In this document: positions 1 to 43,988 of the stretch, piece after piece
Numbering within the stretch: position 1 is the stretch's first letter
Layout: each line of letters begins with the position of its first letter
Program-made: the position numbers and the translations under genes
From: Elainella saxicola E1
GTDB lineage: Bacteria; Cyanobacteriota; Cyanobacteriia; Elainellales; Elainellaceae
Length of the DNA stretch: 43,988 nucleotides
Direction of reading: 5' to 3'
Assembly: GCA_002796835.1 (NCBI GenBank)
Contig: LUGL01000009.1
Coordinates: 2,483-46,470 of the forward strand
The notes under the pieces: generated by a model
Seen by the model: the letters and a program-made list of their open reading frames with translations, nothing else
What the model was told of the DNA's origin: nothing
Database searches by the model: none

Positions 1-180
1 TTTTTTCTATCATGATGATTAGAGAGTTCAAGCCTACTCTGCCATGGGAAATACGTTTGTGTGAGCCTTCTACCATTACTATTAATAGAGTGCAGGGCAA
101 ACCCATGTTGGGTGATTCCTTCCTTAACCTGCTCCTGCTTTACTCTGCTAATTACATCTAGGTTGCAACCATCCTGAGCT

Positions 181-690
181 ATGTCAGAAGAAACAACCCC
201 TAACCCTGAAACTGAAGCACCTGCACCTCAAGAAAAGCCAGCAAAGGCTGCCAAAGCCCAAGCGACTGCAGGAGATGGTGAAAAACCAGCAAAAGCGCCG
301 AAAAAAGAGAAACCACCTGCCCTCGAAGATAAGCCTTTCTCGGATTTTATTAATCAGGACTTTTTACCTGCCCTCAAGCAAACGCTTGCGAAAGTAGGTA
401 TTTCTGATTTAGCCCTGACCTTTGAGCAGCAATCTTTGCCGATCGCCGATTTGGGAGATGACCAGTATTGGCAGGTAATTGGACGTTGGTTAGGTGGTCA
501 ACGCCAGTTTCATGTGATCTTCTCAAAAGCAGATATTCAGGCTCCAAAGTATTTTACTTGTGCTGATTATGGGGCTCAACCCACTCTGCTCGAATCGTTC
601 ATGATCGACGAGCGTAAGGTTAATCTTGACTTGTTGCTACTTTATGTTGTGCAGCGCTTGAATGGCCAGAAATGGCTGGTGATGAATTAG
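181..690 (+). CDS. DUF2996 family protein
   Basis: A 169-residue soluble protein that resembles the DUF2996 family of cyanobacteria and chloroplasts, whose function I cannot name. Residues 1-50 are low-complexity, rich in Pro, Ala, Lys and Glu, and probably disordered. The conserved part starts near residue 50 (KPFSDFINQDF) and runs to the C-terminus, with an acidic and aromatic core (DDQYWQVIGRWLGG) and a hydrophobic LDLLLLYVVQRL segment. There is no signal peptide or clear membrane span. The ATG is preceded only by a weak purine stretch. The gene stands alone, convergent with the protease gene and separated from it by a bidirectional-looking hairpin. The family call rests on recalled sequence resemblance. 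Confidence 0.75.
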   Translation: MSEETTPNPETEAPAPQEKPAKAAKAQATAGDGEKPAKAPKKEKPPALEDKPFSDFINQDFLPALKQTLAKVGISDLALTFEQQSLPIADLGDDQYWQVIGRWLGGQRQFHVIFSKADIQAPKYFTCADYGAQPTLLESFMIDERKVNLDLLLLYVVQRLNGQKWLVMN

Positions 691-728
691 CGTGATCTAG
701 TCAAATCTTGACCAGTACTGACAAAAGA

Positions 729-758
729 AGGCGGTCTATAGGCCGCCTCTCATATTTT
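729..758 (+). terminator. Intrinsic terminator after the DUF2996 gene
   Basis: An 8-bp stem (729-736 with 741-748, one G-U pair) closes a TATA loop and is followed by a T-rich run at 754-758. It lies between two convergent genes and may serve both. Confidence 0.75.
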
Positions 759-820
759 TGAATCTCTCGTATTTTTTAATTACTGAATTGCTTGTGACGC
801 AGCTGTTGTTCGATCGCCCT

Positions 821-1957
821 TTACTGCTCCAGTCGAGATCCCCCAGTTGCTAGACGAATGTTATAACGCCCCATCTCTCCGGGCCGATAGGAGTTAGCGA
901 GTACCGTATAGGTGCCATCTGCTGGTAGCGCTGTTGTGAGACGAGCATTAGAACCACCGCCGCCATCATCATCTTGAGCTAAATCCCGACCATCGGGCGA
1001 CAGCAAAATTAGGTAGGAATCCACCTCGCTGCTATTCATCTCAATTACAATGCGTTGCCCTGCTTTGCCCTCAAACGTGTAGGCATCAAAATAGCTATTA
1101 TCTGCTGGTAAAACGCCACTCTCTTCATTGAGCTGACCATCTACTGGCCGATTCGGCGCAATTCGTTGGGCTTGAGTTCCTCCACCCAATAAAGGAGATT
1201 GCTGGGCTGTGCGCGGAGCAGTGCCATCCCGAACGGCAGTCAGAAAAGGTTGAACCCGATCGACCATAATCGCAAAACCGATGCCGATATTCCCCTCTGA
1301 ACCGCGTGGTGCAAAGATCGCGCTATTGACGCCAATCATTTCACCGCGACTATTTAGCAAAGGTCCGCCGGAGTTGCCAGGATTAATGGCCGTATCTGTT
1401 TGAATTAAGCCTCGGTTTTGGTCAATGCGGCTGACAATGCCTGTTGTGAAAGTGCCCTGAAATTGACCAAATGGATTGCCGATCGCAAAAGCCCGCTGAC
1501 CCACAGAAAGTGATTCTGGAGAAGCAATGCGAATCGTCGGCAAATCACGTTGACCCCGAATCTGGACGGCAGCCAAGTCTAGCCCTGCTTCCCCAAATGC
1601 CACCACATCCCCTTCCAGCTTCGTGCCATCTGGCATAATCACCTGTACGGTCTGAGAGCCACTGACCACATGAGCATTCGTTAAAACCAATCCATCTGGA
1701 CTGATGATGCTGCCACTGCCTGACCCATCATTGGTCTCGATCGATACAACCGCCGGACTGGCCGTTTGATAAACACGGACATTAACATCTTCTTCGACAT
1801 CCGACGATTGCGCCAAAGCATGATGCGCAGAAGGGCTACCCAGAGAAGCAATATTGAGTAGTTCGACGGGAGAGAAGGCGTTGAGACAAGTGATTCCTAG
1901 AGATAACCCTGTAATGGTTAGTCCTGAAGTTGTGAGACGAAGGAAGTTAATGTTCAT
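821..1957 (-). CDS. Exported trypsin-like serine protease with C-terminal PPC domain
   Basis: A 378-residue S1C (Deg/HtrA-like) protease. An N-terminal hydrophobic segment (about 10-30) and an ALAQ site near residue 50 suggest export to the periplasm or cell surface. The chymotrypsin fold covers about 60-245, with the full triad: His96 in TNAHVV, Asp127 in LDLAAV and Ser196 in GNSGGPL. Classical cyanobacterial HtrA, HhoA and HhoB carry a PDZ domain after the protease. Here the C-terminus (about 275-370) reads instead as a PPC (bacterial pre-peptidase C-terminal) beta domain, with YTFEGKAGQR, DSYLILLSPDG, DDDGGGG and GTYTVLANSY. It probably degrades or checks envelope proteins; its substrates are unknown. 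The catalytic assignment is strong and the PPC call fairly strong. Confidence 0.88.
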   Translation of the reverse strand: MNINFLRLTTSGLTITGLSLGITCLNAFSPVELLNIASLGSPSAHHALAQSSDVEEDVNVRVYQTASPAVVSIETNDGSGSGSIISPDGLVLTNAHVVSGSQTVQVIMPDGTKLEGDVVAFGEAGLDLAAVQIRGQRDLPTIRIASPESLSVGQRAFAIGNPFGQFQGTFTTGIVSRIDQNRGLIQTDTAINPGNSGGPLLNSRGEMIGVNSAIFAPRGSEGNIGIGFAIMVDRVQPFLTAVRDGTAPRTAQQSPLLGGGTQAQRIAPNRPVDGQLNEESGVLPADNSYFDAYTFEGKAGQRIVIEMNSSEVDSYLILLSPDGRDLAQDDDGGGGSNARLTTALPADGTYTVLANSYRPGEMGRYNIRLATGGSRLEQ

Positions 1958-2190
1958 GCAGTAACCGTCGCTTGACTTGTAAAGTGTGAGGTTGTTTCAA
2001 ACCAACTGAAAACGATAGGCTCTATTCCATTACTGCCTATGACTATCGGGATTTGTCAATATCCCGTCGAACCTCAGGTAAATACGAATGGTTTCAGAAT
2101 ACCCAGGGAATGCCAACAAGCAGCGCTGGCGAAATGAATGCGTTGAGAAACTCCTTTGCTGCACACACCCTGCCCCAAAGAACAGGCATT
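1958..2190. promoter_or_regulatory. Upstream region of the trypsin-PPC protease gene
   Basis: This noncoding stretch between the protease start and the ycf66 terminator should hold the protease promoter. I see no convincing gene in it and no clear -35/-10 pair. Confidence 0.35.
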
Positions 2191-2236
2191 AAAAAACAGC
2201 TTTGAGATTCATCATGCACAAAAAATCTCAAAGCTG
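2191..2236 (-). terminator. Strong intrinsic terminator of ycf66
   Basis: A perfect 13-bp inverted repeat (2197-2209 with 2224-2236) has a 14-nt loop. Read on the minus strand it is followed directly by six T residues (complement of 2191-2196), the classical Rho-independent layout, about 50 nt after the ycf66 stop. Confidence 0.9.
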
Positions 2237-2286
2237 CCATATTTCAACAAAGTCGGACTCTCAGTGGCAAGGGATGACATCCCTAA

Positions 2287-3069
2287 CTAGCGCCAATCAT
2301 CGTTTGGATTCTCTTTGGGCTGATCGGAATAGTCGATCGGCTGGTAATCCACATAATCTGCAGTATCAGCGCTGCCACCTCGGCGACGGGGAGAAGGAGC
2401 GGAGCGGCCATTGCGGCGAGAGGCACGGGGAGAAAAACTATCGTCTCGAATCGATTCCCGCATGCCAGTTGAACGAGAAGACCGAACATCATTATCGCGA
2501 TCGGCCTCTGGACGGTAATCCCAGGAATCTCCGCTATTCGATCGATCGGGCGGCAGTGGACGGCTAGAGCGGCGGCTATCTCCGTAATCAGGACGATCAT
2601 AATCAGCGCGATCGCGGTTAGAACGACGGCGACCATTATCTCCGTACTCATCCTCACCAGGACGACCATCCCGGCTACCCCGAATCCGGCGAGTCATCGT
2701 GCGCTGTTCTTCTAGGGGAGTTAGTTCATCCAGTTCTGCCCGATAAACCCGGCTCACGGGTCGTTCATCATCAATCACTGGAGTGGAACGTTTGGCCTGC
2801 TCTGTTGTAATTCCTCTGAGGCGGATCGCTTCATAGGCAAACCAAATAGCAGAACCGATCGATAAAAACTGGGCAAATTGCAGAATTGGATCCAGACGCC
2901 AGCTTTGGAATAACAGGATGCCACCACAGAGGAGGGCTACTGCTGCAAAGAAAATGTCATGATCTCTGGCCAGATTCGGACGCAGAGTCCGTAAGAAGTA
3001 GAGACCTACTCCTGAAAGCGCGAGTACGATCCCCAGTATGCCGCCGAGTCCGAGGCTCCAATTTAACAT
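2287..3069 (-). CDS. ycf66: Ycf66 family protein
   Basis: A 260-residue protein of the Ycf66 family, found in cyanobacteria and some plastids and of unknown function. The N-terminal 90 residues hold three membrane segments: about 5-27 (LGLGGILGIVLALSGVGLYFL), 39-57 and 65-83. They are followed by a long hydrophilic tail rich in Arg, Ser, Asp and Pro, probably disordered and exposed. The family's conserved part is the membrane domain; tail length varies. A GGAGA motif sits about 8 nt before the ATG. The gene lies downstream of psbX on the same strand (253-bp gap) and ends at a strong terminator. Its position next to psbX fits a thylakoid or photosynthetic role, but that is context only. Confidence 0.85.
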   Translation of the reverse strand: MLNWSLGLGGILGIVLALSGVGLYFLRTLRPNLARDHDIFFAAVALLCGGILLFQSWRLDPILQFAQFLSIGSAIWFAYEAIRLRGITTEQAKRSTPVIDDERPVSRVYRAELDELTPLEEQRTMTRRIRGSRDGRPGEDEYGDNGRRRSNRDRADYDRPDYGDSRRSSRPLPPDRSNSGDSWDYRPEADRDNDVRSSRSTGMRESIRDDSFSPRASRRNGRSAPSPRRRGGSADTADYVDYQPIDYSDQPKENPNDDWR

Positions 3070-3322
3070 TGCAATTCTCCGTTGATATGTCCTTATGGTA
3101 ACGATTTCAGACTGCGAATCTCCACAGCGGATTCCACAAATTTAGGTGGCATCAACTGAGCCTTTTCCCACTCACTTGCATTGCTTGAATAAGGCAAAGC
3201 TGCCTCGCCAACTATAACTTGGGACAAGACAGCTCTTCAAAAACATTGAGCTAGATTTGAGGGACAAAGTTTTGTCTTCAATTCGTCAATGCGGACTTAG
3301 CCAAAACATCAATTCACGTCGA

Positions 3323-3442
3323 TTAGAAACGTTGAACTTTATCTTTTTGGCTAATGAAAATAAGGCCAACCGTTGCAGGCACAACAACAACCAAAATGCC
3401 AGCAAGTAGGCTGAAAAAGAAATTTGCTAAAGATGGAGTCAT
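3323..3442 (-). CDS. psbX: Photosystem II protein PsbX
   Basis: A 39-residue, single-span membrane protein. It begins MTPSLANFF, continues through one hydrophobic helix (about 9-31, SLLAGILVVVVPATVGLIFI) and ends with a basic stromal-type tail (SQKDKVQRF). Length and the MTPSLANF and ISQKDK motifs match cyanobacterial PsbX, a peripheral photosystem II subunit near cytochrome b559 that affects quinone exchange at the QB site. An AAGG element lies about 12 nt before the ATG. The gene sits between patD and ycf66 on the same strand. Confidence 0.93.
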   Translation of the reverse strand: MTPSLANFFFSLLAGILVVVVPATVGLIFISQKDKVQRF

Positions 3443-3550
3443 AGCGTTCTACCTTGCAATGGAGTAACTGAGGCAACTTCTGCCCTTATCATACTATTGA
3501 TTGAGCCTTAGATTGGGCGATCGGACTGGAACAGAATGAGAGATGTTGGA

Positions 3551-3907
3551 TCAAGAATCAGCGTTTAGAACAGCCGCACAGTAACTGAGGAGCAGATTCA
3601 AGCGATCGGCAATTTGTTGTTTTCGCTGATGGGTAGTACCAGGTTGACGAGCTGCCTGTAGGAATAGAATGTCGGTATCGAGTAGCCGCAATTGTTTATT
3701 CATTTCAGTTTGGATCGCTTGGATTGGGTTCGCTTCATCTCCCATCGGGGTTTCTGTTACGACCTGCGTTTGAAAAACCTGCTGAAGATGAGTGATAGCT
3801 GCCTTCAGGTCAGCAACCGTCAAAGATTGATCCGCAAGGGTTGCCTGTATCTGGTGCAGAAGTTGCTCAAACTGTTGATAGATTCGATGGTGACTTTCAG
3901 ATGGCAT
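3551..3907 (-). CDS. patD: PatD-like heterocyst frequency control protein
   Basis: A 118-residue, mainly alpha-helical cytoplasmic protein with no membrane segment. It contains YQQFEQLLHQIQ near the start, a central LQQVFQTQV, and a conserved-looking C-terminal part (NKQLRLLDTDILFLQAARQ, then QIADRLNLLLSYC). These match my recollection of the PatD family, which in Anabaena limits heterocyst frequency and has been linked to FtsZ. In strains without heterocysts the role is unclear. A weak AAAGG precedes the ATG. The gene is divergent from the (p)ppGpp synthetase gene and heads the patD-psbX-ycf66 group. The call comes from remembered family sequence, so a profile search is needed to secure it. 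Confidence 0.62.
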   Translation of the reverse strand: MPSESHHRIYQQFEQLLHQIQATLADQSLTVADLKAAITHLQQVFQTQVVTETPMGDEANPIQAIQTEMNKQLRLLDTDILFLQAARQPGTTHQRKQQIADRLNLLLSYCAAVLNADS

Positions 3908-4358
3908 TGTTAAGGGCCTTTTTAGATGGCATGGATTGAAAAGTTGTTTGAAAAGTTGCGTTTATGGGGCGATCGGTTTGGGTTAAAGTAGTGTTAAGAA
4001 CTTTAATGTATTTTTTGCAAATCCTTGTAGCCTCAGACAAGCTATCATTAAGTTTTTTATAGCGCCTCTCTGCTTCCCTTGCTCTTTCCCCAGGATTTCT
4101 GAAGTGCCCCCAATCTCATCAGAGATTGATCAAACGTCCGAGTTTTGCAGATTTGAGTGATCGAACAGGGAACCGGATTTTATCTATTTTCAGATGAATT
4201 AATTTTTATAAACGTCAGGGATTAAGGAAGGCTTTGGGATCAAGCGCTATCCCGATATCCGATCAATCCCTTAAAATCAGCACACCTCAACTTCGCAAGT
4301 CTTGAACTTGATTGAATTGAGTTCAGCATTCTGTCTTTTCCCTACAGGCTTGACAGCA
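3908..4358. promoter_or_regulatory. Divergent promoter region of patD and the RelA/SpoT gene
   Basis: A 451-bp AT-rich region between two divergent starts. It must contain promoters for both directions, but I found no unmistakable operator or RNA element. Confidence 0.35.
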
Positions 4359-6647
4359 ATGAACGTAGCAACCGCAACCGTAACCGACATCGCAGCTCTA
4401 CCAACCGACATCGACATTCCTGAGTGGCTGAAATCTTGCCTTTTGGAACATCGATTGCCAGTTGACGAAAGCGGCGAGACTGCCACATCCGAAGCAGCTC
4501 TGATCTGTGACGCCTTTAACTTTGCCTATCAGTTGCATGAAGGACAACGACGGGCATCTGGGGAGCCTTATATTGCTCATCCCGTTGCCGTTGCAGGATT
4601 GCTGAAGGATTTAGGCGGCAGTGCAGCCATGATTGCCGCTGGCTTTCTGCATGACGTGATTGAAGATACAGATGTTACGGCTGAAGAAATTGAGCAGCGA
4701 TTTGGGCCTGAAGTCCGGCGGTTGGTGGAAGGAGTGACTAAGCTTTCTAAGTTTAATTTCTCCAGTAAAACAGAACGCTTGGCCGAGAATTTCCGCCGGA
4801 TGTTCTTGGCGATGGCTCAAGACATTCGAGTGATTGTGGTAAAGTTGGCCGATCGCCTCCACAATATGCGAACCCTAGAGCATTTGGCTGACGAGAAACG
4901 CCGCCGCATTGCGCTGGAAACACGAGAAATCTTTGCACCTTTGGCGAATCGTCTGGGGATCGGTCGCTTTAAGTGGGAACTCGAAGACCTGTCCTTTAAA
5001 TATCTAGAGCCTGAAGCCTATCAACACATTCGTCAGTTAATTGCCGATAAAAGGATCGATCGCGAAGCGCGGCTGACCCATGTTGGGGTGACGCTGCGGG
5101 AACGCCTCGATCAGTTAGGGATCCGCTGCTATGACATTAGCGGTCGGCCTAAGCATCTCTACGGCATTTATCAAAAAATGCAGCGGCAGCAGAAAAGCTT
5201 CGAAGAAATTTATGACATTGCCGCTGTGCGGATCATTGTTGAAACGAACGATGAGTGTTACCGCGCTTTAGCAGTGGTTCATGATGCCTTTCGCCCCATT
5301 CCTGGCCGCTTTAAAGACTATATTGGGTTACCCAAACCCAACCGCTACCAATCTCTGCATACGGTCGTCATTGGCAATACAGGCCGACCGATCGAAGTCC
5401 AGATCCGCACAATGGAAATGCATCATGTCGCGGAATATGGAATTGCAGCCCACTGGAAGTATAAGGAAGTGGGTCATAGTGCTTCTAAGCTGACCGCAGA
5501 TGATGAGAAGTTTACCTGGCTGCGGCAGCTCCTGGATTGGCAAAGTGATCTGAAAGATGCCCAGGAGTATTTAGAAAGCGTCAAAGGCAACTTGTTTGAC
5601 GATGATGTCTATGTGTTCACGCCCAACGGAGATGTGATCGCCCTAGCTCAGGGTGCAACCTCGATCGATTTTGCCTATCGTATTCACACGGAAGTGGGTA
5701 ACCATTGCGCGGGAGCTAAGGTCAACGATCGAATGGTTACACTAGACACGCCGCTGAAGAATGGCGACATCGTTGAAATTATTACGCAAAAGAACTCCCA
5801 CCCCAGTTTAGATTGGCTGAACTTCACGGTAACGCCAAGCGCTAAAAACCGCATTCGCCAGTGGTATAAGCGATCGCATCGAGATGCCAATATTCAGCGC
5901 GGTCGCGAAATGTTGGAGAAAGAATTGGGCAAACGCGGTTTTGAAGCTTTGCTCAAGTCGGATCCCATGCAGGCCACTGCTGAGCGATGTAACTACCAGA
6001 CTCCTGAAGATTTGCTAGCTGCAATCGGCTATGGCGAAGTTACGCTCAATCTGGCCTTGAATCGTCTACGGGAAGCAATTAAGGCTCGTCAGCCTATTAC
6101 ACCAGTTGCTAAGGAAGAGGTAACCAAAACGCTGCTGCATCCGGCCTCTAGTGCAGTCCCTCCAAGTAGTCCTCGCCCCGCTAAATCTTCTCCGATCGTC
6201 GGGGTTGAGGGTTTGCTCTATGGTCTGGCTGGCTGTTGTAATCCCGTTCCTGGAGAATCGATTATCGGGGTTGTCACCTTAGGCAGCAGTCGCGGTATTT
6301 CGATCCATCGTCAGGGATGCAGCAATGTAGAGTCTGTTCCTGGAGAACGGCTGATCCCGGTGAGTTGGAATACCGCCGACACAGCAACGCGTCCACAAAC
6401 CTATCCAGTGCAGATTTTGATCGAAGTGATCGATCGGGTGGGTGTCTTGAAAGATATTCTGTCCCGCTTAAGCGATTACAACATCAATGTGCGAAGTGCC
6501 CAAGTCAAAACCTTTCCTGGTCAAACGGCAGTCATTGAACTGGGGATTGACATTGTCGATCATGAGCAGCTAGAACGCATCTTTACCCAAATTCGTAAGA
6601 TGACGGATGTGCTCAACCTGCGCCGAATGAGCCAGGCAGAAGAGTAA
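4359..6647 (+). CDS. relA/spoT: Bifunctional (p)ppGpp synthetase/hydrolase (RSH)
   Basis: A 762-residue long RelA/SpoT homologue that makes and degrades the stringent-response alarmone (p)ppGpp in the cytoplasm. Domains in order: HD hydrolase (about 45-200, with His98-Asp99 and the following ED pair in FLHDVIEDT), the RelA/SpoT nucleotidyltransferase (about 255-375, with RFKDYIGLPKPNRYQSLHT and YGIAAHWKYK), TGS (about 415-478), a Cys-containing conserved region (GLAGCCNPVPGE, 622-633) and a C-terminal ACT domain (about 682-757). Both active sites look intact, so both activities are likely. The frame extends to a TTG 57 nt upstream, but I chose the ATG because it matches the usual N-terminus and the extra residues look noncoding. 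It is convergent with the HpsJ-like gene. Confidence 0.93.
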   Translation: MNVATATVTDIAALPTDIDIPEWLKSCLLEHRLPVDESGETATSEAALICDAFNFAYQLHEGQRRASGEPYIAHPVAVAGLLKDLGGSAAMIAAGFLHDVIEDTDVTAEEIEQRFGPEVRRLVEGVTKLSKFNFSSKTERLAENFRRMFLAMAQDIRVIVVKLADRLHNMRTLEHLADEKRRRIALETREIFAPLANRLGIGRFKWELEDLSFKYLEPEAYQHIRQLIADKRIDREARLTHVGVTLRERLDQLGIRCYDISGRPKHLYGIYQKMQRQQKSFEEIYDIAAVRIIVETNDECYRALAVVHDAFRPIPGRFKDYIGLPKPNRYQSLHTVVIGNTGRPIEVQIRTMEMHHVAEYGIAAHWKYKEVGHSASKLTADDEKFTWLRQLLDWQSDLKDAQEYLESVKGNLFDDDVYVFTPNGDVIALAQGATSIDFAYRIHTEVGNHCAGAKVNDRMVTLDTPLKNGDIVEIITQKNSHPSLDWLNFTVTPSAKNRIRQWYKRSHRDANIQRGREMLEKELGKRGFEALLKSDPMQATAERCNYQTPEDLLAAIGYGEVTLNLALNRLREAIKARQPITPVAKEEVTKTLLHPASSAVPPSSPRPAKSSPIVGVEGLLYGLAGCCNPVPGESIIGVVTLGSSRGISIHRQGCSNVESVPGERLIPVSWNTADTATRPQTYPVQILIEVIDRVGVLKDILSRLSDYNINVRSAQVKTFPGQTAVIELGIDIVDHEQLERIFTQIRKMTDVLNLRRMSQAEE

Positions 6648-6694
6648 TGTGTCGATTCAATGCCGATTTCTGTTCTGTAACACATTCCATCGGT

Positions 6695-7474
6695 TCAAGC
6701 TGACCGTCTGAGGCTACTGAATCCGGTCCAGGCAATGGTTAAATAGCCGATCGCAAAGAGCAAACTAGAAACGATCATATCCAGGCGATCGCGCCTCATC
6801 TCAGTCTGGATTTTGTTCAAAGCATCCTGTTGCTTTTGCTTGATCTGCTCCATGCCCTGAGTTCGAGCTTTCGAGACTTCCTGATCGAGCGCTTTTGGAT
6901 CAGACTTGACTTTTTCTAACGTGGACTTGATTTGCTGGAGTTGGGTCTGCTGATCTTCTGAAAGATTGGAATTATTGATGCTTTCAATCTGCCGTTGTAA
7001 CTGAGCGAGCTGATCTTCATTTGAAACAATGGCGTTCACTTTGGCACGCTGCTGCTCTAGTAACTGGTTGAGCTGATTCTCTGCCTGGGTTGCTTGTTGA
7101 TTAATTTGAGTCGTTTGTGCTTCGCTGGCCAGACCAGTACTGTTGAAATAAAGCGGGGTAAGCACCACAAAAAAGATGCCCAGGAGTGCAGATAGAAAAA
7201 CAGCCAGACTCGGCAAAATCCTCCAGCGATTGGTTGACTCTGACTGATTTCCTTCAAACCAAACGCCCAGAAATAGAATTGCTAATCCCAATAGGGGCAC
7301 AGTGCCTCGGGACAACCATTGGCTAATCAAGGCTGTCATCCACTCACCGCTAGCGAAGTTGGACGGCACTGCCAGCAAGACATAGTCCACTAGGGTTCCC
7401 AGGATTAGAATAAATCCCGTTACTTTCAGAATCAGTGCATGGTAGGGGTGGGCAAAAAAGCTACTTATTTGCAT
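6695..7474 (-). CDS. hpsJ: HpsJ-like membrane protein with coiled coil
   Basis: A 259-residue inner-membrane protein. Membrane segments lie at about 14-35, 55-69, 85-107 and near the C-terminus (about 233-250). Between the third and fourth is a long Gln/Glu/Lys-rich coiled coil (about 118-225; QAENQLNQLLEQQRAK). This layout matches the HpsJ family, named for hormogonium polysaccharide secretion in Nostoc, where hps genes support gliding and polysaccharide export. It is divergent from an initiating sugar transferase, across a 605-bp gap, which fits a polysaccharide role. The family call is from layout and recalled sequence. Confidence 0.55.
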   Translation of the reverse strand: MQISSFFAHPYHALILKVTGFILILGTLVDYVLLAVPSNFASGEWMTALISQWLSRGTVPLLGLAILFLGVWFEGNQSESTNRWRILPSLAVFLSALLGIFFVVLTPLYFNSTGLASEAQTTQINQQATQAENQLNQLLEQQRAKVNAIVSNEDQLAQLQRQIESINNSNLSEDQQTQLQQIKSTLEKVKSDPKALDQEVSKARTQGMEQIKQKQQDALNKIQTEMRRDRLDMIVSSLLFAIGYLTIAWTGFSSLRRSA

Positions 7475-8079
7475 GGCGAGAAGTCAGCTCCGCGATGATG
7501 GCACCAAATTGAGGTGTGGAGAGGGCTAGAGGTGAAAAAATGACGGCAGACACAGGTGAGATTTCATTGGCCTGAGCATAATTTCTATATGGAAGCCGTA
7601 TAAACCATTCAACAAGATAACAGGAACTGAGGCGGTTAATTGCAATTGAGTCGGCGATCGAAGCTCCTCAATCTTAGGAATGAGTTTCAGTCAAAGGAAT
7701 AACTATCGTCGGTATGATTTTAGACTTCTTCTTTATCAGTAGATAAAGTTTTTTTGGACTTCCTGAAGAGAATTGGTGCAAGCAGCCAATTACAACTAAG
7801 CGAGTTAGTTATAAGTTTATTGAACCTGGGAATGTTGATTTAAGGCCAATCAACGAACGTTTTACAGTCGGTTAAAGCAAGATTGGTAGGTTTAGCCTGC
7901 TCCCTCTAACCAGGTTGTGAGCATCTCGCAATCGGGAACTTCATAAAAGCAACACAGACTTCAAAGATTAGACAAATCTCTCCGCACTTCTACTGACTGC
8001 AAGATGAACTACAGCCTATATTGGCTGTAGTCATGAACAAACCCAAGAGCGGTTTATCTGACAAAGGAGCAACTGACCT
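7475..8079. promoter_or_regulatory. Divergent intergenic region between hpsJ-like and sugar transferase genes
   Basis: A 605-bp AT-rich region that should carry both promoters. It has one clear element, the 24-nt palindrome at 8008-8031, and a possible 16-codon leader frame at 8033-8083. I see no other gene in it. Confidence 0.4.
8008..8031 (+). promoter_or_regulatory. Perfect 9-bp inverted repeat upstream of the sugar transferase
   Basis: ACTACAGCC and GGCTGTAGT form a perfect inverted repeat around a 6-nt AT loop, ending 48 nt before the GTG start. It has no T-run, so an operator or a 5'-leader hairpin is more likely than a terminator. Confidence 0.55.
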
Positions 8080-8775
8080 GTGATTAGCACGACCTCTGTT
8101 CTCAAATCCTCATCACGCAATGCGTCTATGCCTGCGCGCCCAGAGATTTTTTCCCCTTCTAAACAGGTGCATCCCTCTGTCAACAGTAAGTTGAAGCGCC
8201 TTATTGATATTCTTGGTGCTCTCGTCGGGTTGAGTATTGTTGGAATCCTATTCATTCCGATTGCGATCGCGATTCAAATCGACAACCCAGGCCCTATTTT
8301 TTATAGTCAAATTCGTTGCGGCCTCTATGGTCGTACTTTCCGCATTTGGAAGTTTCGCTCCATGATTACTGAGGCAGATAAGCTTCAGCATTTGGTGCAC
8401 AATCAGGCAAAAGGCAATATTTTCAAAAATCGCAATGATCCCCGTGTGACGCGCGTAGGAAGATTTCTCCGCAAAACCAGCCTGGATGAATTTCCGCAGT
8501 TTTGGAATGTTCTGAAAGGGGAAATGAGCCTAGTTGGAACCCGTCCCCCTACCGTTGATGAAGTGATGAAATATAAGCGACATCACTTTAAGCGCTTGTT
8601 AGTGAAGCCGGGGATCACAGGAGAGTGGCAAGCCAATGGGCGATCGAGTGTTGAAGACTTCGAAGAGATTGTGAAAATGGATTTGGCTTATCAACAAAAG
8701 TGGTCGATCTTCTACGATGTGCGATTGGTGCTTAAAACCATCACCGCTGTTTTTCAGAAAGATGGCGCTTACTAA
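8080..8775 (+). CDS. Initiating sugar (undecaprenyl-phosphate) transferase for exopolysaccharide
   Basis: A 231-residue bacterial sugar transferase of the WbaP/WcaJ C-terminal type. Such enzymes move a sugar-1-phosphate onto undecaprenyl phosphate, the first step of exopolysaccharide or capsule assembly at the inner membrane. One membrane segment lies at about 44-65 ([22 protein letters not shown]). It is followed by the catalytic domain, with [42 protein letters not shown] and [15 protein letters not shown]. It is the short form, without the large N-terminal multi-span region. The GTG start is supported by AAAGGAG 11-12 nt upstream. The sugar substrate cannot be told from sequence. Its divergent neighbour is the HpsJ-like gene. 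Confidence 0.88.
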
Positions 8776-8800
8776 ATCACCTTAAATTCCTGTGTGTGGT

Positions 8801-8831
8801 AGTCCCCTTGAAAAAACAGGGGACTTTTTTT
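8801..8831 (+). terminator. Intrinsic terminator of the sugar transferase gene
   Basis: A 7-bp GC-rich stem (8801-8807 with 8819-8825) with an A-rich loop is followed by an uninterrupted T run to 8831, 25 nt after the stop codon. Confidence 0.92.
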
Positions 8832-8847
8832 GGAAGTCTTTCGAGGC

Positions 8848-9351
8848 TCACCACCAGCGCAGCTGGAGCAAACTCTTTTCAGGTTGGCTGAGTTCCTCTT
8901 CCGATAGCCATTCCACAGGCTTGTAGGTGCCAAAAACGTGATCCCACCAATCCACAGCCAGCCCAAAGTTGTGGTGCCACATTCCGTACTTGTGGTGCAC
9001 GTAGTGAACCGGCATCTTCATCCAGAAGCATTTTGTCGGATTCTCATGCTGTAGCTGATGGGCATAGGCTGAGAAGGCGGCATAGGTGATCGCGCCTAAA
9101 AACCAGGCCAATCCTGCTTCTAGAGAGACAAAAAACATCAAGCACATGGCAATCACAGTGCCCTTGACGTAATCCAGAAATTCCCACAACACCCCTTGCG
9201 CATCATTGCGACGATGGTGATCAAGGTGCCTTTCTCCAATTTTTGTTTGGCGGGGTGAGTGCATTAACCGATGCACCCAATATTCAGCCAAACTCGCTAT
9301 TACAAATGCGGTTAAAAAGCACGAGCAAACAATGAAAACGGTCCATACCAT
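8848..9351 (-). CDS. Fatty acid hydroxylase/sterol desaturase superfamily protein
   Basis: A 167-residue integral membrane di-iron enzyme of the fatty acid hydroxylase superfamily, which includes beta-carotene hydroxylase CrtZ. The histidine clusters are present: HRLMH (27-31), HLDHH (42-46), HQLQHE and HYVHHKYGMWHHN near the C-terminus. Hydrophobic helices lie at about 3-22, 64-80 and 83-96. These clusters bind the two irons that activate O2 to hydroxylate or desaturate a lipid or carotenoid. The size is close to CrtZ, but I cannot assign the substrate. It is convergent with the sugar transferase gene. Confidence 0.8.
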   Translation of the reverse strand: MVWTVFIVCSCFLTAFVIASLAEYWVHRLMHSPRQTKIGERHLDHHRRNDAQGVLWEFLDYVKGTVIAMCLMFFVSLEAGLAWFLGAITYAAFSAYAHQLQHENPTKCFWMKMPVHYVHHKYGMWHHNFGLAVDWWDHVFGTYKPVEWLSEEELSQPEKSLLQLRWW

Positions 9352-9674
9352 GCCAATTTCTCCTATTCACACCGGCTTTTTCTAGATTGACTTCATAAAT
9401 TCTATCGAAGTGCCTTCCTAAACCCAAGGGACCAACCGTTATTTTGCTAAATTGCTGCTGCTGCTCTATTCGATGCGTTTCCAGTAGATCTTTACCAGCA
9501 GATCTTCAAGGGACGCGATCGCCTTGGGTCTCTGCAAGCATTTGTGAGCAATTGACAACCGAATCTTCAGATGTTTTTGGTTGAGAGATTCACTAAACGT
9601 GATAGTATCCCTGATGCCCCTTGAGAGACTACAACTTCAAAGCTCCCAGGCTTCGTTCTTCGATCAGAGCAATC
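9352..9674. promoter_or_regulatory. Divergent region between hydroxylase and pyruvate kinase genes
   Basis: A 323-bp noncoding stretch with promoters presumed for both directions. A near-repeat of CAGxAGATCTT occurs around 9480-9510 and a HIP1 site near 9515. No gene is visible. Confidence 0.3.
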
Positions 9675-11459
9675 ATGCAACTACAACCCACCCTGCGTCG
9701 TACTAAAATTGTCGCCACGATCGGTCCTGCAACTAGCAGTCCAGAAGTACTGCGTGAATTGATTGAAGCAGGGGCAACCACACTGCGGCTCAACTTTTCT
9801 CACGGCACTCACGACGATCATCAGCGCAATATTCGATTAATTCGCCAAATTTCTTTTGAGCTGAATCAACCCGTTGGGATTCTCCAGGATTTGCAGGGTC
9901 CCAAAATTCGGCTGGGACGATTTGAGAATGGAGCAATTACCCTGCAAAAAGGCGACCCGTTCATTTTAACGAGCCGATTGCTCCCCGGTACGCAAGAGAT
10001 CAGTTCCGTCACCTACGAGCCGCTAGCGGATGAGGTCCCAGAAGGAGCCACGATTTTGCTCGACGACGGTCGCGTGGAAATGAAAGTGGAGCGTATTGAT
10101 CAGGAGAAGCGAGAACTGCACTGCCGGGTTGTCGTGGGTGGAGTTCTTTCCAACAATAAAGGCGTCAACTTCCCTGGTGTTTACCTCTCGATTCGTGCCC
10201 TGACCGATAAAGATAAAGAAGATTTGATGTTTGGTCTCGATCAAGGAGTTGATTGGGTTGCGCTGAGCTTTGTCCGCAATCCTCAGGATGTGCTGGAAAT
10301 CAAAGAGTTGATTTCGAGTGCTGGCAAGAACGTGCCAGTAATCGCCAAAATTGAAAAACATGAGGCGATCGAGCAAATGGAGGCAGTGCTGTCGCTCTGT
10401 GATGGTGTCATGGTGGCCAGAGGCGATCTGGGGGTGGAATTGCCAGCCGAAGATGTGCCCATTTTGCAAAAAAGATTGATCGCTACGGCCAATCGATTGG
10501 GCATTCCAGTTATTACCGCTACGCAAATGCTGGACAGTATGGTGAGCAATCCCCGTCCGACTCGAGCGGAAATCTCTGACGTGGCCAACGCGATTTTAGA
10601 TGGCACTGATGCCGTGATGCTGTCTAACGAAACGGCTGTTGGCAAATTTCCGGTGCAGGCAGTTGAAACAATGGCCCGCATTGCTGAACGCATTGAACGC
10701 GAACAACCCGCTAATCGAGTCTTGGAAGATTTGCCTGGACGATCGATTCCCAATGCAATTAGTCAGGCGGTAGGTCGCATCGCTGAGCAATTACAGGCTG
10801 CGGCGATCATGCCGCTTACCAAAACTGGGGCAACCGCTCGTAACGTTTCCAAGTTCCGTCCCAATAAAGCGATTCTGGCTATTACTCCCCATGTAGATGT
10901 GGCGCGCCAGCTTCAGCTCGTTTGGGGTGTGCGGCCCTTGCTGGTGCTTAACCTGCCTTCTACTGGACAAACGTTCCAGGCGGCTCTGAATGTGGCCCAG
11001 GAAAAAGGCTTACTGCGGCAGGGTGACTTGGTGGTGATGACGGCAGGCACATTGCAGGGCGTTTCGGGCTCAACAGATTTGATTAAAGTAGAGCTGGTGA
11101 CGGCAGTTCTCGGCAAAGGAACTGGCATTGGCCAAGGTTCGGTCAGCGGCAGGGCCAGAGTGGCTCAAAGCATGGCTGACTTGAGTAACTTTAATCCTGG
11201 AGAAATTCTGGTAGTCGCCAAAACCAGCGCTGACTATGTCGATGCAATTCGCAAAGCATCCGGAATCGTTACAGAAGAGGATAGTCTCACTAGCCATGCT
11301 GCTGTGATTGGGCTACGCTTGGGTGTCCCAGTGATCGTAGGCGTTGAAGATGCCACTCAGGTGATCCGTGACGGCACAATCTTGACGTTAGACATGCAGC
11401 GGGGTCTCGTGTATTCTGGCATGAACTCGGCTCAGACCGACGCGGCCCTGGCAACTTAG
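9675..11459 (+). CDS. pyk: Pyruvate kinase with C-terminal PEP-utilising (swivel) domain
   Basis: A 594-residue pyruvate kinase that makes pyruvate and ATP from phosphoenolpyruvate and ADP in the last step of glycolysis. The TIM barrel carries RRTKIVATIGPAT, LRLNFSHG, PKIRLGRF, the catalytic-lysine motif VIAKIEKHEA and MVARGDLGVELP. The allosteric domain covers roughly 360-480. The protein then extends about 110 residues into a PEP-utilising mobile-domain relative with SLTSHAAVIGLRLGVP (His about 541), the form seen in long cyanobacterial and Bacillus-type pyruvate kinases. I chose the ATG over an upstream in-frame TTG because the usual N-terminus (LRRTKIV) starts there. It ends 25 nt from the convergent peroxiredoxin-like gene. 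Confidence 0.95.
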   Translation: MQLQPTLRRTKIVATIGPATSSPEVLRELIEAGATTLRLNFSHGTHDDHQRNIRLIRQISFELNQPVGILQDLQGPKIRLGRFENGAITLQKGDPFILTSRLLPGTQEISSVTYEPLADEVPEGATILLDDGRVEMKVERIDQEKRELHCRVVVGGVLSNNKGVNFPGVYLSIRALTDKDKEDLMFGLDQGVDWVALSFVRNPQDVLEIKELISSAGKNVPVIAKIEKHEAIEQMEAVLSLCDGVMVARGDLGVELPAEDVPILQKRLIATANRLGIPVITATQMLDSMVSNPRPTRAEISDVANAILDGTDAVMLSNETAVGKFPVQAVETMARIAERIEREQPANRVLEDLPGRSIPNAISQAVGRIAEQLQAAAIMPLTKTGATARNVSKFRPNKAILAITPHVDVARQLQLVWGVRPLLVLNLPSTGQTFQAALNVAQEKGLLRQGDLVVMTAGTLQGVSGSTDLIKVELVTAVLGKGTGIGQGSVSGRARVAQSMADLSNFNPGEILVVAKTSADYVDAIRKASGIVTEEDSLTSHAAVIGLRLGVPVIVGVEDATQVIRDGTILTLDMQRGLVYSGMNSAQTDAALAT

Positions 11460-11484
11460 TTTGAGGGAATCGCTTGAGGGATGT

Positions 11485-12051
11485 TTAAGCTATCTTCTTG
11501 CCGACTTCTTGCTGATCGACAACCGCCAACAATCGATCGAGACTGGCATTCGGTTCAATAAACGAAAATAAATGGCGAAATTGAATTCGTCCGGTGCGAT
11601 CGATCAGAAATTGTGCGGGCAAAGGTGCGCCTAAAGCCTGACCTACCTGATATCGGCGGAAGGTTCGACAGGTTGAATCACTCAGGAGCGGCATTTTTAG
11701 CTGCAACTCTTGCAAAACCACCTGACTTTGAGAGGGATCGGTGCTGGTGATCAGCAGAACTTCAATGCCTCGCTGCTGTAGCTCTTCGTAGGCTGCATTC
11801 AGCTCCATAATGTGGGGATAGCAGAGGGGACAGTATTGCTTCTCGCTAAAAATCCGGGTGAAGGCAAGCAGCACCCAGGGATGGTGGTTTAGATAGTGAG
11901 TCCAGCTTACTTTCTGGCCGATCGCCACATTCAACAATTCAAATGGTGGTGCAGCGCTGCCGATGGGCAGTTGATTGGTGGCAGGAATGGGTAGAAAATT
12001 TTGCCAAAACCGGCGGTGGAGTAGTCCATCCAATAGTATAGAACTCAACAT
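11485..12051 (-). CDS. Peroxiredoxin-like (AhpC/TSA family) protein
   Basis: A 188-residue thioredoxin-fold protein of the AhpC/TSA-Redoxin type. The fold starts at about 30 (IGSAAPPFELLN). The active-site region reads FTRIFSEKQYCPLCYPHI, with Cys74 and Cys77 forming a CxxC motif where typical peroxiredoxins have a single Thr-x-x-Cys. A later RTGRIQFRHLF strand fits the family. It probably reduces peroxides or disulfides, but the CxxC form means it could be a thiol-disulfide oxidoreductase instead. No lipoprotein Cys or clear export signal is seen, although the first 20 residues are mildly hydrophobic and basic. Confidence 0.72.
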   Translation of the reverse strand: MLSSILLDGLLHRRFWQNFLPIPATNQLPIGSAAPPFELLNVAIGQKVSWTHYLNHHPWVLLAFTRIFSEKQYCPLCYPHIMELNAAYEELQQRGIEVLLITSTDPSQSQVVLQELQLKMPLLSDSTCRTFRRYQVGQALGAPLPAQFLIDRTGRIQFRHLFSFIEPNASLDRLLAVVDQQEVGKKIA

Positions 12052-12243
12052 AATACTTAGTGCTTGACCAGCAAAGTCGAATAATTTTCTGCTTCAATGA
12101 TGGAGGAGGATCGCCAGTAATCCAAAGCTTGAGTGAACAATTCTTCTCTTTATAAAGTCTATCTCCACAGCACCTTCAGATCTGTCTAAACGTCACCTGT
12201 TCAGCCAGCAGGTTGAGTGCCGAGTTCATTCAGAGTCGAAAGC

Positions 12244-12609
12244 ATGCGAATTACAAATTATCTTCACACTGCAATCCTGGTTGCCGATCTCGATCGAGCA
12301 GAACAGTTCTATGGCAACGTCTTAGGATTGTCCAAGATCGATCGACCCCTTAAATATCCAGGCGCTTGGTATGAACTGGGTGCCATTCAGGTTCATCTCA
12401 TTGTTGATGCCACGATCGCACTCAAGCTGCAAAATTCTCAGAAGTGGGGACGCAACCCGCATCTTGCAATGGCCGTCGAAAATTTAGAAGCTGCCAAAGC
12501 TCACCTGATTGCCCAGGGATATGAAGTACAACTCAGCGCATCTGGACGATCGGCCTTATTCACACAAGATCCAGATGGTAATGTGATCGAATTGACCGAG
12601 GTCGCTTGA
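12244..12609 (+). CDS. VOC (glyoxalase/dioxygenase superfamily) protein
   Basis: A 121-residue vicinal-oxygen-chelate fold protein with two beta-alpha-beta-beta-beta halves. Visible motifs are LHTAILVADLDRAEQFYGNVLGL at the start, the mid-strand AWYELGAIQVHLIVD, LAMAVENLEAAKAHLIAQGYEV, and the ending FTQDPDGNVIELTE. The His near the start, the His in VHL and the Glu in IELTE are placed like the metal ligands of the family. The family includes glyoxalase I, extradiol dioxygenases and resistance proteins; which reaction applies here is unknown. A GTG 27 nt upstream is in frame, but the ATG gives the usual N-terminus. Confidence 0.8.
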   Translation: MRITNYLHTAILVADLDRAEQFYGNVLGLSKIDRPLKYPGAWYELGAIQVHLIVDATIALKLQNSQKWGRNPHLAMAVENLEAAKAHLIAQGYEVQLSASGRSALFTQDPDGNVIELTEVA

Positions 12610-13038
12610 TTTACGAATGACAATTCAAGCAATTAGTCATTTTGAGATATTTTTGATAGTTTGAGTAGTTCTCCGGTTCAAAGTTGCCTGAGCAATAGAC
12701 AATATTTCATAAGTTTTATTCACTCTGACATCTTATCTACGTATTGCAGGAGACATCTAAGCTCAGGCCCATTGAGCAGGAACCTCGCGAACTCTTGGGG
12801 CTGCAATTTGCTGATCGAAACGCTCAACATCTCTGTTTTCTGACCGATCTGAAAGGAATTTCTCAAAACTTATAAAAGATGTGAATTTCTTTAATCTTCT
12901 CTTCCGGTACTGACATTTATGGGATTGTACTGAGAGAATGAAAACAATCTTTTTAACAACTCTCGGTTCAAAATCGCACAAATCCAGTTATCACAGGTTC
13001 AACTGTTATAGTCTTAGTCATCCAGTTTCACAATTCCT
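12610..13038. other. Gene-free AT-rich spacer
   Basis: 429 bp between two plus-strand genes. Short frames occur, but none has a ribosome site or resembles a protein. I see no RNA element; the promoter of the repeat-protein gene is expected here. Confidence 0.35.
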
Positions 13039-13677
13039 ATGAAAGTCAGATCGATCGGTTCAATTGCTTGCCTAATCACAGTTTATGGATTAGTGAACGT
13101 TTTACCTTGGTCGCAGGTTTGGGCGAAAGAAGAGCAAGAGACGGAAACGACAACCGGGCAAATCATTCCCTATGCCTGTTACGATCGAGCTGGAAATGTA
13201 TCCTACACTACGATTAATCCTCAGGAAACCTTAGGTTGGGAAATGGGATGTCGTGAAGTGCAGTATGAAAGTAGCGAGCCCGACACGACACCGATCGTTT
13301 ATTTCCAGTGCTTTGATGTGAATGGTGGTGTTGCTTTCAATACCATTGATGACGAGGTGGCTGAAGATTCTGGGTTGCCCTGCCGTGAAATCGGTTCGCG
13401 CGTCACCACTCCAGTTCCCTATCGCCCGGTTCACTATGAGTGTTATGACGTCAATGGCGATCTCGCGTTTACGACCAGCTATCCGCAAGACACATTTGGC
13501 TGGAAGCCCGGTTGCCGTGAACTGCAATATCAAGATGAGGCAGTCGCTGCCCAACTGAATCAAACCCCCAGGACGACCTATGAGTGCTTTGATACACGCG
13601 GCAATGTTGTTTTTACCACCTACGATCCGCTAGAGGTCAGACGGTGGAAACTGGGCTGTCGCGAAGTTCACTCATAA
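13039..13677 (+). CDS. Secreted protein of four Cys-paired repeats
   Basis: A 212-residue protein I cannot assign to a named family. An N-terminal signal peptide (hydrophobic 8-27, cleavage plausible after VWA at 29) sends it to the periplasm or outside. The mature part is four copies of a 44-48-residue unit with the pattern Y-x-C-(Y/F)-D-x-x-G-x-(V/L)-x-(F/Y)-x-T, then usually W-x-x-G-C-R-E. The cysteines fall at 47/71, 91/115, 135/159 and 183/207, always 24 apart, so one disulfide per repeat is likely. Repeat 2 is the most divergent. Repeat units of this kind suggest binding or structural use outside the cell. It is followed by the SGNH hydrolase gene 93 nt downstream. Confidence 0.75.
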   Translation: MKVRSIGSIACLITVYGLVNVLPWSQVWAKEEQETETTTGQIIPYACYDRAGNVSYTTINPQETLGWEMGCREVQYESSEPDTTPIVYFQCFDVNGGVAFNTIDDEVAEDSGLPCREIGSRVTTPVPYRPVHYECYDVNGDLAFTTSYPQDTFGWKPGCRELQYQDEAVAAQLNQTPRTTYECFDTRGNVVFTTYDPLEVRRWKLGCREVHS

Positions 13678-13682
13678 TCGCA

Positions 13683-13715
13683 AAGTTACAAATAAGTTAC
13701 AAGTAAATTACAAAT
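13683..13715 (+). promoter_or_regulatory. Three tandem 11-bp direct repeats upstream of the SGNH hydrolase
   Basis: Three adjacent copies of an 11-bp unit, AAGTTACAAAT, AAGTTACAAGT and AAATTACAAAT, end 55 nt before the ATG. One-helical-turn direct repeats are typical of operators for OmpR/PhoB-type regulators. The core differs from the cyanobacterial Pho box as I recall it, so the regulator is not identified. Confidence 0.45.
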
Positions 13716-13770
13716 CAGGCCGATCGCAGTTTGCGTTGATTACGTCCTATTTCAGGATAGAGGAGAGATC

Positions 13771-15399
13771 ATGCCCCCTGTTGTCACTCCCGACATGCTT
13801 GATTCAAAAACGCCGCCCGATGTTGTGATCCGGGCTGAAGCTCGCTGTCCTGAAACTGATCCGACGCTGGGAATTCCAGTTCAAATTCAGCGTGAAAATA
13901 CGCCTCGGCATCGGCTTGTGGCGATCGGTGATTCTCTGACTCAAGGCTTCCAGAGCGCTGCCATTTTTAATACATCGCTGTCCTATCCTGCTTTAATTGC
14001 GCAAGAGTTGGGCTGGAAATCCCAGTTTCGGTTTCCGACCTATGGTGGTCCAGGAGATGGTTTGCCGCTGAATCTAGAAAAATTGGTGCGCCTATTGGAG
14101 CAGCGATTTGGCGATACCTTGGACTGGTGGGAGTTTGCCCCCGGTCTGCTGGTGGTCCGCGATTTTCTAGACCAGGTTGAAGACTATTGGGAACGTGGCA
14201 CAGGCAATCTATTTCCTGATCCAAATGGACCAATTAATCACAATTTGGCGGTTTACGGTTGGGATTTGCGAAACACCCTGTCTCGCAACGCAGCGCTATG
14301 TCAGGATGTGATTGACGCCAAACCACCTACCGACGATTTCATCAATCAAATTGTTGAAAATGCGAATGAGCGAGCAGCTCTACGGGTGCTTAATTCGGCC
14401 CGAGATGCCCAGGGACGATCGCTCTCACCCTTACAGGCAGCAGCTGCATTGGCTTTAGAGGGCAGTGTAGAAACAGGGAGTGGTGATGGTATTGAAACGC
14501 TGATCGTGATGATCGGGGCAAACAATGCCTTAGGCAGCATCCTCACCTTTAATGTGGCCTGGAGTGACGCTGGCTATGACGATATGGCTCGCAACGATCG
14601 CTATACGGTCTGGCGTCCGATCCACTTTCAGTCTGAGTGGGATAAAGTGGTTGCCGATCTGAAGAAAATTCCGGCACGGCATGTCATCGTCAGCACAATT
14701 CCCCATGTCACGATCGCGCCTCTGGCCAGGGGGGTAGGACAAAAACAGAAGCCTGGATCGCGCTATTTCCCCTACTACACGTTCCCCTGGCTCGATAATC
14801 AGAGTTTTAATCCCCAGAAGAATCCTTGCATTACGGGGCAAGAAGCTCGCGCGATTGACAGTGCGATCGACCAGTACAACGACTACATTACAAATTCTGT
14901 GAGACAGGCCCGTCAGGAGGGACGCGATTGGTATTTGTTTGAACTGGCCGGCTTGCTCGATCGGGTTGCTCATCGACGCTATCTAGAAGATCCGGCAGCT
15001 CGGCCTTCCTGGTGGGATGCGGTTGGGGGAGCTTATCAGCTTCCGGCAGCTCTGCAAGCGCTTTCTCCTGTGCCAGATTCTCGATTTTTTGAATCCAACA
15101 AAACCGGACGATATCAAGGCGGCATCTTTGCGCTAGACGGAATTCATCCCACGACGATCGGCTATGGCGTGATGGCCCAAGAAGTGATCAAGATTATGCA
15201 GCGAGCCGGGGTCAAATTCTATGGTGCAGATGGCCAAACTGAACGTATGGGTCCTATCGAAATTGATTTTCAACGGTTGATCCAGCGTGACACCCTGATT
15301 TCTAATCCACCTCGATCGCTCTCAAGTGGGCTGAGTTTGATTGGCTGGTTAGACAAAAACTTCAATATTTTTGGGCGCTTCTTGCGATCGAGCATCTGA
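13771..15399 (+). CDS. SGNH/GDSL hydrolase family protein
   Basis: A 542-residue serine esterase-like protein. The nucleophile block is AIGDSLTQGF (Ser55), a GxN block appears as VMIGANNALG (about 245-252), and the Asp/His pair is in LDGIHPTTIGYG (Asp456, His459). Family members cleave esters of lipids or carbohydrates. At over 500 residues it is much longer than a minimal 200-residue GDSL enzyme, with a large insertion between the blocks. There is no obvious signal peptide, so its location is uncertain. GAGGAGAG lies just upstream of the ATG. Tandem 11-bp repeats upstream hint at specific control. The catalytic class is secure; the substrate is unknown. Confidence 0.85.
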   Translation: MPPVVTPDMLDSKTPPDVVIRAEARCPETDPTLGIPVQIQRENTPRHRLVAIGDSLTQGFQSAAIFNTSLSYPALIAQELGWKSQFRFPTYGGPGDGLPLNLEKLVRLLEQRFGDTLDWWEFAPGLLVVRDFLDQVEDYWERGTGNLFPDPNGPINHNLAVYGWDLRNTLSRNAALCQDVIDAKPPTDDFINQIVENANERAALRVLNSARDAQGRSLSPLQAAAALALEGSVETGSGDGIETLIVMIGANNALGSILTFNVAWSDAGYDDMARNDRYTVWRPIHFQSEWDKVVADLKKIPARHVIVSTIPHVTIAPLARGVGQKQKPGSRYFPYYTFPWLDNQSFNPQKNPCITGQEARAIDSAIDQYNDYITNSVRQARQEGRDWYLFELAGLLDRVAHRRYLEDPAARPSWWDAVGGAYQLPAALQALSPVPDSRFFESNKTGRYQGGIFALDGIHPTTIGYGVMAQEVIKIMQRAGVKFYGADGQTERMGPIEIDFQRLIQRDTLISNPPRSLSSGLSLIGWLDKNFNIFGRFLRSSI

Positions 15400-15527
15400 A
15401 TGCTTGCAGATTGAGCTGAAGCGATGTCTATTTGAGGCTGTAATCTGCAAACATGACAGGATCATTACAAAAAAGAGAGAGCTGCATTTCAGCTTTCACA
15501 ATAGAGAAGTAGCGTGAAAACCTGACT

Positions 15528-16058
15528 ATGGTTTATTGGTGCGATTTAGGAAACAATCAGTCTGTTTATCTTAACGAGCAGGCGGGACAAACGATTGTGA
15601 CGCTTCAATCTGCAAGTCCTGGTCAGCAGCAGCAATCTAGCAGCAGTTTTCAAACCGGTGCTTGGACTGCTCCACCCCAAGCTTTTCAAACCTCTACTGG
15701 AGTTGTGCTGCAACTGCATACGGTCCAGAACGATGTTTGGTTTCAAATTCAAGGAAATGGCATTCATCTATCTCAGCCTCCCTTGCTGCTGAATACTCCA
15801 TCACTGCCAATGCAGCAAGTAGAATCGGCACCTGGCATAGCTCCGTTTCTTCCGATGCAGCCAATGCAGCCGATGCAGCCAATGCAGCCAATGCAGCCAA
15901 TGCAGCCGATGCAAATGGGAAATATGTCAATGAGCTTGCAGCCAATGGAAATGCGGATGGGATCCTCTACATCTGCTGCTCAGTTCTGTCGTCAGTGTGG
16001 TGCTTCGGTTCAGCCAGCCGATCGCTTTTGTACAAAATGTGGGACTCAGTTACAGTGA
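15528..16058 (+). CDS. Zinc-ribbon protein with PMQ tandem repeat
   Basis: A 176-residue protein with three parts. Residues 1-95 form a domain of unknown function starting MVYWCDLGNN, rich in Gln, Ser and Thr. Residues about 110-145 are low complexity, with the triplet Met-Gln-Pro repeated about eight times. The C-terminus is a zinc ribbon with Cys154, Cys157, Cys168 and Cys171 (CxxC-x10-CxxC; FCRQCGASVQ and RFCTKCGTQL). No membrane segment is visible. I do not recognise a function; zinc ribbons of this type usually serve protein or nucleic-acid contacts. Confidence 0.7.
   Translation: MVYWCDLGNNQSVYLNEQAGQTIVTLQSASPGQQQQSSSSFQTGAWTAPPQAFQTSTGVVLQLHTVQNDVWFQIQGNGIHLSQPPLLLNTPSLPMQQVESAPGIAPFLPMQPMQPMQPMQPMQPMQPMQMGNMSMSLQPMEMRMGSSTSAAQFCRQCGASVQPADRFCTKCGTQLQ
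15855..15912 (+). repeat. In-frame 9-bp minisatellite (ATGCAGCCR)
   Basis: About six to seven tandem copies of a 9-bp unit alternate between A and G at the last base, encoding Met-Gln-Pro. The codons are nearly identical, so the array expanded recently at the DNA level and its length may vary between strains. Confidence 0.85.
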
Positions 16059-16123
16059 TATTGTCCCAGCGAGACATGGGCGGCATGAAGTTTTGAGACT
16101 GATCAGAATTGTTTAATCAAAAT

Positions 16124-17329
16124 TTATAGTTCTGCCAGGTCACGATTTGGCAAACTGGAAACAGGCTCAAACTCGTTGATTTGCTGTTCCATCTGTAAGG
16201 GTAGAGAAACAGTAACGGTTGTTCCTTTCCCTTCTTGGCTTTCAAAATAGATTTGGCCTTGATGGGTGTCGATGCAGCGTTTTACGACTGCCAGTCCTAA
16301 ACCTGTTCCTTGAATCTGACCAACGTTGCTACAGCGGTAGAAGGTTTTGAACAGGTTGCGTTGACCATCGGCAGGAATACCAATTCCTTCATCCTTAATT
16401 TGGAAAGTAACAAATCGTTCGTTACAGGACAGGTGAAAATCAATCTTTGTATGGCTTGGAGAATATTTGATCGCGTTTGAAAGTAAGTTCGTCAGAATGC
16501 GCCGTAAAAGGACCTGATCGACGCTGACATTATGACAGCAGCCAGCATGGCTAAATGCAATGAGATGTTGATTGTTATCACTCAACTGCAAGGTTTCACA
16601 AATATCCCGACAAAATCTTTCTAACTCAGTGATGGTGGGTTGACAGCTCGTTTTACCGGCTTCAAGGCTGCCAATTAACAGAACTTCATCGAGTAAGTAG
16701 AGCACATGATCGACCGCCGAGTTGACTTTGTCAAAATATCGATCGCGCATTTCACTTGTCAGCGCCTCTCCTCCATACCGCAACAATTCTGTAAACCCCT
16801 GAATACTGGTCAAGGGCGATCGAAAATCATGCGAGATCATGGAAACAAATTCGGATTTGAGCCGATTGAGTTCCTGTTCTTGCTCCAAGGCTTTGAGGGC
16901 GTCTGCCTTTGCTTGCTGCAGTTCTATTTGCATCCGACGCAGCATCAAATGATTTTCGACCCGTGCTAACACTTCTTCAACTTGAAAGGGCTTAGTGATG
17001 TAGTCTACTCCCCCAACCTGAAATGCTTGTACTTTGTCGAGTGGTTCTCCCAGCGCACTCAAGAAAATTACAGGAATATCGCGGGTTTGCTCATCTGCCT
17101 TTAATTGTTGACAAACTTCATAGCCGTTCATCTTCGGCATGTTAATATCCAACAAGATTAGATCCAATGGCACGGTTCGAATCGCCATCAGCGCTACTGA
17201 ACCACTGATCGCACTGCGAACTTCGTACCCTTGTTTGGTCAACATGGACGAGAGTAAGCGCAAGTTGTTAGGGGTGTCATCAACAATCAAAATATTGCCT
17301 TTGACGCCAGTTGGTTGATGCTCGTTCAT
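16124..17329 (-). CDS. REC-HisKA-HATPase histidine kinase
   Basis: A 401-residue soluble kinase with an N-terminal receiver. REC covers about 11-130 (IDD-type acidic pocket VDD, phosphoacceptor Asp61, Lys in ITKPF). A coiled-coil linker (about 130-160) precedes the dimerisation domain with the phospho-His in MISHDFRSPLTS (His167). The ATPase domain (about 270-385) has LLSNAIKYSP (N box), DEGIGIP (G1) and GTGLGLAVVKRC (G2). No membrane segment is present, so input probably comes by phosphorylation of its receiver. Its ATG overlaps the stop of the 1696-residue kinase by 4 nt (ATGA), which implies translational coupling and joint function. Confidence 0.93.
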   Translation of the reverse strand: MNEHQPTGVKGNILIVDDTPNNLRLLSSMLTKQGYEVRSAISGSVALMAIRTVPLDLILLDINMPKMNGYEVCQQLKADEQTRDIPVIFLSALGEPLDKVQAFQVGGVDYITKPFQVEEVLARVENHLMLRRMQIELQQAKADALKALEQEQELNRLKSEFVSMISHDFRSPLTSIQGFTELLRYGGEALTSEMRDRYFDKVNSAVDHVLYLLDEVLLIGSLEAGKTSCQPTITELERFCRDICETLQLSDNNQHLIAFSHAGCCHNVSVDQVLLRRILTNLLSNAIKYSPSHTKIDFHLSCNERFVTFQIKDEGIGIPADGQRNLFKTFYRCSNVGQIQGTGLGLAVVKRCIDTHQGQIYFESQEGKGTTVTVSLPLQMEQQINEFEPVSSLPNRDLAEL

Positions 17330-20300
17330 TGCATGTGGAACTTGGCTAATTCAATAATGTCTTCAAAGCGAAAGTCATAAACCAATTCTTCTAAGCTTTC
17401 GGCGAGGTTGTGATAAGTCGCAGGGATTTGCTCAAGCAATTGCAGCACTTGACGATCGCTACATCCACTCGCTGCTTGATAGAGTCTAGCAATCCACTCG
17501 GCAGACATAACTGTGAGATCGGCTGGAGCTAGCTTGGGGGGAAGTGAAATGGATTCTTCCTCCCCATATATGCAGTGTAACCCTAGTTGCTCAGCTCGCT
17601 GGGTAAAAATTTCTTCCCTTACCGGAATTTCAAATTCAAATACAGAACCTTCACCCGGGACACTCCGAACTTGTAGCTTACCTCCCATTAACTGGACGAA
17701 TCGATCGCTGATAGCCAACCCAAGTCCTGTCCCCCGATTGGATTGTCGTCCTGATTCCGTTTGGACAAATGCTTCAAACAACGAAGCCATTTCTTCTGGC
17801 GCAATCCCAAATCCAGTATCCTCAACTTCAAAGCGCAACGCGACGACAAAATCTGCATCTTCGTGGGTGCTACACTGAACCCGCAGGTTGACCTGACCCT
17901 TGTCCGTAAATTTAATCGCGTTATCTAACAAATTCAGCAACACTTGACGCAACTTGCCTTGGTCTGCCTTGATCTGTTGGGGGACGTTGTCTGCAATATC
18001 AACTGTTAACTGGAGCTGCTTTTCGGCAGCCGGAATTCGTAACATTTCTCTAAGATTCTCCACCAGCTCACGCAGGTCAAAGCTGTTTTCTTGTAAACTG
18101 GCCCGATCGGCTTCTAATCTTGATATTTCTAGAACTTCGTTAATCAATTCCAGTAGGTGTTGACCACTGTGATCGATGATGTGGAGATATTCCCGATGCT
18201 CTGGATTCAGTTCGGCCTCTTGGTTAATCAGTTGAGTGAAGCCAAGAATGGAATTGAGCGGGGTTCGGAGTTCGTGACTCATGTTAGCGAGAAACTGAGT
18301 TTTCGCCCGATTTGCTGCTTCAGCTTCATCTCTTGCCTTCTTCAAATCCTCAGACTGTTGTTGAGTTTGAATTAACAGGTCAGCTTGCTGGATGGCTACT
18401 CCTAGCTGGGTACTAATGTGAGTCACTAAATGGATTTCACCAGGTAACCAGTCACGAAAATCAGAATTTTCATAGGCAGCGAGTAATCCCCAAAGACGAT
18501 TCCCCTGAAAAATTGGCACAGTCAAGTAGGCTTTTGTTTGCAGTTTTTCAAGCAATTCTAAGTAGCAGGCAGAAAATTTTTCCTGGTAAATATTGGATAC
18601 ACAAAGATATTTTGCCCCTTGGCTATAAGCGCCGCCTTGCGTTTCCTGGAGATAGGTGTCGTAGACCTGGGCCTCCTGCTCCCACACTTTGACAGTACAG
18701 CGATCGCCGTTAATTGCTTGCGACAAGAACCCAGAATATGTAGGCGTAGGCTCCAATACCGCATTCCATCCTGCTGCGACTGATTCTGCGACACAACAAC
18801 CACTCCAATCAGGGTTGAAGCGATAGAGCAAGACGCGATCGCATTGCAGGAGTTGCCGGAGCTCCTCCGTCGTGGCCCGAAAAATTTGCTCAATTTCTAA
18901 GGTTTGCCGCATGCGTTCAATCACCCGCAATGTCGCCTGTTCTCGTGCGGCACTCTGTCTCAAGGCATCTTCTGCGCTTTTTCGCTCACAGTGTAAAGCG
19001 ATCGCCGATACTGCAGTGTTGAGGAGACTAACATCCAAGGCATCCCACTGATGGGATTGAGCACAACTCTCGAAACCAACAAACCCCCAGAGTTTGCCAT
19101 TTACCATTAACGGTAAGATCAGGATTGATAAAATTCCTTGGGCAGCTAAAAATGCCTGTTCTGATTCAGACAGCTTTTCAACGGCGTCGCCAATGGCTTG
19201 TCCTTCCGTTAAGTATTGCATCCATTGCGCATAGTTTGCTTCTGATAGACATTCGGGTAGAGCGGACTGATGGGCTGGCAACTGGTGGACTAGCAGATGG
19301 CTCTCTGCATTCCAGACGGCTCGTTGAATCAGCGAGGCCTGACTCATTTCGGCACGGGTTTCGTAAAGATACACCCTGGATGCAGCAGCAACCTGTCCCA
19401 ACAGTTGCAAAATCTCGTGATATTGAATTGGCTGCTCTCGGAATGTTAACAGTTCATGCTGGACTTCGACGAGCACCGCCAGAAACCGTTCTCGTTTGGC
19501 TAATGCCTGTTCCACCTGTTTGCGATCGCTAATGTCTCTTGCCACGATCAGGACAGAATCTTCAGATAGCGGCGAAATACTGGAGGACAAGCAGACTTCA
19601 CGATCTTGCTGCTGCAAAGTGTATTCCAAATTCACTGGGGTGCGTAGGGCAAGACTGGTTTGAATGCTCTGCAACACTCGGTTGGCGATCGGAATCGGTA
19701 ATGTTTCGTGGAGTGTTTTACCTAAAATGCTAGCTGCCGGTTTAGACAAGGTTGGGTTCGTTGAGGCGACCTTGAGGCATTGTCCTTTAGCATCCCGCAC
19801 GAGGACCACATCGTTCATGGCGGTGAACAAAGCTCGTAATTCAGCTTCTGCTTGTTTCTGGGCTAAAACACTGCCTAATTGGGCTGCCACAGCAGAAACA
19901 ACCTGAATTAAACGCTGATCTTGTTGCCGTGCCTCAATGGTGAAGAAAACGAGTACAGCAAGCACTGCAGGATGATTCTGGCCACTAACGGAAAGATTGT
20001 CTAGCTGCGTATTGCGATCGCGAGTGACTGTAATGGGGACTCCTAGTCGAGCTTTGATGCCATAGTGATTCACTAACTGGAAGCGATATTGGCTTTGATG
20101 CCCGGTCAAGACGAATGCGGGGCTAGTTTTATCTTCCACATCCAGAGTCCATTCTGGTTGTTGTTGAGCCCAAACCCGTCCAGCAATTCCTTCATGCGGT
20201 TGAAAAGTGACGTTGTGATAGGACTGACGCAAATGCTGCACCGAAGCTAGCACCGCAGGAGATTGCTCAATCCGGTTGCAATACCAAACAGGACTACATT

Positions 20301-22416
20301 CCAAAACACAACCATCGGCAGAAGGTAGCCAAACTTCTCCATAAGTCCAACCTGTTGCTTCACACAATCCCTCTACGGCTGCTTGCAAGGCTTGCGTGAA
20401 ATCAGGCGCTGCAGTAATTGCTTGAGTGATATCGAGCAAGAGCTGAACTTCTTCTTCAGCCTGGTGTTGTTTTGCATTCACCTGATGGACGCTAATAAAC
20501 TTTCCAATACTTTGAGCCATCAGCTCAATAATCTCTTGCTCGTGGTTTTGATATCCCTGCAAGCGGGGTCGGTCGGCAAAGAAACAGAGTGTTCCATAAA
20601 TTTCACCGTCTACCCAAATTGGAGTGCCTATGTAGGAGTTGACCTGGAGATTGGGCAAGCAGGATTGGAGGAATGTTTTATCTAAAAAGTCAGTGTGCTG
20701 ATAGCCCATTGTTTGCTGGGTTTGGACCACAGCTTGACAATAAGTATTTTGCAAACTGGCTTCGATGCCAGACAGCAGGCAGGAGCCATTAAAATATCCT
20801 GTTAAAACTCGATAAGACAATCCCTCAATACGACTGATAATGCCAGAGGAGAATCCCAAGATTTCACAACCTGTCTTGAGATAATCTGTACAGAGTTCTT
20901 CGATCGTCTCAAAATCAGTCAAGCCCAACCGATGGAGCTGCTTGAGATTGTTGCTGAACTCACTCAAAGCCAGTGATTTATTCAACAGTTCTGCTTCTGC
21001 TTGTTTGCGAGCAGTAATGTCCCGTGCGACCCAAATGACGGTATCATTGCCGCTTGGAGAAATCTTGGCGCTAAACCAAACAATTCGTTTGTCGATCAAC
21101 AGGTCATATTCACACTCAACCGATTGCCGAGAATCTAAACTAGCTTGGATGTAGCTCAGAAACTGATCGGCTTGATCGATCGGAAAAATCTCATGCAGCG
21201 TTTTTCCAAGTAAACATTCTGGCGGCATGTAGAAGTTATTGTGGTTTGTCGGCGCAATTTTGAGATATTTGCCCTTGTGATCCAACACCAGAATGACATC
21301 CGACATCGCAGCAAACAGATCTCTTAGTTCTGTTTCAGAGTCTTGTAATGCCGCTTCAATCTGACGTCGTTCACAAATTTCCTGGCGTAAGATCAAATTT
21401 TGATATTCTAGAGCCTCTAGTTGTTTTTGCTCTTGATCGATAGACTTTGCTTGGGCCAAAGCAATTCCCAATTGATCTGCGATTGCTTCTAATAATGCAA
21501 TTTCTTCAGAGGTCCAAATGCGTTGGCGATCGCATTGTTGTAGCATCAGTACCCCATTAGCCTGATTATGATAAGCCGTCCGAACTGCCACCAACGACTG
21601 CATATGGGTTAGATGACACAGGCTCTGAATGGATGCCAGTCGATCGTCTTGATAAACATTAATAGAGACTAATGCTCGGTCTTGAGATAACACCTCAGGG
21701 ATAAATAAGTTATCTTCTAATGCAAAGTCAAGTTGCCGCATGGATACACAACTAGGCACCGTATATTCCGCAATCAGTGGAATCTCAGGAATTGGAGGGG
21801 GTACATAAATATGAAGTGAGCATCGACTAACCTGCAAGACCTGCCCAATCTGCTTAACTACGGTTTCAAAAATAGATTGACCATCGAGCTGTGAGCAAAT
21901 TAATTCGGTAATTTGCTGGATTAATAGCGTTCTTTGAAACTGTTGTTCTAGTAATTGTTCAGCTTGTTCTCGCTGACAAACTGCTTGCTGTAGACGAAGA
22001 TTCTGTTCAATTAACTGTTTCTGTAACCGCTGAATATTGAGCTGATTCTCGATTCTTGCAACGACCTCTTCCGAGTGGAAAGGTTTTGTGATGTAATCAG
22101 CCCCCCCAGCGCTAAAAGCTTTTACTTTATCTAGGGCATCTCCTAAAGCACTAATAAAGATAACTGGAATATTGCGAGTGCGATTATCAGCTTTGAGAAT
22201 TTGGCAAACTTCGTACCCGTCCCGATCGGGCATTTTGACATCTAGCAGAATCAAATCTGGTAATTTCGCCTGAATTGTCTTTAAGGCAAAATTGACGCTA
22301 GGGGAAAACCGCACTTGATAACCCTTGCCAGCCAAAAGCCGCGCCAACAAACGAAGATTGGCTGGAGTATCATCAATAACCAAGATACTTTCTTTCGGAG
22401 TCAGGATTTGTTGCAT
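17326..22416 (-). CDS. Giant multi-GAF/PAS histidine kinase with N-terminal receiver
   Basis: A 1696-residue cytoplasmic sensor kinase. Order: REC (8-125, Asp59), coiled coil, GAF1 (about 165-325), PAS1 (357-470), GAF2 (500-640), GAF3 (665-845), PAS2 (855-970), GAF4 (985-1150), GAF5 (1165-1345), HisKA with MSHELRTPLNS (His1381), HATPase (about 1483-1600; LLDNAIKFT, DTGFGIAP, GTGLGLAIS), and a tail of about 90 residues. GAF5 resembles bilin-binding phytochrome/cyanobacteriochrome GAF domains; the usual Cys is kept (Cys1284) but is followed by Tyr rather than His, so bilin binding is uncertain. PAS and GAF domains usually bind small molecules or sense light or redox state. It is the first gene of a two-gene operon with the 401-residue kinase. 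Confidence 0.92.
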   Translation of the reverse strand: MQQILTPKESILVIDDTPANLRLLARLLAGKGYQVRFSPSVNFALKTIQAKLPDLILLDVKMPDRDGYEVCQILKADNRTRNIPVIFISALGDALDKVKAFSAGGADYITKPFHSEEVVARIENQLNIQRLQKQLIEQNLRLQQAVCQREQAEQLLEQQFQRTLLIQQITELICSQLDGQSIFETVVKQIGQVLQVSRCSLHIYVPPPIPEIPLIAEYTVPSCVSMRQLDFALEDNLFIPEVLSQDRALVSINVYQDDRLASIQSLCHLTHMQSLVAVRTAYHNQANGVLMLQQCDRQRIWTSEEIALLEAIADQLGIALAQAKSIDQEQKQLEALEYQNLILRQEICERRQIEAALQDSETELRDLFAAMSDVILVLDHKGKYLKIAPTNHNNFYMPPECLLGKTLHEIFPIDQADQFLSYIQASLDSRQSVECEYDLLIDKRIVWFSAKISPSGNDTVIWVARDITARKQAEAELLNKSLALSEFSNNLKQLHRLGLTDFETIEELCTDYLKTGCEILGFSSGIISRIEGLSYRVLTGYFNGSCLLSGIEASLQNTYCQAVVQTQQTMGYQHTDFLDKTFLQSCLPNLQVNSYIGTPIWVDGEIYGTLCFFADRPRLQGYQNHEQEIIELMAQSIGKFISVHQVNAKQHQAEEEVQLLLDITQAITAAPDFTQALQAAVEGLCEATGWTYGEVWLPSADGCVLECSPVWYCNRIEQSPAVLASVQHLRQSYHNVTFQPHEGIAGRVWAQQQPEWTLDVEDKTSPAFVLTGHQSQYRFQLVNHYGIKARLGVPITVTRDRNTQLDNLSVSGQNHPAVLAVLVFFTIEARQQDQRLIQVVSAVAAQLGSVLAQKQAEAELRALFTAMNDVVLVRDAKGQCLKVASTNPTLSKPAASILGKTLHETLPIPIANRVLQSIQTSLALRTPVNLEYTLQQQDREVCLSSSISPLSEDSVLIVARDISDRKQVEQALAKRERFLAVLVEVQHELLTFREQPIQYHEILQLLGQVAAASRVYLYETRAEMSQASLIQRAVWNAESHLLVHQLPAHQSALPECLSEANYAQWMQYLTEGQAIGDAVEKLSESEQAFLAAQGILSILILPLMVNGKLWGFVGFESCAQSHQWDALDVSLLNTAVSAIALHCERKSAEDALRQSAAREQATLRVIERMRQTLEIEQIFRATTEELRQLLQCDRVLLYRFNPDWSGCCVAESVAAGWNAVLEPTPTYSGFLSQAINGDRCTVKVWEQEAQVYDTYLQETQGGAYSQGAKYLCVSNIYQEKFSACYLELLEKLQTKAYLTVPIFQGNRLWGLLAAYENSDFRDWLPGEIHLVTHISTQLGVAIQQADLLIQTQQQSEDLKKARDEAEAANRAKTQFLANMSHELRTPLNSILGFTQLINQEAELNPEHREYLHIIDHSGQHLLELINEVLEISRLEADRASLQENSFDLRELVENLREMLRIPAAEKQLQLTVDIADNVPQQIKADQGKLRQVLLNLLDNAIKFTDKGQVNLRVQCSTHEDADFVVALRFEVEDTGFGIAPEEMASLFEAFVQTESGRQSNRGTGLGLAISDRFVQLMGGKLQVRSVPGEGSVFEFEIPVREEIFTQRAEQLGLHCIYGEEESISLPPKLAPADLTVMSAEWIARLYQAASGCSDRQVLQLLEQIPATYHNLAESLEELVYDFRFEDIIELAKFHMQ

Positions 22417-22924
22417 ATGGGTTTCAACGCTGATTTTTTAGAAATGAGCAATGATGCCACCACACTATTTCTAGAATTGAATAGGGTTTGATTGAAAGTT
22501 GCCCAAATCCATAGCTCAGAAAACTTGAAAAGAAACTTGCCTATAATTGCCTATAACTTAAATTGCCCATCCTAGGAATGTAGAACAACGATGAGACGAA
22601 ATTTATAAATATAACGCCAGGTAAGCTAATCAACAAGAATTAGTGCTGAAATTGTACAGCATCAAATTTTGAGCCACAATTTCTCTTTTTCATGCGCAAA
22701 AGCTATGTCTACGGATAGATGCAATTCAAAAGGCCTGAAGTTGTTCTGAATTAAACAGAATTTAAGCTGCCTATGTTTTGACTTTCGTTGGCAATGCTCA
22801 TATTCCTTTGCTAGAACTTGTTAACCCAACACAAGTTTGATGCTGGGTAGATTTCTGGTCATGCAATTTTCTTTTAAGCTGCGAGCCAGACAACTTAGGG
22901 TAGTTACGGCTAAGGCCATTTCTG
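22417..22924. promoter_or_regulatory. Upstream region of the kinase operon
   Basis: 508 bp between two minus-strand genes, containing the promoter of the kinase pair. A perfect tandem 10-bp repeat (TTGCCTATAA twice) lies at 22537-22556. No gene is supported. Confidence 0.4.
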
Positions 22925-23992
22925 TCATGACTGTAATGACAAGCTACAAATGAGGGAAGGGACGGTATCACTATCCATAGGTTTTGCAAAAAAGTAGCCC
23001 TGTCCTCGATGACAACCCAAAGCTTGCAGCTTCATTGCCTGCTCTTCAGTTTCAACCCCTTCAGCAATTACATCAATCCCTAAGTTTTGAGCTAAATTGG
23101 CGATCGCCCTCACTAAGTATTCTCCCCGTTTTGAGCAGAGTTGCTGAACGAAGGATCGATCGATCTTTAAGACATCTAGCGGCAGTTCAAGTAAGCGACT
23201 CAAAGAAGAGTAGCCTGTGCCAAAATCATCGATATAAAGCTGAACGCCCAAAACCCGGAGTTGATTCAGAACCAGCTCAATAATCTCTGTATTGCTCATA
23301 ATCGAGCTTTCGGTAATTTCTAGCTTAAGACTTTGAGCAGGTAAACCCGTGTCATTTAAAATCTTTTCAATTTGCTGAGGGAGGTCAGGACAGACGATTT
23401 GTTGACAAGAAAGATTAACACTCACTGTGAGTGAATTGAAATAATCAGGAAACTGCTGTTGCCAAGATTGCAATTGATAGCAGGCCTCACGAATCACCCA
23501 AGCCCCAATATCAATAATCGATCCGGTTTCTTCAGCGATTGGAATAAATTGAGTTGGGGAAATCATTCCTAGCGTTGGATGGTGCCAGCGGGATAAAACC
23601 TCAAATCCTGTAATACTTCCGTTTCCCAAAGAGACAATTGGCTGATACTGCAAGCGCAATTGATGGTTGGCCAACGCCATCTGCAAGTCTCTTTCCATGC
23701 GGAGACGGGCTAATTCTTCTGATGAAAGGAGGCTGATGACGCCCTCAGATTCTTGCTCAATTGCTGTTGTGAGCCGCATTAATCGATCGACGTTAGACGC
23801 AGCGATCTTCACCATGCGCTGCCCTCTATCAGATAGCTCTCCTAACCGCCCACTATCTAATAAATCAAGCGCTCCTTGAATCACCGTTAACGGGGTACGG
23901 AGTTCATGACTGATATCGAGTGTTGTTTCATAGGGGGAGACAGCATAGAAGGAGTCGGAAGCCTTCTGGTAGTCAAACTTACTAGTCGTCAT
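22925..23992 (-). CDS. Histidine-kinase dimerisation domain fused to an EAL phosphodiesterase
   Basis: A 355-residue protein of unusual make-up. Residues about 20-85 form a HisKA dimerisation domain with an intact phospho-His motif, ISHELRTPLTV (His29). No ATPase domain follows. Residues about 100-350 are an EAL domain, which cuts cyclic di-GMP to pGpG. Catalytic features are present: Glu131 in the E-V-L signature, Asn193 in SVNLS, Glu225 in LEITES, Asp255-Asp256 in IDDFGTGYSSL, Lys276 in LKIDRSF and Glu311 in AEGVE. The stub could not phosphorylate itself but could dimerise or be phosphorylated in trans, and so control the phosphodiesterase. No membrane segment is present. It follows the CheY-like receiver gene on the same strand (231-bp gap). 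Confidence 0.9.
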   Translation of the reverse strand: MTTSKFDYQKASDSFYAVSPYETTLDISHELRTPLTVIQGALDLLDSGRLGELSDRGQRMVKIAASNVDRLMRLTTAIEQESEGVISLLSSEELARLRMERDLQMALANHQLRLQYQPIVSLGNGSITGFEVLSRWHHPTLGMISPTQFIPIAEETGSIIDIGAWVIREACYQLQSWQQQFPDYFNSLTVSVNLSCQQIVCPDLPQQIEKILNDTGLPAQSLKLEITESSIMSNTEIIELVLNQLRVLGVQLYIDDFGTGYSSLSRLLELPLDVLKIDRSFVQQLCSKRGEYLVRAIANLAQNLGIDVIAEGVETEEQAMKLQALGCHRGQGYFFAKPMDSDTVPSLICSLSLQS

Positions 23993-24223
23993 GCCTTACA
24001 CGCTGTTTTAAAGTCCAAATCAGATGCAACCTAACCCTAGCTCAGCTGGCAGCATCAATCGTTATGAAGTAGGTTCGAAATGTCTTGCCAGTTTTGCTAA
24101 ATCTGATTGAGAAAAAATGAATATCAAACACTCATTGCCGCATCCTAAATTCGAATCGTGCAAAAGTCGGGCAAAGCTACTGAGCTTAACACAATATTTA
24201 TCTAGAAAACCTGATCAAAAAGC

Positions 24224-24604
24224 TTAAGAATTCCAGCCTAAAACCTCAAGCAGCTGATGAGCCAACTTTGCAGGCTTGAAAGGTTTTGCGATCATTGCCT
24301 TGACGCCCAACTCAGCAAAACGCCGCTGATCAGACATTTGTACTTTTGCTGTTAGTAAAATCACAGGGATATGTTTAGTGGCAGGGTTGGCTTGGAGATG
24401 TTGAAAGACTGTTAGGCCATCCATATCAGGTAACATGACATCCAGTAAGATGGCGTCAGGCTGCTCTTCTTCAGCTTTATGCAGACCTTCTTGACTGGAG
24501 CAAGCAACAATGACCTCTAACCCCGCCATAATTTCGAGACTGGCTTGAGCGACCTCCCGGATGTCATCTTCATCATCAATGACTAGAACAAGTTTTCCTG
24601 TCAC
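24224..24604 (-). CDS. CheY-like single-domain response regulator
   Basis: A 126-residue receiver domain with nothing else attached. The acidic pocket (IDDEDD), phosphoacceptor Asp55 in LLDVMLPD, Thr in LLTAK and Lys in IAKPF are all present, so it should accept phosphate. The start is GTG, chosen because a strong GGAGGTGAT ribosome site sits 6-7 nt upstream; the ATG three bases earlier is out of frame. The site lies only about 20 nt after the stop of the decayed kinase, so this was once the second gene of a kinase-receiver operon. It now needs another kinase as phosphate source. Confidence 0.92.
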   Translation of the reverse strand: MTGKLVLVIDDEDDIREVAQASLEIMAGLEVIVACSSQEGLHKAEEEQPDAILLDVMLPDMDGLTVFQHLQANPATKHIPVILLTAKVQMSDQRRFAELGVKAMIAKPFKPAKLAHQLLEVLGWNS

Positions 24605-24632
24605 TCATCACCTCCACTCGATCAGCTCGTTC

Positions 24633-25175
24633 CTAGTATTCCCTGATACGCTGGGAACAGCAACGCACTGAAATGGTAGCGCCAGGGAACAAGGTGCTTC
24701 CTTGGCCTAAGACGCTTTCTTCCCATAACCTACCTTGATATTGCTGAATAATGCTACGGCAGATTACCAAACCCATTCCAGCCCCCTAATGGGAACAGGC
24801 GTCAGAAGCATCAGCTTGTTGAAACTGCTCAAAAATTGATTCTAGCTTATTAGGAGGGATTCCTTATCCAGTATCTTTCACATCAAATTAAAACATGGGA
24901 GCATTGCAGCTTCCCAAACGGCCTCGTTCCATTGTCATATTGTTCGATTTCTACCCTGATCTGCTCACCCAGTGGCGAGAATTAAATCACATTCATTGCT
25001 AAATGGTGGAGAACTTGACGAATTTGAGATGGATCGAGATGAGCAAGATACTACTTGTTAGTTGAACCAGGCGATCGATATTACTTGCTGCAATTTCTAA
25101 CATGCGCTGACTGCGATTGGATAGATTACCTTCCTGAAACTCTCGATCGTAGCAATAAGATGTTTTAAATGTTTT
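24633..25175 (-). pseudogene. Decayed histidine kinase (HisKA-HATPase remnant)
   Basis: Translation of the minus strand gives broken but clear histidine-kinase sequence. A dimerisation-domain end (LSNRSQRMLEIAASNIDRL) lies near 25080-25140, an N-box-like QIRQVLHHLAMN follows, then KDTG-stop-GIPPNKLESIFEQFQQADASD, then stop-GAGMGLVICRSIIQQYQGRLW, then VLGQGSTLFPGAT. In-frame stops occur at about 24984, 24866 and 24788, the last two inside the G1 and before the G2 ATP-binding boxes, and at least one frame change is needed. It therefore cannot make a working kinase. The remnant dimerisation segment resembles that of the EAL fusion protein nearby. Confidence 0.85.
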
Positions 25176-29060
<3,885 letters not shown>

Positions 29061-29849
29061 AGGACATAAATCAGGGTTTCAAGTTGCCGATCGCGATTTA
29101 AGCGTCAGGAATAGGTTGTGCCACAACTTGGGACAGGTGAACGGAGTCCCATGGGTCTGTTTGTAGAGAGGGATCAACGAGAGATCTAGGAATCTACGTT
29201 GAATTTACAAAACCTTGAGTGTGAGGCTCTTTGCTGACCGGGGGATAAGAGCGCAATTGGCCAGTTAGGAAACTGGAAGGGCCAAAGGGACCTGCTGAAC
29301 TCGGCAGAGGCATTTCATTATCTTAGAACTACAAAGCTGCAAAAGGCAGGCTGAACTACAAGAAAATACGGATGAACAGATAATATTACTATCACATCTC
29401 CGTATTCTTGCGGAATTTTCTGCCGGATCAATTGGTGGCCTGATGAGGCTAAACCTGATCCAGTTGGAGAAGTCGGCTTAATCGAGTAAACGTATGGAGG
29501 GGATCCAGATAAAATTACGGAGCCTTGACTTCAACTTTGTGGAGGTAAGCCTGTTTTTTCACGGGTTTTCCACTTTTCAGCTTTAAGATTGCACAACAGA
29601 TACAAATCTGGATGTGTTTCCTATCGTTAAGTTGTTCAAGTTAGTAAGCGGGCGTCCGTGGAATCCCAGACTAGTGGTTAGGACGGCTAGGTATCTACCA
29701 GCAAATTGATTCAAAAGTGCCAATTACTCACATTTCAAGATTGAGTCTGGTGATTGACCAACGCTTTTTGCTGCTTTCAGATTCAAAACTTCAGACAGTG
29801 TTTAGGGAGCACCAAAGTCATAAATTGAGGTGAATGCAGAGATTTGGGC
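29061..29849. other. Gene-free region with a paired-hairpin segment
   Basis: 789 bp between divergent genes, holding the promoters of the REC-wHTH-HPt regulator and of the small protein gene. I see no protein gene. Two compact hairpins at 29257-29307 are the only strong structure. No known riboswitch consensus was recognised. Confidence 0.4.
29257..29307 (+). other. Candidate structured RNA: two adjacent hairpins
   Basis: The first hairpin is CCAGTT-AGGA-AACTGG (29261-29276), extended by TTGG/CCAA (29257-29260 with 29282-29285) across a 5-nt bulge. The second is CTGCTG-AACT-CGGCAG (29292-29307), with one G-U pair. Both have 4-nt loops. Strand and function are unknown. Confidence 0.35.
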
Positions 29850-30191
29850 ATGGAAACACTACTGATTAGTGAGCAATTTGTTTCCCAGTTTAAGTATTGG
29901 CGTGAAGGACAGGTTCGCACCGGAATGAGGTTTCGGAAGGGTCTGTTTGACTATGTAACAAAGTTCGAACATCTTCAGAGGCATCAAGCATTTGACCTGG
30001 CTTGGCGTCTCAGTATGGCTAATAAAGAAGTTGTGGTGACTGTATCTTCGGAGCAGTATACGGTTTGGGTTGGTCTTGGTGTGCTCCAGGATACAGACCA
30101 ATCTCGTCAATTAGCTCCTGCTGTTTTTGCTCGCTCTATTGATCGGCCAGTCAGTGAGATTTTGCTTCAGCAACCGGCTCTTTCGGCATAA
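29850..30191 (+). CDS. Conserved-looking small protein of unknown function
   Basis: A 113-residue soluble protein that I do not recognise. It begins METLLISEQFVSQFKYWREGQ, has a helical middle (FEHLQRHQAFDLAWRLSMANKE) and a beta-like stretch (VVVTVSSEQYTVWVGLGV), without membrane segments or cysteines. Codon use and sequence quality look like a real gene, and the reverse strand gives nothing better. I use the ATG two codons inside the TTG-initiated frame. A 17-bp tandem repeat begins 8 nt after its stop. Confidence 0.6.
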   Translation: METLLISEQFVSQFKYWREGQVRTGMRFRKGLFDYVTKFEHLQRHQAFDLAWRLSMANKEVVVTVSSEQYTVWVGLGVLQDTDQSRQLAPAVFARSIDRPVSEILLQQPALSA

Positions 30192-30199
30192 CTTTATAT

Positions 30200-30264
30200 A
30201 TAGAGCTGAGAGATATGTAGAGCTGAGAGATATGTAGAGCTGAGAGATATGTAGAGCTGAGAGG
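30200..30264 (+). repeat. 17-bp tandem repeat, about 3.8 copies
   Basis: The unit GTAGAGCTGAGAGATAT occurs at 30217-30233 and 30234-30250, with a one-base variant at 30200-30216 and a partial copy at 30251-30264. The copies are contiguous with no spacers. The unit length differs from the 7-bp STRR and 37-bp LTRR repeats known in filamentous cyanobacteria. Confidence 0.95.
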
Positions 30265-30350
30265 ATTGCTAAATAAGTGGCTTTTCTGAGAAGGTTGACA
30301 GTGTAACTTGCCCTGCTCAATACTTGAGAAGCTCTCGTTGCGATCGATCT

Positions 30351-31496
30351 ATGTCTCCGCTCACGATTGGCGATCGTGCCCCTTGGTTCTCACCCACCGC
30401 AGCTACCTCCGAAGCGAGTGGCCAAGATTTCATCATGGGTGGTTATCGGGCAGTTTTATTCTTTTTCGGGAGCTCTCGTAATCCCTTAGTGAAACAGACC
30501 GTTGCGGCGTTTTGCACTGCTCAAGCTCGGTTTGAGCAACTCGGGATTCATTTTTTTGGGGTGAGTATTGATCCGAGCGATCGGGATTTGGAAGCAACGG
30601 TGCCACCAACGTCCCATTTTCACTGGTTGTGGGATTTTACCGGTGAAATCAGCATGCGTTATGGGCTGTGCCAGTTAGGGCAACAAGGTCAGGGAATTAC
30701 TTATGATCCAACATCTTTTGTAGTAAGCGAAAACCTACAGATCTTAAATGTATTTCCTCTCGAAACTCAGCTTACCCACGCTCAACAGGTCCTCAATTAT
30801 CTAGAAAGTTTGCCGCCTGCTCCACCACCACGCTTCATAACTCAGCAAGCGCCAATTATTTTGATTCCCAAAGTGTTTTCGCCAGAGCTTTGCCAGCACT
30901 TGATCGATCGCTACAAAGCGGACGGAGGCAGCGCATCTGGGTTTATGCGACAAGATGGGGAAAAGACGGTTGTTGCAGTCGATCCAAAAATTAAACGTCG
31001 CCGTGATTGGTTAATCACCGATGCCGATCTGATCCAGCAAATCAATCTGCTTCTCAGCCGCCGTATTGTGCCTGAAATAGAGAAAGCTTTTCAGTTTCGA
31101 GTCACCTGTTTCGAACGCTATGTTGTAGCTTGCTATGAGGAAACGAATCAAGGGTTCTTTCAACCCCATCGAGACAACACATCGATCGGAACTGCCCATC
31201 GTCGATTTGCGCTCTCTCTCAATTTAAATACGGGTTATCAAGGCGGTTGCCTGCGTTTTCCAGAGTATGGGGCCAATCTTTATGCTCCACCCCCCGGTAG
31301 CGCCGCCGTTTTTTCCTGTTCCCTCCTGCATGAAGCGACTCCAGTTATCCAGGGACAACGATTTGTGCTGCTGTCTTTTCTGTATAACGACGAGGATGCC
31401 AAGCTGCGAGAGCAAACTCAAAAACAAATTGTGCGTTCTGGGGTTGTGCCGCAGGGAGTCGGTAATGATCGCATTCAAACAACTCGCCCTAAATAA
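30351..31496 (+). CDS. Peroxiredoxin-like domain fused to a 2OG-Fe(II) dioxygenase
   Basis: A 381-residue two-domain protein. Residues 1-155 have the peroxiredoxin/AhpC fold (IGDRAPWFSPTA, GYRAVLFFFGSSRNPLVKQT, FGVSIDPSD), but the peroxidatic Cys motif is replaced by GSSRNP, so this half is probably not a peroxidase. Residues about 170-365 form a 2-oxoglutarate/Fe(II) dioxygenase of the prolyl 4-hydroxylase type: iron ligands His273 and Asp275 in QPHRDNT and His327 in SLLHEATPV, with 2OG-binding Arg337 in GQRFVL. It probably hydroxylates a protein or small molecule, with the first domain for binding or assembly. I use the ATG rather than the in-frame TTG 27 nt upstream because IGDRAPWF is the usual N-terminal motif. 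Confidence 0.87.
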   Translation: MSPLTIGDRAPWFSPTAATSEASGQDFIMGGYRAVLFFFGSSRNPLVKQTVAAFCTAQARFEQLGIHFFGVSIDPSDRDLEATVPPTSHFHWLWDFTGEISMRYGLCQLGQQGQGITYDPTSFVVSENLQILNVFPLETQLTHAQQVLNYLESLPPAPPPRFITQQAPIILIPKVFSPELCQHLIDRYKADGGSASGFMRQDGEKTVVAVDPKIKRRRDWLITDADLIQQINLLLSRRIVPEIEKAFQFRVTCFERYVVACYEETNQGFFQPHRDNTSIGTAHRRFALSLNLNTGYQGGCLRFPEYGANLYAPPPGSAAVFSCSLLHEATPVIQGQRFVLLSFLYNDEDAKLREQTQKQIVRSGVVPQGVGNDRIQTTRPK

Positions 31497-31501
31497 ACTC
31501 A

Positions 31502-31563
31502 CCCCGCTGCAAGCAACGGGGTATTCCGGTTCACAAGATCAAATACGAACGCCCCAAGGGGCG
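31502..31563 (+). repeat. Paired GC-rich palindromes, possible IS200/IS605-derived end or terminator
   Basis: Two palindromes, CCCCGxTGC-AA-GCAxCGGGG (31502-31521) and CGCCCC-AA-GGGGCG (31550-31563), sit just after the dioxygenase stop. They are followed by GAATTTAACCCG, a context reminiscent of cyanobacterial IS200/IS605 ends. No transposase is nearby. The first may also act as the terminator of the gene. Confidence 0.4.
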
Positions 31564-31809
31564 AGGAATTTAACCCGAAACAGATTAAAAACTCTATTCT
31601 GATCACGCTAGCCCGGTTTAAACACGGACAATCTAATAACGCAACGCAGTGAAGCAAGCCTTTTGAACCAGGGATGATTCAATGAGATCTTACTCTGGAG
31701 AGACGAGACCAAAGCAATATCGTTGTTATAACCGGATCAGGTAAAAAAGGCTTCCATGGTGCAAGTCTGCATGGAGGACAAGGGATAAACATGCGGTTGG
31801 GAAAGGGCA

Positions 31810-32202
31810 ATGAGCAATTTAGCAACGGTACCGACTTTAAACTATAGCGATCGGATTCATACAGAAATTGCAGTCCCTTCAGAATCTGGTACGGCAGGTC
31901 AAACCAATGCCTCACCGACGGATCCGTTCTGGCTGCTACTTCCAGCCTCTATTTTTTTCCTGTTGCTGCCTGCTGTGTTAACGTTCAGTGACATTAAAAC
32001 AAGTTGGAAGCATTGGCAACATCATCGCAAGATAAATGCAATTATTCCTTGTAGGGGTTGTCACTTCTTCAACACGAATATTCGCCTAAATTGCGCTGTC
32101 CATCCTTGCAAGGTGCTGACGGAGACTGCTGTCAACTGTCCTGATTTCAAACCGAAAGAAACACAAAAGCATCATCAACAAAAGCATATTGATAATAAGT
32201 AG
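31810..32202 (+). CDS. Single-span membrane protein with Cys-rich tail
   Basis: A 130-residue protein with one membrane segment (about 40-59, FWLLLPASIFFLLLPAVLTF) and a basic, His-rich C-terminal region. The tail holds five cysteines (81, 84, 95, 100, 110) in the pattern CRGCHFFN-x7-CAVHPC-x9-CPDF. Small cyanobacterial proteins with a similar C-x2-C...CAVHP motif are common in my recollection but have no assigned function; the spacing could suit metal or cluster binding. A GGGAAAGGG purine tract lies just before the ATG. The extreme C-terminus is Lys/His/Gln-rich. Confidence 0.7.
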   Translation: MSNLATVPTLNYSDRIHTEIAVPSESGTAGQTNASPTDPFWLLLPASIFFLLLPAVLTFSDIKTSWKHWQHHRKINAIIPCRGCHFFNTNIRLNCAVHPCKVLTETAVNCPDFKPKETQKHHQQKHIDNK

Positions 32203-32519
32203 CTATCTGAGGTTTGACAGTTTTGAATAAAAAAGTAAACATCAGAAATCATACCATATTTTTGTATTTAATTTAACATTAAATCTATGATTAAGCGACG
32301 ATTTTCTACTTATGTATATTCTAGATTATGAATTTATTCATGAATAGAATTGTGAAAAAATAGATCTTTGCAAGGCAAGTATTGGTTGTTTAAAAAACTA
32401 CATAGAGGGCAACGGGTAGTTCGCAACATCAATTTTTAGCTTCCCAGGTAACGATCTATTGCAGGCCGTAAAAGGATGCGTTATACAAGAGGGCGTTGAT
32501 TTTTTAGCCCGTTGTTAGT
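32203..32519. other. AT-rich spacer upstream of the SH3b gene
   Basis: 317 bp of mostly AT-rich DNA without a supportable gene or RNA structure. It presumably includes the promoter of the SH3b gene. Confidence 0.3.
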
Positions 32520-33296
32520 ATGGAACGCAGTCAGGCTTTTACAGTTTGGATCACGACAACCACGTTTCTGTCCATCTGTAACTCACCCGTTTGGGCAGCA
32601 GCGGGACCAGAGCAGATCAGGGCTTGTACAAATGCCGTGGTGGTTGAGTTGCAGGGGGTACCGCGATCGGAAGTGACGGTGACTGCGGATCCGGCGAACA
32701 ATTCAGAGTTCGTGAACTGGCAAACAAAAGATGGTAGAGCAGGGTTTTGCCGGGTTGAACCCGATGGATCGGTTGATCAATTTGGCATTGACCAGGCTGC
32801 AATCACCAATCCGGACCCAGTTTCAACTTATACCATTCCCGATCGATCGGGTGCTTTAGTGACAGTCACAACGGATAGCGGCGAACTGAACGTGCGGCAA
32901 AGCCCTGGTGGCGAGATCATTAGAACCGTGCCGAATGGGGATTCACTAACGTTAACTGGTCAGACTAGTGGAGAATGGGTCGAGTTGGAAGGTGGCGGTT
33001 GGGTTTCCCGATTTCTTGTGACACCCGTTGACTCAGGCACTTCATTGTCATTTAATCTCCATCACGCCAGTCCTGAGTCAAGTTCAAGCCCAGCATCTCC
33101 GAATCAGGTGATTTCTTCAAATCAGGCGATCGTTGCAACCGGTGGGGCAGGTTTATATGTGCGACAGACTGCCAATGGCGAAATTGTTGGTTCGATCGCA
33201 GATGGTAGTGTTGTCACGCTAACCGGACAGCGGAGCGGAGAATGGGTCGAGTTGGAAGGTGGCGGTTGGGTTTCTGAAGCCTATCTCCAGTATTAG
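32520..33296 (+). CDS. Exported protein with two SH3b domains
   Basis: A 258-residue protein with a signal peptide (hydrophobic core about 8-22, cleavage plausible after VWA at 26). The first part (about 30-100) has one Cys pair and a YxF-type fold I cannot name (RACTNAVVVELQGV, GFCRVEPDGSVDQF). Two bacterial SH3 (SH3b) domains follow, at about 114-168 and 202-258, each with LNVRQ or LYVRQ, G-EI, LTLTGQ and EWVELEGGGWVS. SH3b domains often bind peptidoglycan or other wall ligands. The two domains share 38 nt of identical DNA. No enzymatic domain is present. Confidence 0.82.
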   Translation: MERSQAFTVWITTTTFLSICNSPVWAAAGPEQIRACTNAVVVELQGVPRSEVTVTADPANNSEFVNWQTKDGRAGFCRVEPDGSVDQFGIDQAAITNPDPVSTYTIPDRSGALVTVTTDSGELNVRQSPGGEIIRTVPNGDSLTLTGQTSGEWVELEGGGWVSRFLVTPVDSGTSLSFNLHHASPESSSSPASPNQVISSNQAIVATGGAGLYVRQTANGEIVGSIADGSVVTLTGQRSGEWVELEGGGWVSEAYLQY

Positions 33297-34232
33297 GAGC
33301 TTAAGTATTAGAAGCTCAAGGCTGAACCTCAACAGGCTGGTCCGATCGCCATTCAATCTTTTGGGTAGAAATTCCTATTAGAACGATGGGGTTAGAGTGT
33401 GAAAATCCTGACTGAAACCTGCTCAATTCTGACAGAGGTCAACTAGTGGCTTGCTCGTGGCTTGAAAGTTTATATCAGAGTTGATCAAGCTAGCGATTGC
33501 CTCTTAAGCGCGGGTTTCCATAGGAACTTGTGCATTTTGAGTCGGGAAAGTGAGTGCCATTTCTATTAAAAGCAAGTACTTGAAAAGCAACTCGGTTAAA
33601 ACAGAAATTAGTCAAAAGAATTGGTTAATCCATAGCTTTTTATTTGCAAATAATCGGGAATGAAGAGCTATTTTATTCGGTGACTTCAAGTAACTTAAAA
33701 GAATTTGGATCAAGATTTGTTGAGCCGCTTTTCTGCAATAAGAACATCGAAATTACTCAAGATGAACTATTGCAAACTACTTTCAGTTAGGGAGCTCAAC
33801 CTAGCGCCTAAGTGGAACCTACGCAAGCTTACTTCTCGACTTATTGCAACAAAATACTGTTAAGTTGGCTGGTCAAAATCGACTGGGTTTAACCCTGCAA
33901 TTTTTGTCTCGTTCAGGTAGAACAGCTCTAGAGAACTAGACCGATTGAAATGGAGCTTATTTATATGATGAGCGGTTACTCTCAAAATTGTCAACAAATG
34001 TAAAGCAATGCTGCTGATTTTTTATCAATTTGTGTCAGATGTGGAATTTAGTTCACATTTGGACTGGGTTTTCTGGTAAAAACGCTAATGTAACGTTTTG
34101 CATTTAAGAGAGCAGTTGTCGCGGTACAGGTTGGGAATGGAGCTTCAAAAACCCTGCAATTTCTGTGCTTGTGACTGCTGACCTTGAACTGCCTCAACGT
34201 TGCTGACAGCTTTTGAGAAGGAGCCTAACCGC
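33297..34232. promoter_or_regulatory. Long upstream region of chlH
   Basis: 936 bp without a supportable gene. A 15-bp imperfect direct repeat (33289-33318) overlaps the SH3b stop. The rest is AT-rich and probably carries the chlH promoter and 5' leader; I could not place the promoter elements with confidence. Confidence 0.4.
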
Positions 34233-37200
34233 ATGTTCACTCACGTCAAGCCCACTATCAGACATATCGCCCCCGATAGTCTCCAGGGGCGATCGCTGAT
34301 CAAGGTGGTCTATGTCGTGTTAGAGCCGCAATACCAAAGTTCACTCTCTGCGGCAGTTCGATCGATCAATCAAAATAATCCCGATTTAGCAATTGAAATT
34401 AGTGGCTATCTATTAGAAGAGCTGCGCAGTCCCGAAAACTATGAGGCGTTCCAGCAAGATGTGGCAGCAGCCAATATCTTCATCGCCTCTCTGATTTTTA
34501 TTGAGGAATTGGCAGATAAGGTGGTGGCAGCAGTTGAACCTCATCGCGATCGATTGAGTGTAGCTGTAGTTTTCCCCTCTATGCCGCAAGTAATGCGTCT
34601 CAACAAGATGGGTAGCTTTTCGATGGCCCAAATTGGCCAGTCCAAGAGCCTCATCTCTGGCTTCATGAAAAAGCGCAAAGAGAAATCGGGTGCGGGTTTC
34701 CAGGATGCCATGCTGAAGCTGTTGCGTACGCTGCCTCAGGTGCTGAAATATCTGCCGATGGATAAGGCACAGGATGCTCGCAACTTTATGCTGAGCTTCC
34801 AGTATTGGTTGGGCGGATCGCCAGAAAACCTGGAAAACTTCCTGCTGATGCTGGCCGATAAATATTATGTGGTCAAGCTCGATCGCACCACGCCATTGAA
34901 GTACCGCGATCCCGTTACCTATCCTGATGTCGGGATCTGGCATCCGCTGGCTCCTCAAATGTTTGAGGATCTGAAGGAATACCTCAACTGGTTCAGTTCT
35001 CGACCAGATGTTGCAGCAGATGTGAAAGATCCGCTCTCGCCTTGCGTTGGGCTGGTGCTGCAGCGGACTCACTTGGTGACAGGGGATGATGCCCACTATG
35101 TCGCCATGGTGCAGGAACTGGAATCGATGGGATCGAAGGTCATCCCCGTCTTTGCCGGTGGACTGGACTTCTCGAAGCCAATTGATGCCTTCTTTTACGA
35201 TCCTCTAACTAAATCGACGATCGTTGATGTCGTAATTTCGCTAACGGGTTTTGCACTCGTGGGTGGTCCGGCTCGACAAGATCATCCAAAGGCTGTGGAA
35301 GCCTTGCAGCGGCTGAATCGTCCCTATATGGTGGCGCTGCCGCTGGTCTTCCAAACTACTGAAGAGTGGCAAGATAGCGATTTGGGGCTGCATCCGATTC
35401 AGGTGGCGCTGCAAATTGCCATTCCTGAACTGGATGGGGCGATCGAACCGATCATTCTTTCAGGTCGCGATGGCAACACAGGTAAAGCGATTGCCCTTCA
35501 GGATCGGGTTGAAGCGATTGCCCAGCGAGCGATGAAGTGGGGTAATCTGCGCCGCAAGCCCAAGCTCCATAAAAAGGTGGCGATCACAGTGTTTAGCTTC
35601 CCGCCGGATAAAGGGAATGTTGGCACTGCCGCCTATCTGGATGTGTTTGGCTCCATTTACGAAGTGATGCAGTCGCTCCGGCGTAATGGTTACGACGTAC
35701 AGGACCTGCCAGATTCCGCAGAGGCGCTCATGGAGGCTGTGATTCATGATGCCCAGGCTCAATACAGCAGTCCAGAGCTAAACATTGCCTACCGCATGTC
35801 TGTGCCGGAATATGAAAAGCTGACGCCCTATCACCATCGCTTAGAGGAATCCTGGGGACCAGCTCCGGGCCATTTGAATACGGACGGGCAAAATCTGCTG
35901 GTGTTTGGCAAATCCTTTGGCAATGTCTTTATCGGTGTACAGCCTACTTTTGGTTACGAGGGCGATCCGATGCGGCTGTTGTTCTCGCGATCGGCCAGTC
36001 CTCACCATGGTTTCGCGGCCTACTACACCTATCTGGAGCATATCTGGCAAGCGGATGCCGTGCTGCATTTTGGTACGCATGGCTCGCTGGAATTTATGCC
36101 CGGTAAGCAAATGGGCATGTCGGGTGAGTGCTATCCCGATAGCCTGATCGGAACGATTCCCAACCTTTACTACTATGCGGCCAACAACCCCTCGGAAGCG
36201 ACGATCGCCAAACGCCGCAGCTATGCCGAAACGATCAGCTACCTGACGCCTCCGGCTGAAAATGCGGGCCTGTACAAAGGTCTGAAGGAGCTGAGCGAAT
36301 TGATCGCCTCCTATCAAACTTTGAAGGATAGCGGTCGGGCTGTACCGATCGTGAATGCGATCATCGACAAATGCCGCTTGGTGAACCTGGACAAGGACAT
36401 CACGCTGCCGGAAGGCGACGATACCTCAAATCTCTCTGCCGAAGAGCGGGATACGCTGGTGGGTAAGGTTTACATCAAGCTGATGGAAATTGAGTCTCGT
36501 CTGCTGCCCTGTGGTCTGCATGTGATTGGCAAGGCTCCCACGGCAGAAGAAGCGATCGCAACATTGGTCAACATTGCCGGGATCGATCGGCCAGAAGATG
36601 GCATCCAGAGTTTGCTGCGAATCATTGCTGCCAGCATGGGCCGCGACATTGACGACATCTACCGCAATAGCGATCGGGGTGTGCTGGAAGATGTGCAGCT
36701 GCTGTATGACATCAACCAGGCTTGTCGGGCGGCTGTGACTGCCATGGTGAAAGAGCAGATCGATGCAGAAGGTCGGATCTCAAGGGTATCCAAGCTAAAC
36801 TTCTTTAACCTGGGCCGGAAAGAACCCTGGATTGAAGCGTTGCAGGAGGCAGGCTATCCGAAAGTGGATCCAGACGCGATCAAGCCTTTGTTCGAATACC
36901 TGGAGTTCTGTCTCAAGCAGGTAGTGGCCGACAACGAGTTAGGGGCATTGCTGAAGGCGCTGGAAGGTGAATATATTCTGCCGGGACCGGGCGGTGATCC
37001 GATTCGCAATCCGGACGTTTTGCCCACCGGGAAAAACATTCACGCGCTGGATCCGCAATCGATTCCAACGACAGCAGCAGTACAGTCGGCTCAAATTGTG
37101 GTCGATCGTCTACTGGCCCGTGAGCGAACGGAAAACGGCGGCAACTATCCGGAAACCATTTCCTTTGTGCTTTGGGGTACGGATAACATCAAAACCTACG

Positions 37201-38216
37201 GGGAATCGCTGGCGCAGGTGATGCTGCTGGTGGGTGTGCGGCCTGTGCCCGATGCCCTCGGTCGAGTCAACAAACTGGAGCTGATTTCGCTGGAAGAACT
37301 GGGTCGTCCCCGCATTGATGTGGTGGTCAACTGCTCTGGTGTCTTCCGCGATCTGTTCATTAACCAGATGAATTTGCTCGATCGGGCGATCAAAATGGCG
37401 GCAGAAATCGATGAGCCGATCGAAATGAACTTTGTCCGCAAACATGCGCTAAAGCAGGCGGATGAACTGGGCGTTAATCTGCGGCAGGCAGCCACGCGCG
37501 TTTTCTCGAATGCCTCTGGCTCTTATGCGGCCAATGTCAACTTGGCGGTGGAAAACAGCACCTGGGAAAGCGAGTCCGAATTACAAGACATGTATCTAGC
37601 TCGCAAGTCCTTTGCCTTCAATGCCGATAATCCCGGCATGATGGATCAGTCGCGTGGTATTTTCGAGGCGGCCTTGAAGACGGTGGATGTCACCTTCCAG
37701 AATCTTGACTCCTCGGAGATTTCCCTGACGGATGTGTCGCACTATTTCGACTCCGATCCCACAAAGGTTGTCTCTAATCTGCGCGGAGATGGCAAAAAGC
37801 CTGCTTCCTACATTGCCGATACGACGACTGCAAACGCTCAGGTGCGCACTCTATCAGAAACTGTGCGACTGGACGCCCGCACAAAACTGCTGAATCCCAA
37901 GTGGTATGAAGGCATGCTGTCCCATGGCTATGAAGGTGTGCGCGAATTGTCGAAACGGCTGGTCAACACCATGGGCTGGTCGGCTACCGCAGGTGCAGTC
38001 GATAACTGGATCTACGAAGACACCAACGCTACCTTCATCCAAGATGAGGCGATGCGTAACCGATTGATGAATCTCAACCCGCACTCATTCCGTAAGGTTG
38101 TCGGCACATTGTTAGAAGTGAATGGTCGTGGCTACTGGGAAACCAGCGAAGAAAACCTCGATCTGCTGCGGCAACTCTATCAAGAAGTGGAAGATCGGAT
38201 TGAAGGGATTGAATAA
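34233..38216 (+). CDS. chlH: Magnesium chelatase subunit ChlH
   Basis: A 1327-residue large subunit of Mg-chelatase, the usual length for cyanobacterial ChlH. It binds protoporphyrin IX and, with ChlI and ChlD and ATP, inserts Mg2+, the first committed step of chlorophyll synthesis. The N-terminal domain ([15 protein letters not shown] onward) and the CobN/Mg-chelatase domain (from about 190) are both present, including [17 protein letters not shown] (about 612-628) and a C-terminal [20 protein letters not shown]. It is complete with no breaks. The ATG is supported by GAGAAGGAG 9 nt upstream; a TTG 33 nt earlier is in frame but unlikely. Codon use is more GC-rich than in neighbours, as expected for a highly expressed gene. 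It ends at a strong terminator. Confidence 0.98.
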
Positions 38217-38281
38217 AAGCGATCGCCTTTTGATTTGCTTCGTTTGAAACCAAGCAGAAACTGAATGAGGCCCAGATAAAT

Positions 38282-38327
38282 AAAGAGCTGGAAGTGAATC
38301 AACTCCTTCTAGCTCTTTTTTGTTTTT
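38282..38327 (+). terminator. Intrinsic terminator of chlH
   Basis: A 13-bp stem with one G-U pair (38282-38294 with 38306-38318) has an 11-nt loop and is followed by a T-rich run. It is bracketed by HIP1 sites at 38219-38226 and 38339-38346. Confidence 0.9.
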
Positions 38328-38357
38328 CCCTTCTGTATGCGATCGCCTCTTGCGTAT

Positions 38358-40273
38358 TCAAAAGGCAAAGGTGGTTCGAAGCGTTGCAATCACTGCGTCA
38401 GGGTTGTCGGCATCTTGATCAGGGGCAGTCAACCAGATAATACCCGGTGTGATCGAAATATTGTCGTTGAGCTGGTGTCGATAGAATGCTTCGATATGGA
38501 GTGGCACATCTACATCAAAATCTTGAGGATTACCTCCCATGTGAGTCAAGTATGGTTCTGCACCGATTGCTAAACCCAGTAGATTGCCATCTTGGCCGAG
38601 ATCTCGGAAGGCAAAAGTCAAGGCATAGGTGAGAATATTGCCATCGCCGCGCTCAATTAACCGGGTGTAGTAGGTGCCAAACCAACCGCTGAGGATAAAG
38701 CTTGAATTGGGTTGCCAGGAAAATTGAGCCGAATAGCCATTTGTAACAACCGGATCCTGGGGGACGCCAAGGTTCTCTCCAGTTAATAAATCTTGTCCTG
38801 CTAGAGATATTGGCAACGGCTGTTCCTGTAGAACCTAACCCATTATTGTTAAAGCCAAACCTTCCTCCTGGCGCATAGTCGTGAACGTAAACACCTGCCA
38901 AAGATAGGTTATCTGTGACTTAGTTGTCCTAATACACCATAACCTCCGTTAAACAGCCCATTCCCTGGAGCAGGATTGTTCACGGTTCCTCCATCAGCAA
39001 GGTAGCCTGCTGCAAGTTGGAGAGAATTGCCAATGTCATAGTTGAACACAACCCCTGTTCCACCGCCTGCAAGCAAATACACTGGATCATGGCGCGCAAA
39101 TGTGCCGATCGCTCCAGTCCCTTCATCGCTCGTATAGAGTCCATTAAGTACTGGGGCATAGAAATAGTAAGGATTGCGCCCAGTTCCAACGTTGACCATT
39201 AAGCGATCGCCGACGGGAAAAGAGTAGCCTGCGGCCAGGAAGAGTAATTCGTTATCTGTGGTTGCGCCAGTTGTTGAAGTGAGTCCTCCTTCTTGTGTTG
39301 AGATAGTTTCTGTAAGGCTGCCATCTGGTGCAGTGACTTCCAGACCTGGTAAGTCAAACCCACCTGTGTCGAAACCATTGCCGATCGCATTACCGGCATA
39401 GATTCCCATCAACAAACTATCTCGTCCCGTGAAGCTGGCATTCAATAGGAGCCGATAGCGGTATTGGCCAATGAGCTGATTATCCGATCCATCCACAAAG
39501 GCATCAGAAAGGGCCATGATCGCACTACCGCTTAATTTCACGGTTGTCGAGAATTGGTTTGCTTCCAGTTCTGACGTTCTTGCTTCTAATACATCCACTC
39601 GTCCACGCAGTTGGGCCAGTTCTGCCGCAAATTCTTCCTGAAGTCGTTGCAGGGTTGCCAAATCTTCTTTTGTGGCTAAATCCGCAGTGCTGGCCGCTAA
39701 GAGTTCATTGATCTGATCTAGACAGGCATTCACCCCTGCCGCAAATTCGAACCGAGACAACGCTCGCTGTCCTCGATATGTTTCATCCGGATAGCCCACA
39801 ATACAACCATAACGTTCCACGAGAGATTGCAAGGCTTGATAAGCCCAATCGGTGGGCTGCACGTCGCTAAGCTGGCTAGCGGATGTCAACTGCCCTATTG
39901 TGTTCGAGGTTGGCTCTGGTTCATTCCCTGATCCAGTTGGGTGGGGATCGATCGGAAGCAGCGCATCGTGGTTGGCTTGAACCGCTTCAATCAGCTGTTT
40001 CGTCTCGCTGATCCGTATCGCTTCGTTTGTTTGCGTCCTCTCTATTTGTGTCCTCTCTACAGTCGGTATAGTCTCGACTGGCCCTGCTGCGGGTTGAACT
40101 GTAGGTCTATCAACTTCAACTTCACGGGTTGATGTAGACTGATCAAATTCTGGGTCAGCATGAGTTTGTTCGTTTGCCCAAACTGGCATCGCTAGCGGGA
40201 TTGTAGCAAACCAAGAGAATATTCCTAGAAACACAATGAGTGTATTAGGATCAATATTTTTTAGTCTAATCAA
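38358..40273 (-). pseudogene. Frameshifted SLH/OprB-type porin (iron uptake porin family)
   Basis: The gene reads as one cyanobacterial outer-membrane porin split over three frames. The first frame has a signal peptide (about 1-33), an SLH domain (about 133-185, DWAYQALQSLVERYGCIVGYP), a coiled coil (about 190-240) and the first part of an OprB beta barrel, and stops at about 38909 after GQLSHR. The barrel resumes in a second frame near 38906 (TDNLSLAGVYVHDYAPG) and changes frame again near 38820 (SLAGQDLLTGEN) to reach the natural end, VIATLRTTFAF. Each shift equals +1 (or -2). Such porins anchor to the cell wall by SLH and pass solutes or iron. As written the protein is truncated; a sequencing error is possible but two shifts are needed. 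Confidence 0.82.
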
Positions 40274-40436
40274 TTTATCACCCTCACCCTTATATCTTTT
40301 GACCTGTTCTTGCGGTTTAAACCAACAGCTACATCATGTTTTGAACAGTAAGGCTGGCTCCCCAAGTCTGAGCGTTGGGATGAACCAGCTATATCAATGG
40401 GGAGCACCCCTGCGGTCGCTGCTGCCTTCGCCGTGT

Positions 40437-41525
40437 TTAATTTTTGGTTGGATCCTTGAAAACCATTGGGACAGCAGGTTGAAACTGCGCTGACGTTTCG
40501 CCTGCATAAATTTCGCCGCTGGCGAGCGTCAGTTTTTTGACTGGGCTGCCTTCGCTAAAATCCATCTTGGTCAGATCGACCCAAAAAACGTTAGGGCTAT
40601 GGGTTGATTCAAAGAAATAACGCTTGTTAGTTTGATCCGAAACCGTTCGCCAAATAGTATCAGCGATGTTGGGTTGCCCAGGAATCATAATCCCAAATGG
40701 AACAGATACATTACGCATCACTGAAAATACAGCACCAACGCCTTCAGTTGCATCCGCAGTCTTCGTTATCTCATTGATGTAGTAAGAAGCTCGGACAAAT
40801 CGATCGGATGCTCGGTTGGTACCCGGTAGCATTGTCTGTCCACCAATCTGTTGCCAATATTGATTTAGCGCCAACTGCTGCTCGAAGACCGGAGAGTTCG
40901 TCATCACCTGGTAATCCCGACTGTGATGAATCACCAGTTTACCCTCAATATACTCAAAGATGGCTGAATCACCCGTTGCATCCGAAATCGACAGGTGGGC
41001 GGTTCCGGCGTGACCATCTGGCGACGTGATGGGCATCACGTAAAAGGGTGCTTGCTCCATTGCTGTGACCGCCTCAGCCACGGTGGCAAAGTTGTCTAGC
41101 ATATATTGGGTCCACAGAGCCAGGGAGAGCGGCTGGCGAGAATCGTTGGCGGCTGGAGTTGGGTATTTGGTTTCTGCCAGATACAGCATATTGGCAACAA
41201 GTCCTTTCTCGTTCATGCCATCTGCAATCGCAATATCCCACATTGCAGTGCTCACACTGCCATATTTTGAAGTCCAGCGAATCGCATTTGCTCCTGCTGC
41301 ACCATCGCGTTCGATGCCACGCGGAAACGCCCAAAGATTGCTACTCGTATCGTTAAACCAGTCCATCGTGCGCCCAGTAATGACCAGATTTTCTGATCCT
41401 AAATAGACAGCACGACTACAGGCCAAAGCGCTGGGCATCAGCCCCACAAACAAAGTTGTCAACGCGGTCAAAGAACTGAACAGGGTACGGGAGAATGAAC
41501 GGAAATTCAAAGTAGATCGCAGCAT
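40437..41525 (-). CDS. Exported choloylglycine hydrolase family (Ntn) linear amide hydrolase
   Basis: A 362-residue Ntn-hydrolase of the penicillin V acylase/bile salt hydrolase family. The signal peptide (about 10-35) ends ALA, leaving Cys36 (ALA-CSRAVYLG) as the N-terminal nucleophile, which fits the family mechanism. Other motifs are ITGRTMDWFND, NMLYLAET and a conserved LVMTNSPVFEQQL region with Asn. Family members cleave linear amides, including bile salts, penicillin V and, in some bacteria, acyl-homoserine lactones; which one this cyanobacterium uses is unknown. I prefer the ATG; an in-frame TTG 21 nt upstream is also possible. It lies between the porin remnant and an amidohydrolase on the same strand. 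Confidence 0.88.
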   Translation of the reverse strand: MLRSTLNFRSFSRTLFSSLTALTTLFVGLMPSALACSRAVYLGSENLVITGRTMDWFNDTSSNLWAFPRGIERDGAAGANAIRWTSKYGSVSTAMWDIAIADGMNEKGLVANMLYLAETKYPTPAANDSRQPLSLALWTQYMLDNFATVAEAVTAMEQAPFYVMPITSPDGHAGTAHLSISDATGDSAIFEYIEGKLVIHHSRDYQVMTNSPVFEQQLALNQYWQQIGGQTMLPGTNRASDRFVRASYYINEITKTADATEGVGAVFSVMRNVSVPFGIMIPGQPNIADTIWRTVSDQTNKRYFFESTHSPNVFWVDLTKMDFSEGSPVKKLTLASGEIYAGETSAQFQPAVPMVFKDPTKN

Positions 41526-41717
41526 AGATAGAATTTTGAGAATCAAACTGACAATAGGATGAATATATCATCCTTCTGGTTCCTAAACTTATGTCTGGCT
41601 TCTAAGCTCAATAACGTCTAGACAAATATAGCTCTCAAGCCGTCATTCGATCGCCTCCATTCAATTGCTCCTCAATAACCGATACCAATGGAATATTCGC
41701 AATTACCAATTTGTCCT

Positions 41718-43568
41718 CTACCGTTTATAAATCGTTGTGCCCTCTTTGATGGTTTCCAACACCTCAATGTCTCGAATGGTCATTGGATCGACTGTCAGCG
41801 GATTGTCAGATAGGATGGCAAAATCCGCCAGTTTGCCCACTTCGATCGAGCCTTTCTGGTCTTCTTCAAAATGCTGATAGGCAGCCCAGAGGGTGAGTGC
41901 TTTCAATGCTTCCAGAGGCGTTAAACATTGATCGGCTCCTAGCACAAAGTCTGTGCGGGTGCGGCGATTCACGGCTGACCACATGGTTCGAGTCGCGTGG
42001 GGCAGTACCACCGGAGAATCGGTGTGAATCGTTACCTTCATGTCTCGATTTAAGGCCGATCGCGTTGGTGAAATCCGAGCAGCTCGTTCTGGGCCGATCG
42101 TCACTTCTCGATGCCAGTCTCCCCAGTAAAAAACATGGGCTGGAAATAAAGCTGGGAAAATGCCCAATTCTTTCATCGCATCGAGCTGATCTTCCCGCAC
42201 CGTTTGCCCGTGGATTAACACTGAACGCCGATCGCCTGAACCATACTTCTCGGTGGCTTTCCGCGCAGTCATAATGAATTGGTCAATGCTGGCATCCCCG
42301 TTAGCGTGACTAATCAACTGAACATTATGTTGATAGGCACTGCTCACCAACTCGATCGCTTGCTCTTCCGTATACACGCCATACCCCCGATAGTCAGCAG
42401 GTTGTCCTTCGGGGACCTGGTAATAGGGCTGAGATAACCAGGCAGTGCGTCCTTGAGGAGAACCGTCAAAGGTCATTTTAACGCCAGCTAACCGGACCCG
42501 ATTGGTATAAGTCTGACTAACTCCCCAGGTGTGAGCATCCGGATGAGCCGCATAATCTACATAAACTGCGACATCGATCGGCAGAGGAGCCTGCGCTGCT
42601 GCCGATCGGATTGCCTCATAGACGCCTTTGATCGCACGCCCTTCCTGGGCAGTGGTAAAACCATAGCGAGCATAAATTTCTGTTCCTTTCCGAACTAAAT
42701 TGAGCGGTGCTTCTGGTCCAACCTGAGCCGTTTTTGCAACGGTAGACAGGGCCAGATAGAAAGCGTTTTCTTCCAACACGCCATCGGGTTCGTCGCTGTC
42801 TGCCTGACGACGAATCACCCCACCTTGTGGATTTGATGTGGTGGCGGTGATGCCCACCTGCTCTAAGCCTTTGCTATTAAGCACGCCCAGATGTCCGGAT
42901 TGATGGACAATCAGGATAGGCCGATCGGTCGAAACAGCATCCAGATCGGCACGGGTTGGGTGGCGTTGCTCTTGCAGTTGAGCGTCATCGTAGCCATTGC
43001 CAATGATCCAGCCCAGTTCGGCGGCGACAGGCTGACTGCCCCAGGTTCGCAGAGCATCCTGAAGTTTGGCGATGCTATCAATTGGGCCATCGGGTGGCGG
43101 CAGCAGGTCAGCGACTACGGCTGCGAGTCCCTGTTGAAAGACATGCCCGTGGGGATCGATGAATCCGGGCACCATAATTTTGCCGTTCAGATCAATGACC
43201 TGAGTGGATTCTCCTTTCAGCGCTTCGACAGTGCGACGATCGCCCACTGCGATGATCTTGCCTGCTTTGACTGCAACAGCTTCTGCGGTTGGCTGCTGAT
43301 CATTGACTGTGATCACGGTGCCGTTGATGTAAATCGCATCGGCAAAGGGAGTGGCTTGAGCGAGTGGGGATTGCCCATCCTGTTGAGGAGAAGATGCGTC
43401 AGCCCGTCCTCCCATAAAAACCGCAGTCGCAAATGACCCAGCCCCCAGCAAAAACAAGCGTCGCGGCATGAGAAATGCTTCTCCCAAATACATGAGCGCC
43501 GGATTGCAACAGGGGCAGGTGACAGGATGTTGGGATGAACCAGAGGACATAGGCTTCTTCATACTCAT
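41718..43568 (-). CDS. Tat-type exported amidohydrolase (YtcJ-like)
   Basis: A 616-residue metal-dependent amidohydrolase of the YtcJ/amidohydrolase-3 type. The N-terminus has a Cys-rich lead (CPCCNPA, Cys18, 20, 21) before MPRRLFLLGAG, a twin-Arg-like signal (Arg36-Arg37) with a hydrophobic core to about 52. The TIM barrel starts with FIDPHGH (His140, His142), the metal-binding HxH. Further motifs include an HxN-type HANGDASIDQ, HGQTV and a C-terminal GKLADFAILSDNPL composite-domain ending. Enzymes of this group hydrolyse amide or ring bonds of small molecules; the substrate is not deducible. It is 171 nt upstream of the choloylglycine-hydrolase-type gene on the same strand. Confidence 0.85.
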   Translation of the reverse strand: MSMKKPMSSGSSQHPVTCPCCNPALMYLGEAFLMPRRLFLLGAGSFATAVFMGGRADASSPQQDGQSPLAQATPFADAIYINGTVITVNDQQPTAEAVAVKAGKIIAVGDRRTVEALKGESTQVIDLNGKIMVPGFIDPHGHVFQQGLAAVVADLLPPPDGPIDSIAKLQDALRTWGSQPVAAELGWIIGNGYDDAQLQEQRHPTRADLDAVSTDRPILIVHQSGHLGVLNSKGLEQVGITATTSNPQGGVIRRQADSDEPDGVLEENAFYLALSTVAKTAQVGPEAPLNLVRKGTEIYARYGFTTAQEGRAIKGVYEAIRSAAAQAPLPIDVAVYVDYAAHPDAHTWGVSQTYTNRVRLAGVKMTFDGSPQGRTAWLSQPYYQVPEGQPADYRGYGVYTEEQAIELVSSAYQHNVQLISHANGDASIDQFIMTARKATEKYGSGDRRSVLIHGQTVREDQLDAMKELGIFPALFPAHVFYWGDWHREVTIGPERAARISPTRSALNRDMKVTIHTDSPVVLPHATRTMWSAVNRRTRTDFVLGADQCLTPLEALKALTLWAAYQHFEEDQKGSIEVGKLADFAILSDNPLTVDPMTIRDIEVLETIKEGTTIYKR

Positions 43569-43757
43569 GATCTGCTCAATCTAGGATGGGTTGACTGCTG
43601 GTTTGACTGGCGATCGTGAGATGAATCAGAACTCACAATCTCCGTGAAAAAATCCCCGAATTTCAAACCAATACTGGGGATGAAACCTATAGCCAAAGAG
43701 CCGGAGACACTGCAAAGCGACTACCAGACAACCCTTTAGTGATCATGAAGCAGAGGC

Positions 43758-43785
43758 CTGCAAGTAGAATATACGAAACTTGCAG
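43758..43785 (+). promoter_or_regulatory. 8-bp inverted repeat upstream of the right-edge gene
   Basis: CTGCAAGT and ACTTGCAG form a perfect inverted repeat with a 12-nt spacer, about 97 nt before the last ATG and in the divergent gap with the amidohydrolase. It could be an operator for either gene. Confidence 0.35.
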
Positions 43786-43881
43786 TTCCAAAAAATTTAA
43801 TACTTTGCATCTATCAAAAGTCTTAATATTTGAGCCAATGCTCTCTCAATCTGCATCTGTCCAATCCGTTGTTGTTTCAGC

Positions 43882-43988
43882 ATGAATGGTGCTCAGGCAT
43901 ACAAAGCAAATTGTTTGAAATCAGACAGTTTTTCTACCGGAATGCTGTTGCAACACCGTTTTACGGATATTGACGAATTAGCGTCTTA
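43882..43988 (+). CDS. Start of a possible AraC-family regulator (cut by window end)
   Basis: An open frame of 35 codons runs off the right edge. After an unremarkable beginning it reads LLQHRFTDIDELAS, which resembles the N-terminal F-x-D-(I/V)-D-E-x-A motif of cupin-type AraC regulators. No helix-turn-helix can be seen because the gene is truncated. There is no clear ribosome site; a second ATG at 43942 is an alternative start. The call is tentative. Confidence 0.35.
   Translation, partial: MNGAQAYKANCLKSDSFSTGMLLQHRFTDIDELAS

Follow-up and report, generated by a model that had tools for sequence, protein, structure and literature searches.

A conserved Cys-paired tandem repeat in a putative exported protein of Elainella saxicola E1 and related cyanobacteria

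Results

The window, that is, the whole stretch of 43,988 nucleotides analysed from Elainella saxicola E1 (contig LUGL01000009.1), contains a gene whose product is built from repeats with paired cysteines (Table 1). The coordinates, strand, length and four cysteine pairs that an earlier note had given for it were all borne out. Read by eye, residues 1-29 comprise a basic start, a hydrophobic core and the sequence V-W-A; a lipobox was not found by eye at the start of the protein, which thus does not read as a lipoprotein. The protein had been described as secreted and extracellular. Its signal-like start agrees with secretion but fits a periplasmic or thylakoid-lumenal location as well as an extracellular one. 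A ninth cysteine, Cys11, lies inside the hydrophobic signal-like region and outside the repeat pattern, and has no counterpart at that position in any homologue; one of these, L008, has a cysteine at residue 8. For residues 31-212 we computed a pI of 4.3 and a Lys content of 1.1%.

Table 1. The Cys-repeat gene and the parts of its product, in window coordinates
Feature	Position	Strand	Basis
Cys-repeat gene, 212 aa, stop included	13039..13677	+	ORF; homologues found in 9 of the family's 36 genomes; purifying selection, as judged from dN/dS, in the pairs computed
Putative signal peptide, residues 1-29, signal peptidase I type, cleavage after V-W-A	13039..13125	+	Read by eye
Repeat 1, Cys47/Cys71	13156..13272	+
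Repeat 2, Cys91/Cys115; most divergent, lacks the P-Q-x-T-x-G-W stretch	13288..13404	+
Repeat 3, Cys135/Cys159; beta-beta-alpha-beta in the predicted single-repeat model	13420..13536	+
Repeat 4, Cys183/Cys207; missing in three-repeat homologues	13564..13674	+

The unit of about 39 (roughly 40) residues, present in four copies in the window protein, has the consensus [YF]-x-C-[YF]-D-x-x-G for its core, [FY]-x-T in strand 2 and C-R-E at the second Cys. The core Y-x-C-(Y/F)-D-x-x-G of the earlier note therefore holds for the most part, but repeat 2 begins with F-Q-C and widens its first position. When residues 30-212 were shuffled 200,000 times, at least four Cys pairs spaced by 24 residues arose five times and four C[YF]DxxG motifs never; the real sequence has five such pairs (the four within repeats and 159/183) and four such motifs. 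At the DNA level the repeats of the window are just 47-58% alike over 111 bases, and they are thus not recent copies of one another. A scan for promoters and terminators returned one promoter-like site, against 1.7 expected, and no terminator-like site.

Homologues of the Cys-repeat protein were found in 9 of the 36 genomes of the cyanobacterial family, representing 4 of its 21 genera. The order-level search covered the identical 36 genomes, and a search of the class, in which at most 7 candidates were scored per listed genome, matched 9 of 388 genomes, all of them the same nine carriers. A sample of 386 genomes from the phylum (at most 19 candidates scored) gave matches in the E. saxicola genome itself and in G423 alone, so that either the sample did not include the remaining carriers or the search overlooked them; the G423 match spans 14 positions (E 0.005) and was treated as chance. 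A scan of genome contigs, whose reach is close relatives, named three carriers among MAGs: Elainella sp. Prado103, Pegethrix bostrychoides and an uncultured cyanobacterium. No match was obtained in 27 of the 36 family genomes, nor in the congener G003, which is 91% complete; the protein is therefore not needed by the whole group. Tblastn searches of plasmids and phages found no match to the protein, and none of 25 pattern matches in viral contigs was confirmed as the Cys repeat. We also treated as chance the matches in three family genomes without the protein (E 0.01-0.03), one of which falls within a 716-aa ORF lacking the repeat, and six extra weak matches in the E. saxicola genome (E 0.1-2.5), four of which were scanned for the T...CRE pattern and two of these four, at contig starts, translated. 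Judged by these sequence searches, this is an orphan protein family, confined to one cyanobacterial family as far as examined.

Five of the nine genomes, including E. saxicola E1, encode four repeats and the other four encode three, which align with positions 1-3. Both cysteines are kept in every one of the 32 repeats (64/64), as located by a pattern that itself contains Cys; a profile search recovered the identical 32, from which the profile had been built. Outside the signal-like regions, all cysteines of the nine genomes fall within such pairs. The spacing, which had been claimed to be 24 residues always, is indeed so throughout the window protein but not across the genomes: it is 24 in 29 of the 32 repeats and 23 in three, each of these a repeat 2 from a single genus. 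Cys8, Gly13, Thr19 and Cys32 of the repeat alignment are invariant and Arg33 nearly so. (Of the profiles used, A1 was made from 7 of the 9 homologues, A3 from 20 of the 32 repeats, and A4 and A5 from all 32.)

Between genomes, repeats of corresponding position share a mean identity of 61% (118 pairs, lowest 37%), compared with 35% for repeats inside one protein (42 pairs, highest 47%), the two ranges overlapping. In a FastTree phylogeny, the repeats of positions 2, 3 and 4 form clades with local support of 0.95, 0.87 and 0.74. Because of these clades and the higher same-position identity, the duplications that gave rise to the repeats probably predate the split of the carrier genera. We calculated dN/dS for 5 of the 36 possible pairs of homologues and obtained about 0.09, 0.13, 0.14 and 0.22 in four, three of which are intra-genus pairs and hence not independent; in the fifth, the window gene against L001, synonymous sites were saturated. 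By this measure, the Cys-repeat gene is under purifying selection in the pairs computed.

No Pfam family scored above its cut-off, where cut-offs were given, for the window protein or the seven homologues scanned, and NCBIfam returned no match for the window protein. Sequences of the PDB gave no match to the window protein up to E 10 and three to the repeat profile, none significant (best E 0.52 over 13 positions); of these we rejected N-acetylneuraminate lyase and a short-chain dehydrogenase as chance. Likewise rejected as chance were Diphtheria_R, matched by two of seven homologues (best 14.5 bits, cut-off 25), and PHROGs matches with a best E of 0.01. When the 32 repeats were compared with Pfam in isolation, three families were matched; two of them, the unrelated TNP-like_GBD (2/32, best E 0.0053) and DUF348 (1/32, E 0.18), were dismissed on the same grounds. 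No publication about such a Cys-paired repeat was found in the literature searched.

AlphaFold2 modelled repeat 3 alone, from the 32-repeat alignment, with a pLDDT of 83.5 and a pTM of 0.51, placing strands at 5-9, 15-19 and 31-35, a helical turn at 22-25, Cys8 on strand 1 and Cys32 on strand 3. The full-length model, for which seven homologues were aligned, reached a mean pLDDT of 61.6 and a pTM of 0.38; at this low confidence it has the order strand, strand, short helix, strand in every repeat, and being poor it allows no placement of the modules. Conservation in nine genomes and the model of the single repeat both speak for a small Cys-paired module used in tandem, as proposed, but the predicted unit is beta-beta-alpha-beta rather than all-beta. 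As the model puts the two cysteines on strands 1 and 3, one intra-repeat disulfide per unit is likely. The genome encodes a homologue of VKOR, of the disulfide oxidase type (110.7 bits, cut-off 27.5). Fold searches of the PDB gave a best Z of 2.5 with the low-confidence full model and 2.0 with the small repeat model, and a viral fold search gave, up to E 10, 315 matches, all of them with E above 0.001.

A co-directional gene for a GDSL hydrolase (13771-15399) starts 93 bases beyond the Cys-repeat gene, an order also present in L030, the closest relative. When 13 ORFs of the window were compared with the neighbourhoods of eight relatives, the next genes (at 13771, 15528, 16124 and 17326) were kept in L030 alone; L032 and other places in L030 have kinase-like matches too. 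The scan of the other seven genomes covered 18 of 32 flanking ORFs, a set that leaves out the immediate neighbours L033:7787-8200 and L034:8618-8956. Among these 18 there was no neighbour common to all four genera and no ligand or partner for the Cys-repeat protein. What recurs near the repeat gene does so within narrower limits: a squalene/phytoene synthase gene in L029 and L031 (same genus), DUF1822 in L034 and L035 (one genus), glycosyltransferases in L035 and L036 (one genus), and an adjoining, convergent tetrapyrrole methylase gene on the opposite strand in two genera (L031:3500-4306 and L032:6489-7295). Further neighbours are an NADH dehydrogenase subunit, MFS transporters (MFS-type genes in L033 and L034), a 1-Cys peroxiredoxin, a phosphoribosyltransferase and GHL10, and indicate no common partner.

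The window holds several other repetitive or paired elements. Five bases past the stop codon of the Cys-repeat gene and before the GDSL-hydrolase gene, three tandem copies of the 11-base unit AAGTTACAAAT (86% matches) occupy 13683-13715; as a guess, their 11-base phasing could be that of a regulator's direct-repeat site. The ORF at 15528-16058 (176 aa) carries a tandem Met-Gln-Pro array, made of 9/18-base units at 15852-15913, followed by a C-terminal zinc ribbon. On the minus strand, neighbouring ORFs of 401 and 1696 aa (16124-22416) read by eye as response-regulator/histidine-kinase hybrids; they overlap by four bases at stop and start (17326-17329), and the pair is kept in L030. Four near-perfect copies of a 17-base unit (98% matches) lie at 30196-30263, between ORFs of at least 100 aa.

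Discussion

The reading that we favour, and which taken whole we hold to be somewhat probable, is that of an exported, non-lipidated string of disulfide-stapled modules, oxidised by VKOR, that serves as a non-enzymatic envelope protein for multivalent binding or scaffolding. A signal of the signal peptidase I type would export the protein without lipidation. Outside the cytoplasm it would fold into three or four small beta-beta-alpha-beta modules, each stapled by a single disulfide from the strand 1 Cys to the strand 3 Cys, and the VKOR-type oxidase of the genome would probably make these bonds. The acidic (pI about 4.3) and Lys-poor product would then most likely act as a stable multivalent binding or scaffold protein, whether in the periplasm, on the outer surface or in a sheath. 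Around the predicted fold we infer export, disulfides, compartment and binding role; for the last, the signal-like start, conserved Cys pairs, predicted stapled modules, variable copy number of a conserved module and lack of any enzyme-family match in the searches together suggest binding or scaffolding.

Two other functions deserve weighing. The Cys pairs might be redox-active or metal-binding, in a periplasmic thiol or metal-buffer protein, given that each module has two invariant cysteines and that genes of the AhpC/TSA type lie near the repeat gene both in the window (11485-12051) and in L033. The AhpC/TSA gene of the window, however, finds no counterpart in L033 at E 1e-5. Both cysteines are predicted to lie on beta strands, and neither CxxC-type spacing nor a conserved His or extra Cys is seen in the modules; we hold such a function to be improbable. 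Small disulfide-stapled units are often inhibitors or antimicrobial or defence proteins, and a signal-like start, Cys-paired repeats and a patchy distribution would suit a secreted protein of that kind put to lineage-specific use. Its sequence is conserved, not diversified, and no immunity-like or transporter partner recurs across genera in the scan of 18 of the 32 flanking ORFs; we consider an inhibitor or defence role, if anything, slightly more improbable still than the thiol or metal one. A multivalent binding or scaffold protein remains our preferred reading.

As to ancestry, one alternative starts from DUF4124 (PF13511), a short domain that sits close to the N-terminus in exported proteins of Pseudomonadota. 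The Cys repeat could be a remote, tandemly duplicated, Cys-stapled offshoot of it that shares the first hairpin, Y-x-[W/C]-x-D-x-x-G-x-x-x-[FY], and adds a helix and a third strand bearing the second Cys. DUF4124 is the sole Pfam match of the window protein (8.7 bits, E 2.8), and the homologue L010 scores 20.6 bits against it (E 0.00053). Aligned by hhalign with four DUF4124 sequences, the 32-repeat profile gave E 0.0033 over 13 columns (probability 9.75), and E 0.0019 with the mature part (probability 14.1); the alignment score was reached by 1 of 200 column shuffles. An Aeromonas member, L042, has Y-x-C at the matching place of strand 1, its second Cys following 13 residues later. Yet every score lies under the curated Pfam gathering cut-off of 22 bits, and the match extends to two of seven homologues, no more than for the unrelated, if lower-scoring, Diphtheria_R. 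Two of 32 isolated repeats match DUF4124 with a best E of 0.14, worse than the unrelated TNP-like_GBD, and among 20 relatives, which do not include the genome of L010, none exceeds the cut-off and one has a weak match of 16.9 bits. The comparison set comprised just four sequences, the hhalign probability is low and covers the hairpin alone, and the hairpin could be convergent; its core, Y-x-x-x-D-x-x-G-x-x-x-[FY], is present in the repeat but as a short motif is weak by itself. We therefore regard remote kinship with DUF4124 as possible but doubtful.

The idea of an undescribed domain accordingly stands in so far as no family scored above its cut-off where one was shown, but is qualified by this faint, sub-threshold resemblance, through which the "unknown family" may prove to be a remote DUF4124 offshoot. 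There is nearly an even chance, in our estimate, that the repeat is an undescribed beta-beta-alpha-beta disulfide module of about 39 residues, born in one cyanobacterial family and multiplied in tandem before the genera of that family diverged, to yield a rigid multivalent secreted protein. If so, a small disulfide-stapled module would join the known extracytoplasmic domains of bacteria, and it would offer a possible example of a DUF4124-like hairpin elaborated into a tandem repeat. The protein family is of value for its testable fold and for its nine natural variants, which have three or four units.

Among DUF4124 proteins, TfpC of Neisseria gonorrhoeae maintains type IV pili and consists of a transmembrane helix, a Pro-rich stretch and a C-terminal helical domain, according to the available part of its description (PMC7593972), in which the word "cysteine" has no occurrence. 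As an exported envelope protein, it resembles the Cys-repeat protein through the DUF4124 likeness alone, and its pilus function cannot be transferred. With DUF4124 itself, the Cys-repeat protein has in common a signal-like start and the hairpin and, with L042, the position of the Cys in strand 1. Each of the four DUF4124 ORFs examined has a single copy of the domain, near the N-terminus, whereas the Cys repeat stands in tandem, is extended by a helix and a third strand (both predicted), and has its second Cys 23-24 residues on rather than 13 as in L042.

Follow-up and report, generated by a model that had tools for sequence, protein, structure and literature searches.

In Elainella saxicola E1, a gene coding for a HisKA-EAL protein is placed in a conserved phosphorelay cluster, an arrangement newly noted here, and the most consistent neighbor of such genes is a stand-alone receiver (REC) gene, which was absent from the initial annotation of this DNA. 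The window (the whole stretch of 43,988 nucleotides that was analyzed) holds the features collected in Table 1. Judged by its sequence, the HisKA-EAL protein would be an EAL phosphodiesterase and neither a histidine kinase, as it has no HATPase domain, nor a REC-EAL regulator, as the receiver is not fused to it. Domain content, conservation, and the phosphorelay cluster are the parts of the argument that are read directly from the DNA.

Table 1. Coordinates of the HisKA-EAL gene, its parts, and the neighboring signaling genes in the window
Feature	Position	Strand	Basis
HisKA-EAL protein, 355 aa, ATG start	22925..23992	-	ORF, Pfam
DHp (HisKA) hairpin, residues 20-80, two helices (20-47 and 55-80)	23753..23935	-	Pfam, AlphaFold2, conservation
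Codon of His29 (phospho-acceptor; H-box SHELRTPLT)	23906..23908	-	Sequence, alignment
Linker, residues 81-99, fixed length, variable sequence	23696..23752	-	Alignment
EAL phosphodiesterase domain (predicted), residues 100-338, intact catalytic residues	22979..23695	-	Pfam, alignment, structure match
Stand-alone REC protein, 126 aa, GTG start, next upstream of HisKA-EAL	24224..24604	-	Pfam, alignment
Decayed REC-PAS-HisKA-HATPase kinase gene	24687..25436	-	Comparison with intact 506-aa copy in L001
RcaC-like response regulator, 643 aa, REC - OmpR-type wHTH - Hpt - REC - REC	27129..29060	-	Domain search
REC-GAF/PAS-HisKA-HATPase sensor kinase, 1696 aa, downstream of HisKA-EAL	17326..22416	-	Domain search
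REC-HisKA-HATPase kinase, 401 aa, overlaps end of 1696-aa kinase gene	16124..17329	-	Domain search

Domains, conservation, and family of the HisKA-EAL protein

The N-terminal part of the protein matches HisKA (PF00512) at residues 25-77 with an E value of 7e-12 and 45.6 bits (cut-off, 26.9), and His29 lies within an intact H-box. Of the elements that define a histidine kinase, the HisKA (DHp) domain and the phospho-acceptor His are therefore present, and HATPase_c was not found in the protein by Pfam, which bears out the initial annotation of a stub with a full phospho-His motif and no ATPase. Pfam likewise detected no REC domain within it, which separates it from REC-EAL proteins of the RocR type. 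The EAL match (PF00563; residues 100-337; E 1.5e-79) covers the profile nearly in full. The signature motif is EVL, and E131, N193, E225, D255, D256, K276, E311, and Q331 align with crystallized EAL enzymes, in agreement with the earlier statement that the catalytic residues are in place; in the alignment, these residues are kept in 58 to 59 of 59 homologues. With a full EAL fold and its catalytic residues, the protein is predicted to be a c-di-GMP phosphodiesterase.

Several other identities were considered and rejected. An inactive EAL receptor does not fit, as all catalytic residues are present. A stop codon stands in frame one codon 5' of the ATG, and therefore a missed N-terminal sensor domain cannot be added. 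The initial annotation had also allowed for an ATPase domain emerging from a corrected sequence, which would make the gene a frameshifted full kinase; the sole HATPase remnant nearby belongs to a separate dead kinase gene upstream, and none of the homologues carries HATPase. Finally, a chance HisKA match is contradicted by the 57 nonredundant family members, in which EAL was found in 57, HisKA in 56, and HATPase in 0.

An AlphaFold2 model built with 57 homologues (mean pLDDT, 84.7) consists of a helical hairpin (20-47 and 55-80) and an EAL fold predicted with confidence, joined by a linker of low confidence (81-90). Foldseek matched the model to the known EAL enzymes BifA, PdeA, and MorA, with a TM score of 0.94 between the modeled EAL part and the BifA EAL domain; RocR (3sy8) was also among the structural matches of this part. 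No solved structure joining a HisKA stub to EAL was found among the PDB profile matches, which span EAL or, weakly, the DHp domain of kinases.

Conservation across the 59 homologues differs between the parts of the protein. Position 29 is H in 53, Y in 4, D in 1, and Q in 1, while Glu30 and Arg32 are kept in 58. Mapped onto the EAL tree, substitutions at His29 number 4 (Tyr in two lineages, Asp and Gln in one each), compared with an average of 11.5 per stub (DHp) site; Glu30, Arg32, Leu35, Leu42, Ala64, Arg70, and Leu71 show 0 to 1 changes each. Since His29 changes rarely and yet Tyr, Asp, and Gln variants occur, a phosphorylatable residue at this position seems to be favoured yet dispensable, whereas the remaining stub core, with its nearly invariant sites, appears indispensable. 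The Tyr, Asp, and Gln lineages keep the rest of the stub, and phosphorylation of His29 therefore cannot explain everything. No part of the protein changes faster than the linker (18.6 changes per site); the spacing from L74 up to E100 is 26 residues in 55 of the 59 homologues and 25 in the other 4, a constancy of length as would be expected of mechanical coupling.

Full-length HisKA-EAL matches of 330 to 430 aa were listed by the profile search in at least 53 of 388 Cyanobacteriia genomes, a lower bound given that five candidates were scored per genome, and some genomes have two or three copies. Thus, the description of an unusual short form holds for the architecture, an ATPase-less HisKA directly before EAL, but not for its rarity, as the form is recurrent in cyanobacteria. 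Relatives include proteins of Elainella sp. Prado103 (86%), Pegethrix bostrychoides (80%), Microcoleus sp. FACHB-1515, and Phormidium tenue FACHB-886. Genome G104 has a tandem pair of HisKA-EAL genes (L139, 5884-8129) and a third copy at L138. Beyond cyanobacteria, the two broad-coverage matches (L050 and L053) were GGDEF-EAL proteins, and across 39 phylum-wide genomes, no full-length HisKA-EAL match from outside the class was found among the matches listed. No description of a HisKA-EAL family was found in the literature searched, a body of work that most subscription journals lie outside.

In the EAL-domain tree, HisKA-EAL and HisKA-GGDEF-EAL proteins form one clade (support, 0.974), separate from other cyanobacterial EAL domains; the short HisKA-EAL forms alone have a support of 0.79. 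The stub was probably gained a single time, since these EAL domains form a single clade. All five of the five HisKA-GGDEF-EAL sisters have Tyr in place of the phospho-His. A stubless, EAL-only protein of 290 aa (L084) branches basally to the short HisKA-EAL forms and is perhaps a secondary stub loss.

A conserved phosphorelay neighborhood

Gene neighborhoods were counted at 53 HisKA-EAL loci with at least 3.5 kb on both sides and at 30 usable loci of other EAL genes, drawn mainly from the same cyanobacterial genomes, which superseded a control set of 27 EAL loci of mixed phyla. A stand-alone REC gene lies within 6 kb at 39/53 HisKA-EAL loci versus 3/30 controls (P = 1e-8), an RcaC-like wHTH+Hpt regulator at 33/53 versus 0/30 (P = 2e-9), and a histidine kinase at 40/53 versus 10/30 (P = 4e-4); these Fisher P values overstate independence, as the homologues are related and kinship was left uncorrected. 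A REC-only gene on the same strand, at most 2.5 kb upstream, was found at 31/53 loci versus 2/30 controls, with none so placed at 22/53. The REC gene is typically 90 to 800 bp from HisKA-EAL and does not overlap it. All 35 paired RECs keep the acidic pair (DN in one), the phospho-Asp, and the Thr, and the Lys is kept in all but one truncated frame. A same-strand histidine kinase gene starts at most 2.5 kb downstream of HisKA-EAL at 22 of 58 loci. Many types of kinase are found next to HisKA-EAL, while the REC varies much less. When the stub was compared with the kinases of the fetched loci, its best matches included ones from the same kind of cluster; for the stub in the window, the best match was a kinase of the REC-PAS-HisKA-HATPase type, which in L003 is encoded immediately 5' of REC.

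RcaC has the domain plan REC-wHTH-Hpt-REC, and the regulators near HisKA-EAL have this plan as well, sometimes with an extra REC or GGDEF domain. RcaC-like regulators are a large multicopy family in these genomes; most copies are away from HisKA-EAL, which therefore goes with a subset of them. The REC neighbor is kept by 3/5 of the Tyr-type HisKA-GGDEF-EAL sisters, and the members with Tyr or Gln that retain it are those at L185, L188, L189, and L178. Together with the retention of His29, this conserved cluster of REC, regulator, and kinase genes lends contextual support to the initial suggestion that c-di-GMP breakdown could be set by a phosphorelay.

Other arrangements were observed at some of these loci. 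A second ATPase-less type, HisKA with REC directly after it (up to about 414 aa), is encoded divergently beside HisKA-EAL in three genomes, with copies at L159 (7413-8654), L163, and L168 (7547-8788); residues 1-178 of the L168 copy are without any Pfam match. An RcaC-like regulator with a C-terminal GGDEF domain was found in L151, L152, L153, L157, L158, L161, and L166, and some of these loci have a PAS-GGDEF gene after HisKA-EAL, which places c-di-GMP synthesis and breakdown next to each other.

The window, like most of the homologous loci, has the composition of an Rca-type cluster, here with a stand-alone REC, a REC-wHTH-Hpt-REC regulator, and two intact kinases. Its small REC has the acidic pair, phospho-Asp, Thr, and Lys all intact. 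In the nearest relative, Elainella Prado103 (L001), the order is an RcaC-like regulator, HetR on the other strand, a 506-aa kinase (3673-5193), a 126-aa REC-only protein, HisKA-EAL, and a 1713-aa multisensor kinase. The order in the window is the same, apart from the wrecked homologue of the 506-aa kinase, of which a REC piece (25142-25436), part of the second DHp helix (25044-25130), and the HATPase remnant mentioned above (24687-24899, with stops) survive in different frames, with the PAS domain and H-box missing. The REC and HisKA-EAL genes adjoining this dead kinase are both intact. With the REC-adjacent kinase lost, phosphate would therefore need to come from the 401-aa kinase, the 1696-aa kinase, or another one. 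A scan for the RcaC L-box upstream of HisKA-EAL gave only matches with 3 mismatches, and these were set aside.

A gene for HetR, the heterocyst master regulator (25966-27132, forward strand; Peptidase_S48 plus HetR hood domain), lies on the opposite strand, with the gene for the RcaC-like regulator on one side and those for REC and HisKA-EAL on the other. A HetR homologue also lies opposite the HisKA-EAL strand in L001, L002, L003, and L004, and a link between HetR and the c-di-GMP cluster is worth testing.

Proposed mechanism and its alternatives

The activity of the enzyme is probably set by a partner protein that docks on the stub. The explanation we favor, at about even odds for the full proposal, is that the stub dimerizes and serves the stand-alone REC both as a landing place and as an acceptor of its phosphoryl group, which would make the EAL enzyme the histidine-input output of an RcaE/RcaF/RcaC-like relay. 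Receivers bind DHp domains, and a DHp stub on a phosphodiesterase would thus be a natural landing site for a REC. The further steps, which we infer, concern dimerization, docking, phosphotransfer, and the direction of the effect. The sole input module of the enzyme would be a catalytically headless HisKA (DHp), whose hairpin would dimerize into a four-helix bundle and bring two EAL domains side by side. The REC encoded just upstream would dock on this bundle as a receiver does on its kinase, the kinases of the cluster would phosphorylate the REC, and Asp-to-His29 exchange would follow in the His-bearing members. The resulting change in the bundle would reach the EAL dimer by way of the linker, whose length is fixed, and c-di-GMP hydrolysis would rise or fall. 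Two outputs would then compete for one REC, namely the Hpt/wHTH regulator acting on genes and the DHp-EAL enzyme acting on c-di-GMP. In members with Tyr (or Gln) instead of His, the docking part alone would operate; the REC neighbor of the Tyr-type sisters points to docking on the stub that is independent of phosphotransfer.

The kinase genes around HisKA-EAL allow another arrangement, suggested in the initial annotation, in which a neighboring kinase of the same DHp type would pair with the stub in a mixed dimer, and the ATPase of this kinase would phosphorylate His29 in trans and set EAL activity; the 401- and 1696-aa kinases, named there, are candidate partners. Kinases within 6 kb or just downstream, the resemblance of the window's stub to a kinase that adjoins REC in L003, and the retention of His29 and the following Glu are all compatible with it. 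However, DHp domains of different kinases do not usually dimerize with each other, the neighboring kinases are diverse whereas the REC is far less so, the Tyr, Asp, and Gln variants persist, and the window has only a pseudogene of the closest kinase type while the stub and the REC are intact; we consider this arrangement unlikely. The same variants, including the Tyr of the HisKA-GGDEF-EAL sisters, would be easier to understand if the stub were a mere dimerization device for EAL, with the H-box as part of an inherited fold and neither phosphoryl chemistry nor a partner involved. EAL enzymes are commonly active as dimers, and E30, R32, A64, R70, and L71 stay despite the loss of His. The low number of changes at His29 relative to the domain mean argues against it, and the REC and RcaC-like neighbors are left unexplained; we find pure dimerization improbable.

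A role centered on the REC itself is also conceivable, with the stub acting as a phosphatase or phosphate sink that tunes the relay as well as c-di-GMP. The T33 of the HExxT motif is kept in 52/59 homologues, and the isolated EnvZ DHp domain reportedly has phosphatase activity, but such a role alone does not account for the fusion to EAL through a length-fixed linker, and we deem it very unlikely. The frequency of REC genes near HisKA-EAL relative to the EAL controls speaks for REC docking. Against it, the REC could serve only the Hpt regulator and the kinases, with HisKA-EAL as a passive neighbor, and the gap that typically separates the two genes and the 22/53 loci with no same-strand REC at most 2.5 kb upstream also weigh on this side.

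Relation to known systems and significance

Two-component effectors normally carry the receiver. RocR and other REC-EAL regulators share with HisKA-EAL the two-component control of an EAL phosphodiesterase, proposed here, but the polarity would be reversed, as the His (DHp) is borne by the enzyme and the receiver is encoded separately. The phosphotransferases Spo0B and ChpT are DHp-type dimers whose acceptor His works between receivers in the absence of kinase activity, much as is proposed here for the stub; in contrast to HisKA-EAL, they retain a degenerate domain of ATPase type and lack an EAL output. The cyanobacterial HisKA-GGDEF-EAL proteins (L077, L079, L184, L185, L188, L189, and L191) share the stub, the EAL clade, and similar neighbors, and differ in the GGDEF domain between stub and EAL as well as in the Tyr that replaces the phospho-His. 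In its mode of action, HisKA-EAL would come closest to an effector whose two-component polarity is reversed. More tentatively, these proteins may form a conserved effector class in which the enzyme bears the DHp input and a separate receiver switches it, with phosphorylation-independent docking in the Tyr and Gln lineages.

In Anabaena PCC 7120, a multistep phosphorelay from HK-REC-Hpt to REC (CdgK/CdgS) sets c-di-GMP (PMC9927289). Phosphorelay control of cyanobacterial c-di-GMP would be common to both cases, but CdgK/CdgS controls a cyclase of the REC-GGDEF type, which carries the receiver itself. The Anabaena PDE gene all4897, numbered next to the DGC gene all4896 (PMC13075795), is a candidate for the HisKA-EAL architecture. 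In the chromatic acclimation of Fremyella diplosiphon, RcaE phosphorylates RcaC via RcaF (PMC8256508), a "four-step phosphorelay" in the words of Kehoe and Grossman 1997 as cited there. The cluster described here has the same kinds of parts, namely a sensor kinase, a small receiver on its own, and a regulator that binds DNA, which in the window has the RcaC plan plus one REC. This likeness is one of domain plan, and the cluster differs in being tied to a HisKA-EAL enzyme and in having no recognized chromatic sensor.

If the proposed mechanism is true, switching through a headless DHp would add histidine-input wiring for second-messenger enzymes, and a single receiver could direct its signal both to genes and to c-di-GMP. 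The variants with His, Tyr, Asp, or Gln that occur in nature are a ready test of the role of the phospho-histidine beyond docking. Furthermore, RcaF/RcaC-like relays, of which these genomes have many copies, would gain a defined c-di-GMP output.
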